Source of the DNA: Oscillospiraceae bacterium
GTDB lineage: Bacteria > Bacillota > Clostridia > Oscillospirales > Acutalibacteraceae
Direction: 5' to 3'
NCBI GenBank assembly: GCA_015065965.1
Contig: SVPH01000021.1
Location: forward strand, 1 to 49,080
DNA length: 49,080 bases
Below, piece by piece: positions 1 through 49,080 of this stretch. The notes beneath the pieces were generated by a model. That model was not told the origin of the DNA. It ran no database searches and was given only the letters and a program-made list of their open reading frames with translations. Every line of letters begins with the position of its first letter. Position 1 is the first letter of the stretch. The translations under genes and the position numbers were made by a program.

Positions 1-165
1 GGGAACGGCAGACCTTTCGCAAGGACACAATTCGCCCGGTTTAAAATCGGACATACTCCGCAGAAATTTCCCGCTTCGGTGAGCGGCCACCTCCTGCATC
101 AACGCATATCAGCATGGTTTCTGAAGATTTTCGGGCATAGTTGCCCCTTTGTCCAGAACCCGTGC
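1..165 (-). ncRNA. candidate structured RNA, 3' end cut off by window edge
   Basis: This stretch is clearly more GC-rich than the AT-rich DNA to its right and has no convincing open frame. On the minus strand it starts just after a strong promoter (172-200). The RNA would fold several short hairpins: GGGC/GCCC near the 5' end (loop AACTAT), GGTG/CACC, and CCTT-GCGA-AAGG with a GNRA-type loop. GGACA near the 5' end can pair with TGTCC about 100 bases later. I could not match it to 6S, tmRNA, RNase P, SRP or a riboswitch by eye; the conserved cores of RNase P and SRP are not visible. A 6S-like or other abundant regulatory RNA is possible but is inference. Confidence 0.5.
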
Positions 166-171
166 TTGGAT

Positions 172-200
172 ATAATAACATAATATATTTTCAGTGTCAA
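172..200 (-). promoter_or_regulatory. sigma-A type promoter for the left-edge RNA
   Basis: Reading the minus strand, TTGACA (200-195) is followed after exactly 17 bases by TATTAT (177-172). Transcription would begin near 165 and run off the left edge. The full-consensus -35 and ideal spacing suggest high expression. Confidence 0.65.
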
Positions 201-431
201 TACTTTTTTCGAGATTTTTTTAACTTTTTTTGAGCCGAAAACCTAAGCGTATCAAGGGTTTTGGCGCTTTACTGCGATGAAATGATAAACGCCGCAAAAA
301 CACATATATAAAATGTATATATATTATATATGCATTGCCACTATATGGTGTGGTCATGCCTAAAAACAGCCCAAAATACAGAAATTTATTTTTTTGACAA
401 ACCGTACAAATTTTAATTTTTCATAAACAAC

Positions 432-460
432 TTGCTAATATTTGTAATTTATGCTAAAAT
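432..460 (+). promoter_or_regulatory. promoter of the small gene at 491
   Basis: TTGCTA (432-437), 17-base spacer, TAAAAT (455-460), predicted start near 467, then an AAAGGAG ribosome site at 475-482 before the ATG at 491. The remaining DNA between 201 and 431 is AT-rich, with alternating TA runs around 302-336, and I see no gene in it. Confidence 0.55.
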
Positions 461-490
461 TAATTTACAAAACGAAAGGAGATCATAGTT

Positions 491-805
491 ATGATCGGTT
501 TAGGCAAATGGGCTTGCAATGTAAATACGATGTTTTTTTCAGGCGAAGCAAAAATTAATGTTTTTGATGATAACGGCAAATACGGCTTTGAACTTGATGT
601 TCCCGGAATTACAGTTCCCGAAATAATAGTAAAAAAACTTGAAGAAGACGATGATACTATTAATGCGGTAGTTCAGACCAGCCTTCTCCCCGACAAGGAC
701 ATTGAACTGACCATCACTTTTGACGGCGATGAATTTGACGGTTTCATCAAAATTCCATTCCTCGGCAAAGTTAAATTCAAGGACGGACACAGAATAGCAG
801 AATAA
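491..805 (+). CDS. small hypothetical protein, 104 aa
   Basis: I do not recognise this family. The protein is 104 residues, acidic (Asp/Glu-rich around residues 26-80), with no signal peptide or membrane segment, so it is probably cytoplasmic. Alternating hydrophobic and polar residues (for example IELTITFDGDEFDGFIKI) suggest a compact beta-sheet fold. The reading frame is supported by a good promoter, an AAAGGAG ribosome site 9 bases upstream of the ATG, and a strong terminator immediately after the stop, so it is a stand-alone transcription unit. The overlapping minus-strand frame lacks such signals. Function unknown. Confidence 0.75.
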   Translation: MIGLGKWACNVNTMFFSGEAKINVFDDNGKYGFELDVPGITVPEIIVKKLEEDDDTINAVVQTSLLPDKDIELTITFDGDEFDGFIKIPFLGKVKFKDGHRIAE

Positions 806-812
806 TGGATTT

Positions 813-851
813 AGCCCTCTGTATCTTTTCGGTACAGAGGGCTATTTGTTT
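813..851 (+). terminator. intrinsic terminator after the 491 gene
   Basis: An 11-bp stem, AGCCCTCTGTA pairing with TACAGAGGGCT (813-823 and 833-843), is followed by a T-rich tract. Confidence 0.8.
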
Positions 852-860
852 GTATAAAGA

Positions 861-890
861 AAAAACCGAGGCCAACAGCCTCGGATTTTT
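861..890 (-). terminator. terminator of the aminotransferase-aldolase operon (bidirectional)
   Basis: CCGAGGC/GCCTCGG (866-872 and 878-884) with loop CAACA. It has an A-run on its left and a T-run on its right, so it can stop transcription from both sides. Its main role is likely to end the minus-strand operon whose last gene stops at 936. Confidence 0.75.
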
Positions 891-935
891 CTCGTATAAA
901 ACGGGGGGGACAAAAGATGGTAGTGGTCAAATTAA

Positions 936-2135
936 TTATTCTGAAGCCTTCTTTGAATACTTGGTGAGATAAACAATTCTCATAAGCCAGGCTTCAACGG
1001 GATTGATTGCCTTTTCCTTGCCGAAAACCTTTGAGGTAAGCAGGGCAAGGCTGCTCTTGCTCATAATCATGTCAACTGCCTGTGCATCGCCCTCGTTAGA
1101 GCCGCAGCACAGAGCGCCCATATCCTTGATAAGCACTGCATTTTTTCTCTTAAGTGCTTTAACGCACTTGTTAGGGGATGCGCACTTAACGGTAGGACCG
1201 CAAATCTGAGCAAAGTCATCAATCAGAGGCTTCATTGTTTTGCCAAGTCTTGAAACAGCCACAACTTCGCTTGATGTGTTATGTATTATATTATTAAATG
1301 TGGGATATGCAAGATAAATGTCCTTATGTGCAATCGCAACCTCTGCAAATTCGCCGATAGCCGCCGATGCACCGTTAAGTTCCATTGTCATCTCGGAACC
1401 GTCACCCTTATTGGTGAAAACGATTTCTCCGCTGTCTCTGTTGCATACGCTATTATACACCAAAGAAGGGTCAATTTCAACCGTTTTTTGAGATTTTGTG
1501 AGTTTATCTGCCATTTCTGTGCAGAAACCGTCAAGATTGTCTGATTTTATGCCGAGTTTATCTTTTGCAGAGTCAAGAATATGCTTTGTACATACCTGCT
1601 CAAGAGAATTTGCAACCTGGAAAGCCTCTTCGCTGTCCTTGCCGAAGCAAAGCGCACCGTGGTGAGCCATAATAACAGCCTTTGAAGGACTCAGGCGCAA
1701 AGCCTTTGTAACTCCCTTTTTGAGTTTCTTTGTGCCCGGCAGACCGTATGAACCCAGATAGATTCTGCCTCCGATAAGTTTACCTGCATCGCCCACAACC
1801 TTTTCGATTCCGCCTGAGATTGCACTGATTGCGGAAGCAACCTTCTGGTGAGTGTGGATAACAAAATTAGCCTCAGGAAACTCCTTGTAAACTTCAGCGT
1901 GAATGCCTTTTTCAGACGAGGGCTTAACATTGCCGCCCCATTCAAGAGTGTTGATTGCAACCTCAACAATATCATCGGGAGTAAGACCGATATAAGGCTT
2001 TCCGCTGGGAGTTATAACAAAAGTTTTATCGTCAACACGGCAACTTACGTTACCCCATGTTCTTGCAATAAGACCTGTTTCAACAAGTCTTTCGCCTGCT
2101 TCAATAACTAACTTTTTAGCGGTTAAAACATCCAT
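936..2135 (-). CDS. tandem class II aldolase/adducin-family protein
   Basis: The start is the ATG at 2135, preceded by GAAAGGAAA; a longer frame would begin inside a hairpin. The 399-residue product has two copies of the class II aldolase fold. Copy 1 (about residues 1-200) keeps the zinc site typical of L-fuculose/L-rhamnulose-phosphate aldolases: E75, H94-x-H96 and the AHHGALC motif at 157-163. Copy 2 (about 215-399) aligns with the same pattern, but the metal positions read HNT (285-287) and KDMGALC (337-343), so it should not bind zinc that way. It is the second gene of an operon with a class III aminotransferase. The substrate is unknown; a phosphorylated or amino sugar acid is a guess. 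Confidence 0.8.
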   Translation of the reverse strand: MDVLTAKKLVIEAGERLVETGLIARTWGNVSCRVDDKTFVITPSGKPYIGLTPDDIVEVAINTLEWGGNVKPSSEKGIHAEVYKEFPEANFVIHTHQKVASAISAISGGIEKVVGDAGKLIGGRIYLGSYGLPGTKKLKKGVTKALRLSPSKAVIMAHHGALCFGKDSEEAFQVANSLEQVCTKHILDSAKDKLGIKSDNLDGFCTEMADKLTKSQKTVEIDPSLVYNSVCNRDSGEIVFTNKGDGSEMTMELNGASAAIGEFAEVAIAHKDIYLAYPTFNNIIHNTSSEVVAVSRLGKTMKPLIDDFAQICGPTVKCASPNKCVKALKRKNAVLIKDMGALCCGSNEGDAQAVDMIMSKSSLALLTSKVFGKEKAINPVEAWLMRIVYLTKYSKKASE

Positions 2136-2165
2136 AGTTATTTTCCTTTCGGATAGAGTAAGCGA

Positions 2166-2187
2166 CTGTCGCAAGCGTTTGCGACAG
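2166..2187 (-). other. intercistronic hairpin
   Basis: A perfect 9-bp stem (CTGTCGCAA/TTGCGACAG, 4-base loop) lies between the aminotransferase stop and the aldolase ribosome site. There is no T-run, so it is not a terminator. It may protect or process the dicistronic mRNA. Confidence 0.5.
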
Positions 2188-2206
2188 CCAGCAAACTATA
2201 ATCTGA

Positions 2207-3685
2207 TTATTTCTCAAGGCAAACGATATTCTCGAATACTTTGTCGAATCTTGCAACTGCATCGTCAATCATTTCTTCGGTATATGCTGCACTTGTGTAA
2301 AGACGGCTGCCTGCGAGAGTTACAAGACCCTCTGCCATGTATGCAGCGCCCATGTGAGTCATTTCCTTCTTACGGGCAGATGTTGCATCAAGAACTGCAG
2401 GAATGCCCCAAGGCTTCTTCCAGTTGATGGAGAAGTTAAGAGTACCTACTGTTTCAAGATGGCAGATTGAGCCCTGGTTGAATGCAACGAAGGGAAGATT
2501 TCTCTTCTTGATGATTTCCTGAAGACCTGCTGTGAGTCTGTCACCCATAAGGGCAGCCTTATAGCAAGCATCAGCCTTTTCCATTTCCTCAAGCATTGTG
2601 TAACCTGCAACGCAACTGAGGGGGTTAGCGGACATTGTACCGCCGCAGAATGCCTTCTTAATCTTCTTACCTGTATCGTCAAGACCTGCGCCGAGGTGCT
2701 TCATGTATTCCTTCTTACCGCCGAGACCGCCTGCGCCGGGATAACCGCCTGCCATAACCTTACCGAATACTGTGAGGTCAGGTGAAACGCCGAAGTAACC
2801 CTGAGCACCGCTCATGCTTACGCGGAATGCTGTAACAACTTCGTCAAAGATGAGGAGAGCGCCGTACTTGCGGCAGAGAGCCTCAACGCCCTTGCAGAAG
2901 TTCTTGTCAACGGGTCTTGTACCGCTTTCGGGACCAACGGGCTCAAGCATAACTGCTGCTGTGCCGCCCTTGAGTCTGTTTGCCTTGAGTTTTCTTTCAA
3001 GGTCATTGAGGTCGCCGGGGAAGAATTCTTCTGTATCTCTGAAGCAGAACAGGGGAACACCTGTTGCCTGTGTGAACTTTGAACCGGGAACACGGATACC
3101 GTAACCCAACTGATCTGACCAGCCGTGGTATGCACCGCCCATTTTAAGAATCTTCTTCTTACCTGTTGCAAGACGAGCAACACGGATTGCTGTCATACAA
3201 GCCTCTGTACCTGAACCAAGCATACGGAACATATCAACACTGGGAATGAGTTCCGAAATCTTCTTGCCGAGTTTATATTCATACTCATGGAAAAGACCTG
3301 TTGAAGGACCGCAGGTGTTGAGAAGTTCGATAACCTTTTCACGAACTGCGGGAGGATTGCTGCCCAGAACTGTGGGACCGCCTGCCTGAAGGAAGTCATA
3401 ATACTTGTTTCCGTCGATATCATAAAGATATGCGCCCTCTGCCTTTGTGAAAACGAGGGGGAACGGATAGTTGAAAGCAAGGTTGTGCTGAACGCCGCCG
3501 GGGATAACCTGCTTTGCTTCTTCAATCATAACCTTTGATTTTGCGCACTTCTTATCGAAGTATTCTTCTTCGTAATTCTTAAGAGCCTCGGGGCTGATTG
3601 AATAGATGGGCTTTTTGATAAGTTCATCGAGTTGTTTCTGAACTTTTTGCGCATCGGGGTAAGTAATAATACCGTGGTTTGACAT
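2207..3685 (-). CDS. class III aminotransferase, glutamate-1-semialdehyde aminomutase family
   Basis: A PLP-dependent fold-type I enzyme of 492 residues. Family marks: GSGTEA at 157-162, an FDEVVTAFR block at 280-288 whose D281 should hold the PLP ring nitrogen, and K309 in VFGKVMAGGYP as the Schiff-base lysine. It is longer than HemL (about 430 aa), with an N-terminal extension of about 45 residues. No other haem genes are nearby; instead it is paired with a class II aldolase. It is therefore more likely a catabolic or biosynthetic aminotransferase/aminomutase on a small carbonyl compound than HemL. ATG start with AAGGGAGG upstream; a promoter and palindrome precede it. Confidence 0.85.
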   Translation of the reverse strand: MSNHGIITYPDAQKVQKQLDELIKKPIYSISPEALKNYEEEYFDKKCAKSKVMIEEAKQVIPGGVQHNLAFNYPFPLVFTKAEGAYLYDIDGNKYYDFLQAGGPTVLGSNPPAVREKVIELLNTCGPSTGLFHEYEYKLGKKISELIPSVDMFRMLGSGTEACMTAIRVARLATGKKKILKMGGAYHGWSDQLGYGIRVPGSKFTQATGVPLFCFRDTEEFFPGDLNDLERKLKANRLKGGTAAVMLEPVGPESGTRPVDKNFCKGVEALCRKYGALLIFDEVVTAFRVSMSGAQGYFGVSPDLTVFGKVMAGGYPGAGGLGGKKEYMKHLGAGLDDTGKKIKKAFCGGTMSANPLSCVAGYTMLEEMEKADACYKAALMGDRLTAGLQEIIKKRNLPFVAFNQGSICHLETVGTLNFSINWKKPWGIPAVLDATSARKKEMTHMGAAYMAEGLVTLAGSRLYTSAAYTEEMIDDAVARFDKVFENIVCLEK

Positions 3686-3703
3686 TTTATATCCTCCCTT
3701 TTT

Positions 3704-3721
3704 TAAGCGGAATTTCCGCTT
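3704..3721 (-). promoter_or_regulatory. palindrome just downstream of predicted transcription start (candidate operator)
   Basis: AAGCGGAA-T-TTCCGCTT is an 8-bp perfect inverted repeat around one central base. It lies about 12 bases after the predicted +1 of the operon and before the ribosome site. No T-run follows it on the minus strand, so a repressor-binding site is more likely than a terminator. Confidence 0.5.
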
Positions 3722-3739
3722 AGAAATAATTTACACTTA

Positions 3740-3768
3740 ATTATAGCATAACAAAAAAATTTAATCAA
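3740..3768 (-). promoter_or_regulatory. promoter of the aminotransferase-aldolase operon
   Basis: On the minus strand TTGATT (3768-3763), 17-base spacer, TATAAT (3745-3740), start near 3733. Confidence 0.6.
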
Positions 3769-3819
3769 GATACAAACAGCCCTTAAATCAGGCATATTTG
3801 TAACATTGTACGGCAAAAA

Positions 3820-6800
3820 TTATTCAAGACCGAGTTTTTTTGCCATTTCAGCCGTTTTGAGTTCAAGCAGTTTTGAAACACCCTTTTCCTGCATGGTTAC
3901 GCCGTAGAGCATATCCGCTTCTTCCATTGTACCTCGTCTGTGGGTAATAAGAATGAACTGCGTGCTGCCCGTCATTTCTCTTACATAAGATGCGTAGCGG
4001 CTTACGTTAACATCGTCAAGCGCAGCCTCAACCTCGTCAAAAATGCAGAACGGCGCAGGTGTAACCTTAAGAATCGCAAAAAGAAGCGCGATTGCAGCAA
4101 GACCCTTTTCACCGCCTGAAAGCAGGTCGATATTCTGAACATTCTTGCCGGGCGGCTGAACCCTGATGTTGATGTTACATTCAAGAACATCCTGCGGATC
4201 ATCAAGCACAAGTTCCGCTTTACCGCCGTCAAACAAATCTTTGAATGTTTCACCGAAATGATTATTTATGCGCCTGAACTGCTCTCTGAAGCGCTCAGCC
4301 ATTTTGCCGGTGAGTTCTTCAATAAGTTTGATAAGTTCCTCGCGAGCTTTTTCTATATCGCCAATCTGGGTACTCATGTATTCGTAGCGTTCGGATACTT
4401 CTTTGTATTCCTCAACCGCTCCCACATTTACGCTGCCGAGGGCTCTGATTTTATTTTTGATTTCCTGCAAAGTGCGCTGTGCCTTGGGAATATCGTCAAG
4501 CACAATGTTCATCTCTGCCGCTTCACGCAATGAGAGTTGATACTCGTCATAGAGTTTGTTCTGAGCGGTTTCAAGTTCTCTCTGCATTGCATCCCTGCGC
4601 TCTTCAAGCCTTGCAAGTTCACCGCCGAGTTTTTCTCTCTCGGAGGTCATTTCACGCTCCTTTGTGCGCAGCGAAGTGCTCCTTGCCTCGCCCTGAGTTC
4701 TCTTTTCGGTAAGAGATTCTATCTTTTCTCTGGTCTTTACGGAATTTTCACGCAGCGATGCCGCCAGTGTTTCCAATTCCGATATGTTTGCGATAATTTC
4801 TTCGTTTTTCTCTTTGATTGCCGCAATTTCTTCACTGAGTTGGTCTGCACGGCGGCTGAAACTTTCCTTGCGTTCGATGCAGCCTGCAACCGTTTCATTG
4901 TTTGCCTCAATATCTTTGCGTAAAGCAACGATTTCAAGATTAAGACCGTTCTGAATCTCAGATGATTTTTCACGGAGTTTGTCGAGCGACTCGCGCTCTG
5001 CATTGAGTTCGTTCAACTGAGAGTTGAGTTTTTCGCTCTCAGCCGTTACGGCAGCAATCTCTGCATCCGCTTTCTTTTCGGCATCCTCAGCCTCGGCAAT
5101 TCTTGCCGCAGCCCTCTCTTTTTCTGCTTCAAGTTCATCAATATGACCTTTTGCGGCGGCATATCTGTCCTTGATAAGATTCAGGGCGCTTTCGGCACGG
5201 ATAATATCCTCCTGTGCCTTTATGAGTTCCGCTTCGCTTGCATCAAGTTCCGCCTGAACAAGTGCAAGTTCTTCGGAAAGATTTTTGAATGTTTCCTGCT
5301 TGTCAGCAAGTTGTTTTTCAAGAACAGCAACCTTTTCCTTAAGGCTTTCAATCTCGGTTGCTCTGCTCAGGAATCCTGCACCCGAGCCCCTTGATCCGCC
5401 CGTCATTGAACCGCCGGCATTGAGCACCTGGCCGTCAAGAGTAACAATCTTGAAACGGTAGGAATACTTCTTTGCAATTGCAATGCCGTTATCAATGTTA
5501 TCAACAACCGCTGTTCTTGCAAGCAGCGAGCCGATGATTTCGGCATACTTATTGTCAAATTCAAGCAGCCTGTCCGCCATATCAACAAAGCCTTCGCAGT
5601 TTTCAAGACCCTTTTCTGTGAAAGGTCTTGACTTAACGGAAGTAAGCGGCAGGAAAGTCGCTCTGCCTGCTCTGTTTTCTTTAAGAAAATTTATGGCAAG
5701 TTTTGCCGTATTTTCGCTGTCGGTAACGATATTCTGAATTGCCGCACCGAGCGCCGTTTCAATTGCGACGGCATATTCGGCAGGGGCAGTTATGAGTTGA
5801 GAAAGAGTGCCGTGTATTCCCCTGAGAGCACCCCTCTTTGCTTCTTTGATAACTTTCTGAACGCTGCCTGCGTAACCGTCAAGATTCTTCTCAAGGTCAT
5901 CAAGCATTTTGATTCTTGCGTTCTTCTGGTAGATATCAAGATTTATGTTTTCAAGTTCCTTGCGGAAACGCTCAACCTTATCTGCTCTTGTGCCGATAAT
6001 CATTCTGTAACCGTCAAGCGAATTTTCATGCTCTGCGGCAACGGCTTTGAGCCTGTCAAGTTCAAGTTGAGCGGCGGATTTTTCATTTTCAAGGGATGTG
6101 ATAACTCCGCCTCTTGTTTCGATTACCTCATTTATGTTTTCAATTCTTGCACTGAGTTCATGGCGTGCGGATTCTGCGGTTGATTTTTCAACACGCATAT
6201 CGGCAAGGCGAAGCGCAGCAGCGGTTATCTTATCGTTGATTTCCTTAGCCTTTTCGCCGTTTTCGCTGTTCTGACCAAGCAACTCGCTGAGCCTGTTAAG
6301 TTCCGCTTCGAGAGCCTCTTTTTTCTGAGCGATAACAGCCTCTTTTTCTGCCGTATCTTTCTGCGCCTGCTCAATCTGAGCATCAATTTCAGCCTTTGAT
6401 GTTTCGCTGTCGCCCATATCGCCCGTAATACGCTCAATTGTCTGCTCGTTATGCTCGATTGTATTTTTCTCAACAGCGATTTTACCGTCAATAACGGCGG
6501 CTTCTTCTTCACTGTCGGAAATGCTCTGGCGCAGACGCTCGATTTCAAGAGTTATCTGCTGACCCTCGCTGATAGCCTGCTCAATCTGCGCAATGAGTTC
6601 AACAAGTTCGCTCTCCGTCTGCTCATACTGCGATGAAGCAAGTGAAAGTTTATGCTCCTGCTCACGCAGACCGTTCTTTGATTTTTCTATTGTATGAAGC
6701 CACAAGCCGATTTCAAGAGTTTTCTTTTCATCGGCAAGGGCAAGGAATTTCATTGCTTTTTCACTCTGAATTTTAAGAGGTCCTATTCTGCTCTCAAGTT

Positions 6801-7389
6801 CTGCAAGGATATCACGCAGACGTACAAGGTTTTCCTCCGCCTGATCAAGCCTGCGGTTTGCGTCGGCTCGTCTGTAACGGAAATGAGAGATTCCCGCCGC
6901 TTCTTCAAGCATATCTCTGCGCTGAGTTGAACGTGCGGAAACAAGGTCGGCAATTCTGCCCTGACCTACCATTGAATAACCGTCTCTGCCAAGACCCGTA
7001 TCCATGAAAAGTTCGTGGATATCCCTCAGACGGCAAACTTCGCCGTTGATTTTATATTCACTCTCACCCGAGCGGTAGTAACGGCGGGTTACGGAAACAT
7101 CGTCCTTATCGTTATTCAGACCCCTGTCTGCATTATCAAGGCGCAGAGTAACCTCGGCATAGCCCAAAGCCTTTCTCTGGCTTGTGCCGCCGAAAATAAC
7201 GTCCTCCATTTTTGCGCCGCGGAGTGTTTTGGTTGACTGCTCGCCCAATACCCAGCGCACGGCATCGGAGATATTACTCTTGCCCGAGCCGTTGGGACCG
7301 ACAACTGCGGTAATGCCTTTGCCGAATTCAAGCACAGTCTTATCGGGGAAGGATTTGAAGCCCTGCATTTCAAGCGATTTTAATATCAT
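3820..7389 (-). CDS. smc: chromosome segregation protein SMC
   Basis: Full-length bacterial SMC, 1189 residues, the ATPase of the condensin complex (with ScpA and ScpB) that compacts and segregates chromosomes. Walker A is GPNGSGKSN near residue 32. A long coiled coil runs from about 170 to 500, the hinge spans about 505-660 (GGSMTGGSRGSG follows), the returning coiled coil from about 670 to 1010. The C-terminal head carries the signature LSGGEKGLAA and Walker B FCIFDEVEAALDD. Start ATG follows the radical SAM gene by 8 bases. It is the last gene of an eight-gene operon, the rnc-smc order being common in Firmicutes. I found no strong terminator after it. Confidence 0.97.
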   Translation of the reverse strand: MILKSLEMQGFKSFPDKTVLEFGKGITAVVGPNGSGKSNISDAVRWVLGEQSTKTLRGAKMEDVIFGGTSQRKALGYAEVTLRLDNADRGLNNDKDDVSVTRRYYRSGESEYKINGEVCRLRDIHELFMDTGLGRDGYSMVGQGRIADLVSARSTQRRDMLEEAAGISHFRYRRADANRRLDQAEENLVRLRDILAELESRIGPLKIQSEKAMKFLALADEKKTLEIGLWLHTIEKSKNGLREQEHKLSLASSQYEQTESELVELIAQIEQAISEGQQITLEIERLRQSISDSEEEAAVIDGKIAVEKNTIEHNEQTIERITGDMGDSETSKAEIDAQIEQAQKDTAEKEAVIAQKKEALEAELNRLSELLGQNSENGEKAKEINDKITAAALRLADMRVEKSTAESARHELSARIENINEVIETRGGVITSLENEKSAAQLELDRLKAVAAEHENSLDGYRMIIGTRADKVERFRKELENINLDIYQKNARIKMLDDLEKNLDGYAGSVQKVIKEAKRGALRGIHGTLSQLITAPAEYAVAIETALGAAIQNIVTDSENTAKLAINFLKENRAGRATFLPLTSVKSRPFTEKGLENCEGFVDMADRLLEFDNKYAEIIGSLLARTAVVDNIDNGIAIAKKYSYRFKIVTLDGQVLNAGGSMTGGSRGSGAGFLSRATEIESLKEKVAVLEKQLADKQETFKNLSEELALVQAELDASEAELIKAQEDIIRAESALNLIKDRYAAAKGHIDELEAEKERAAARIAEAEDAEKKADAEIAAVTAESEKLNSQLNELNAERESLDKLREKSSEIQNGLNLEIVALRKDIEANNETVAGCIERKESFSRRADQLSEEIAAIKEKNEEIIANISELETLAASLRENSVKTREKIESLTEKRTQGEARSTSLRTKEREMTSEREKLGGELARLEERRDAMQRELETAQNKLYDEYQLSLREAAEMNIVLDDIPKAQRTLQEIKNKIRALGSVNVGAVEEYKEVSERYEYMSTQIGDIEKAREELIKLIEELTGKMAERFREQFRRINNHFGETFKDLFDGGKAELVLDDPQDVLECNINIRVQPPGKNVQNIDLLSGGEKGLAAIALLFAILKVTPAPFCIFDEVEAALDDVNVSRYASYVREMTGSTQFILITHRRGTMEEADMLYGVTMQEKGVSKLLELKTAEMAKKLGLE

Positions 7390-7397
7390 CTGAATAC

Positions 7398-8399
7398 CTA
7401 ACCTTTATGTATTTCAACCTCGTATTTTAAAAGACCCTCCGTGCCCTTAACCGTGCAGGAATAACCTTTTTCACGAAGTCTGATAAGATTTTCTTTCTTC
7501 TGCCCTGTCATTTTTGAAATTTCTTTCGGAGAAACATTGAGAATATAACTTCCCTGCGGAAGTTTTTCAAGTTTGCCGAAAGCATTGTTATAATAAATTC
7601 TGCCCTCACAGAGTTCACGCAGCGCAGGGTGATATGCTCCTCCTGCGTATGTTTCATCAACTCCGCCGCCCGAGTGCAGACCCACTCTGATAACCTTTAT
7701 TCCTGCATTCTCAAACATCGGAATTAGCCTTGCACAAAGGTCAACCGTTTCAGGTATACCTTTTGGCTCAAACGCACCGCTTTGCATGAGTTCATGAAGT
7801 TTTGTGCCTTTTATAACAACAGTCGGATAAATTCTGACCGTTTCAGGCGCAAGTGCAATTATTTTTTCGGCAGTTTCAATGCTGTCCGCATCCTGCGAGC
7901 CGTAAAGACCCGTCATCATCTGCAAGCCGAGTTCAAAGCCATACTCTTTGAGCATTTTGCAGGCATCGCACACCTGCTTTGCTGTATGCCCTCTTTCGTT
8001 GAGTTCAAGCACCCTGTCATCAAGACTCTGCGCACCGAGTTCGACGGCGGTTACTCCGTATTTTTTAAGAATATCGCAGATTTTTCGGTTTATCCCGTCG
8101 GGTCTGGTGGATATTCTTATGCCTTTGAATATCCCTTTGCCGACATATTCATACGCCGCCTCAAGAAGCGAGAGCATGTAATCATGATCAACCATTGTGA
8201 AACTGCCGCCGAAAAATGCAATTTCTCCGCCTGCCGCTTCGCTTTCGGAAAGAGTTTCAATTGCCGTTTTCACTGCTGCATGAACATCGGCTGCCGTTAT
8301 ATCCTTGCTGCTGCCCGAGATGCTCCTCTGATTGCAGAATGAACACATATGAGGGCAGCCCTTATGCACCACAAAAAGCGCAACGTTTATATGCTTCAT
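7398..8399 (-). CDS. radical SAM protein, Elp3-like, between rnc and smc
   Basis: A 333-residue radical SAM enzyme. The [4Fe-4S] cluster motif is C15-x3-C19-x2-C22 (CPHMCSFC), followed by the SAM-binding GGSFT strand near 64-68. The protein resembles the radical SAM half of Elp3 and lacks the acetyltransferase domain. A clostridial family of this kind is commonly found beside rnc and smc; its substrate is not established to my knowledge, and RNA modification is a plausible guess. It overlaps the rnc stop by 4 bases (ATGA), so it is translationally coupled. Confidence 0.85.
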   Translation of the reverse strand: MKHINVALFVVHKGCPHMCSFCNQRSISGSSKDITAADVHAAVKTAIETLSESEAAGGEIAFFGGSFTMVDHDYMLSLLEAAYEYVGKGIFKGIRISTRPDGINRKICDILKKYGVTAVELGAQSLDDRVLELNERGHTAKQVCDACKMLKEYGFELGLQMMTGLYGSQDADSIETAEKIIALAPETVRIYPTVVIKGTKLHELMQSGAFEPKGIPETVDLCARLIPMFENAGIKVIRVGLHSGGGVDETYAGGAYHPALRELCEGRIYYNNAFGKLEKLPQGSYILNVSPKEISKMTGQKKENLIRLREKGYSCTVKGTEGLLKYEVEIHKG

Positions 8400-9073
8400 T
8401 TTATACCCATAAGTTCAAGTGCTTCCTTTGCAGCCTGCTGCTCAGCAAGTTTTTTGCTTTTGCCTACGCCTCTGCCGATAACATTGCTGTTCAGATGCAC
8501 TTCAACGGTAAAAGTTTTTGCATGGTCAGGTCCGACGGAATCAATAAGAACATATTCAACATGTTCCTCACGGTTGCGCTGAACAACCTCCTGCAAAACT
8601 GTTTTATAATCCCTTATTCTTTCAAACTCATCTTCACGGGGGATAAAGCGCAGAACAATTTTTGACGCTTCTTCAAGGCCTCCGTCAAGAAAAACCGCAG
8701 CAAGCACCGCCTCAAAAGCATCCGCAAGGATAGACGGTCTTTCGTTGCCGCCCATGCGCTGCTCTCCCTTGCCCAGAAGCAAAGCAGAGCCTATTCCGAG
8801 TTCTTTGGCAAAAGTGCAAAGCGCATTTTCGCAGACCTTTGCTGCCCTGTGCTTTGTCAGTTCGCCTTCGGGATAATCGAAGTTTTCATAAAAATATTTT
8901 GCCGAAACAAAGCCAAGAATAGAATCCCCGAGGAATTCAAGCCTCTCGTTGCACTGTGTTCCGTCATTCTTCTCATTCGCATATGACGAATGAGTGAGTG
9001 CTGTTTTGAGCAGAGAAATATCCTTGAACCTATATCCGAGGTTTTTCTGTAACTGCACAAGATTATCGCTCAT
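8396..9073 (-). CDS. rnc: ribonuclease III
   Basis: Double-strand-specific endoribonuclease of 225 residues that processes rRNA precursors and structured mRNAs. The RNase III domain (about 1-150) has the signature NERLEFLGDSILG with its metal-binding Glu/Asp residues. The double-stranded RNA-binding domain occupies about 155-225 (GVGKSKKLAEQQAAKEAL). AAGGAAG ribosome site before the ATG. It lies between an acyl-carrier-like gene and a radical SAM gene in the smc operon, the usual acpP-rnc-smc neighbourhood. Confidence 0.97.
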   Translation of the reverse strand: MSDNLVQLQKNLGYRFKDISLLKTALTHSSYANEKNDGTQCNERLEFLGDSILGFVSAKYFYENFDYPEGELTKHRAAKVCENALCTFAKELGIGSALLLGKGEQRMGGNERPSILADAFEAVLAAVFLDGGLEEASKIVLRFIPREDEFERIRDYKTVLQEVVQRNREEHVEYVLIDSVGPDHAKTFTVEVHLNSNVIGRGVGKSKKLAEQQAAKEALELMGIK

Positions 9074-9093
9074 TTCAAAACTTCCTTTCTTTT

Positions 9094-9303
9094 TTATTCG
9101 AGCATTTCCGCAATCTGGGAAAGCGTCATATCGCCACTGAGTTCATCGGCAATATCAGCATAGAATTCGCCCTCAATGATATGGGCAATTTCTTCAATAT
9201 CATGCCCGTCAGCCAGCAACTCGTTGATTTCCGTATTCTCGTTTACGGCATCCTCATCATAACCGAGTTCTTCACAAATCAATGAAATCACTTTTTCAAC
9301 CAT
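9094..9303 (-). CDS. acyl-carrier-protein-like protein lacking the phosphopantetheine serine
   Basis: A 69-residue, strongly acidic, helical protein that aligns along its length with acyl carrier protein, and sits where acpP normally sits, next to rnc. The canonical D-S-L motif that carries 4'-phosphopantetheine is replaced by D32-G33-H34, so the attachment serine is missing and it cannot be a normal fatty-acid carrier. Flanking residues (the hydrophobic helix II pattern IEEIAHIIEGEF) are kept. Good ribosome site (AAGGAGG) before the ATG. It could be a structural or regulatory ACP relative; another acpP must exist elsewhere. Confidence 0.8.
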   Translation of the reverse strand: MVEKVISLICEELGYDEDAVNENTEINELLADGHDIEEIAHIIEGEFYADIADELSGDMTLSQIAEMLE

Positions 9304-9344
9304 AAAACATTCCTCCTTGGTCTTTGGAACCGTTTATAAATTGT

Positions 9345-10649
9345 TTAATCAATTTTAAGTTGATTTTTAAGATGTTTCAAGCCACGCTCAGCAAGAGTTT
9401 CATACCTGAGTTTTTTATCTTTGATTTTTTCATCAAGGGGCGGCAAAAGACCGAACGATGCGCCCATCGGCTGAAAATTCTTGACGCTTGCGTCGCTGAT
9501 ATATCGGGCGAGAGCACCTGTCATGGTAAGTTCGCTCGGTAAAAATACCTGCTCGCCCAGAACTCTGTTGGCAGCATTAATACCTGCCAATATTCCCGAA
9601 GCAGCGGACTCCATATATCCCTCTACTCCGGTTATCTGGCCTGCAAAATACAGACCTTCTTTTTCTTTAAATCCGAAATCGCTGCCCAAAAGGCGCGGCG
9701 AATCAATAAAAGTGTTGCGGTGCATAACACCGTAGCGCACAAACTCCGCATTTGCCAGAGCAGGAATCATTGAGAAAACTCTTTTTTGCTCCGGAAATCT
9801 GAGATTTGTCTGGAAGCCGACAAGGTTATACATCGTACCTGCCTTGTTCTCCTTGCGCAGTTGAAGGTTAGCCCACGGTCTGTGTCCGGTTCTCGGGTCA
9901 CGCAGACCTGAAGGCTTCATCGGGCCGAAACGGATTGTGTCATGCCCTCTTGAAGCCATAACTTCAATAGGCATGCAGCCCTCATAAACACCTTTGCGCT
10001 TATCAAACTCGTTTACGGGCGCACTCTCCGCATTTATAAGTTCCTCATAGAACGCCTCATACTGCTCTTTGTTCATCGGGCAGTTGATATAGTCATCAGG
10101 CTCGCCTCTGTCATACCTTGACTGCATGAATGCATTTTCAAGGTCAATGCTCTCCGCCGTCACAATAGGTGCCGCAGCATCGAAAAAACTGAGGTTGCCG
10201 CCGCAAAGTTCCTTTATTTTTTCGGAAAGTGCGGCTGAAGCAAGCGGACCTGCAGCGATTATAACAATGCCGTCGGGAATTTCCGTCACTTCTTCTCTGA
10301 TAAGTGTTATTTCTTTACGCGAAAGAATTTTTTCTGTTACAAGGGCGGAGAATTTATCTCTGTCAACCGCCAGTGCACCGCCTGCAGGCACTGCCGTTTC
10401 CTTTGCGCACTCAACGCAGAGAGAACCCATGAGTTCCATTTCCGCTTTAAGCATGCCTGCCGCACAGCCGAGGCGCATTGCCTTAAACGAATTTGAACAG
10501 ACAAGTTCCGCAAGCCCTTCGTTTGAATGAGCAGGAGAGAACCTGACAGGTTTCATTTCATAGAGTTCAACCTCAATGCCTCTGTTTGCAAGTTGCCACG
10601 CTGCCTCAACGCCGGCAAAACCGCCGCCGATTATTTTAACTTTATTCAT
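9345..10649 (-). CDS. trmFO: methylenetetrahydrofolate-tRNA-(uracil-5)-methyltransferase TrmFO
   Basis: FAD- and folate-dependent enzyme of 434 residues that makes 5-methyluridine at tRNA position 54. N-terminal GGGFAGVEAA dinucleotide-binding loop, then the family blocks SNSFKAMRLG, EVMASRGHDTIRFGPMKPSGL and GQITGVEGYMESAASG. I chose the ATG at 10649, giving MNKVKIIGGG, because an upstream extension has no homology and lies inside topA. The start overlaps the topA stop by 8 bases, so translation is coupled. The topA-trmFO pairing is standard in Firmicutes. Confidence 0.96.
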   Translation of the reverse strand: MNKVKIIGGGFAGVEAAWQLANRGIEVELYEMKPVRFSPAHSNEGLAELVCSNSFKAMRLGCAAGMLKAEMELMGSLCVECAKETAVPAGGALAVDRDKFSALVTEKILSRKEITLIREEVTEIPDGIVIIAAGPLASAALSEKIKELCGGNLSFFDAAAPIVTAESIDLENAFMQSRYDRGEPDDYINCPMNKEQYEAFYEELINAESAPVNEFDKRKGVYEGCMPIEVMASRGHDTIRFGPMKPSGLRDPRTGHRPWANLQLRKENKAGTMYNLVGFQTNLRFPEQKRVFSMIPALANAEFVRYGVMHRNTFIDSPRLLGSDFGFKEKEGLYFAGQITGVEGYMESAASGILAGINAANRVLGEQVFLPSELTMTGALARYISDASVKNFQPMGASFGLLPPLDEKIKDKKLRYETLAERGLKHLKNQLKID

Positions 10650-12747
10650 TATTCTTTTTCTTTCCGGGAGCCGACTTTTCATAGCCGCAGCCCTCTGTCA
10701 TACAAACAAGTTTACCCGTCTTTTTCTTGAAGAGAGCCTTGCCGCAATCAGGGCAGTTTTCGCCTGCAGGGGCATCCCAACTCATGAAATTACATTTGGG
10801 CCAATTGCCGCATCCGTAGAAAACATGACCTTTCTTTGACTTTCTCTCAATGATTTCGCCGCCGCAAACAGGGCATCTTGCGCCCGTGTTAACGATAAGG
10901 GGCTTTGCGTTTTTGCATTCGGGGTAACCGGGGCAAGCAAGGAATCTGCCGTATCTGCCCGTTTTAATAACCATCATTCTGCCGCACTTATCACAGGGAA
11001 TATCGGTTGTATCTTCTTCAAGTTGAATCTTGACATTCTTCATCTCTGTTTTGGCTTTATCAAGAGTTTTCTCAAAATCGGTGTAGAATTCGTCAAGCAT
11101 TCTGACATAATCCTCTTCACCGCAGCCGACACGGTCAAGATTTATTTCCATTTGAGCAGTAAACTTTGTATTTACAATCTTGGGGAATTTATCCTTAAGA
11201 AGACCTGTTATTGCGCAGCCGAGTTCGGTGGGAATAAGTTGCTTTGCTTTTCTCTGAACATAATCTTTCTTGATGATTGTTGAGAGAATGGTTGCATATG
11301 TGCTGGGTCTGCCTACGCCGTTTTCTTCAAGTTCCTTGATAAGTGATGCTTCTGTGTAGCGTGCAGGAGGCTGAGTGAAATGCTGATTGGGCGTGATTTC
11401 ACGCAGTTTGAGTGCATCGCCTGCCTTGATTTCGGGCAGAACGCCTTTTTCGGCATCTTCCTCAGGCAGTTCGTAGAGTTTTGTGAAACCGTCAAACTTA
11501 ACGGAATAGCCTGCTGCGGTAAAGATGCAGAATTCTTTCTCATTCTTGTCCTTTGAAGCAAGAATTTCAGCCTTAACAGTGTTCTGAACACAACTTGCCA
11601 TAAGACTTGCCATAAAGCGCTTCCAGATAAGATTATAGAGTTTGTACTGGTCGCTTGAAAGGCTTGATTTCACCTGTTCGGGTGTAAGTGACGGGATTGA
11701 AGGTCTGATAGCCTCGTGACCGTCCTGAGCATTTGCTCTTGATTTATAATATACGGGCTTTTCGGGAATATATTCGCTGCCGAAAGTTTTTGTTATATAC
11801 TCTGAAGCGGCTGCTCTTGCCTCTTCTGAAATACGCAGCGAGTCCGTTCTCATGTAAGTGATAAGACCTGTCATGCCCATCCCCTGAACATTGACACCTT
11901 CATAGAGTTCCTGAGCGGCTCTCATTGTTCTTTCAGCCTGAAAACCGAGTTTTCTTGATGCTTCCTGCTGAAGAGTTGAGGTGATAAACGGGGGAGCGGG
12001 GTTCTTCTTTCTTGTGCCCTTTTTAACGGATTTGACCTCATAATCCGCTCCGTCAAGCCTTGCAAGATAAGCCTGCGCCTGCTCGCCGTTTGTAATCTTT
12101 ATTTTACCGTTTTCGTCGGAATAGAGGGTTGCGGTAAGCACCCTTCTCTGTGCGGTTGCAAGTTTTGCTTCAACAATCCAGTATTCCTCGGGTTTGAAAG
12201 CCTTTATTTCTTCCTCGCGGTCAACAATCAGTCTGACTGCAACGCTCTGAACTCTGCCTGCTGAAAGACCTCTTCTGATTTTCTGCGAAACAAAGGGGCT
12301 GAGCCTGTAACCTACAAGGCGGTCAAGCACGCGCCTTGCCTGCTGAGCGTTAACAAGGTCAATGTTAACCTTTGTGGGGTTAGCCATACCGTTTGCTATA
12401 CCTGTTTTTGTGATTTCATTAAAAGTAACGCGGTTTTTCTTGTTTAAGTCAAGACCGAGCACCGTTGCAAGATGCCAGGAAATCGCTTCTCCCTCACGGT
12501 CAGGGTCGGCTGCAAGATAAACTGCATCGCTGGCTTCAACTTTATCTTTAAGTTCTTTTACAAGTTTTTCTTTTCCCTTAATAAGCGCGTATTTGGGCGC
12601 AAATTCGTTTTTAACATCAACGCTGAGTTTTGCTGCGGGCAAATCCCTGATATGTCCTTTTGAAGCAACAACATCAAAGTCCTTGCCCAGATACTTTTTT
12701 ATTGTGTTAGCCTTTGCGGGGGACTCAACTATAATAAGTTTTGACAT
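10642..12747 (-). CDS. topA: DNA topoisomerase I
   Basis: Type IA topoisomerase of 701 residues that relaxes negative supercoils. The TOPRIM domain is at the N terminus (IVESPAKANTIKKYLG; acidic DPDREGE), and the catalytic tyrosine is in GLITYMRTDSLR. The C terminus carries three Cys4 zinc ribbons: CDKCGRM...CPGYPEC, CPVCGGE...CGNWPKC and CPDCGKA...CMTEGC. Ribosome site AGGAG before the ATG. It lies between dprA and trmFO in the operon, a common Firmicutes order. Confidence 0.98.
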   Translation of the reverse strand: MSKLIIVESPAKANTIKKYLGKDFDVVASKGHIRDLPAAKLSVDVKNEFAPKYALIKGKEKLVKELKDKVEASDAVYLAADPDREGEAISWHLATVLGLDLNKKNRVTFNEITKTGIANGMANPTKVNIDLVNAQQARRVLDRLVGYRLSPFVSQKIRRGLSAGRVQSVAVRLIVDREEEIKAFKPEEYWIVEAKLATAQRRVLTATLYSDENGKIKITNGEQAQAYLARLDGADYEVKSVKKGTRKKNPAPPFITSTLQQEASRKLGFQAERTMRAAQELYEGVNVQGMGMTGLITYMRTDSLRISEEARAAASEYITKTFGSEYIPEKPVYYKSRANAQDGHEAIRPSIPSLTPEQVKSSLSSDQYKLYNLIWKRFMASLMASCVQNTVKAEILASKDKNEKEFCIFTAAGYSVKFDGFTKLYELPEEDAEKGVLPEIKAGDALKLREITPNQHFTQPPARYTEASLIKELEENGVGRPSTYATILSTIIKKDYVQRKAKQLIPTELGCAITGLLKDKFPKIVNTKFTAQMEINLDRVGCGEEDYVRMLDEFYTDFEKTLDKAKTEMKNVKIQLEEDTTDIPCDKCGRMMVIKTGRYGRFLACPGYPECKNAKPLIVNTGARCPVCGGEIIERKSKKGHVFYGCGNWPKCNFMSWDAPAGENCPDCGKALFKKKTGKLVCMTEGCGYEKSAPGKKKNNE

Positions 12748-12765
12748 GGATTTTTCTCCTGTTGA

Positions 12766-13926
12766 TTATTTTAAAATATAATTTTTGCCTTCGGTCTGTT
12801 CAATATAATCTGCCATTTCAAGTTGCATAAGGGCAGAAATCACTTTTGAGGGTGAAAGACCGCTGATTGCACAAATTTCATCGGGGTGAAGAGAATCTTC
12901 ACCGAAAAGATTATAGACCGCCTGAGTATCGGGGTCAAGCCCTGACGGGCATTCTTTTTTGATAACCTCAGGTTTTTTATTGCGTACAGTTTCTTCTTTT
13001 GCCGAAATTACGGGCATGCTGTCAGATGCAGCCTCAAGGCTCAGCAAATCGGGATACATCACCGAAAACGGCTGCAGAATATCCGCTGCACACGTTGCCG
13101 CTTTTGCACCGTCACGGATAAGTTTGTTTGCGCCTGAATACGCTGTTGAAAGCACGCTGCCGGGGATTGCAAAAACTTCTCTTCCCTGCTCATTGGCACA
13201 CCTTGCGGTTATCAGCGAACCGCTCTTTTCACCTGCTTCAACAACAAGAACACCGTAACTTAAACCCGAAATTATTCTGTTGCGCAAAGGGAATGAAGTT
13301 CTTGATGCATTTGCAAAGGGCGTAAATTCGCTTATGAGCGCTCCGTTGCCTGCAATTCTGCGGCGCATTGCTTCGTTATCCATAAGATATCTTGTGCCGA
13401 GTCCGCAGCCCAGAACGCAAACGGTTTTTCCGCCTGCATCAAGAGCACCTTCATGCGCTGCGCTGTCAATACCGAGTGCGCCGCCGCTTATAACTACCGC
13501 ACCTGCCGAGGCAAGTCCGCCGCTTATTGAACGGGCAATCGCTATGCTCTCATTACAGGGGTTGCGAGTACCAACCACACCCACCGTAACCTTATTGCTG
13601 ACACATCCGATATCTCCGTCAACATAAAGAACAAGCGGCTTGTTCGGAAGTTTATCCAGCAAAGGCGGATAAAATGCATCATCCGGAGTAATAATCTGCC
13701 AACCGTTCTTTTGGCAAACCGACATTGCGGAAAGCACACTGTCAAAGTCTGCACAGTCGAACCTGTCAAGTTGTGTCTTTGAGAAAACACCCGAAAGTAT
13801 GCGTTCGTTTCTGCTCGCCTCAAAAATTTTGTGCGGTTCGGGGAAGGCAGAAAGAATATCATCAACCCTTGCCGATGCGCCGAGAGTCATTGAAAGCCAT
13901 ATCCAATACTTTTTGTAATCGTTCAT
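12766..13926 (-). CDS. dprA: DNA processing protein DprA (Smf)
   Basis: Single-stranded DNA-binding protein that loads RecA on incoming DNA in transformation. Start ATG at 13926 overlaps the upstream stop as ATGA, giving 386 residues. The Rossmann-like core has the family blocks VGVVGTRNP, SGGALGIDSAAHEGAL, GCGLG, and FPLRNRIISGLS. The C terminus (about 325-386) is a winged-helix domain. No other competence genes except cinA are present in the window, so natural transformation is not demonstrated. Confidence 0.95.
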   Translation of the reverse strand: MNDYKKYWIWLSMTLGASARVDDILSAFPEPHKIFEASRNERILSGVFSKTQLDRFDCADFDSVLSAMSVCQKNGWQIITPDDAFYPPLLDKLPNKPLVLYVDGDIGCVSNKVTVGVVGTRNPCNESIAIARSISGGLASAGAVVISGGALGIDSAAHEGALDAGGKTVCVLGCGLGTRYLMDNEAMRRRIAGNGALISEFTPFANASRTSFPLRNRIISGLSYGVLVVEAGEKSGSLITARCANEQGREVFAIPGSVLSTAYSGANKLIRDGAKAATCAADILQPFSVMYPDLLSLEAASDSMPVISAKEETVRNKKPEVIKKECPSGLDPDTQAVYNLFGEDSLHPDEICAISGLSPSKVISALMQLEMADYIEQTEGKNYILK

Positions 13927-14705
13927 CGCTTCAACTCCCATGCAAGAATGGCTGCAGCCGCAGAAGCATTGAAGGATTCCGCCCTGCCGTTCATCGGTAT
14001 AACAACCTGCTTTTTGCATTTTTCAATAACTTGCTGAGTAAGACCCGAGCCTTCATTGCCCACGCAGCAGATAACGCCGCCGCTCATTTCAACCGTACGG
14101 ATATCCGTTGCGGTATTCCTGGGTACGGAAGCAAGGGTGAGCATACCCTTATTGTTCGCCTGCGAAATAAAATCCGCAAGGTTTTCAACCGAAATCATAT
14201 TCATTCTCAGCGACGAACCCATAGCAGCCCTGAGTGCCTTGGGATTATAGATGTCACAACCGCCGCTGACAATCAGACCGTCAAGACCTATTGCCTCCGC
14301 ACTCCTGCAGATTGCGCCGAGATTTGACGGGTCCTGCAAATTTTCAAGTGCTATATACTTGCCGCAAGGGTCAATTCCGTCACCCTCAGGCGGAGTTTTC
14401 ATTGAACAAATGCAAAAAACGCCCTGCGAATTCTCAGTGCCTGAAAGTTTCTGCGAAACTTCTGCGCTTATTTCATAGCATATGCCGCTTTTTGCAATAA
14501 TGTCACCGACATAATCTTCATATTTCCACAGTGCCTTTGCAGTGAAAAAAGCCTGCTTTATTTCAACACCGGTCTGAGCGGCATCAAAACAAAGCCGTGC
14601 GCCTTCGAGAAAGAATTCCCCTGCCTCTTTACGGAGCGAAGCACTTTCTCCAAGACGAACCGCATATTTGATTTTATCGTTAGTTCTTGCCGTTATCTTT
14701 TCCAT
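13923..14705 (-). CDS. TrmH-family (SpoU) RNA 2'-O-methyltransferase
   Basis: A 260-residue SPOUT-superfamily methyltransferase acting on rRNA or tRNA ribose. An N-terminal substrate-binding domain (about 1-100) is followed by the knotted catalytic domain: motif 1 NLQDPSNLGAICRSAEA, motif 2 CVGNEGSGL, motif 3 IPMNGRAESFNASAAAAI. It is the first gene of the eight-gene operon, preceded by a good promoter; ribosome site is weak. A second, RlmB-type member lies at 19079-19822. The exact target nucleotide cannot be inferred. Confidence 0.9.
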   Translation of the reverse strand: MEKITARTNDKIKYAVRLGESASLRKEAGEFFLEGARLCFDAAQTGVEIKQAFFTAKALWKYEDYVGDIIAKSGICYEISAEVSQKLSGTENSQGVFCICSMKTPPEGDGIDPCGKYIALENLQDPSNLGAICRSAEAIGLDGLIVSGGCDIYNPKALRAAMGSSLRMNMISVENLADFISQANNKGMLTLASVPRNTATDIRTVEMSGGVICCVGNEGSGLTQQVIEKCKKQVVIPMNGRAESFNASAAAAILAWELKR

Positions 14706-14740
14706 AGTTTTCTCACTATAATGTTTATATATTTGATACC

Positions 14741-14769
14741 TTTATATACCTTTAAGGGAAAAATGTCAA
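14741..14769 (-). promoter_or_regulatory. promoter of the trmH-to-smc operon
   Basis: Minus strand TTGACA (14769-14764), 17-base spacer, TATAAA (14746-14741). Downstream junctions to smc are overlaps or gaps of at most about 40 bases, so this may serve all eight genes. Confidence 0.65.
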
Positions 14770-14795
14770 TGAAAAATTTAAAATTACAAAACCTG

Positions 14796-14839
14796 ACAAA
14801 GAAAATAATCAGAGATGTAACATATAGCCACATCTCTGA
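14796..14839 (-). terminator. terminator of infC-rpmI-rplT
   Basis: A 10-bp stem (TCAGAGATGT/ACATCTCTGA at 14809-14818 and 14830-14839), followed on the minus strand by TTATTTTCTTTG. Confidence 0.75.
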
Positions 14840-14857
14840 TAAACAGTTCTTGAATAA

Positions 14858-15214
14858 TTAGTTGAGAGCAGCCTTTGCCTTCTCTGTGAGTGCGGTAAAT
14901 GCTGCGGGGTCTGAAACAGCGATTTCAGCAAGCATCTTTCTGTTAAGGCTGATTTCTGCCTTCTTGAGACCGTTGATGAATGTTGAATAGTTCATGCCGT
15001 TAGCCTGACATGCTGCTGAGATTCTTGTAATCCAAAGACGGCGGAAATCTCTTTTCTTCTGCTTTCTGCCGATATATGCATAGTTGCCGCTCTTCATAAC
15101 AGCCTGCTTTGCTGTCTTGAAAAGTGTGCTCTTTGAGCCATAGTAGCCCTTAGCGAGTCTGAGTACCTTATTTCTTCTCTTACGAGTCATTATAGCGCCT
15201 TTAATACGTGCCAT
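14858..15214 (-). CDS. rplT: 50S ribosomal protein L20
   Basis: Early-assembly 50S protein that binds 23S rRNA, 118 residues, highly basic N terminus ([16 protein letters not shown]), full family length. In low-GC Gram-positives L20 also represses its own operon by binding the leader. It follows rpmI by 54 bases and is followed by a terminator. Confidence 0.98.
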
Positions 15215-15268
15215 TTTTAATATCCTCCGTTAAATCTTATCTGTGATAGTGGTTTTACAAAGTTCCGA

Positions 15269-15466
15269 TTATTTATAAGGAACAAGACGCTTGATCTGCT
15301 TGCAGTTTGTAACGTCAGCAACAGTTGTCTTACGAAGATTTCTCTTACGCTTTGTGCTCTTCTTGTTAAGAATGTGTGATTTGTAAGCATGGGCACGCAT
15401 GGGCTTGCCGTTCTTTGAAAGTTTGAAACGCTTCTTCGCGCCGCTGTGAGTCTTGATTTTAGGCAT
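15269..15466 (-). CDS. rpmI: 50S ribosomal protein L35
   Basis: Small basic 50S protein, 65 residues, with the family start [14 protein letters not shown] and a conserved basic core (KRKRNLRK). It lies between infC and rplT, the universal order. AGGAGG ribosome site. Confidence 0.98.
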
Positions 15467-15494
15467 TGGTATTTCCTCCTTAATATTATAACCT

Positions 15495-16013
15495 TTATTT
15501 TGTGCTCTTCGGAGCCAGGAACATCAGCATCTGTCTGCCCTCGAGTTTTGCGGGCTTTTCAATACTTGCGCAATCAGCCAAAGCCTCCGCACAGCGTTTC
15601 ATGATAGTCAGACCGAGTTCGGGATGAGCCATTTCACGGCCTCTGAAACGGATGGAAACCTTAACTTTATTGCCTGATGCAATAAACTTGCGGGCATGAT
15701 TGATTTTTGTGTCAAAATCATGAGTATCGATATTAAGAGAAAGCCTGATTTCTTTGATTTCGATGGTTTTCTGATTCTTCTTTGCTTCCTTCTCTTTCTT
15801 TGCCTTTTCAAATCGGAACTTGCCGTAATCCATTATTTTGCAAACGGGCGGCTTAGCCATGGGAGCAATCTTAACAAGGTCAAGATTTCTGCTTTCGGCA
15901 ATCTTAAGCGCTTCTGCTGCGGACATAATGCCGAGTTGCTCGCCGTCATCGGAAACTACTCTTATTTCCTTATCGCGGATTTCCTCATTGATTTGCTGTT
16001 CTTTGCTGCTGAT
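15495..16013 (-). CDS. infC: translation initiation factor IF-3, AUC start codon
   Basis: IF-3 binds the 30S subunit and proofreads start codons. An ATG-only reading begins at 15926 and truncates the N-terminal domain. The conserved IF-3 N terminus ([20 protein letters not shown]) continues in frame up to 16013, where GGAGG is followed after 9 bases by ATC. No ATG, GTG or TTG is in frame at that distance; the nearby GTG is out of frame and stops after two codons. The start is therefore AUC, giving 172 residues, the normal family length. A rare start codon is the classic self-control of infC, because IF-3 itself rejects such codons. Confidence 0.93.
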
Positions 16014-16176
16014 GTTAAAGCACCTCCAAAAAATAATAAAAAAGCGAGGGCAGGAATCCCTGACCTCGCATAATCAACGTCTTTAAACGGGCGCAATTGC
16101 CCGACTGAAAAGAAACTATTGACCGACTCAGGACTTCCCCGGAAGGTGAGAGCAAAACCTGCTCTGCTTTATTGTG
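16014..16176 (-). promoter_or_regulatory. infC-rpmI-rplT leader (L20-type attenuation leader)
   Basis: About 160 bases of untranslated leader precede infC and hold several hairpin-forming segments (AGCAGAGC/GCTCT; GGGC AATT GCCC) and, at the end, an intrinsic terminator. The position matches the known Firmicutes L20 leader, where L20 binding promotes premature termination. That L20 binds here is inference from family knowledge. Confidence 0.7.
16036..16069 (-). terminator. attenuator terminator in the infC leader
   Basis: On the minus strand a GCGAGG/CCTCGC stem with inner CAGG/CCTG pairs (16044-16069) runs directly into TTTTTTATTATT and then the infC ribosome site, so it must be bypassed for expression. 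Confidence 0.8.
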
Positions 16177-16182
16177 CAGGTT

Positions 16183-16211
16183 ATTTTAACCTATATCCGC
16201 GCAAAAGTCAA
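16183..16211 (-). promoter_or_regulatory. promoter of infC-rpmI-rplT
   Basis: Minus strand TTGACT (16211-16206), 17-base spacer, TAAAAT (16188-16183), start near 16176. It sits directly behind the stop codon of the P-type-ATPase-like gene. Confidence 0.7.
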
Positions 16212-16225
16212 GAGTTTTTTGAAAT

Positions 16226-19078
16226 TTATTTGATTTTTCGCAAAATAATCATTCCGACAGAAATCAGCAGACCTAAAACAAGGAACGCTGCCGCAGTAAT
16301 ACCGCTGAAAAATGCGCCGTTGCCCGTGCAGTAAAGAGCGGTGCTGAGCACAAAGCCGAGCGCGCTGACAACAATCTGCATAACCGAGCCGAGTTTCATC
16401 TGAGCATTCATGCTGCATGATGCCGCAACAGCCCTGAGCATTGAGAATGCAGTGCCGTCATGAACGATTTTTGCGGGAAGTTTATCGCAGACCGCATCTC
16501 TTCTGCGCTTGAAGAGTTTGCCTGCAACGGATGAAAGAATCTTGAATGTTTCCTGCGGAAGACCGAAACTTTTTGAAATAAGTTCCTCGGTTACATTAAC
16601 GTCATTTGTTCTTACAAGCACCTGAATTCCGTTACTTTCAAGCAATTTGAAATAGGGTTCAAGATTTTTGTCAACAGCATAACTTACAACAAAAAGTGCA
16701 GCGATTTTGCCTGCAACGGCAAGGTACATAACCTTTCTGCCGCTGTGTGAATATCTTTCTTCAAGTTCTTTTTCAGGCACTTCAATATTGTGGTGAACCA
16801 ACAGGTTTCTGTTGCCTAAAAGCACTTTCTGATTATGAATTCTTGCCGCAATACCGAGTTTATCTTCATAAACAAGTTCCTTAACCGAGGGCAGCAAATC
16901 CTGCCTGCCGTCAACAACCTGCTCAAAACTCTCTCTGAGCGGTCCGCCCGATTTGATTACCAATGCCGCCGCATAAAGAAGAACATCGTCAATTCTGATA
17001 TTCTTGAAATCTTTCATGCCGTGCATCGTGCACTGCGAGCGGTCAAATATATCGGCGCAATCCATAACAACAGCATTTGCCGCCGATGCTTCTTCCGCCG
17101 CACCGAGGCACGAAATCATTGTGCCTGTCGCATTGAGTTCGCGGTTTGCAAACATTGCAATAAATGCAGGGATAACCGATGAAAGGACGGGCGAGCAAAC
17201 ACAGAATGTGCCTGCGAATGCAGAAAACGCCGCCATAACATCTTTTTCAACAATGCCTGCTGCAACTGCTGCAACAAGCGATGCGCCGAGAGCCGCAGGG
17301 ACAAGAATTCCTATGAGTTTTTTATCGGATGCATTTGTTCCGGAATTTTTAATAAAGTCCGTGGGGAACGAAAGTTTTGATGAATAAAGCAGGTCTGCAT
17401 TGCCCATCATCAAGCCTCTGCCGAGTTCAAATATCTCGGATTCATTCTCAAAAGAGTGAACGGCATACATATTGTGCTCGTATTTATATGCACAGACCTC
17501 AAAGTTTGAGAGAGTGCGCTGAGCATCTATTTTCTCTGCCGCTTTGTTGATTACAACCGCACCTACCGCAGCAGCCGAAAAAACGGTTGTTGCAACCTCT
17601 CCGCCGCCGATTACGGCTGCAAGAGTATTCTGCAGAAGCGCAATCGCAAGCGAAAGGCTGACTGCCGTATCACTCGTTATGTTCTTTTTGAAAAGCCCTG
17701 CAAGCCCGTCAACAAAACGCACATTATTCAGAGCAACTGCCGCAATTATAAGCACGGCATTGATAACGCTGAGCGAAGTTGAACCTGCAACAAACATCTC
17801 CGTTTCAATGGAAAGCCCCGATGCGATTGAGGGAATGAAATTCAGAATAACAAGAACAAGTTCAATTGCTCCCATAATAAGAAGATTGGTTGTTGCTTTT
17901 TTATTTCTTTCCGTCAGTATGGTGTGAACTGTTGCGCGCTCTGCGGGTGACGAATATTCTTTATCAACAGGTCTTTCGTTAATTTGTTCCTGCTCCTGTT
18001 TCTTCTCTTTTTTCCTTGTTTTTTTCTCCTGCTTTGCTCGTTCCTCGGGAGGAGCCTCAAAATCACCCTGAAATTCCTCGTCAAGGTCAATTGCATCTAT
18101 CAGTTTAAAATTCTTTGCCTTCTGCTTACGCATCTGGGAAAGTTTTTCCTCAACATCAAGTTCTGCGCTCTGCTCGGGCAGAGTTTCCTCGGGAATATCC
18201 TCAAATCCCGTAAGCATTATCTGACCTTCAACATCGCTGCCGGCAGATGACATTTTCTTTTCCGCAGTTCCTACTGCTTCCATTATGCGTGTCTTTTCGG
18301 CATCAAACTCCTTTGCGTCCTCGGCAGCAAGCACCTTAGGCATTGCCTCAAGACCGTTTTCAGCCTCTTCATCGGATTTCTGAACAACTATGCCTGATCT
18401 GTCCACGGGACCGTCCTGCACAGGTTCAATCTCTGCAGTGTTTTCGAGTTTAAGGGTAGTAAAGAATCTGGTCTTGTAATCAATTACCTTTTCGTTTTCG
18501 CTTTTTTCTTCATCTTCTTTTTTGCCGAAGAAATCCGCTGCCGAAGTTTCACCCTCATAGAATGTTTTTATCTGCGGAGGCTCTTTCTTTGCAGGTGCTT
18601 CGGGAGCAGGCTGATCCTGCCACGCAAACATTGACGGTGCAGGCTCGGGAATATCCTCCGGCACAATAACAGTTTCAATTTCAAACAGCGATTCGTCAAA
18701 ATCATCCTCTGTGCTGTTGAAGAATGTTTCCTGACCGTCAACTTCACTTTCGGAGGACATTGATGAAATATCCTGCATCTCTTCTTTTTTCGGGTCTGCT
18801 TCTGCCATAGGCTTTACGGTGAAAATGCCCGTATCAAACTCACGGCTGAGAATTCTTTCAAAATCCTCTGCAGGAGTAAGCGGTTCTTTTTTCTCCTTTG
18901 GCACATATTCTTCGCCGTTTGACTGCGCAATGAGCCTGTCAATATCGTCAAGTGACCATGTTTTTGCCGGAACATCCTGCTCAACTTCGGCTTCTTGCTT
19001 TGAATTTTTTATTTCCGCAAGAATATCGTCAATCTCACTGTCCGAATGGTTTTTCAAATAATCGCTCAAAGAATTCAC
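16226..19078 (-). CDS. P-type-ATPase-like membrane protein without catalytic motifs, acidic N-terminal tail
   Basis: A 950-residue protein. Residues 1-345 are acidic and probably disordered, then a Lys-rich stretch (349-362) precedes the first membrane segment near 397. The rest follows the plan of heavy-metal P1B ATPases: membrane pairs, an actuator-like loop (520-590), a membrane helix with C626-V-C628 where CPC would be, a P/N-domain-like region, and two final helices. The phosphorylation motif DKTGT reads DCADI (673-677), the hinge TGD reads TND, and no GDGxND is found. It is probably a pseudo-transporter with a scaffold or sensing role. GTG start directly abuts the rlmB stop; a TTG four codons further in is an alternative. 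Confidence 0.8.
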   Translation of the reverse strand: MNSLSDYLKNHSDSEIDDILAEIKNSKQEAEVEQDVPAKTWSLDDIDRLIAQSNGEEYVPKEKKEPLTPAEDFERILSREFDTGIFTVKPMAEADPKKEEMQDISSMSSESEVDGQETFFNSTEDDFDESLFEIETVIVPEDIPEPAPSMFAWQDQPAPEAPAKKEPPQIKTFYEGETSAADFFGKKEDEEKSENEKVIDYKTRFFTTLKLENTAEIEPVQDGPVDRSGIVVQKSDEEAENGLEAMPKVLAAEDAKEFDAEKTRIMEAVGTAEKKMSSAGSDVEGQIMLTGFEDIPEETLPEQSAELDVEEKLSQMRKQKAKNFKLIDAIDLDEEFQGDFEAPPEERAKQEKKTRKKEKKQEQEQINERPVDKEYSSPAERATVHTILTERNKKATTNLLIMGAIELVLVILNFIPSIASGLSIETEMFVAGSTSLSVINAVLIIAAVALNNVRFVDGLAGLFKKNITSDTAVSLSLAIALLQNTLAAVIGGGEVATTVFSAAAVGAVVINKAAEKIDAQRTLSNFEVCAYKYEHNMYAVHSFENESEIFELGRGLMMGNADLLYSSKLSFPTDFIKNSGTNASDKKLIGILVPAALGASLVAAVAAGIVEKDVMAAFSAFAGTFCVCSPVLSSVIPAFIAMFANRELNATGTMISCLGAAEEASAANAVVMDCADIFDRSQCTMHGMKDFKNIRIDDVLLYAAALVIKSGGPLRESFEQVVDGRQDLLPSVKELVYEDKLGIAARIHNQKVLLGNRNLLVHHNIEVPEKELEERYSHSGRKVMYLAVAGKIAALFVVSYAVDKNLEPYFKLLESNGIQVLVRTNDVNVTEELISKSFGLPQETFKILSSVAGKLFKRRRDAVCDKLPAKIVHDGTAFSMLRAVAASCSMNAQMKLGSVMQIVVSALGFVLSTALYCTGNGAFFSGITAAAFLVLGLLISVGMIILRKIK

Positions 19079-19822
19079 CTACCTGTTCTTAGCAATTTCA
19101 TACATTAAAATTCCCGCCGCAACGGAAGCGTTGAGGGAATTGATTTTTCCTTTCATGGGGAGCGACACGATAAAATCGCATTTTTCCCTTACCAGACGGC
19201 TGATACCTTTGCCTTCCGAGCCGACTACCAAGGCAACCTTGCCCGAATAATCCTGCTCATCCCAGCGTTTGCCGTCCATATCCGCACCGTAAACCCAGAA
19301 TCCTTTTTCCTTGAGTTCTTCGATAGCCGACGGAAGGTTTGAAACTCTTGCAACAGGCACATATTCAACTGCACCTGCCGAAACTTTACCCACCGCATAT
19401 GTCAGAGCAACACCTCTGCGCTTTGGGATAATGATGCCGTGAGCACCGCAGGCGTCAGCAGTTCTTATGATTGCGCCGAGATTATGAGGGTCCTCAATTT
19501 CATCGCAGATGATAACAAACGGGGTTTCGCCCCTGTTCTCTGCATTTGCAAGAATATCATCAATTGACGAATACTCATGCACGGCTGCCCATGCGGCAAC
19601 ACCCTGATGATTTTCTCCCTCACAGATTTTATCGAGTTTCCTTTTATCCGTTTCTTTTACAACAATGCCTTTATCACGGCACTGACCGATGATTTTGCCG
19701 ACGGAGCCGCCCCTTTCGCCCTTGGCTACAAGTAGGCAGTCAATGGCCCTTCCGCTTTTAAGCGCTTCTGCAACGGCATTGCGGCCGATAATAAGACCCT
19801 GCCGTTCGTTTTGCATTTCCAT
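19079..19822 (-). CDS. rlmB: 23S rRNA 2'-O-ribose methyltransferase, RlmB type
   Basis: SPOUT-family enzyme of 247 residues, closest in pattern to RlmB/YacO, which methylates a guanosine ribose in 23S rRNA. The N-terminal RNA-binding domain covers about 1-80; the catalytic knot has DEIEDPHNLGAIIRTADACG, VGSEGKGISRLV and LPMKGKINSLNASVAAGI. AGGAGG precedes the ATG by 11 bases. A TATAAT box lies at 19866-19861 on the minus strand, without a clear -35. The downstream gene begins on the next base, so they form an operon. Confidence 0.93.
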   Translation of the reverse strand: MEMQNERQGLIIGRNAVAEALKSGRAIDCLLVAKGERGGSVGKIIGQCRDKGIVVKETDKRKLDKICEGENHQGVAAWAAVHEYSSIDDILANAENRGETPFVIICDEIEDPHNLGAIIRTADACGAHGIIIPKRRGVALTYAVGKVSAGAVEYVPVARVSNLPSAIEELKEKGFWVYGADMDGKRWDEQDYSGKVALVVGSEGKGISRLVREKCDFIVSLPMKGKINSLNASVAAGILMYEIAKNR

Positions 19823-19947
19823 ATAAGCAGACTCCTCCTATTTTCAACTATAATCAGTTTATTATAACATAAATTTTCAAAAAAGAATAGCATAAATGTA
19901 ATTTTTACAAAAAATTCCTTCAAAATTTTATAATTACGGCTCAACAA

Positions 19948-19980
19948 TTGACAGATTTTTCCAATTGCTCCGTGTAGAAT
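19948..19980 (+). promoter_or_regulatory. spoIIE promoter with 21-bp spacer
   Basis: TTGACA (19948-19953) and TAGAAT (19975-19980) are separated by 21 bases instead of 17. The same odd spacing is known for Bacillus subtilis spoIIE, where sigma-A needs Spo0A to use it. Possible degenerate Spo0A boxes (TGTCAAT and TGTTGAG on the minus strand, each 5 of 7 to TGTCGAA) overlap the -35. Confidence 0.6.
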
Positions 19981-20018
19981 TAAACCAAGTGACATTTTTT
20001 GAAAGGAATAATAAAACT

Positions 20019-22313
20019 ATGGAAAATTCAAAAGCGGTTCGTGACGGCGACGTTGCGGATGTTCTGTGGGAAAAAGGAATAAAAATTCTGAGCGGCGTGC
20101 TTTACTTTATGAGCGGCTTTGTCCTCTCGGGCGCAGGACTGCTTTCTGTCAGACTTCCGCTGAGCATCGGTCTTGCCGCCGCATGCACGGGCACTGAACT
20201 CATATGTGCCGCCGCCGGCGGAATGCTCGGCGCAACACTGCGGCTTTCCTCGGGCGAACTTCTCAATGCGGTAATTCCTCTTGCAGGTATAGCAGGCATA
20301 ATCCTCATTCTTGATAAAGCAGGCATAAAGAAAAAACGAAGAGTTATTCTTTCCGTCAGTGTTTTTGTTCTTTGTTTCGGCTGCGGTACAGCCGTTATGT
20401 TTTCGGAAATACCGTCACTCTCCGCTTTTATTCTTGTTCTGTGTTCAAGCCTTTTATGCGCCGCATCAGTTACATTTTATTCGGGCACGGTTGACTGCAT
20501 AAAGAAAAAGCGCAGCCCGTATATGCTTGATAATCACAGCCTTGTGTGCATCGTTGCAAGCCTTTGCACACTGCTTCTCGGAGCAAGCGAACTGAGCCTT
20601 ATGGGCTTTCGGCCGGCAAGGTTTTTCGGTTGTTTTATTATACTTACGGCATCCTACCTTTTCAGCCGTTCGGGCGGCAGCATAGCAGGGATTGCCATAG
20701 GTGCGTGTATTGCCGTTTCGGGCACAAGCGTTGCACTGAGCATATGTTACGGAATATGCGGTCTGCTCTCGGGGATTTTTTCAAAATTCGGTCAGATTAT
20801 ATGTGCACTCATTTTCACCCTCGCCGCAGGAATCGCCGCTTTGCTTGACGGTTCGGAAGAAGGACTCTGCGTTTTTGCCGAAGCCGCCTTAGCAGCATTT
20901 ATATTTGCAGCCATACCGAGAAACCGTCTTTCAAGAGTCAGAAACAACATTCTCAACCCTAAAGTACGGCGGATAGAATCGGAATTCGGTTCGGCAGGCG
21001 AAAGGCTGCTTGAAACATCACGTGCCATAGGTTCGGTTTCAGAGTGCGTTGCAAATGTTTCAAAAGGCATTGATGCCCTCTGCCCTGCAAACGATGTTAT
21101 GGTCTGCATGAGAGTCAGGGAGAGAGTCTGCAATCAGTGTCAACTTCAAAACACTTTCTGCCCCGAAGAAGGTGAATTTGCTGCTATACTTGAAAAACTT
21201 GCAGACGGCGAAACAATTAAAGCCGAGGATTTCTCGCAGAATTTCAATGCCAAATGCCCAAGCGTACCGAGGCTCGCCGACTGCTTTAACAGAATTTACG
21301 CAAGCCGCAGCGCCGTTAATGCACTGCAGGCGAATTCGGCAAGAAACAGAGCGCTCGCCTGCGGTCAGTTTGACTGGACTGCAGCCCTGTTGCGTGAACT
21401 TTCCGAAGAACTCGGCAGAGGCGCACAAACGCTTTTCAACAAAGAAAAGTGTGCCGCGAGGGTACTTTCGGAGCATGGATTTGAAGTTCAGAGCATCAGT
21501 TGTATCCAGCCGCTTTCAGGCGCAATGCGCCTTAGTTGCGTTGTTGACGAAATCCCTGTTTCCACAAGCCTGTCATTGCTCACTGCAGCGCTTTCAACCG
21601 AACTTGAAGCGCAACTTAATCCGCCGAGAATAAGGGAAGTTCGCAGCGGCAAGGAACTTGTTTTTCTGAGAAAAGAACTATTTAAAATCCGCATGGGATC
21701 TGCTGCGGCAAGTTGCGGAAATCAGCGGCTTTGCGGCGATTATTTTGAATGCTTCCAGACCGAATCCAAAGCATATATAATCCTCAGCGACGGCATGGGT
21801 ACGGGCGGCAGAGCGGCAATAGACTCAACTATGACGGTTGAACTTTTTTCACGCTTAATAAGGGCAGGCGTAAGCCTTGACTCAGCCCTGAGCATAACAA
21901 ACTCTGCCCTTTCCGTTAAATCGGACGATGAATCTCTTTCCACTCTTGATGTTGCGGAAATTGACCTTTTTGACGGCAGCACGGTTATCCTTAAAGCAGG
22001 TGCGGCGCCGTCATTTTACACTGTATCGGGCAAGGTTAAAACGGTTGAAATTCCGTCAACTCCGCTCGGAATACTCAGCAACGTCAAATTCAACCGCTAC
22101 AACCTTAAACTGCGCGGCGGCGATACTCTTGTTATGGTCAGTGACGGCATCCTCGGCTGCGGAAACAACTGGCTGAAAGATGAAATCCGCTCCTTTGCCG
22201 GCGGTGCTGATGCATGCGGTTTTTCCGAAGAGATTCTTGGGTCTGCACGCTGCAGATGCGGCGAAAAATTTGATGACATGACCGTGATAACCGCCGTTGC
22301 GGAAGAGATATAG
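20019..22313 (+). CDS. spoIIE: stage II sporulation protein E (SpoIIE phosphatase)
   Basis: Membrane PP2C-type serine phosphatase that dephosphorylates SpoIIAA and so activates sigma-F in the forespore. Start ATG at 20019 after GAAAGGAATA, giving 764 residues. Residues 20-315 form about ten membrane segments, followed by a Cys-rich regulatory region and, from about 560, the phosphatase domain: CGDYFECF, LSDGMGTGGRAAIDS (manganese-binding Asp), and SDGILGCG...FDDMTVITAV at the end. A longer frame would place the start inside the promoter. Its presence argues strongly that the organism sporulates. A terminator follows. Confidence 0.97.
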   Translation: MENSKAVRDGDVADVLWEKGIKILSGVLYFMSGFVLSGAGLLSVRLPLSIGLAAACTGTELICAAAGGMLGATLRLSSGELLNAVIPLAGIAGIILILDKAGIKKKRRVILSVSVFVLCFGCGTAVMFSEIPSLSAFILVLCSSLLCAASVTFYSGTVDCIKKKRSPYMLDNHSLVCIVASLCTLLLGASELSLMGFRPARFFGCFIILTASYLFSRSGGSIAGIAIGACIAVSGTSVALSICYGICGLLSGIFSKFGQIICALIFTLAAGIAALLDGSEEGLCVFAEAALAAFIFAAIPRNRLSRVRNNILNPKVRRIESEFGSAGERLLETSRAIGSVSECVANVSKGIDALCPANDVMVCMRVRERVCNQCQLQNTFCPEEGEFAAILEKLADGETIKAEDFSQNFNAKCPSVPRLADCFNRIYASRSAVNALQANSARNRALACGQFDWTAALLRELSEELGRGAQTLFNKEKCAARVLSEHGFEVQSISCIQPLSGAMRLSCVVDEIPVSTSLSLLTAALSTELEAQLNPPRIREVRSGKELVFLRKELFKIRMGSAAASCGNQRLCGDYFECFQTESKAYIILSDGMGTGGRAAIDSTMTVELFSRLIRAGVSLDSALSITNSALSVKSDDESLSTLDVAEIDLFDGSTVILKAGAAPSFYTVSGKVKTVEIPSTPLGILSNVKFNRYNLKLRGGDTLVMVSDGILGCGNNWLKDEIRSFAGGADACGFSEEILGSARCRCGEKFDDMTVITAVAEEI

Positions 22314-22334
22314 AAAAATGATAACGTAAAAAGC

Positions 22335-22368
22335 AAAAAATGAACGGCTGCAATCGCAGCCGTTTTTG
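22335..22368. terminator. bidirectional terminator between spoIIE and the lipoprotein operon
   Basis: AACGGCTGC/GCAGCCGTT (22343-22351 and 22356-22364), flanked by an A-run on the left and a T-run on the right. Confidence 0.85.
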
Positions 22369-22371
22369 GTT

Positions 22372-23097
22372 TTATTCAGTTGTTTCAGTTGTTGATTTTT
22401 CAGTTGTAGTGATTTCGTAGGGAGGTATAGTTGTTTCATTTGAAATTTCCACCTCACCGTATTTTGCGATTATTTCCGCTTCCATTTGTTCAACATCAAC
22501 CCAGTCGGTTGTTCGGGTCTGATATGTACCGTCAGCAACGGCTTGTTCAAATTCAAGTTCATATAGATACGGATATTCGTGACTTAAATAATAATCGTTT
22601 ATAATTTCATCATCAAATGTGTAAATGATATCTGCGTTATAAACTTCATCCGTTTCCTGATTAGCAAAATCCTGAGGATCCATCATCGGTTTACCTTTAA
22701 ATCCTTTTATAATTATCTTTGCCCACTCAAGATTTGCTCTGTCAAAATCTTCACGAGAAATGTTGAACTCCTGAATAAACAATTTCATTGGCATTATTTC
22801 TGTTTTGTTTGGGTCGTTTTTTATAACATCTTCATACCAATCCTGAAATTCAAAAAGATCTACAAGATTTGAAAACGGTCTTGGAATGTTACAATAAATA
22901 CGCCTATATTTGGTTAAAGATAAATCTCCGCCACCAACATCATTTTCGTTGTTGATTATTTGCTGATTTAATTCCGTTGCTAAAGACGATCTTGTTGTAG
23001 TTAAATTTTCTTTTGTTTCTTTATTACAAGCAGAAATCAAACAAAGTACAGATAAACTAATAACAATTGCTAAAATAACACTTATTAATTTTCTCAT
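22372..23097 (-). CDS. lipoprotein, paralogue of the next gene
   Basis: A 241-residue lipoprotein of unknown function. The signal peptide ends in the lipobox LISAC (Cys24), so it should be anchored outside the membrane. Its core (about 58-215) is clearly homologous to the upstream gene: GGGDLSLTKYRRIY, the NPF-like IPRPF, YNADIIYTFDDEIIN and YYLSHEYPY. The C terminus is a short Thr/Glu tail (PPYEITTTE). Start overlaps the upstream stop as ATGA. The region is AT-richer than the neighbouring operons. It probably works with the M23 peptidase encoded first in the operon. Confidence 0.8.
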   Translation of the reverse strand: MRKLISVILAIVISLSVLCLISACNKETKENLTTTRSSLATELNQQIINNENDVGGGDLSLTKYRRIYCNIPRPFSNLVDLFEFQDWYEDVIKNDPNKTEIMPMKLFIQEFNISREDFDRANLEWAKIIIKGFKGKPMMDPQDFANQETDEVYNADIIYTFDDEIINDYYLSHEYPYLYELEFEQAVADGTYQTRTTDWVDVEQMEAEIIAKYGEVEISNETTIPPYEITTTEKSTTETTE

Positions 23098-23837
23098 ATA
23101 ACCACTTCCGTTTGTTCAGTTGTGGTGATTTCGTAGGGAGGTACGGTTGATTTTTCATTTTTTAATTGATTGAAAAAAGCAAGTTCATCTTCAAGTTCTG
23201 ATACATCAATAATTTCACATGTACGAGTGGTATAATGTCCATCCTCAACCGCTTTTTCGTACTCACTCTCATAGCAATAAGGATAATCATGACTTAAATA
23301 ATATTCATTGATTATTTCATCGTCGAACGTGTAAATTATATCCGCATTGTATACTTCGTTAAATTCTTGATTTACAAAGTCTTGTGGATTGATTACGGGA
23401 GTACCGTATAATCTTTCTTTAACAATTCTTGCCCATTCTGCATTTGCGGCATCAAATTTTTCTCGAGGAACATTATACTCCTCAACAAAAATCTTCATAC
23501 GCATTGTATTTATTTGACTGTACGGTTGTTCCCAATATTCTCCATATATATTTTGTCTGCTGTTTTCATCGATAATATCCCAAAACGGAGAAGGTATAGA
23601 ATAATAAATTGAGCGATATTTTTGCAGAGTCAGTTCACCACCACCGGAATATGAAGCCTCTGTTTTTTTGAGATTATCAGGTTCATTTTTGGAATCTATG
23701 TCTGAATAAATAGTTTCATCAACAGATGCAGATTGTTTGTTTTCTGCTGTTGTTGTTTCTTGTTGACTTTCATTTGTACAAGCTACAAAAGATAATAATA
23801 TAAAAACTATTAACATAATTGAGTTTAACTTTTTCAT
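23094..23837 (-). CDS. lipoprotein, paralogue of the previous gene
   Basis: A 247-residue lipoprotein from the ATG at 23837, which follows AAAGGAGA; a longer frame would overlap the M23 gene. Lipobox SFVAC (Cys20). A Ser/Thr/Asn/Glu-rich spacer leads to a core starting GGGELTLQKYRSIYYSIPSPF and sharing YNADIIYTFDDEIIN, YYLSHDYPY and a PPYEITTTE tail with its neighbour. The two are a recent-looking tandem duplication. Function unknown; secretion and operon context suggest a cell-surface partner of the M23 protein. Confidence 0.82.
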   Translation of the reverse strand: MKKLNSIMLIVFILLSFVACTNESQQETTTAENKQSASVDETIYSDIDSKNEPDNLKKTEASYSGGGELTLQKYRSIYYSIPSPFWDIIDENSRQNIYGEYWEQPYSQINTMRMKIFVEEYNVPREKFDAANAEWARIVKERLYGTPVINPQDFVNQEFNEVYNADIIYTFDDEIINEYYLSHDYPYCYESEYEKAVEDGHYTTRTCEIIDVSELEDELAFFNQLKNEKSTVPPYEITTTEQTEVVI

Positions 23838-23850
23838 AAACAATCTCCTT

Positions 23851-25605
23851 TTACTCGTTTTCTCCGTACCAATAAAATCCATTTCCGTTAGAAGCGGCTT
23901 CACATGTGTCACTCTTTGAAATGCTTTTATCCATATCCATGTAAAAATAAATAGGATTGATTGTTTCCGTAAACGGATTATTGCTACCGGATCTTATTGC
24001 GGCGTTTTGATTATTAACTTCATAATGAAGATGTGCTCCAGATGTATTGTATCCCGTATTGCCGGCACACCCTATTATCTGTTCCTTTGTTACAGAACCA
24101 CCTTCTTTGAGCGCTTTGCCGTTAACTACTATATTTCCCGATGAATTTGTATCCCAACGAGATAAATGCATATAAATAACTGTTAAATTTTTACCGCTAA
24201 TCGGATCGATTTTATCGGTTGCTATTACAATTGCATTTCCGTGTGAAGTCTCTTTGTTATTATCTACATATATTCTCGTGATTGTTCCATTATATGATGC
24301 AACAACCGGTTTGCCTTCGACCTCACCTGAAACATCCGAAACGATATCAAAACCCTTGTGATTACCACCATTATTTGAACTTCGCGGTCCAAACGGAGAA
24401 CTGATTTTTTTAATATTAATATCATTAATTGGCCAACGAAAGTTCATTAAATTATACTGCGAAACGGTTCCTTTTGTTGAAACATCAGCAATGGGAATAT
24501 AGCCCCAAATCTTATCATTGTCACTGATTGGGTAATATCCGTAAGCCCAGCCGTTATCGGTGCCGCAGTCGCCTTGAACTACAAATGTTTTTCCCTTAGA
24601 AAGAGATTCGACTTCTTTATACTTGCTACCCTCTGCCTGATAAACATGAGTTTGTTTATTGGTTTTTGCTGTCCATGGCTGAGGCCACTTGTAAAGAAGA
24701 TGTATAGTGCATTTTGCTGTCATTCCGTCTGATCTTGCCGTTATTATTGTTTTTTGTCCTGGTACTTTACCGACAATCTGACCGGTAGATTCGTCAAAAT
24801 CAATATAATTTTTATCCCAGCCGTCCCACTCTACCTCACCTTTGTAAGTTGTAGTCAATTTTCTGTTTTCATATGTTACTCCGTTTGCCCATATATTCAT
24901 ATCGGTTGCAGATAAATTCAGAAATTCATTTATTACTTTATCGAGATGTGTGTATTTTACAAAGCCGTCGGTTGCATTTGATTGATTTGCTACCGCTATA
25001 TATGCAAACGAGCCGTATCTTCCCATTACCTGACACTCTCCGCCGGTCAACAACACCCTGTTTAATGTGTTTGTGTTAAGTATTAAACGACCAAAATACG
25101 GAAGAATAACGCGCAAAAATTCAGCCAAAAGACTATATAAAAATTTACGGCTTACATGTACTGATGAAAGACTGCCTGCAAACGGCTGTTTATAGATTAA
25201 AGTAAGAAAATCCGTGAATTCACTTTCTTTGTAGTCACCTATAGACTCAACGCAATAAATTCTTACTGTTTCTTTTTTTGAGCCGATTTTTGCTTTACAG
25301 GTTATATCAGCATAGTTACCTGCCGATAAACCTTTTATTAATCCGTCTTCTGTGCATGATATAACAGACGGATTGCTCGAATACCATTCCACCGAACTTT
25401 CTTTTGCGGATTCAGGGCTTAATGTTACTTTCATTTGAGCGGTCTTTCCTTCAACAATCCCGCATCTCGGAGAAATGGATATTTTATCAACACCAAGAGC
25501 ATCAGGGCTGCTTTCAACCGCAAGAGCAGCAGTATTAAAAATCAGCAGCAAACACATTATCAAAGAAATAACAACAGTTGATTTTAAAATAATCTTTTTT
25601 CTCAA
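23851..25605 (-). CDS. secreted M23 (LytM-type) peptidoglycan endopeptidase with Ig-like domains
   Basis: A 584-residue exported protein. Signal peptide 1-29 (ending ALA). Two bacterial Ig-like (Big2) regions lie around 38-118 and 240-305, an SH3-like stretch at 315-375, and the M23 domain at 400-555. Zinc ligands are H416, D420 and H527, with H480 and H525 as catalytic partners, all present, so it should be active on peptide cross-bridges. The start codon is TTG, 10 bases after GGAGG; an ATG five bases earlier opens only ATG-CTT-TGA. It heads an AT-rich three-gene operon with two lipoproteins, 13 bases away. Confidence 0.88.
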   Translation of the reverse strand: MRKKIILKSTVVISLIMCLLLIFNTAALAVESSPDALGVDKISISPRCGIVEGKTAQMKVTLSPESAKESSVEWYSSNPSVISCTEDGLIKGLSAGNYADITCKAKIGSKKETVRIYCVESIGDYKESEFTDFLTLIYKQPFAGSLSSVHVSRKFLYSLLAEFLRVILPYFGRLILNTNTLNRVLLTGGECQVMGRYGSFAYIAVANQSNATDGFVKYTHLDKVINEFLNLSATDMNIWANGVTYENRKLTTTYKGEVEWDGWDKNYIDFDESTGQIVGKVPGQKTIITARSDGMTAKCTIHLLYKWPQPWTAKTNKQTHVYQAEGSKYKEVESLSKGKTFVVQGDCGTDNGWAYGYYPISDNDKIWGYIPIADVSTKGTVSQYNLMNFRWPINDINIKKISSPFGPRSSNNGGNHKGFDIVSDVSGEVEGKPVVASYNGTITRIYVDNNKETSHGNAIVIATDKIDPISGKNLTVIYMHLSRWDTNSSGNIVVNGKALKEGGSVTKEQIIGCAGNTGYNTSGAHLHYEVNNQNAAIRSGSNNPFTETINPIYFYMDMDKSISKSDTCEAASNGNGFYWYGENE

Positions 25606-25641
25606 AGCATATTTTCCTCCTTTATTTTATCATCTTAGGTT

Positions 25642-25696
25642 TAGCGGTGTCAAATTACAGTTTTGTTATATTTTGACATACTTTTGTTACCGCTTA
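25642..25696. repeat. interrupted inverted repeat upstream of the M23 gene
   Basis: AGCGG-TGTCAAA (25643-25654) is matched by TTTGACA (25672-25678) and, after an 11-base insert, CCGCT (25690-25694). It lies 40-90 bases upstream of the TTG start. The rest of 25697-25830 is AT-rich with no gene. Confidence 0.4.
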
Positions 25697-25831
25697 GGGA
25701 AAATTAACCCATCGGAATCTCCTTCTCTCACGCAATTTTTGCCGTAAAAAAGATTTTTGTTTTCACACCTTAAAAAGGGCTTCAAATATATATGACAAAA
25801 ATCGTGATTTGTTACGCAAAAATTTTGCAAA

Positions 25832-25871
25832 AAAGAAAAAGTTCTGCGTTTTTAACAAAAACACAGAACTT
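25832..25871 (-). terminator. terminator of the SpoIID-family gene
   Basis: AAGTTCTG/CAGAACTT plus an inner TTTTT/AAAAA stem (25839-25871), followed on the minus strand by TTTTTCTTTTTT. It ends transcription coming from 25968. Confidence 0.75.
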
Positions 25872-25967
25872 CGTTTGTGAATATTAACTTAAAATTATAA
25901 CTGTCGAATAAGATCCTTCGTTATACTCAGGATAAAAAAGCGGTATAATCTGTTTGATATAATTATT

Positions 25968-28277
25968 TTATTCCGAAATAAACTTAACAGTGAAGCAGTG
26001 AGAACGGATTTCATATTTCATTATTTTTGCTCTGAAGGCGTTGCCTTTCATTGTGTGACTGCCCACTCTCATTGTTGTTACATATCCGCAGTTCTCGCTC
26101 ATTGATGCATCATGTTCAACAACCTCAAGCCATTCGGCAGGGTTATCGCTGAGAACTATATCCTTATTGCCGTTTTCAATAAGTTCTTTCATTTCCTCAA
26201 CGGTTACCTCAACCTCTGTTGCTCCGGGGTCTTCGGGACTTGAAACGCCGCCCTGAAGATAAGGATATCCTTCTCCGCCCCACACGCTCGATGAGGATGC
26301 GGTTTTGCCGGCTGCCGTTGAGAAATAGCAGGTAAACGCAGCACTTCCGTTATAATCAACATAGGGCGCGGAAGGCGCGCTGCTCTCATCTGCCATTCCG
26401 AGTAATTCAAGGCAAAGTGAATAATATCTTGACGATTTATAGTCAAAGCCGTCATCATATGCGTGTTTGCTTGCATCCACGGTAAAGTTATATGTTTTTG
26501 CATATGTATAGATGGCGACCATCTGGGCTTTAACCGCTTCATCGCCCGCACTGCTGTAACCCATTTCACGCTTTGTTGTTTTGCAGATATATTCAACAAC
26601 AGGAATATCCTTGCCGCCGTAACTGATTGCTGCAGGGGTGTTCGGGTCTTTCTTCACCGTTGTGCCGGGATAATAATGGGTAAGAATTTCTTCATATGAA
26701 CTGCCGTTTTTCGCCATTTCCATTGCGCCGTGCTGGCTCATACCTACACCGTGACCGTAACCGTAGACTTTAAAAACAAACTTTCCGCCCTTAGGCTCTG
26801 ATTTAAGCGTTGTACTGCTCTCTGCAGCCTGAGTTGTGGTTGTTGTTGGCTTTGCTGTTGTGGTTTCGGTAGTGACAGGCTTAGTCGTAGTTGTGGCTGC
26901 CTGTTTTGTTGTTGTAGTGGTTTTTATTACCTTTGTGGTTGTAGTTGTGGATTTAACCGTATTTAAAACCGTTGTTATAATCTGCGTTGTTTTTTCGGCA
27001 ACGCTCTTTTTGGTTGTTGTTGCGTTCGGAAAAATGAAAGTTCTCATCTGAGTTGTGGAACTTTGAACACCGTCATTGATTCCGCCTATGGCAACCGCTT
27101 CCATATCAGGATTTTCAAGTCCGCTTCCGCCGTAATTATAGTCCATGAAATTGTTTTCCATGCTCTGCTGCGTAACGCCCTGCAGACCTGCGTTGGCATT
27201 GGTGAGCGTTGTATCGTCATCTTTACTGCCAAGCACAAAGGCCGAAATAAGGCAGACAACAATGGCAAGCGCGATTGCAGCTATGGCTATAATGAGCGGA
27301 GTCCTTGAAATTTTCGGTTTTTTGGGTTTGTTGGGATTGACAAGACCAGCCGCTCCCGAAAATTCTTCAAGCATTGAACAAAGTTTGATAACTGCCGCAG
27401 CAAGAATATTCTTTTTGCCCTCTCCCGGGACAGCATAAACCTTTGCCGCCTTTGCTCTTTCGGAGTTTGCGATGCAAACTGTTATGTATTCTTCGCCGTT
27501 TTCGTTGACGGAAATATCTGAAATTGCCGCACCCAGATCGGTGTCTGAGGTTTCTTTTGAAAGTTTAGCGCTTTGAGCGATATAGTTTTCTTCGCTTTCT
27601 CCTTCAAGAATATCTCTTTGTTCATTGCTTGGCACAAACGCTTTTTCGCTGTCGGGAACAGAATTTATAACCGCAAGCAGGGCTTTGGCACTGCCGCAGG
27701 GCGAAATTGCAACGGTCTTGCCGCTGCCGATTACTTTTTCTATGCTTTCCTTTACCTGCGCCATACCCTGTTTACGGGGTTTTGCATCAGCAGGGAATGC
27801 CTTTGACAGAATTCCGCTCAGACCGAGGGCAAAAACCTCTTCGGCTCTGGTTTCGTCAAGGGGCATAAAAACAACTATTCCTTCTCCGAGTTCTTTCATG
27901 AATGCGGAATAAATTCCGTCAGATGAAACAAGCACCTTTGCCTTTTCGGGGAATGCGGAATGAAGTTCTTTTTCTTTATCGTTTTGAGGAGCGTTGCCGC
28001 CCATAGCGGCAACTGTTGCACTGTTTCTGACAATTTTTGAAGAAAACATTTTAAGTAAACGGAGTTTTGCATTAAGGAAAACGGAAAGGGGTGCGGCAGC
28101 AACAATAATACCGCCCTCACAAGCGCACTTGCCCACGGCCTCAGCAAAGGATGCGGCATCGCCGTAATCCGCTGATGAAGCCTCAGGGTCATACCCTCGG
28201 AGTTTATTTTCAAGATAATCTGCCGCTCCCTGCGCCGATGGAGCACAAAGAGTACAGATACTCACCTTTCTTTTCAT
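25968..28277 (-). CDS. membrane-anchored SpoIID/LytB-family protein with circularly permuted domain
   Basis: A 769-residue protein in three parts. Residues 1-320 are a cytoplasmic region I do not recognise. One membrane helix spans 327-349. Outside, a Thr-rich linker (405-490) leads to a SpoIID-type peptidoglycan transglycosylase domain. In known SpoIID the catalytic Glu block (EMP...EALKAQ) comes first and GYGHGVGMSQ near the end. Here GYGHGVGMSQHGA is first (506-518), the catalytic block with E571 and EAVKAQ (580-585) comes next, and the FR...RSHCFTVKF strand, normally just before GYGHG, is the last element (748-766). This is the order expected of a circular permutation. All key motifs survive, so activity is likely. 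Confidence 0.85.
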   Translation of the reverse strand: MKRKVSICTLCAPSAQGAADYLENKLRGYDPEASSADYGDAASFAEAVGKCACEGGIIVAAAPLSVFLNAKLRLLKMFSSKIVRNSATVAAMGGNAPQNDKEKELHSAFPEKAKVLVSSDGIYSAFMKELGEGIVVFMPLDETRAEEVFALGLSGILSKAFPADAKPRKQGMAQVKESIEKVIGSGKTVAISPCGSAKALLAVINSVPDSEKAFVPSNEQRDILEGESEENYIAQSAKLSKETSDTDLGAAISDISVNENGEEYITVCIANSERAKAAKVYAVPGEGKKNILAAAVIKLCSMLEEFSGAAGLVNPNKPKKPKISRTPLIIAIAAIALAIVVCLISAFVLGSKDDDTTLTNANAGLQGVTQQSMENNFMDYNYGGSGLENPDMEAVAIGGINDGVQSSTTQMRTFIFPNATTTKKSVAEKTTQIITTVLNTVKSTTTTTKVIKTTTTTKQAATTTTKPVTTETTTAKPTTTTTQAAESSTTLKSEPKGGKFVFKVYGYGHGVGMSQHGAMEMAKNGSSYEEILTHYYPGTTVKKDPNTPAAISYGGKDIPVVEYICKTTKREMGYSSAGDEAVKAQMVAIYTYAKTYNFTVDASKHAYDDGFDYKSSRYYSLCLELLGMADESSAPSAPYVDYNGSAAFTCYFSTAAGKTASSSSVWGGEGYPYLQGGVSSPEDPGATEVEVTVEEMKELIENGNKDIVLSDNPAEWLEVVEHDASMSENCGYVTTMRVGSHTMKGNAFRAKIMKYEIRSHCFTVKFISE

Positions 28278-28382
28278 TAAATCACCGTTCCTTAATTTTC
28301 TTCAAAGTTTTTAATTTCACAAAGCAATATACAGATACCGCAAGAAGCGTCTGACAATGTGTTGGTGAATACATTCTTGCAG

Positions 28383-28452
28383 TTCTGCAGCGCAGATTTT
28401 CGCTTAGTCAAGGAAAATTTGACAAAGAATAAGCGGAAAGACGCCTGCAGAA
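28383..28452. repeat. three-tier nested inverted repeat after the sortase gene
   Basis: Outer arms TTCTGCAG/CTGCAGAA (28383-28390, 28445-28452), middle CGCTTA/TAAGCG (28401-28406, 28430-28435), inner GTCAA/TTGAC (28407-28411, 28419-28423). There is no T-run on either side. It may be the 3' end structure of the sortase operon or a regulatory site for the gene starting at 28277. Confidence 0.45.
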
Positions 28453-30483
28453 TTACCAGCGAGCATCCTCTGCATAGGGATTAGTCTTTTTCATGGCATC
28501 ATACCATGCCTGAGGATACTTGGGATTGGGATTCTCGTATGCCTTTGAAGTATCTACATTAACGCTTTCTCCCTCTCTCTTAAGCCTTGCAACAACAACA
28601 AGTTTTGCATCGTCAAAGTCATAGCAGCAGGTTGAAAGAGTGAGGATTTTATCGGTAGGCTCAAGAGTAACACCGGTTGTGTAAAGTTTACGCTTATCAA
28701 TTTCCTTGATATAACTTTCAAACTTTTCGGTTGGAAGGTCAATGAAGTTATAGGGGAAAACATATCCGTTGTCATCGGATGCATCTGAGTTTGAGATGAA
28801 AACACCATAAACAAACCATGTGTAATCGCCGAAAATGGTGTTGCATTCAATAACAGGTGCCTGAGCAAAGCCGTCAATTGTACGGTAATTCTCAAGCATA
28901 CCGAAGATATAATCATCGGAACGCATATTATGACCGTAAATAACGTTATTCATGTGCAGATTTTTAAAATCTGTCATTCTGAAATCAAAGAAAGGCACAC
29001 CGTAAGATGTATATTTGCCGTAAATATCCTTCTTGAGATAAAATTCGTTGTTTGAACTCTGGGCAACGGGAAGATTGATTTCAAGACCCGGAATTGAAAT
29101 CCAGCCTTTGAGGTCATTGTTTGCTGCATAAAGTTGCGCATATTTTGCAAGCATTCCGTCAGGGAAAATAACATCGGGGAACTCCGTTGCAAGGAAACTG
29201 TCAACAACCTCGGTTTCATCATGTTTGTCAACGCTGACATTCATCTGGTCTGCAAGTTCATCTGCGGTTTTCTTGAATCTCATGGGTTCAATGATATAAG
29301 TGTTAACAAGCAGACCGCAACTTGCAATAATGGTTACGATTGAAACAGCCAGAACGATTTTTCTGATAACTTCTCCCGCTCCGCCTGAGGTCTTTTCTTT
29401 GTTTTCCTTCTTTTTCTTCTTGTTCTTTTTACCTTTTTCCTCAACGAAGTTCGCATCAAATTCCTCTTCGGTAATGAATGAAATTCCGCTGCTCATGGGT
29501 TCGGGGTTATAGAGTTTTTCAGGCTGTGCCGCTGCCGCCTCATAATCATTGCCGTCATCGGGAACATCAATTACAAAGCCCTCTGCCGCAGGAACTTCCG
29601 CTTCCTGTGCGGATACATCCTCTCCGAGAAGGATTCTGAGTTCTTCTTCAAAATCTTCAATCGGCTCTTTTTCCGCCACAATTTCAGGCTCATTATCAGC
29701 CTCCGGAACATCCTTTTCTTCGTCAATAACGATAACGCTTTCGCTGGTGTTTTCCTCTTTTGAAAAGTCTTCTTCAAGGCTGCCCATTTCAACCTCGGGC
29801 TCTATATCAAGATTTACAAAATCCGCCTCAAAAGCGGCAGGGTCAGTTACTATCTGCGATGCGGATGAAAGTTCGTTTTCAACGGTTGCAATACCCTGAT
29901 TCGATTCTATTTCCGAAAGAATTTCACTGAAACCTGCATCGCTGTCCGAATCACTTTTAAGCATATCAATCATGCTCATGATATCGTCCTTTGCGGAATC
30001 GAGCGTTACTACTTCCGCTTCTGCTGCCGACTCGGGTGCAAAGAAGGCTTCGTTGGGGATTTCTGCCTGCTCTTCCTCACTGTCAAGCGAAACAACGGGA
30101 ATATCATCATCGAAATAATCCTCGGGGTTCATCCATAAATCATCAAGTGAATTGTTTTCGTTTTCATCGGGAACTTCGGGGTCTGAAAGCACAACTTTTT
30201 TTGGCTCTGCTTCGCTTGAAGTGAGCACTGACATGGGCTTTGGAACAATTGTTTCGGGTCCGCTGCCCATAATATCGTCATAAAGGCTCTGAAGTTCGCT
30301 CTCTATGCTTTTTTCTGTTTTTTCAATATCATCATGGAATCCTTCAAAAAGAGGCGCAGAGTTTGTACTCTCCTCAAGGAAATCAGTAAGATTTATTTCC
30401 GTTATTGCCTCATCATCTGCAATTGAACTGAGACCCTCGGGCAGAGATGACTGCTTTTTGTTCTGGTTTTCATTATTGGACAT
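28453..30483 (-). CDS. class B sortase with long acidic cytoplasmic tail
   Basis: 676 residues from the ATG at 30483 (GGAGGATAAAAAG upstream). Residues 1-345 are acidic and low in structure; a Lys-rich block (352-364) precedes one membrane helix (375-397). The extracellular part is a complete class B sortase: H518 in IYGHN, catalytic C619 in TLSTC, R633 in VVARL. Sortases attach surface proteins to peptidoglycan or cross-link pilins. A 370-residue cytoplasmic tail is very unusual for a sortase, which normally has a tail of a few residues. It follows another class B sortase by 17 bases in a five-gene operon. Confidence 0.88.
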   Translation of the reverse strand: MSNNENQNKKQSSLPEGLSSIADDEAITEINLTDFLEESTNSAPLFEGFHDDIEKTEKSIESELQSLYDDIMGSGPETIVPKPMSVLTSSEAEPKKVVLSDPEVPDENENNSLDDLWMNPEDYFDDDIPVVSLDSEEEQAEIPNEAFFAPESAAEAEVVTLDSAKDDIMSMIDMLKSDSDSDAGFSEILSEIESNQGIATVENELSSASQIVTDPAAFEADFVNLDIEPEVEMGSLEEDFSKEENTSESVIVIDEEKDVPEADNEPEIVAEKEPIEDFEEELRILLGEDVSAQEAEVPAAEGFVIDVPDDGNDYEAAAAQPEKLYNPEPMSSGISFITEEEFDANFVEEKGKKNKKKKKENKEKTSGGAGEVIRKIVLAVSIVTIIASCGLLVNTYIIEPMRFKKTADELADQMNVSVDKHDETEVVDSFLATEFPDVIFPDGMLAKYAQLYAANNDLKGWISIPGLEINLPVAQSSNNEFYLKKDIYGKYTSYGVPFFDFRMTDFKNLHMNNVIYGHNMRSDDYIFGMLENYRTIDGFAQAPVIECNTIFGDYTWFVYGVFISNSDASDDNGYVFPYNFIDLPTEKFESYIKEIDKRKLYTTGVTLEPTDKILTLSTCCYDFDDAKLVVVARLKREGESVNVDTSKAYENPNPKYPQAWYDAMKKTNPYAEDARW

Positions 30484-30500
30484 CTTTTTATCCTCCGTAA

Positions 30501-31487
30501 TCAGTTGGGGCTGGGCTGCCAATCGGTTGAATTCTTATATGGATTTGTTTTGCCTTTGCTGTTATACCATACCTGCGGTCTGCGGTAATCGGGGTTATCC
30601 TTTACAAGAGAGGTGTCAATGCTCTCGCTCTCGCCTTCATGCAGAAGCCTTGCAACAACAACAAGCCTTGTATCTATGCTTTTGCCGTAATCGTAGATGC
30701 AGGTTGAAAGGGTAAGCACTTTATCCGCGGGCTCAAGCGAAACGCCTGTATCGTAAAGTTTGCGCTGATTTACCTGTTCGATATAGCCGACCATATTGCT
30801 CTCGCTCATATCGGGATAAATATAGTTGAAGAAATATCCGTTATCGTCCTTGCCCTGAGTTGTTGAAAGGAAAACAGCGCAGATTTTATAGGTATATTCT
30901 TCGGTAAGAGTGCTGTATTTAATAATGGGATTTTCAATAAAATGGTTCATATTTCTGTAGTCATAGAGCGAACGGAATGACTGCTTGGGAATACCGTCAG
31001 ACCTGCCTGTTGTATGACCGTGGATAACCATATTCTTTGAAAGCCCGTCGGGAAGGCAGCGGTAATCAAGATAAATGTTGCCGTAATTATCCGACGAAGT
31101 TTCATATGTTGTCTTATTATAAAAATCTTTTTTAAGGTAATAGTTGTTGTCACCGCCCTGCACAACGGCAGTGTCAAGTTCAGTGCCGGGAATTGAAAGC
31201 CAGCCGACGAGGTCATTATTGATTGAATAAGCCTGTTTGAGTTCTTCGCGGATACCTGCGGGGTATTCACCCTGAGCCTTCATATTATTTGAGATAACTG
31301 CATCAAGGGCGGCTGCGGGAGCATCCGCCTGAACGCCCTGAGCAAGGACAAGCCCTGCCGTTTCTTTATCAATAACAGTTCCGTCATCCGAATCTTTTGT
31401 AAAGTTAACAATTGAAAGAACAATAAACAAAACCGAAACTGCGGCAAAAACCGCACAAAGTACAGCCGGTAACTTTTTGGAATTCAT
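30501..31487 (-). CDS. class B sortase
   Basis: A 328-residue transpeptidase with an N-terminal membrane anchor (7-28) and a sortase B core. Catalytic triad: H158 in VIHGHTTG, C263 in TLSTC, R280 in LVVVARL. Its core is about half identical by eye to the next sortase, including the NNDLxGWxSIPG and KLYxTGVxLEPxDKxLTLSTC blocks, so the pair arose by duplication. Start overlaps the cinA stop by 4 bases. No sortase substrate with a sorting signal is seen in the window. Confidence 0.92.
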   Translation of the reverse strand: MNSKKLPAVLCAVFAAVSVLFIVLSIVNFTKDSDDGTVIDKETAGLVLAQGVQADAPAAALDAVISNNMKAQGEYPAGIREELKQAYSINNDLVGWLSIPGTELDTAVVQGGDNNYYLKKDFYNKTTYETSSDNYGNIYLDYRCLPDGLSKNMVIHGHTTGRSDGIPKQSFRSLYDYRNMNHFIENPIIKYSTLTEEYTYKICAVFLSTTQGKDDNGYFFNYIYPDMSESNMVGYIEQVNQRKLYDTGVSLEPADKVLTLSTCIYDYGKSIDTRLVVVARLLHEGESESIDTSLVKDNPDYRRPQVWYNSKGKTNPYKNSTDWQPSPN

Positions 31488-32728
31488 ATCTTCTTTCCCT
31501 CCAGATAAATTCTTGCAAGATTGAGAGCGCGCGATGAATTGACATAGCGGTTATACTCTCTGTCACTCCTGCCCGTTTCTATTTTTTCACAAACCTGTTT
31601 ATCCGCCGCATCGAGGGCGATGTAGCAAAGACCCACAGGCTTGTCCGTGCCGTCACTGCCGGGACCTGCAATACCCGTTACGGATATACCGATATCCGCA
31701 CCGGAAACACGGCGTATACCTGCCGCCATTTCTCTTGCCGTCTGTTCACTGACCGCACCGTATTTTCTGAGCGTTTCTTCTTTGACACCCAGAATCTGCT
31801 GCTTGACTTCGTTTGAATAAGTTATCGCTCCGTAACCAAAAACACTGCTTGCTCCGGGAATATCCGTTATTCTTTTCGGAATATACCCTGCAGTGCAACT
31901 TTCCGCCGTTGCGATTGTCATTTTCTTCTCTTTGAGAAGTTCAACAACTCTTTCCTCTATGCTTGCACTGTCAATGCCGTAAACATAGCCGCCGAGCCTT
32001 GATTTTATCTCCTCAATAACGGGTTTGCAGAGTTCCTCCGCTTCGCTCTCACTGTGAGCCTTTGCGGTAACTCTCAGCAGAGCCTCGCCTTTTTTTGCAT
32101 AAGGAGCAACTGTAGGATTCTCCTGTTCAAGCAAGTCCGCACACTGCTCTGCCATTGCGCTCTCGCCAATGCCCATGGTTCTTACCGTATGCGAAACAAT
32201 CGCACCGTCGGAATACTCCGAAAGATAAGGCACGACATATTCCTTATACATCGGAGCCATTTCATAAGGAGGACCTGGGAGAATAACAACGCACTTACCG
32301 TCTTTCTTAAGACCCAGACCGGGCGCCGTTCCGTTATGATTTTCAAAAACATCTCCGCCGACGGGAACATAAGCCTGCCTGAGATTGCTTTCGGGCATTT
32401 CATATCCCTTTGTAGCAAAGTAATTTCTTATACCGTCAGCGATTTCGTCGCTCATGCGCATTTCAAAGCCCATCACTTCGCAGCAGACATCCCTTGTTAT
32501 GTCATCTGCCGTTGGACCCAGACCGCCCGTTGCGATAACAATATCGCTTCTTTCAAGCGCAGTTTTCAGCGCAGCGGCAAGCCTTTTGTGATTATCGCCT
32601 ACGGTTGTATGCCTGAGAACGGAAATGCCGAGTTTTGAAAGTTCAACCGAAAGATATCTTGAATTTGTGTTCAGAATATCGCCGAGCAGAATTTCTGTGC
32701 CGACCGAAAGAATTTCACAAACAGCCAT
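31484..32728 (-). CDS. cinA: CinA family protein (nicotinamide-nucleotide amidase)
   Basis: 414 residues with two domains. The N-terminal MoCF-like domain (about 1-170) has EILLGDILNTNSRYLS and GGLGPTADDITRD. The C-terminal amidase domain (about 255-414) has TAESCTAG and SVTGIAGPGSDGTDKPVG, as in PncC, which recycles nicotinamide mononucleotide. In some bacteria cinA is competence-linked and pairs with recA; here it is between thiI and two sortases. ATG after a short gap behind thiI. Confidence 0.95.
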   Translation of the reverse strand: MAVCEILSVGTEILLGDILNTNSRYLSVELSKLGISVLRHTTVGDNHKRLAAALKTALERSDIVIATGGLGPTADDITRDVCCEVMGFEMRMSDEIADGIRNYFATKGYEMPESNLRQAYVPVGGDVFENHNGTAPGLGLKKDGKCVVILPGPPYEMAPMYKEYVVPYLSEYSDGAIVSHTVRTMGIGESAMAEQCADLLEQENPTVAPYAKKGEALLRVTAKAHSESEAEELCKPVIEEIKSRLGGYVYGIDSASIEERVVELLKEKKMTIATAESCTAGYIPKRITDIPGASSVFGYGAITYSNEVKQQILGVKEETLRKYGAVSEQTAREMAAGIRRVSGADIGISVTGIAGPGSDGTDKPVGLCYIALDAADKQVCEKIETGRSDREYNRYVNSSRALNLARIYLEGKKI

Positions 32729-32747
32729 TTCCTTTTTCTCCTTTTAA

Positions 32748-33923
32748 TTAATACGCATTTATGGGAATAAACCTTGCGTTCTCCGCCGCTTCCTTAACAA
32801 GCCTGTCCACTTCAAGCGCTTTTTCGCACTCCTCAACATAGTCGAGAGTGGGCTTTGTTTTTGGATGCTTTGGTGTGAACACCGTACAGCAATCTTCATA
32901 AGGAAGAATTGAGATATCGAAGGTTTCTATTTTTCTTGAAATTGCAACAACCTCGTCTTTATCCATACCGATAAGAGGACGGAAAACAGGCATTTCGCAA
33001 ACGGCATCCGTGCAGGCGATTGCAGGCATTGTCTGGCTTGCAACCTGACCTACGCTTTCACCCGTGATGAGTGCGCCTGCCTTTTCCCTTGCCGCAATAA
33101 TCTGAGCAACTCTCATCATCATGCGGCGCATGATAACCGTGAATATATCTTCGGGGCAGTTATCCTTGATAAGTTCCTGAGTTTCCGTAAACGGAACAAC
33201 CCACAGAGTTATTCTGCCCGAATATTTGCTGACCTGCTTTAAAAGCGAGTGTACTTTCTGCTCCGCCCTTTCACTGGTGTAAGGAGGCGATGCAAAATGG
33301 ATTGCGATAAGTTCAAGACCTCTCTTTGCCATCATGTAAGCGGCAACAGGGCTGTCGATTCCGCCGGAAATAAGGATTGCCGCCCTGCCTGCAGAGCCTG
33401 TGGGCATACCGCCTGCACCCTTTATCTGTTTGCCGTGGATATATGCATGCGAATCCCTGATTTCAACGGTAACAACCATATCGGGGTTATGAACATCAAC
33501 AACAAGGTGGGGAAATTTGCGCAGAAGGTATCCGCCTGTTTCCCTGCATATTTCGGGGGAATTGAGTGGGAACTTTTTATCCGAACGCTTTGCCTCAACC
33601 TTAAAACTTCTGATACCGAGAAGTTGGGGAGCCAGATATTCTTCTGCGCTTCTCAGTATGGTTTCCATATCCTTTTCAACCGCAGCGGCTCTTGAAAAAC
33701 CTGCAATGCCGAAAACCTTGCTGATGCGCTCAATTGCTTCGTCAAGGTCTGCCTCATCATTTTCGGGTTCTGCGATTATTGTTGACTGTGCGATTGTGAA
33801 TTTAAACTTGCCTGCGCTTTCAAGCCTGCGGCGCATATTCTTGACGAGCATATCCTCAAAAGTTCTTCTGTTAAGACCTTTGAGCGCAAGTTCGCCGTTT
33901 TTAATAAGAATAATCTCTTTCAT
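32748..33923 (-). CDS. thiI: tRNA 4-thiouridine synthase ThiI
   Basis: Adenylating sulfur transferase that makes s4U8 in tRNA and can feed thiamine thiazole synthesis. I chose the ATG at 33923 (MKEIILIKNGE) because GGAG lies 6 bases upstream; the longer frame uses a TTG within that site. 391 residues: N-terminal ferredoxin-like and THUMP domains (about 1-165), then the PP-loop ATPase with SGGIDSPVAAYMM. There is no C-terminal rhodanese domain, as usual in Firmicutes. The partner cysteine desulfurase is immediately upstream. Confidence 0.96.
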   Translation of the reverse strand: MKEIILIKNGELALKGLNRRTFEDMLVKNMRRRLESAGKFKFTIAQSTIIAEPENDEADLDEAIERISKVFGIAGFSRAAAVEKDMETILRSAEEYLAPQLLGIRSFKVEAKRSDKKFPLNSPEICRETGGYLLRKFPHLVVDVHNPDMVVTVEIRDSHAYIHGKQIKGAGGMPTGSAGRAAILISGGIDSPVAAYMMAKRGLELIAIHFASPPYTSERAEQKVHSLLKQVSKYSGRITLWVVPFTETQELIKDNCPEDIFTVIMRRMMMRVAQIIAAREKAGALITGESVGQVASQTMPAIACTDAVCEMPVFRPLIGMDKDEVVAISRKIETFDISILPYEDCCTVFTPKHPKTKPTLDYVEECEKALEVDRLVKEAAENARFIPINAY

Positions 33924-33935
33924 CTTATACTCCAA

Positions 33936-35072
33936 TTAATTTATCGCTCTGATTACCTTTTTCCCTTCGGCAATGCCGAGAATAAGAGCGTCTATTTCCT
34001 GAACTGTTGTAAATCTTGAAAAACTGATTCTCAGAGGGCTGTCAAGCCTTCTGCGGTCAAGACCCATCTGCATAAGCACATGGCTTTTTTTGCCCTTTGA
34101 GCAAGCCGAACCGCTTGAAACGCAGATGCCTTTTTCTGAAAGGAAGTTAAGCATCGGCTCGGATTTTATGCCCAAAACTGAAATATTTGTAACATAGGGC
34201 AATGCATCTGGCGGCGAATTGATAACCACATCGCCGATTCCCTCAAGTTTTGAAACCATGTAGTCCCTGAGCATTCTGATATGCTCAAGTTCTTTCTGCG
34301 GATCGGGCATTGCTTTGGCGGCAGCGGCAAAACCTGCGATTGCGGGCATTGCTTCCGTGCCGGGTCTGATTTTCATTTCCTGCTCGCCGCCGAAAGTTCT
34401 CGGTTTTATTTTCACACCCTTGCGGATATAAAGCGCACCGACACCTTTGGGTCCGTGGATTTTATGGGAACTTACCGTCATAAGATCAACGCCGAGAGCG
34501 GCAGGTTTTATCGGCATTTTGCCGAAAGCCTGAACGGCATCGCAGTGAATGAGTGCCGGTGAACGAGCCATCATTGCCGCGCGCTTTGCAGCCTGAACAG
34601 GCATTACTGTGCCCACTTCATTGTTGACAAGCATCATGGAAATGAGAATTGTATTTGAATTAACGGCGGCATAAAGGTCTTTTTCGTTTATCCTGCCGTA
34701 ATTGTCAACTTTAAGCCTGATAACTTCAAAACCGTCTGCTTCAAGGCGGCTGAGGGTATCATCAATGCTGGAATGCTCAACGCTTGTTGAAACAATCCGT
34801 CTGCCCATGCGGCGCATCTGATATGCCGCGCCGAAAAGAGCAAGGTTGTTACTCTCCGTTCCGCCGGAGGTGAAGAAGATTTCTTCGGGATTGCAGGAAA
34901 GACGCTTTGCAATATCTTCCCTTGAACGGTCAAGCAAATCTTTGGCTTCGTTGCCGATTCTGTGGAGAGATGAGGGATTACCCCAGCATTTTGTCATGGC
35001 ATCCGCAACAGCGCTGACAGCCTCGCAGCACGGTGCTGTTGTTGCACTGTTATCAAAATATGCACACATCAT
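33936..35072 (-). CDS. nifS: cysteine desulfurase (NifS/IscS family), ThiI partner
   Basis: PLP enzyme of 378 residues that takes sulfur from cysteine and passes it on as a persulfide. PLP lysine K204 in SSHKIHGPKG, conserved H100 in EHSSI, and catalytic C324 in SSGSACSKGKKSH, a short-loop class I arrangement. The gene ends 12 bases before thiI, so its likely job is sulfur supply for tRNA thiolation, as for NifZ-ThiI in Bacillus; the nearby mnmA may share it. It heads the operon nifS-thiI-cinA-sortase-sortase. The symbol reflects family only. Confidence 0.93.
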   Translation of the reverse strand: MMCAYFDNSATTAPCCEAVSAVADAMTKCWGNPSSLHRIGNEAKDLLDRSREDIAKRLSCNPEEIFFTSGGTESNNLALFGAAYQMRRMGRRIVSTSVEHSSIDDTLSRLEADGFEVIRLKVDNYGRINEKDLYAAVNSNTILISMMLVNNEVGTVMPVQAAKRAAMMARSPALIHCDAVQAFGKMPIKPAALGVDLMTVSSHKIHGPKGVGALYIRKGVKIKPRTFGGEQEMKIRPGTEAMPAIAGFAAAAKAMPDPQKELEHIRMLRDYMVSKLEGIGDVVINSPPDALPYVTNISVLGIKSEPMLNFLSEKGICVSSGSACSKGKKSHVLMQMGLDRRRLDSPLRISFSRFTTVQEIDALILGIAEGKKVIRAIN

Positions 35073-35125
35073 TTCACATTCCCCTCTGTCGGCACTACAC
35101 CCATTATAATAATCATATTTAAAAC

Positions 35126-35154
35126 ATTATACACTATTTTTCCCCCACTTGCAA
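35126..35154 (-). promoter_or_regulatory. promoter of the nifS-thiI-cinA-sortase operon
   Basis: Minus strand TTGCAA (35154-35149), 17-base spacer, TATAAT (35131-35126). The remaining 35155-35362 upstream of the SOD gene is AT-rich; it holds a TATAAT at 35226 without a clear -35, and no gene. Confidence 0.65.
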
Positions 35155-35362
35155 TATATTTTTTTGCCTTTAACGGAGACAGGGGTACGGGTTTATTACA
35201 GTATATGCCGATTTTACGAAACGGATATAATCATAATACCCCCATTAATTTAATAAATTTGATGATATTTGTTAAGAGATTTGAAAGATTTGGCGGTAAC
35301 GAGGAATAATATCGGTAAACAAACCTTTTCTGTCGCATAAAATAATGTCAAGGAGAGATTTT

Positions 35363-35815
35363 ATGTATACTTATCACAGCCGTTCAAGGCGTATTCTGGA
35401 TTTTCTTTCTCGCTCAAGGCCTGCCGCCGTTGCTCAGATATGCGGCACTCCGGACTTTCCCTCGGTTTGCGGAACACTAATGCTTTATCCGTCGCAGGCA
35501 GGAGTTTTTGCCGTTGTTTCGGTTGGCGGAATCCCCGATAAACTCGGCTGCGGCAACATCCTTGCAATGCATATCCATGACCCTGCAACAGGGGCGCACT
35601 ATAACCCCAAAAATCTTCCGCATCCGTTCCACGCAGGCGATATGCCGCCGCTTTTTGTTGACGGCAACGATGCTTGGGCAGCGTTTTTAACCGAGCGGTT
35701 TGATGTGCGCGATGTTATCGGCAAAACGGTTGTCATTCACCGCAGACGCGACGATTTTATGACTCAGCCATCGGGCGATGCAGGCGAAAAGATAGCGGAA
35801 GGAACGATAAAATAA
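35363..35815 (+). CDS. Cu/Zn superoxide dismutase family protein, apparently cytoplasmic
   Basis: 150 residues from the ATG at 35363, which has AAGGAG 7 bases upstream; a slightly earlier ATG lies before that site. The SodC-type metal ligands are all present: H70-x-H72, H79, H87/H90, D93 and H126, with GDMPPLFVD and the end pattern VIHRRRDDF...QPSGDAG. Deviations: the substrate-guiding Arg after GDAG is Lys (GEK), the C-terminal Cys of the usual disulfide is Glu, and an Arg-rich N terminus replaces a signal peptide. It may be a superoxide dismutase or a metal-binding relative. Single-gene unit with its own terminator. Confidence 0.8.
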   Translation: MYTYHSRSRRILDFLSRSRPAAVAQICGTPDFPSVCGTLMLYPSQAGVFAVVSVGGIPDKLGCGNILAMHIHDPATGAHYNPKNLPHPFHAGDMPPLFVDGNDAWAAFLTERFDVRDVIGKTVVIHRRRDDFMTQPSGDAGEKIAEGTIK

Positions 35816-35818
35816 TAA

Positions 35819-35850
35819 AAACCTCCGAAGCCGTGAAACTTCGGAGGTTT
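35819..35850. terminator. bidirectional terminator between SOD-like gene and pduL
   Basis: A 12-bp stem AAACCTCCGAAG/CTTCGGAGGTTT with an 8-base loop, T-rich on both outgoing strands. Confidence 0.85.
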
Positions 35851-35858
35851 GATTTTGA

Positions 35859-36431
35859 TTAAAGGATTTCACCCATCATGCCGGGCTTTGCGCCTGCAGC
35901 ATTTGATTCGTCTGTATCAATGTGCATTGCAAGAGCAAAATTGGGGTTAACTCTTACAACAACATCATCAAAAATGAGGCTTCTGCCGTCTGACTCAACC
36001 TTAACGCAAACATTCTGCTTGTCTTCAAGACCGTACTTTTCAGCATCTGCAGGAGTTGCGTGGATATGTCTTTTTGCGGAGATAACGCCGCACTCAATCT
36101 CAACTTCACCTTTGGGGCCAACGAGTTTGCAAGCGCCTGTTGCTGCAATATCGCCGCTCTCTCTTACGGGAGCAACAACACCGATGCTGCGTGCATCTGT
36201 GAGTGAAAGTTCAACCTGAGTTGAGGGACGAACGGGTCCGAGGATTGAAACAGCAGGGAAACTGCCTTTTGAGCCGACAACTGCAACTCTTTCTTCGCAG
36301 GCAAACTGACCGGGCTGTGAAAGGTCTTTTTTGTGTGTGAGTTCATAGCCTTCTCCGAAAAGGATATCAAGGTCTGCGCGGCTTACATGAACGTGACGGG
36401 CTGAAGTTTCAACAAGAACTTCCTTTTTCAT
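35859..36431 (-). CDS. pduL: phosphate propanoyl/acetyltransferase PduL
   Basis: Phosphotransacylase of 190 residues that swaps acyl-CoA and acyl-phosphate, structurally unrelated to Pta. Two beta-barrel repeats carry the zinc histidines: SARHVHVS near the start, RHIHATPADAE in the middle and MHIDTDE near the end. The first 20-residue encapsulation peptide of microcompartment PduL is absent and no shell genes are nearby, so it probably serves housekeeping acetyl-phosphate/acetate metabolism, as in other clostridia. Ribosome site AAGGTGA. Confidence 0.93.
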   Translation of the reverse strand: MKKEVLVETSARHVHVSRADLDILFGEGYELTHKKDLSQPGQFACEERVAVVGSKGSFPAVSILGPVRPSTQVELSLTDARSIGVVAPVRESGDIAATGACKLVGPKGEVEIECGVISAKRHIHATPADAEKYGLEDKQNVCVKVESDGRSLIFDDVVVRVNPNFALAMHIDTDESNAAGAKPGMMGEIL

Positions 36432-36473
36432 AGTAAATCACCTTTTTATAAATATTATTTTTTACGCAATAAT

Positions 36474-36498
36474 GGTGACCGCCGAAATGACGGTCACC
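36474..36498 (-). terminator. hairpin, probable terminator of the lipoprotein gene
   Basis: GGTGACCG/CGGTCACC with a 9-base loop, right after the lipoprotein stop; the following tract is only moderately T-rich. Confidence 0.5.
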
Positions 36499-36513
36499 GA
36501 GAATTATGTTTAA

Positions 36514-37410
36514 TTACCAGTTGATGTTGTAATCGTTCTCTGTTGAGAAGGGAAGAACAACGTCTTCACCGCCCAGAGGGATATAAAGAGTCCAGTAAAG
36601 CATATAGTTTGCATGTGTTACATTGCCTGTTGCGGGGTCAACTGTAACTACAACTGTGCTTGAGGGATAACCTGTTGCAACTGTACCTACGCTGAACATG
36701 CTCTTAACGATGCCGGGGATATAACCGTCAATGATGCCGGGAAGAACTGCGTTGAAAGCCTTGGGAGCATGACCCTTGCTGTGTGAATAACTTTCTGAAC
36801 GGGGGTCTGCAACTGTTGTTACTTTGATTTCCCACTTGCCGTTCTTCTCTGTGATTGATGCACTCTTAACATCTGCTGCTGTAAGTTTGCTTGCATATGT
36901 TTCGCCTTCAACGGGGAAATAAGCGTTCTTATCTGCTGCTGATGTCCATGTAACATTCTTCTTGCTGTCGTCTTCACCCATGTTGTCCTTGATAAGTGAC
37001 TGACCTATTGAATCAAGTGCGCTGGGGATACCTGTGATTTCACCTGCAACCGCATGCTTCATATAGTTTGAGTGAATGCTCTTTGAATTTTTCTTTGCAT
37101 TGTTGATAACTGTGTTGTAATATTTAACAATTTCTTCTTTGCCTTCGGGCATAGCATTTGCTGCTTCAGTTGTTGTTTCGTCAGCAACTGTTGTTGTTTC
37201 GCCTGCAACGGTGGTTGCATCTGCTGTGGTTGTTTCGTCTGCTGCAACGGTTGTTTCGTCAGCAGGTGCTGCTGTTGTTTCATCAATTGCTGCAAAGGGA
37301 TCTTCTGTTGTTGTGGGAGCAGTTGTTGTTTCTTCGTCTCCGTTGCCGCCGCATGCTGCAAAAGCAAAAAGCATGGAGAAAGCGAGAAGAATTGCGAGAA
37401 GTTTTTTCAT
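36514..37410 (-). CDS. lipoprotein with Thr-rich spacer
   Basis: 298 residues. Lipobox AFAAC (Cys20), then a spacer of about 65 residues made of repeated ETTT/ADETTT units, then a globular domain (about 90-298) that I do not recognise. The spacer would hold the domain away from the membrane and could be glycosylated. AGGAGG-like ribosome site and a good promoter; single-gene unit. Similar Thr-rich stretches occur in three other exported proteins in the window, so this looks like the organism's usual surface-linker style. Confidence 0.8.
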   Translation of the reverse strand: MKKLLAILLAFSMLFAFAACGGNGDEETTTAPTTTEDPFAAIDETTAAPADETTVAADETTTADATTVAGETTTVADETTTEAANAMPEGKEEIVKYYNTVINNAKKNSKSIHSNYMKHAVAGEITGIPSALDSIGQSLIKDNMGEDDSKKNVTWTSAADKNAYFPVEGETYASKLTAADVKSASITEKNGKWEIKVTTVADPRSESYSHSKGHAPKAFNAVLPGIIDGYIPGIVKSMFSVGTVATGYPSSTVVVTVDPATGNVTHANYMLYWTLYIPLGGEDVVLPFSTENDYNINW

Positions 37411-37493
37411 GGTTTTTCCTCCTAATATGTCTTGTGGATTTGGCGTGCAAAAAAATCATCGAATTTTCGCACAGCCGCGTACAGGATAAGTAT

Positions 37494-37521
37494 AGTATAA
37501 AATTAATGCAAATGCAAGCAA
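37494..37521 (-). promoter_or_regulatory. promoter of the Thr-rich lipoprotein gene
   Basis: Minus strand TTGCTT (37521-37516), 16-base spacer, TATACT (37499-37494). Confidence 0.5.
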
Positions 37522-37663
37522 AAAATTAACATAGTTTTGTTAAAATCATGTTAAATTTAAAAATTTTTGATATGCACGGTTTGCCGTTCGTCATGTGTAA
37601 CAATAATTGTTGCCGCATTTTGTGCATGTTTACAAAACGGAATGTCATATTTTATTTTGATAT

Positions 37664-37786
37664 CGTAGGGTACGGGTTTCACATCCCGTTTGACGGTGCG
37701 CTTTACGGCACACACGGACAGGCACAGAGGTCTGTCCCTACGTTTTTTGCATAAAAAACGGCGGGATGATGACATCCCGCCCTACA
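37664..37786. repeat. palindromic intergenic repeat cluster
   Basis: A 79-bp unit is bounded by CGTAGGG and CCCTACG (37664-37670, 37736-37742) and contains hairpins ACGGG/CCCGT and GGACAG/CTGTCC. A second unit follows with GGCGGGATG/CATCCCGCC and CCTAC. This is the look of dispersed extragenic palindromic repeats in clostridia. The stretch 37522-37663 before it is AT-rich and I see no gene. Confidence 0.55.
37751..37781 (-). terminator. terminator of the binding-protein gene
   Basis: GGCGGGATG/CATCCCGCC (37760-37781), followed on the minus strand by GTTTTTTATG. Confidence 0.75.
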
Positions 37787-37800
37787 AAATGAATTTTCAA

Positions 37801-38796
37801 TTATTCGGCTGCGGCAACCGATTCACTATAATAAAATCCGTCATCGGGCACTTCGCCGCCGATAAGTGCAGGGTCTGCCTGATTGAGCATATCAAGCACT
37901 GCCTTGACAGCCGTTTTCATTTCCTCACCCTTAATGAATTTGAGGTTGCAATAAGGCGCTGTTGCCGCTGCAAGTTCCTCGCTTTCAAAATATTTGCTTT
38001 CAAAAAGGAAAGTTTCCGCTCCCGCTCCGAGATTTGCGTTTATATAGTTAAGCGAGAGTTCGTTGTGCATAAGAAAAGTTGAAACATATTCGGGTTTCTG
38101 TTCAATATACTCATTCCTTGCAACAACAACGCTCTGAACAAGCGGTGTGCCGCAGATTTTGTTCCATTCATCGGAAATGCTCAGCGCACGCCTCATGCCT
38201 TTGCCGGATGCAATAACGCTTGCCGCAGCAGGCTCGGTGAGAATGCAGATATCCGCTTTACCTTCATCTGTAAGTGCGGTAATTTCATTAAAATCATTCT
38301 TATATTCAACCGTAACATCGCTGAAAGCGCGGTTAATAATGTGTTCCGCAGAAGTACCTTTGCCTACGGTATAAACTGTTTTACCTTTAAGGTCATCAGC
38401 GCTTTTTATGCTTTCTCCGTTTTCAAGCACATAGAGAGTGCTGAGGGTGTTTATCGCAAGAATCTTTATTGCACCGTTTGTTTCGTTATAAAGAGTTGCT
38501 GCAGTGTTAACAGGCAGAAGAGCAATATCCGCCGTGCCGTTTTTAATTTGATCCGCAGCCTGCTCAGGGTCTGCATATGATGTAACTTCATATGCATAGT
38601 CACGGTCTGCCGTGAGTTTTGCAAGGCTCATGCCCATTGCACCGCTGAGAGATGCAATCTTTGTTTTTTCCTCTCTGATATAACTTGTTGTTGATTCTTC
38701 CGTTTCGCCAACCGAACCCGTATCGCCGCACGCGGCAAATGAAACAAGCATAATCATTGCCGTAAGCAAAGCAAGAATTCTTTTAAATATTTTCAT
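37801..38796 (-). CDS. ABC-type substrate-binding lipoprotein, NitT/TauT (SsuA/THI5-like)
   Basis: 331 residues from the ATG at 38796, which is 9 bases after AGGGG; an earlier ATG touches that site and is less likely. Lipobox SFAAC. The rest is a periplasmic-binding type II fold: KIASLSGAMGMSLAKL, IKNGTADIALLPVNTAA, DLKGKTVYTVGKGTSAEHI, and TEPAAASVIASG. Such proteins bind aliphatic sulfonates, nitrate or thiamine precursors. No permease or ATPase gene is adjacent, so it is an orphan and its ligand is unknown. Confidence 0.88.
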   Translation of the reverse strand: MKIFKRILALLTAMIMLVSFAACGDTGSVGETEESTTSYIREEKTKIASLSGAMGMSLAKLTADRDYAYEVTSYADPEQAADQIKNGTADIALLPVNTAATLYNETNGAIKILAINTLSTLYVLENGESIKSADDLKGKTVYTVGKGTSAEHIINRAFSDVTVEYKNDFNEITALTDEGKADICILTEPAAASVIASGKGMRRALSISDEWNKICGTPLVQSVVVARNEYIEQKPEYVSTFLMHNELSLNYINANLGAGAETFLFESKYFESEELAAATAPYCNLKFIKGEEMKTAVKAVLDMLNQADPALIGGEVPDDGFYYSESVAAAE

Positions 38797-38839
38797 ATTG
38801 TTCATCCCCTGTTCTTTTATACGGACTATTATTACCATT

Positions 38840-38868
38840 ATTATACATAGGCATTCGGGCATTGTCAA
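38840..38868 (-). promoter_or_regulatory. promoter of the binding-protein gene
   Basis: Minus strand TTGACA (38868-38863), 17-base spacer, TATAAT (38845-38840): full consensus. Confidence 0.75.
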
Positions 38869-38879
38869 TAAACAAACTC

Positions 38880-38908
38880 TTGAACGAATGCGGAGAATAG
38901 TATATAAT
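38880..38908 (+). promoter_or_regulatory. promoter of the FtsW/RodA-PBP operon
   Basis: TTGAAC (38880-38885), 17-base spacer, TATAAT (38903-38908); its -35 lies 11 bases from the divergent promoter's -35. Confidence 0.65.
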
Positions 38909-38931
38909 TAGGATTGTAGGGAGGTGAACCT

Positions 38932-40257
38932 ATGGCAGAAAAAACCGCAAAAAAACAGCCGCGCTTTCAGCAGGTTACGGTTATGATTCTTATGACTCTG
39001 TTTCAACTTCTGTGCGCAGCATGCGTTGTCTGCAGGCAGGAAGAACCGAGCCTTAACATGATCTATATTTTCTTCGGCTACATTGCTGCCGAATGGCTTT
39101 ATATGCTCATAGGCAACCTTGTTACCGATAACGATTATTTTGAACTTGAAGCAATCGCATTTTTCCTCTCGGGCATCGGACTGACCGTGTGTGCAAGTTT
39201 CAACGAAAGTTATGCACTCAAGCAACTCATTGCCATAGGGCTGGGACTTATCGTTTACCTTGTGATGCTTCTGCTTATAAAAGACGTTCACTTTGCCGGG
39301 CTGCTGCGTTATCCTGCGGCAATAGGCTCTGTCGGCGTGCTTGCGGCAAACCTTTTGCTTGCCGAAACGGTAAACGGCACTCTCAACTGGATTGACCTCG
39401 GATTTTTCTCAATTCAGCCGTCCGAACTTGTTAAAGTTGCGTTTGTGCTTGTCGGTGCGGTATCGCTTGAAAAACTGCTTTCAATAACAAGCCTTACAAA
39501 ATATATCATATTTTCGCTCGGATGTGTCGGCGCACTTTTCCTTATGAAAGATTTCGGCACTGCGCTGATATTCTTTTTTACCTTTATTCTGATTGCGTTC
39601 ATGCGTTCGGGAAACATACGGACAATCGTTCTCATCTGCGCCGTTGCTCTCATGGGCGCAATGCTCATAATCTATTTCAAGCCCTATGTTGCAAACCGCT
39701 TTGCCGCCTACCGTCATGTGTGGGATTATATTGACACAACGGGTTATCAGCAGGCAAGGGTGCTTATTTACACCGCAAGCGGCGGTCTTTTCGGTCTGGG
39801 AATAGGCGAGGGCAAACTGCGCGATGTCTATGCGGCATCAACCGACCTTGTTTTTGGTCTGATATGCGAAGAAATGGGTCTTCTGCTCGGCATTGCGGTG
39901 CTCATCAGTTTTGCCTGCATTGCTCTCTTTGCAATTAAATCGGCAAAATCATCGGCATCCACTTTCTACGCAATTGCTGCTGTTGCTGCAGCAGGCATGC
40001 TGCTCTTCCAACTTTCGCTGAATGTTTTCGGCATAACGGATTTGCTGCCTCTCACGGGCGTAACGCTTCCGTTTGTGAGCCGAGGCGGCTCAAGCATGAT
40101 ATGTTCATGGGGACTTCTTGCATATATCAGGGCGGCAGGCGCACCTTTCAATCCGCCGAAACCCGATATTGCGGTTAAAAAAACTCTTCCCCAAAACAAA
40201 ACAAAGGCACTTCCTCCTAAGGTTACTTCTCCTAAGAAGAAAGGAGGCATGGCATGA
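38932..40257 (+). CDS. SEDS-family peptidoglycan polymerase (FtsW/RodA/SpoVE type)
   Basis: 441-residue integral membrane protein with about ten helices. SEDS proteins polymerise glycan strands from lipid II. Family blocks: NWIDLGFFSIQPSELVKVA, KDFGTALIFF, GYQQARVLIYTASGGLFGLG and the end pattern LPLTGVTLPFVSRGGSSM. A basic Pro/Lys tail of about 40 residues follows. The next gene is a class B PBP overlapping by 4 bases, the usual polymerase-transpeptidase pair. I cannot decide between elongation, division and spore-cortex roles. Confidence 0.94.
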   Translation: MAEKTAKKQPRFQQVTVMILMTLFQLLCAACVVCRQEEPSLNMIYIFFGYIAAEWLYMLIGNLVTDNDYFELEAIAFFLSGIGLTVCASFNESYALKQLIAIGLGLIVYLVMLLLIKDVHFAGLLRYPAAIGSVGVLAANLLLAETVNGTLNWIDLGFFSIQPSELVKVAFVLVGAVSLEKLLSITSLTKYIIFSLGCVGALFLMKDFGTALIFFFTFILIAFMRSGNIRTIVLICAVALMGAMLIIYFKPYVANRFAAYRHVWDYIDTTGYQQARVLIYTASGGLFGLGIGEGKLRDVYAASTDLVFGLICEEMGLLLGIAVLISFACIALFAIKSAKSSASTFYAIAAVAAAGMLLFQLSLNVFGITDLLPLTGVTLPFVSRGGSSMICSWGLLAYIRAAGAPFNPPKPDIAVKKTLPQNKTKALPPKVTSPKKKGGMA

Positions 40258-41624
40258 GAATAACGGCAAAAAGAGCGGCAATAATCTATGCGCTCATCAT
40301 CGCTTTCCTTGCAGGCGTTGTAATTCTGGTTGCGAGCCTTATGCTCAACGGCTCGGAATGGGCATCCAACCGCGCCAACCGCCATATCTATTCGGGCGGC
40401 ACAATTGTCAACGCAGGTACGATTTTTGACCGAAACGGCATTGCACTTGCATCAAGTTCGGATAACGAAAGAATCTTTGCGGAGAACTCTACCGTACGCA
40501 AAGCGGTGCACCATGTTGTAGGCGATACTTCGGGCTATATATCAACGGGTACTCACAATATTTTCCGCCATACTCTTTCGGGTTACAGCCGCATTGAGGG
40601 CATATACAACCTCAAACAGACCGGCACAGGCACAAACATTCACCTCAATATTGACAGCGAGGCAAACAAAATCGCTTACAACGCACTCGGTGATTACAAC
40701 GGAGTTGTTGCAGTTTACAACTATAAAACGGGAGAACTGCTCTGCAGCGTTTCAAAGCCGTCATACGACCCCGAAAATGTGCCCGAAAACCTGCGCACGG
40801 ATGAAAAATATGACGGCGTATTCCTTGATAAATTTGTTTCGGGCGTTTATACTCCCGGTTCTATAATGAAAATAATCACTGCCGCTTGTGCAATAGAAAA
40901 TATCCCCGATATTTACACTCGCACCTTTGAATGCGACGGCGAATACGAAACGGGCGACGGCACGGTTATCTGCAACGGCGAACACGGCAAGGTTAATTTT
41001 CAGCAGGCAATGAACGAATCCTGTAACAGCGCTTTTGCGGAAATTTCCATTCTTCTCGGCGCGGAAAAACTTGAAGCAACAGCAAAAGCAATGGGCTTTA
41101 ACAGCCAACTTTATGCAAAGGAAATCCGCCTTGTTGAAAGCAGATTTTCGCCCGATAAAAAAAGCAAAGCCGAACTTGGATGGGCAGGCATCGGTCAGTC
41201 AACAACTCTTGTTAACCCTGCCCATTTTCTGAGCATAATGGGTGCAATCGCAAACGGCGGCACGGGTTATGCACCCGACAGAATAAAATCTCTCGGCACA
41301 GTTTCGCAGATTGTGGGCAGACTGCCCGAAACTGCGGTTCAGATTAACCCGGAAACTGCAAAAAAACTTGACGAGATACTGCGTTCAAATGTTACCGATA
41401 AATACGGCGAATGGAAATTTGAAAACCTGCAGATGTGCGGCAAAACGGGTACAGCACAGGTTGACGGCGCAAAAAGCCACTCATGGTTTGCGGGCTATTC
41501 GCAACTCGATAATCTTCCTCTTGCAGTTATCTGCATTGCAGAGCACGGCGGCTACGGCTCGGGCGTTGCATCGAGCGCCGCCAATAAAGTTATGCAGTAT
41601 TTCCTGAAAAATTACGATGTATAA
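40254..41624 (+). CDS. class B penicillin-binding protein (transpeptidase)
   Basis: 456 residues, one membrane anchor (8-30), a short N-terminal region (GTIFDRNGIALA) and a transpeptidase domain. Active-site motifs are complete: S203-I-M-K206, S256-C-N258, K397-T-G399. It lacks the large dimerisation domain of typical PBP2/PBP3, so it belongs to the compact PbpA-like group that pairs with a SEDS protein in Actinobacteria and clostridia. ATGA overlap with the SEDS gene. A terminator follows. Confidence 0.94.
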   Translation: MRITAKRAAIIYALIIAFLAGVVILVASLMLNGSEWASNRANRHIYSGGTIVNAGTIFDRNGIALASSSDNERIFAENSTVRKAVHHVVGDTSGYISTGTHNIFRHTLSGYSRIEGIYNLKQTGTGTNIHLNIDSEANKIAYNALGDYNGVVAVYNYKTGELLCSVSKPSYDPENVPENLRTDEKYDGVFLDKFVSGVYTPGSIMKIITAACAIENIPDIYTRTFECDGEYETGDGTVICNGEHGKVNFQQAMNESCNSAFAEISILLGAEKLEATAKAMGFNSQLYAKEIRLVESRFSPDKKSKAELGWAGIGQSTTLVNPAHFLSIMGAIANGGTGYAPDRIKSLGTVSQIVGRLPETAVQINPETAKKLDEILRSNVTDKYGEWKFENLQMCGKTGTAQVDGAKSHSWFAGYSQLDNLPLAVICIAEHGGYGSGVASSAANKVMQYFLKNYDV

Positions 41625-41633
41625 AGCAACAAA

Positions 41634-41670
41634 AACGGCGGGATGATAAATCCTGCCGTTTCCTGTTTGT
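41634..41670 (+). terminator. terminator of the SEDS-PBP operon
   Basis: An 11-bp stem AACGGCGGGAT/ATCCTGCCGTT with one G-T pair (41634-41644, 41650-41660), then TCCTGTTTGTTTT. Confidence 0.8.
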
Positions 41671-41749
41671 TTTGGATAAACAATCTCGATACCGAACCGA
41701 CAGTTGAATTTTTCGCCTTTCGGTTTAGTTTTGCTAAATAAATGCGTTA

Positions 41750-41778
41750 TTGTTTTTTGCGTTTTACGGAGTTATTAT
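41750..41778 (+). promoter_or_regulatory. candidate promoter of the XRE regulator
   Basis: TTGTTT (41750-41755), 17-base spacer, TATTAT (41773-41778). The -35 is weak. Confidence 0.4.
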
Positions 41779-41824
41779 TTGAATGCAGACAGTACTGTTA
41801 TCCCAAAACGGAGGTAAACACATA

Positions 41825-42919
41825 ATGATTCATATTGGAGAAACCATTAAAAAACTTCGCAAAGAAAGAAACATTACTCAGCATGCCCTTGCAAATTTTA
41901 TAGGTGTATCTTATCAAAGCGTAAGCAAATGGGAAAGGTTTGAAAGTTATCCCGATATAACGCTTATTCCCTCAATCGCATCTTTCTTCGGCGTAACAAC
42001 AGATATGCTTCTCGGCGTGAATCCCATTGATAAAGAAAACAGAATAAAACTGTATGAGGAAAAATATAATTTGCTTAAAGCGGAAAATAAATTTGAGGAA
42101 GCAAGCAAACTTATGAAAGAAGCCATTGCCGAATTCCCCGGCAACTATCTGTTTCTTGCAAACTATATGCAATCTCTTATTTTAATCTATCCTTACAGAG
42201 ATGAACGCAATTTATCCGTTAAAGCCGAGGTGGAAAGAGTTTACGGCATCATTCAGAATTACTGCACCAATGACCGCCTCAGGGTCTGGACAAAAGGTCT
42301 TATGTGTAACTTTCTGCAGGAGTTGAGCGAAACTGAAAACAGCGGCGTTGACATATCCGAAATAGACCCTATTCTTGAAGAAATGCCGATTATGAGAAAC
42401 ACAAGAGATTACATGGCAATGATGCTTTATCCTCACGGCAGCGAAAAAAGGAAAACGGCTTGTGCAAAGGGTCTTTCCGAAATGATTCAACTTATCGGCG
42501 AAATCATCAACCGCAAGGCAAGCAATATCCTTGAGCGAGACCCGAATATCATTGAAGCATATCTGAATTTTGTACGCACTGCCATGCCTGACGGCGATTA
42601 CGGTCAGAGCAGTTATCTTGTTATATTCAACTACGGATATCTCGGCGTTATCAAGCACCATAACGGCGATGATAAAGGCGCTCTTGAATGCTTCAGAAAA
42701 GAAGCGGAACTTGCAGTTAAATATGAAGCCATGCCGGATGTTACAACCCATACTTCATATCTCGTTGAAGGGCTTGAATTCAACAAAACAACAGCATTCA
42801 AAGGCGGATATGATAACATTGCTTATGCAATTAAAGAAGCATTGGAGAGCGGATATCAACTTTCGGATGAGTTCAGGGCAACCGAAGAATTCAAAAAAAT
42901 TATTGAATCAATCAAATAA
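41825..42919 (+). CDS. XRE-family transcriptional regulator with helical-repeat C-terminal part
   Basis: 364 residues from the ATG at 41825, 10 bases after GGAGG; an upstream ATG would lie before that site. Residues 5-62 are a Cro/C1-type helix-turn-helix (LRKERNITQHALANFIGVSYQSVSKWERFESYPD). The remaining 300 residues are helical and TPR-like, a layout common in clostridial sensors of peptides or cell state. It is followed by its own terminator and then a glycosidase gene. Regulation of that gene is possible but unproven. Confidence 0.87.
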   Translation: MIHIGETIKKLRKERNITQHALANFIGVSYQSVSKWERFESYPDITLIPSIASFFGVTTDMLLGVNPIDKENRIKLYEEKYNLLKAENKFEEASKLMKEAIAEFPGNYLFLANYMQSLILIYPYRDERNLSVKAEVERVYGIIQNYCTNDRLRVWTKGLMCNFLQELSETENSGVDISEIDPILEEMPIMRNTRDYMAMMLYPHGSEKRKTACAKGLSEMIQLIGEIINRKASNILERDPNIIEAYLNFVRTAMPDGDYGQSSYLVIFNYGYLGVIKHHNGDDKGALECFRKEAELAVKYEAMPDVTTHTSYLVEGLEFNKTTAFKGGYDNIAYAIKEALESGYQLSDEFRATEEFKKIIESIK

Positions 42920-42947
42920 ATTTTTGCAATATTTTTCGAAAAATTAT

Positions 42948-42978
42948 AACGGGTGATTTCGTGTCACCCGTTTTTTAT
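42948..42978 (+). terminator. terminator of the XRE regulator gene
   Basis: AACGGGTGA/TCACCCGTT with a 7-base loop, then TTTTATTATG. Confidence 0.85.
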
Positions 42979-42985
42979 TATGTTC

Positions 42986-43014
42986 TTGACTACAGTTACT
43001 TTTTGGTTTATATT
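42986..43014 (+). promoter_or_regulatory. promoter of the GH3 glycosidase gene
   Basis: TTGACT (42986-42991), 17-base spacer, TATATT (43009-43014), then AAGGAGG before the ATG at 43048. Confidence 0.6.
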
Positions 43015-43047
43015 TATATCATATTTCCCCTTTAAGGAGGTACTCCC

Positions 43048-45141
43048 ATGACAAAAACTCAGGCAAGACAGAAAGCAATTGAACTTGTTTCTCAGATGAC
43101 TGCAGAAGAAAAAATGAGCCAACTTCTCTATAACTCACCTGCTATTGAGAGGCTGGGAATTAAAGAATATAACTGGTGGAATGAAGGCGCTCACGGCGTT
43201 GCACGCGCAGGCACCGCAACCGTTTTCCCCCACACAATCGCCATGGCGGCAACCTTTGACCCCGAACTCATCAATACCATTGCCGATGTAATTTCAACCG
43301 AAGGCAGAGCAAAATATAACAAGCATGTTAAATATAATGACTACGATATTTTCAAAGGTCTTACCTTCTGGGCACCTAATATCAACATCTTCCGTGATCC
43401 TCGCTGGGGCAGAGGTCAGGAAACTTTCGGCGAAGACCCCTATCTGACCGCAACTCTCGGCACAGCCTTCATCAAGGGCATTCAGGGTGAGGGCGAATTC
43501 CTCAAGGCATCCGCCTGCTCAAAGCATTTTGCAGTGCATTCGGGCCCCGAAGCAACAAGGCACGGCTTTGATGCAATCACAAATCCCCATGACCTTTTTG
43601 AAACTTATCTGCCCGCATTTGAGAAAACAGTCAAGGCAGGCGTAACAGGCGTTATGGGTGCATACAACCGCACAAACGGCGAGCCCTGCTGCGCTCACTC
43701 ATATCTGCTTGGCGAAATTCTCCGCAAACAGTGGGAATTTGACGGCTACGTTGTTTCGGACTGCGGCGCAATTGCAGATATCTATAAAGACCATCACTAC
43801 ACCGAAACAAAGGCTGAGGCTGCGGCTGTTGCTCTTAAAAACACCTGTGACCTCAACTGCGGTGAAACATACTCCGCACTCATAGACGCTTATGAGCAAG
43901 ACCTCATAACAGAAGAAGAAATCACCGTTGCAGCAGAAAGAATTTACACAATCCGTGCTCTTCTGGGTGAATTTGAAGAAGTCAGACCCTATTCGGATAT
44001 CGGATATAACAAACTCGACTGCAAAGAGCATAAGGCTCTCAACCATAAGGCTGCTCAGCAGTGCATGACCCTCCTCAAGAACGATAAGTTCCTTCCTCTT
44101 AATAAAGAAAAGGTCGGCACAATTGCCGTTGTCGGTCCAAACTCAATGTCCGTAACCGCTCTTGAAGGTAACTATAACGGCTATGCATCCGAATATGTAA
44201 CCGTTGCCGACGGCGTACGCAGAGTTTTCACCGATTCATCAATCATTGTTGAAAGAGGCTCAAATTACTGTCAGGAAGCAACCAACCACTGGTCAGGTTT
44301 CCAGAACATGATAAGCGACGGTATTGCCGCCGCTGCCGAGGCAGATGTAACAGTGCTTGCACTCGGTCTTGACTGCTCAATCGAAGGCGAAGACACAGGT
44401 TTTGACGATGATTACACCGCTTGCGGCGATAAGAAATCGCTCTATCTGCCCAAAACACAGCAGAAACTCGCAGAGGCAGTCTGCGATGTATGCGATAACG
44501 TCGTTGTTGTTCTTATGTGCGGCAGTTCAATCGACCTTGGCGACAAAGTAACAAACCACGCAAAGGCAATCATCCACGCATGGTATCCCGGCGCACTCGG
44601 CGGTCTTGCAGTTGCGGAACTTCTTGCAGGCGAATTCTCTCCCTGCGGAAAACTGCCCGTTACAATTTACAGAGGTGACCATGACCTGCCCGATTTTGAG
44701 GATTACGGCATGCTCGGCAGAACATACAGATACATTAACGGCGATGCGCTGTATCCTTTCGGCTACGGTCTTTCATACACCACCTTTGCCTATGACAACG
44801 CAAAACTTATTGAAAACGGTGAAACCGTTAAACTCAGCGTTGATATCACAAACACAGGCAGCATAAACGGCATTGAAAAGGCTCAGGTTTATGCTTCGTT
44901 CACAGACAGCAGAACAGTAACGCCTCATTTCCAACTCTGCGGCATCAAATCGGTTGAACTCAATGCAGGCGAAAAGGCAACTGTGGAATTTGAAATTGAT
45001 ACCTACTGGCTCAAGGCTGTTACGGAAAACGGCGAAAGAGTTACTCCCGACGGTAAAATCACTCTTTACATCGGCGGTCACCAGCCCGACAGCGTAAGTA
45101 CCGCTCTCCTTGGCACGGAATGCATTAAAATTGAATTATAA
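43048..45141 (+). CDS. glycoside hydrolase family 3, beta-xylosidase/beta-glucosidase type
   Basis: 697 residues, no signal peptide, so it acts on imported oligosaccharides in the cytoplasm. The N-terminal TIM barrel (about 1-300) has the WWNEGAHGVAR start seen in xylosidase-type GH3 enzymes, K159-H160, and the nucleophile D238 in GYVVSDCGAI. The second domain (about 340-540) carries the GEDTG acid/base loop region, and the C-terminal fibronectin-III-like domain (about 590-690) is complete. The xylan versus glucan preference cannot be fixed by eye; the pattern favours xylosidase. Fits a plant-fibre-using gut organism. Confidence 0.92.
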   Translation: MTKTQARQKAIELVSQMTAEEKMSQLLYNSPAIERLGIKEYNWWNEGAHGVARAGTATVFPHTIAMAATFDPELINTIADVISTEGRAKYNKHVKYNDYDIFKGLTFWAPNINIFRDPRWGRGQETFGEDPYLTATLGTAFIKGIQGEGEFLKASACSKHFAVHSGPEATRHGFDAITNPHDLFETYLPAFEKTVKAGVTGVMGAYNRTNGEPCCAHSYLLGEILRKQWEFDGYVVSDCGAIADIYKDHHYTETKAEAAAVALKNTCDLNCGETYSALIDAYEQDLITEEEITVAAERIYTIRALLGEFEEVRPYSDIGYNKLDCKEHKALNHKAAQQCMTLLKNDKFLPLNKEKVGTIAVVGPNSMSVTALEGNYNGYASEYVTVADGVRRVFTDSSIIVERGSNYCQEATNHWSGFQNMISDGIAAAAEADVTVLALGLDCSIEGEDTGFDDDYTACGDKKSLYLPKTQQKLAEAVCDVCDNVVVVLMCGSSIDLGDKVTNHAKAIIHAWYPGALGGLAVAELLAGEFSPCGKLPVTIYRGDHDLPDFEDYGMLGRTYRYINGDALYPFGYGLSYTTFAYDNAKLIENGETVKLSVDITNTGSINGIEKAQVYASFTDSRTVTPHFQLCGIKSVELNAGEKATVEFEIDTYWLKAVTENGERVTPDGKITLYIGGHQPDSVSTALLGTECIKIEL

Positions 45142-45149
45142 TCATTGAA

Positions 45150-45177
45150 AAAGCCGACGGATTTTTCCGTCGGCTTT
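45150..45177. terminator. bidirectional terminator between GH3 gene and mnmA
   Basis: A 12-bp stem AAAGCCGACGGA/TCCGTCGGCTTT with a TTTT loop. Confidence 0.85.
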
Positions 45178-45183
45178 CTGTTT

Positions 45184-46218
45184 CTATTCGCTTTTTATTA
45201 TTCTTCCGCCGCCGAGAACAGTATTGCCGTCATATATAACAGCACTCTGTCCGGGGGTTACAGACCTTTGAGGTTCATCAAAAACAACCGTAACCGTTCC
45301 ATCGGCATTAGGAGTAACAAGAGCAGGCTGTTCCTTTGCTCTGAAACGGATTTTTACTTCTGCCCTTATCGGTTCATCAAGATTATCAAATGCAATCCAG
45401 TTCATTCTGTCCGCAACAAGTTTTTGGCTGTATTGGCTGCCGTTTTCACCTATGGTAACGGTATTATCCTCTGCCGAAATCCCCGTTACGAACATCGGCT
45501 TGCCGAATGCTCCCAACCCTTTGCGCTGACCGATTGTGTAGTTGATAATTCCGTTATGTTCGCCGAGGATATTGCCCTGCTTATCAACAAAATCACCCTT
45601 TGGCGAAGTTATTCCGAGCGAAGAAAGATATGATATATAGTCATCGTTTGGCACAAAGCAGATTTCCTGGCTGTCACGCTTTTCGGCAACATGGATACCT
45701 GCCGCTTCCGCCTTATCGCGTATAAAAGATTTTTCCATGCCTTCAAGAGGAAAAATCGAGTGTGAAAGTTGAAACTGGCTGAGCCTGTAAAGAAAATAAC
45801 TCTGGTCCTTTGCGCTTTCGGAGCGTTTGAGCAGATATCTGCCGCCGCTTTTTTCTATTCTGGCATAATGACCCGTTGCAATGCCGTCACAACCGTTTTC
45901 AAGTGCATAATTAAGCATTGCGCCGAATTTTATTGCATAATTGCATTCAATGCATGGGTTCGGAGTCCTTGCGGCAAGATATTCCGCAACAAAGGGGTCA
46001 ATAACCGATTTTTTGAAAAAATCACGGCGGTCAAGCACACGCAGTTCTATGCCGAGTTTATCCGCAACTCTCTGCGCATCGGCAATATCGCTGTCGGCAG
46101 CATTTTCGGGCTTCAAACGCAGAATAATGCCCATAACATCATAACCTTTTTCAAGCAAAATGTGCGCTGCGGCGCTGCTGTCAACTCCTCCGCTTAAACC
46201 AACGGCAATTTTTTTCAT
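45184..46218 (-). CDS. mnmA: tRNA-specific 2-thiouridylase MnmA
   Basis: Adds sulfur to the wobble uridine of tRNA Lys, Glu and Gln. 344 residues from the ATG at 46218 (ribosome site AAAAGGGGGA); a longer frame runs through the promoter. PP-loop SGGVDSS at 9-15, catalytic cysteines C89 (TPNPCIECN) and C187 (SQEICFVP), C-terminal beta-barrel. A TATAAT lies at 46255-46250 on the minus strand. Together with nifS and thiI this is the third tRNA-thiolation gene in the window, though in a separate unit. Confidence 0.97.
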   Translation of the reverse strand: MKKIAVGLSGGVDSSAAAHILLEKGYDVMGIILRLKPENAADSDIADAQRVADKLGIELRVLDRRDFFKKSVIDPFVAEYLAARTPNPCIECNYAIKFGAMLNYALENGCDGIATGHYARIEKSGGRYLLKRSESAKDQSYFLYRLSQFQLSHSIFPLEGMEKSFIRDKAEAAGIHVAEKRDSQEICFVPNDDYISYLSSLGITSPKGDFVDKQGNILGEHNGIINYTIGQRKGLGAFGKPMFVTGISAEDNTVTIGENGSQYSQKLVADRMNWIAFDNLDEPIRAEVKIRFRAKEQPALVTPNADGTVTVVFDEPQRSVTPGQSAVIYDGNTVLGGGRIIKSE

Positions 46219-46339
46219 ATAATCCCCCTTTTCTTTAAGTGTTTTATTTATTATACCACATATATTTCCGAATTGAAATAGCAGTAAAGAAAATAGCGTT
46301 TTTTGCAGAAGAAAATCGTATTTAATACGCAAAAAATGC

Positions 46340-46368
46340 TTGCAGAAAAATTTTTGATGTTGTATAAT
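46340..46368 (+). promoter_or_regulatory. promoter of the PHP-unknown-phosphoesterase operon
   Basis: TTGCAG (46340-46345), 17-base spacer, TATAAT (46363-46368). Confidence 0.65.
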
Positions 46369-46415
46369 TATGTATATTAGGAGAATGTGCGTTTTTTTGA
46401 AGGAGAGGGATATTT

Positions 46416-47279
46416 ATGCCGGCAGATTTGCATTGCCACACTAAACTTTCGGACAGTTCAATGGGTATTGACGACCTTATTGTACTTGCTCAGAAAAGAG
46501 GTATAACCACCATTGCCATAACCGACCGTGACTGCCAGGCAGGCACCGTAAGGGGCAAAATTATAGGCGAGCGCAGAGGTATTACGGTTATCCCCGGCGT
46601 TGAAATTTCGGCTTACGATTCAAAAAGAAACAAATATGTTGAGATTCTCGGATATCTTTGTGACAGCCCTGACAGGCTCGAGGGTCTTTGCCACAGAAAT
46701 GTTGTTCAAAGAAAAAAAGCAAGCCAGTTAATGACCCTTAAAATTGCCCGTAAATATCCGATAACGCCCGAACTCGTGCTTAAGTGCGCAACGGGTTCAA
46801 CGGCTGTTTTTGAGCAGCATATAATGCATGCACTGCTTGAATGCGGCATGACAGACAGAATTTACGGCGACCTCTATTATGAACTTTTCTCACCCGAAAG
46901 CCCTGAAAACGTTCTTGTTAAGGTAGGCTATCCCGAACCGTCTGAGGTTATTGAAGCAATTCATGAGGCGGGCGGAATTGCCGTTCTCGCCCATCCTGCC
47001 GCAAGTGATTGCATGGAACTTATGGAAGAACTTGCAGAAAAAGGCGAACTTGACGGCATTGAAGTCAACCACCCCGAAAACACTGACGAACAGCAGGAAA
47101 CCCTTAAAAAATTTGCAAAGAGCAAGGGTCTGCTTTCAATCGGCGGAACAGATTTCAAGGGCATGTATTCCAAAAAGACAATCAGCATCGGCGATTGTGT
47201 AACTTCCGATGCGGATTTAAAGGCTCTTATGAGTTATAAAACAAAAATGAAGAAAAAGAAAACAGCAACGGAGAAATAA
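46416..47279 (+). CDS. PHP-domain protein with incomplete metal site
   Basis: 287 residues, resembling the PHP phosphoesterase YciV/TrpH (RNase AM, 3',5'-nucleoside bisphosphate phosphatase). Conserved: H6-x-H8 and LSDSS, GVEIS with E63, and LAHPAAS with H193. Changed: the TDHD motif reads TDRD (R38) and the final SDFHG reads TDFKG (K248), so two metal-binding histidines are replaced by basic residues. It could still act with fewer metals, or bind nucleotides only. ATG after GAAGGAGAGGG. Next gene begins 2 bases later. Confidence 0.85.
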   Translation: MPADLHCHTKLSDSSMGIDDLIVLAQKRGITTIAITDRDCQAGTVRGKIIGERRGITVIPGVEISAYDSKRNKYVEILGYLCDSPDRLEGLCHRNVVQRKKASQLMTLKIARKYPITPELVLKCATGSTAVFEQHIMHALLECGMTDRIYGDLYYELFSPESPENVLVKVGYPEPSEVIEAIHEAGGIAVLAHPAASDCMELMEELAEKGELDGIEVNHPENTDEQQETLKKFAKSKGLLSIGGTDFKGMYSKKTISIGDCVTSDADLKALMSYKTKMKKKKTATEK

Positions 47280-47281
47280 AA

Positions 47282-47830
47282 ATGAAACCTATTGATGATG
47301 ACATTAAAATTTTTCATCCCGCAAAGAACAGCGGAACAGGTGCAGACCTTGCGGAACTTGCGCTGCTGATGGATGCTTACCGCAGCAACGGTAACATGGA
47401 CAAGGCAAAAGCGCTCGGCGAAAAACTCGCAGACCTCTCGCCGGAAACTTTATGCCCCAAGGATTCCGCAAAACTCAACACAAATGAGGTGAGAATGCTC
47501 AGGGCGTTAATGGTTTTTTCGGCTCAGATTTCACTTCATAAATATCTGCCTCATCAGATGCTCTCTTCTCAGGCGGTCAATGCAATGTACGCAAAGATTG
47601 CAAAAGATCACCCCGGTCTGTTTGAGAATATCTCTGACGGCTCATCGTACACCTTCTACTATCTCTCGGTGCGCAAAAACAAAAATATTGAAGAGAATAT
47701 AGGCAAAAACTATGCCATGCTTTGCGACAGGGATAACGATGAATTCTACGAGGCACTCGGCACAAGGGTTTACACCCTGACAGATGTAACCGTGTGTGAC
47801 CTTATTGAAAAATTTGAGTTTAAAGAGTAA
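47282..47830 (+). CDS. hypothetical protein, 182 aa
   Basis: I do not recognise it. A soluble, mostly helical protein with an N-terminal TPR-like stretch (ADLAELALLMDAYRSNGNMDKAKALGEKLADLSPE), a conserved-looking core and no export signal. Ribosome site GGAG lies inside the end of the PHP gene, and the metallophosphoesterase begins 12 bases later, so the three are translated from one message and may act together. Confidence 0.75.
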   Translation: MKPIDDDIKIFHPAKNSGTGADLAELALLMDAYRSNGNMDKAKALGEKLADLSPETLCPKDSAKLNTNEVRMLRALMVFSAQISLHKYLPHQMLSSQAVNAMYAKIAKDHPGLFENISDGSSYTFYYLSVRKNKNIEENIGKNYAMLCDRDNDEFYEALGTRVYTLTDVTVCDLIEKFEFKE

Positions 47831-47842
47831 GGAGAATAAATT

Positions 47843-48829
47843 ATGTGGCTTGTAATCAAACAAACAATTTCGCTCATTATATCACTTTTGCTTACGGTTT
47901 TTCCGAGCAGTGAATTCCTCAAGAGTTTTGATATTCTTGAACTTGCAACCCAGAGAGAAGACTGCCTGCTTAATGCTTCGGTTGTATCGGATATTCATAT
48001 CGACGTTGACTGGCCTATCGGCGAATGGATTTGGGCAAACGGACTTAATGATATTGAGCGTTCGGTTGACACGGTTGATGCACTTATCGTAACGGGCGAC
48101 CTTACAAACTACGGCGACGGCCCTTCAATGGAAAGTTTCTTTAAGATTATGGCTGACAGCGACGGCGCTGAGCATTGGGTAACCGCAATGGGCAACCACG
48201 ATGTAGGTCATGTTGAGGATACCACTCAGGAAGGCGCAAGGCAGAGATTTGTTGACCTTTACAACAGCCTTAACCCCTCAGGTCAGCAGATTGACAAGGC
48301 ATATTATAAAATGGATATCAACGGCTACCGTTTTGTTGTGCTTGTTGATGACGGCGACGATACATGGGATCATCCCGATATGGCAGAGGAGCAGTATCAG
48401 TTCCTTGACGATTCTCTTGCAGAGGCGGCGGACAGAGGCTTGCCGATGTTTGTCATCTGCCACGTTCCCGTTGAAGGCGTTAACGGTCAGGATAAGATTT
48501 GGGAGGACGGCGGTCTCGGCGATTGCAGCGACAGAGTTCAGTCCATCCTTGAAAAATATGAGAATGTATTTTTCCTCAGCGGTCATGTTCACACAGGCAT
48601 CAACGGACCTCTCGTTGAAACTGCTTTCGGCTTCTCATGCGTTGAAACAATCAACGGCGTTAACTACATCAATCTGCCCACATACATGATTGTCAACAGA
48701 TACGGCGTGCCCTGGGGCGGCATGGGCTTCCAGATGGAAGTCTATGAGGATGAAGTTCTTTTCAGAGCAAGAAACTTCGGCTCATCAAAATGGTACCCCG
48801 TTTATGACCACAGCGTTCCGCTTGTTTAA
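47843..48829 (+). CDS. calcineurin-like metallophosphoesterase
   Basis: 328 residues with all five metallophosphoesterase motifs: SDIHID, GDLTNYG, GNHDVG, CHVPVEG and GHVHTG, so a dinuclear metal site is intact. An N-terminal hydrophobic segment (about 4-21) may be a signal peptide or membrane anchor, suggesting action on the outer face. The substrate is unknown. It is the last gene of the PHP operon; no clear terminator follows before the mobile element. Confidence 0.88.
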   Translation: MWLVIKQTISLIISLLLTVFPSSEFLKSFDILELATQREDCLLNASVVSDIHIDVDWPIGEWIWANGLNDIERSVDTVDALIVTGDLTNYGDGPSMESFFKIMADSDGAEHWVTAMGNHDVGHVEDTTQEGARQRFVDLYNSLNPSGQQIDKAYYKMDINGYRFVVLVDDGDDTWDHPDMAEEQYQFLDDSLAEAADRGLPMFVICHVPVEGVNGQDKIWEDGGLGDCSDRVQSILEKYENVFFLSGHVHTGINGPLVETAFGFSCVETINGVNYINLPTYMIVNRYGVPWGGMGFQMEVYEDEVLFRARNFGSSKWYPVYDHSVPLV

Positions 48830-48897
48830 CTGAATAATAACGATAACCCCCTGCTTGATTGCACAGGACCGTAAAAAACGTACAATGAAAAAAACAC

Positions 48898-48934
48898 CCT
48901 CCTATGGTAGAATTAAGATAACTATCATAGGAGG
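48898..48934 (+). promoter_or_regulatory. ribosome-site-sequestering hairpin with internal -10 box
   Basis: CCTCCTATGGTAG (48898-48910) pairs over 13 bp, with one G-T, with CTATCATAGGAGG (48922-48934). The right arm contains the transposase GGAGG. A TAGAAT -10 box (48908-48913) with ATGAAA 17 bases upstream (48885-48890) lies so that transcripts from it would lack the left arm. Confidence 0.65.
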
Positions 48935-48941
48935 AATTTTT

Positions 48942-49080
48942 ATGCCCGGAAAATACAGACACATCAAGCAATATGAAAAAGAAATAAAAGAATTAAGAGA
49001 ACAAGGATTAACCCAAAGAGAAATTGGAGAAAGATTCGGATTAACCAGAGAGCAAATAAAAGAGTTTTTCAAAAGAGAAA
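48942..49080 (+). CDS. IS3-type transposase OrfA, N-terminal fragment (runs off the window)
   Basis: 46 codons are visible from an ATG 7 bases after GGAGG. The product is basic and helical, with a helix-turn-helix pattern (LTQREIGERFGLTREQIKEFF) that resembles the first reading frame of clostridial IS3-family elements, which binds the element ends. The frame is still open at the right edge. Identification rests on this short stretch and the control hairpin. Confidence 0.6.
   Translation, partial: MPGKYRHIKQYEKEIKELREQGLTQREIGERFGLTREQIKEFFKRE

Follow-up and report, generated by a model that had tools for sequence, protein, structure and literature searches.

The window, a stretch of 49,080 nucleotides that represents contig 14 of the 2.33-Mb draft genome of a gut-type bacterium (56 contigs, 86% complete), contains on its minus strand an open reading frame of 769 amino acids that starts with ATG, and the plus strand over the same positions is riddled with stop codons. 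The gene closes a conserved nifS-thiI-cinA-srtB-srtB set, and the features of the protein and of its neighbours are as follows:

25968..28277, minus: whole gene, 769 aa, with CinA-like region, membrane helix, Thr-rich linker and a SpoIID domain read as circularly permuted
27312..28277, minus: cytoplasmic degenerate CinA region, residues 1-322 (hhalign, PDB CinA matches)
27228..27302, minus: membrane helix, residues 326-350 (hydropathy, peak mean 3.1)
26796..27227, minus: Thr-rich linker, residues 351-494 (Thr at 41 of 144 residues)
26646..26795, minus: GHG segment, residues 495-544, C-terminal in canonical SpoIID; His 509 is the GHG His
25971..26609, minus: catalytic block through the FR..RSHCFTV strand, residues 557-769, with catalytic-type Glu 571 and Tyr 651
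28453..30522, minus: next gene upstream, class B sortase whose N-terminal region is long and cytoplasmic
30501..31487, minus: second class B sortase
31484..32728, minus: cinA, an ordinary CinA with Ser277 and Lys309, present in 14/14 aligned CinA of the family
32748..33935, minus: thiI
33936..35072, minus: nifS-like cysteine desulfurase

The motifs recognised in an earlier note on this DNA, which named no strand, are indeed found in the minus-strand frame where it had placed them: GYGHGVGMSQHGA corresponds to residues 506-518, Glu 571 lies within KREMG, and EAVKAQ spans residues 580-585. The note had also described the FR...RSHCFTVKF strand as the very last element and, with FRAKIM at 748 and RSHCF at 758, this strand ends at residue 766, three residues short of the C terminus. 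The Thr linker and single membrane helix that it had proposed are likewise borne out by the composition and hydropathy of the chain.

When the protein was compared with the PDB by phmmer at E values up to 10, only three SpoIID sequences were matched (E 4e-15 to 5e-14), each as two blocks in swapped order. In a profile alignment, the two swapped blocks jointly cover the SpoIID domain, with positions 60-266 of the profile corresponding to 55-275 of the chain and positions 12-53 to 286-327. Membership of the SpoIID/LytB family by sequence is indicated by the TIGR02669 (SpoIID_LytB) score of 114.2 bits versus a cut-off of 83.3, and the SpoIID fold was also recognised in the window protein; in the predicted model, the GHG motif has a pLDDT of about 75 and the two helices following it of 87-91. 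Together with the recurrence in relatives described below, these sequence and fold comparisons support the reading of the ectodomain as a circularly permuted SpoIID/LytB domain, as the earlier note had proposed. In such an arrangement, the old C-terminal GHG segment would now come first and be joined by a short new link to the old N-terminal strand, and the new chain end would fall between the RS..F and GHG strands. The Pfam SpoIID model, whose 97 positions represent the catalytic block only, scored 21.4 against a cut-off of 23 in one search and 26.3 bits, above the cut-off, in another. Since this model was below its cut-off or unlisted in 6 of the 9 permuted homologues scanned, such proteins are easily overlooked, which reveals a practical gap through which permuted SpoIID proteins slip past Pfam.

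Matches at E <= 0.001 are present in 88 of 100 genomes of the family. Among the matches listed, 17 of the 100 genomes (the window's included) have a single place that starts in the GHG segment and extends across the catalytic block, with 18 such places in these 17 genomes, classed by reading the rows; 17 of the 18 were retrieved, all with the GHG segment ahead of the catalytic block. From a collection of named species the best 80 of 162 relatives were taken, and of these best 80 loci motif order identifies 11 as permuted and reading adds a further four (L036, L067, L081 and L100, the last being actinobacterial), giving 15/80. At the level of the order, 3 of 197 genomes have the two blocks within a single place at E <= 1e-20, and among the matches listed in a class-wide search of 293 genomes the window's genome alone has one place spanning both; a doubtful partial place in that search (G192) was retrieved and is of canonical order. 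Within the phylum of L100, the two blocks fall in a single collinear place in 24 of 100 genomes (that of L100 included). By a strict motif script, the GHG motif comes first and the Glu motif follows in 15 of 27 actinobacterial loci, ten others having a GHG but no Glu motif and two (L214, L215) no GHG motif; Tsukamurella (L193) and Rhodococcus (L194) are both GHG-first. A SpoIID/LytB protein in a plasmid record of Fusobacterium animalis (L195) also has GHG before the catalytic Glu, in a frame that stops before the RS..F strand. Since GHG-first members occur in several groups, the earlier note's statement that the SpoIID/LytB order is the reverse of the one seen here is true of the reference structures but not of every member of the family, as the actinobacterial and Fusobacterium proteins demonstrate.

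The search for other proteins with the same motif order, which the earlier note had suggested, has been productive in both collections (at least 17/100 family genomes and 15/80 loci). That an error of assembly or gene prediction wrongly joined two fragments might be considered for a draft genome of 56 contigs, but against such recurrence its probability is negligible. A chimeric or frameshifted gene, the objection that the earlier note had raised against its own reading, is likewise ruled out by the recurrence of the GHG-first order in other genomes.

For phylogenetic analysis, the two blocks were aligned apart and then concatenated, leaving out L168 and nine actinobacterial loci, for which the script found no motif pair. 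The 75- and 79-row trees are without the actinobacterial rows and six distant rows, the 79-row tree also without L178, L184 and L187, and G098 was placed in the 75-row tree only. The permuted Oscillospirales rows fall into two groups with canonical-order members between them, namely the window's group of 23 rows (support 98/94, or 97/94 in the 75-row tree with G098 inside, 24 rows) and a group of nine Ruminococcus rows (100/99 or 100/100). A single origin in Oscillospirales gave AU p values of 0.039 (87 rows), 0.091 (75 rows) and 0.225 (79 rows), the 75-row value being 0.175 when the canonical-order G098 was held with the permuted rows. These trees are consistent with two independent permutations in Oscillospirales, one origin not being firmly rejected. 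The actinobacterial GHG-first SpoIID/LytB proteins (L100, L193, L194 and others) share the block order of the window protein, and in L100 the chain also breaks between the RS..F and GHG strands, with no CinA-like region; the AU test rejects both a clade and an origin in common with the permuted forms of Oscillospirales (p 5e-6 with 7 actinobacterial rows).

The G098 copy (L021 / L174 / L227) occupies the same slot and has the CinA-like, helix and linker parts, together with a SpoIID domain of canonical order. In the 75-row tree its branch is long (1.05) and its placement within the 23-row group lacks support, and its position inside this group means that the permuted rows need three changes in that tree. 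It has Ala in place of the Glu and Ser in place of the His and is likely a pseudoenzyme, which indicates that at least one lineage can do without catalysis.

Were the window protein the sporulation SpoIID of its lineage, it would act in engulfment with SpoIIP and SpoIIM, and the presence of spoIIE in the window (19965-22313) and the finding that PF08486, searched at E values up to 10 in the 86%-complete genome, returned only the window gene and a SleC-like gene would both agree with this. However, its score against the TIGR02870 equivalog is 103.6 bits versus a cut-off of 234.75, its gene sits in a sortase cluster, and it lies outside the single clade (100/99) that 19 canonical rows form in the 75- and 79-row trees; "canonical SpoIID" is our own label for these rows, which are not one clade (4 changes) when the distant rows are included. 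Moreover, a gene of SpoIID size whose GHG motif lies at the C terminus is present as well in at least 11 of the 17 genomes that carry the permuted form. In six of them (G003, G009, G014, G044, G048, G087) both pieces of this gene are among the matches listed, and five more genes were read and have GHG at that end, the catalytic motif preceding it in G008, G018, G043 and G080 and being missed by the pattern in G002. On the basis of TIGR02870, the tree and the canonical copies, a sporulation role is rejected as the likelier reading and appears quite improbable; the window protein is most likely not the engulfment SpoIID, in line with the distinction already drawn in the earlier note. Compared with the SpoIID lytic transglycosylase (PDB 5I1T, 5TXU, 4RWR; TIGR02870), it is permuted, belongs to a separate clade, and adds a CinA-like cytoplasmic region and a sortase cluster. 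The SleC-like protein of the same genome (L001, G000:C7; 9h68 E 2.7e-72) resembles the SleC-type spore cortex lytic enzyme (9H68), with the catalytic part before a GLSQWG segment and C-terminal peptidoglycan-binding repeats.

CinA is a protein of NAD recycling that combines an NMN deamidase with a COG1058 pyrophosphatase. The cytoplasmic region of about 320 residues, to which the earlier note had assigned an unknown fold, can now be recognised as a degenerate CinA: residues 1-322 match CinA by hhalign (probability 99.3, E 4.7e-20), with a MoCF/COG1058-like half at about 4-160, a PncC-like half at about 170-310, and a gap in the profile alignment where the KH part of CinA is missing. Profile and fold comparisons recognise each of the two outer CinA domains, with matches to CinA in the PDB, and the model of the region has a pTM of 0.51. 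The kinship is visible only by profiles and folds: BLASTP of the region against the window's own CinA gave nothing (E 2), and Pfam recognises CinA in 1 of 14 CinA-like members (E 0.0058) and not in the window region. The deamidase dyad of CinA is S31/K63 in the available text of PMC5384747, and in the column read from the hhalign alignment the Ser is replaced in 14/14 CinA-like regions, so that the region is CinA-derived rather than an ordinary CinA, from which it differs, in addition, by being membrane-anchored and fused to SpoIID. That the region is a membrane-tethered enzyme, active as an NMN deamidase or as an ADP-ribose pyrophosphatase, could be argued from the two recognisable outer folds and from the Ser (ESGT) still present in the CinA parts of the natural fusions L042, L080 and L050; with the Ser replaced throughout the CinA-like regions, and with no GGLGPT, PGPPxE or TGIAGP noticed on visual inspection of that of the window, this is very improbable. 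Inside the cell, the degenerate CinA would probably work as a docking or sensing platform.

Gene order and strand suggest that the window cluster is a shared operon. When the window proteins were searched against 26 regions, nifS, thiI, cinA and a class B sortase were found together in 13, the others reaching contig edges or representing the dockerin group, and neither nifS nor thiI was seen in the dockerin-type regions L230-L236. Among the 20 regions that carry a permuted SpoIID, class B sortases lie upstream in 17; in the other three (L034, L038, L238), neither a sortase nor a CinA-like gene was found nearby. One or two class B sortases accompany the Ruminococcus-type permuted loci in 9/9 cases. 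Among 32 canonical-order loci that we chose from the best 80 of 162, sortases are present in 19 and absent from 13, several of which are short contigs. Thus, the SpoIID slot linked to sortases occurs with both the canonical and the permuted order. The CinA-like gene stands beside sortases with no SpoIID domain attached in L228, L229, L237 and L240, and as a separate gene adjoining a secreted permuted SpoIID in L012, L014, L016 and L017. The window protein itself has no sortase match and adjoins the class B sortases, which are fused to SpoIID in two other loci. Indeed, a single 1424-aa open frame in L042 (2434-6705) encodes MoCF, CinA_KH, CinA, Sortase and SpoIID, all over Pfam cut-offs, a 1225-aa frame in L080 (3013-6687) encodes the same set, and a 1016-aa frame in L050 (624-3671) encodes CinA and SpoIID with no sortase. 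These single frames of draft genomes, in all of which SpoIID has the canonical order, represent the best evidence that CinA, sortase and SpoIID may act together.

Other genes were also observed around the slot. In seven regions (L227, L230-L233, L235, L236) the slot is followed by galE, which was not seen next to it in the window. The window also contains a Cu/Zn superoxide dismutase gene (35345-35815, plus; PF00080 E 1.6e-13), odd if the organism is an anaerobe, as its kin suggest, and, following the Big_2/M23 endopeptidase gene at 23851-25605, a pair of neighbouring small proteins that look alike and have no Pfam match (22372-23912, minus). A dockerin module accompanies the permuted SpoIID in eight proteins, with E < 0.01 in five (L011, L012, L013, L015, L019). 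Dockerin_1 is above its cut-off in 4/8, and of those four genomes only G008 and G080 have cohesins. Cohesin matches occur in 6/8 of the dockerin-form genomes, with none in G013 and G044; none were found in G000, G015 and G002, and two in G018, which showed no dockerin form. The dockerin forms hint, weakly, at surface scaffold involvement.

In the available text of PMC6934232, PMC6221140 and PMC6635528, SpoIID cleaves denuded glycan with an essential Glu (E88 in the active B. subtilis enzyme, PMC6635528), leaving 1,6-anhydro ends. All 32 permuted Oscillospirales rows, that of the window included, retain the catalytic-type Glu as well as the GHG His, so that the ectodomain should cut glycan strands as SpoIID does. 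The protein would cross the membrane once, with its SpoIID/LytB lytic-transglycosylase-type domain outside, at the end of the Thr-rich linker. From the place of the gene at the end of the nifS-thiI-cinA-srtB-srtB set and from the natural CinA-sortase-SpoIID fusions, it most likely acts on peptidoglycan, opening or trimming it at the sites of surface-structure attachment or building by the class B sortases. Alternatively, the domain could be LytB-like and lack catalysis, serving as a glycan-binding modulator that directs other wall enzymes, as may be suggested by the loss of Glu and His in the G098 copy, by the Phe found in 9/17 homologues at Tyr 651, the alignment-based equivalent of Y194 of C. 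difficile SpoIID (PMC6934232, available text), and by the zinc motif of clostridial SpoIID, which was not seen by eye in the window protein. Yet Bacilli also lack this motif, according to the same text, and B. subtilis SpoIID is active (PMC6635528, available text); with the two residues kept in every permuted Oscillospirales row, a modulator appears rather unlikely. The preferred reading is that of a permuted glycan-cutting ectodomain that would act with a CinA platform in sortase-based assembly and not in engulfment, to which, taken as a whole, we give about an even chance.

Collectively, known parts (SpoIID, CinA and a sortase cluster) are found here in a new arrangement within a conserved gene cluster. 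In a search that most subscription papers lay outside, no publication was found that connects SpoIID to circular permutation, to CinA, or to sortase B and Ruminococcus. The broader proposal, which could equally well hold or fail, is an undescribed transmembrane wall-assembly system of Oscillospirales in which CinA or CinA-like proteins, class B sortases and SpoIID, sometimes in one polypeptide, would work together, with both SpoIID orders in one orthologous slot and the same order reached independently in Actinomycetota. If true, CinA, and with it NAD recycling, would be linked across the membrane to sortases and a glycan-cutting enzyme, and the slot would document, in a rare series, both the original and the circularly permuted state of a wall enzyme, the permuted order being found in another phylum as well.
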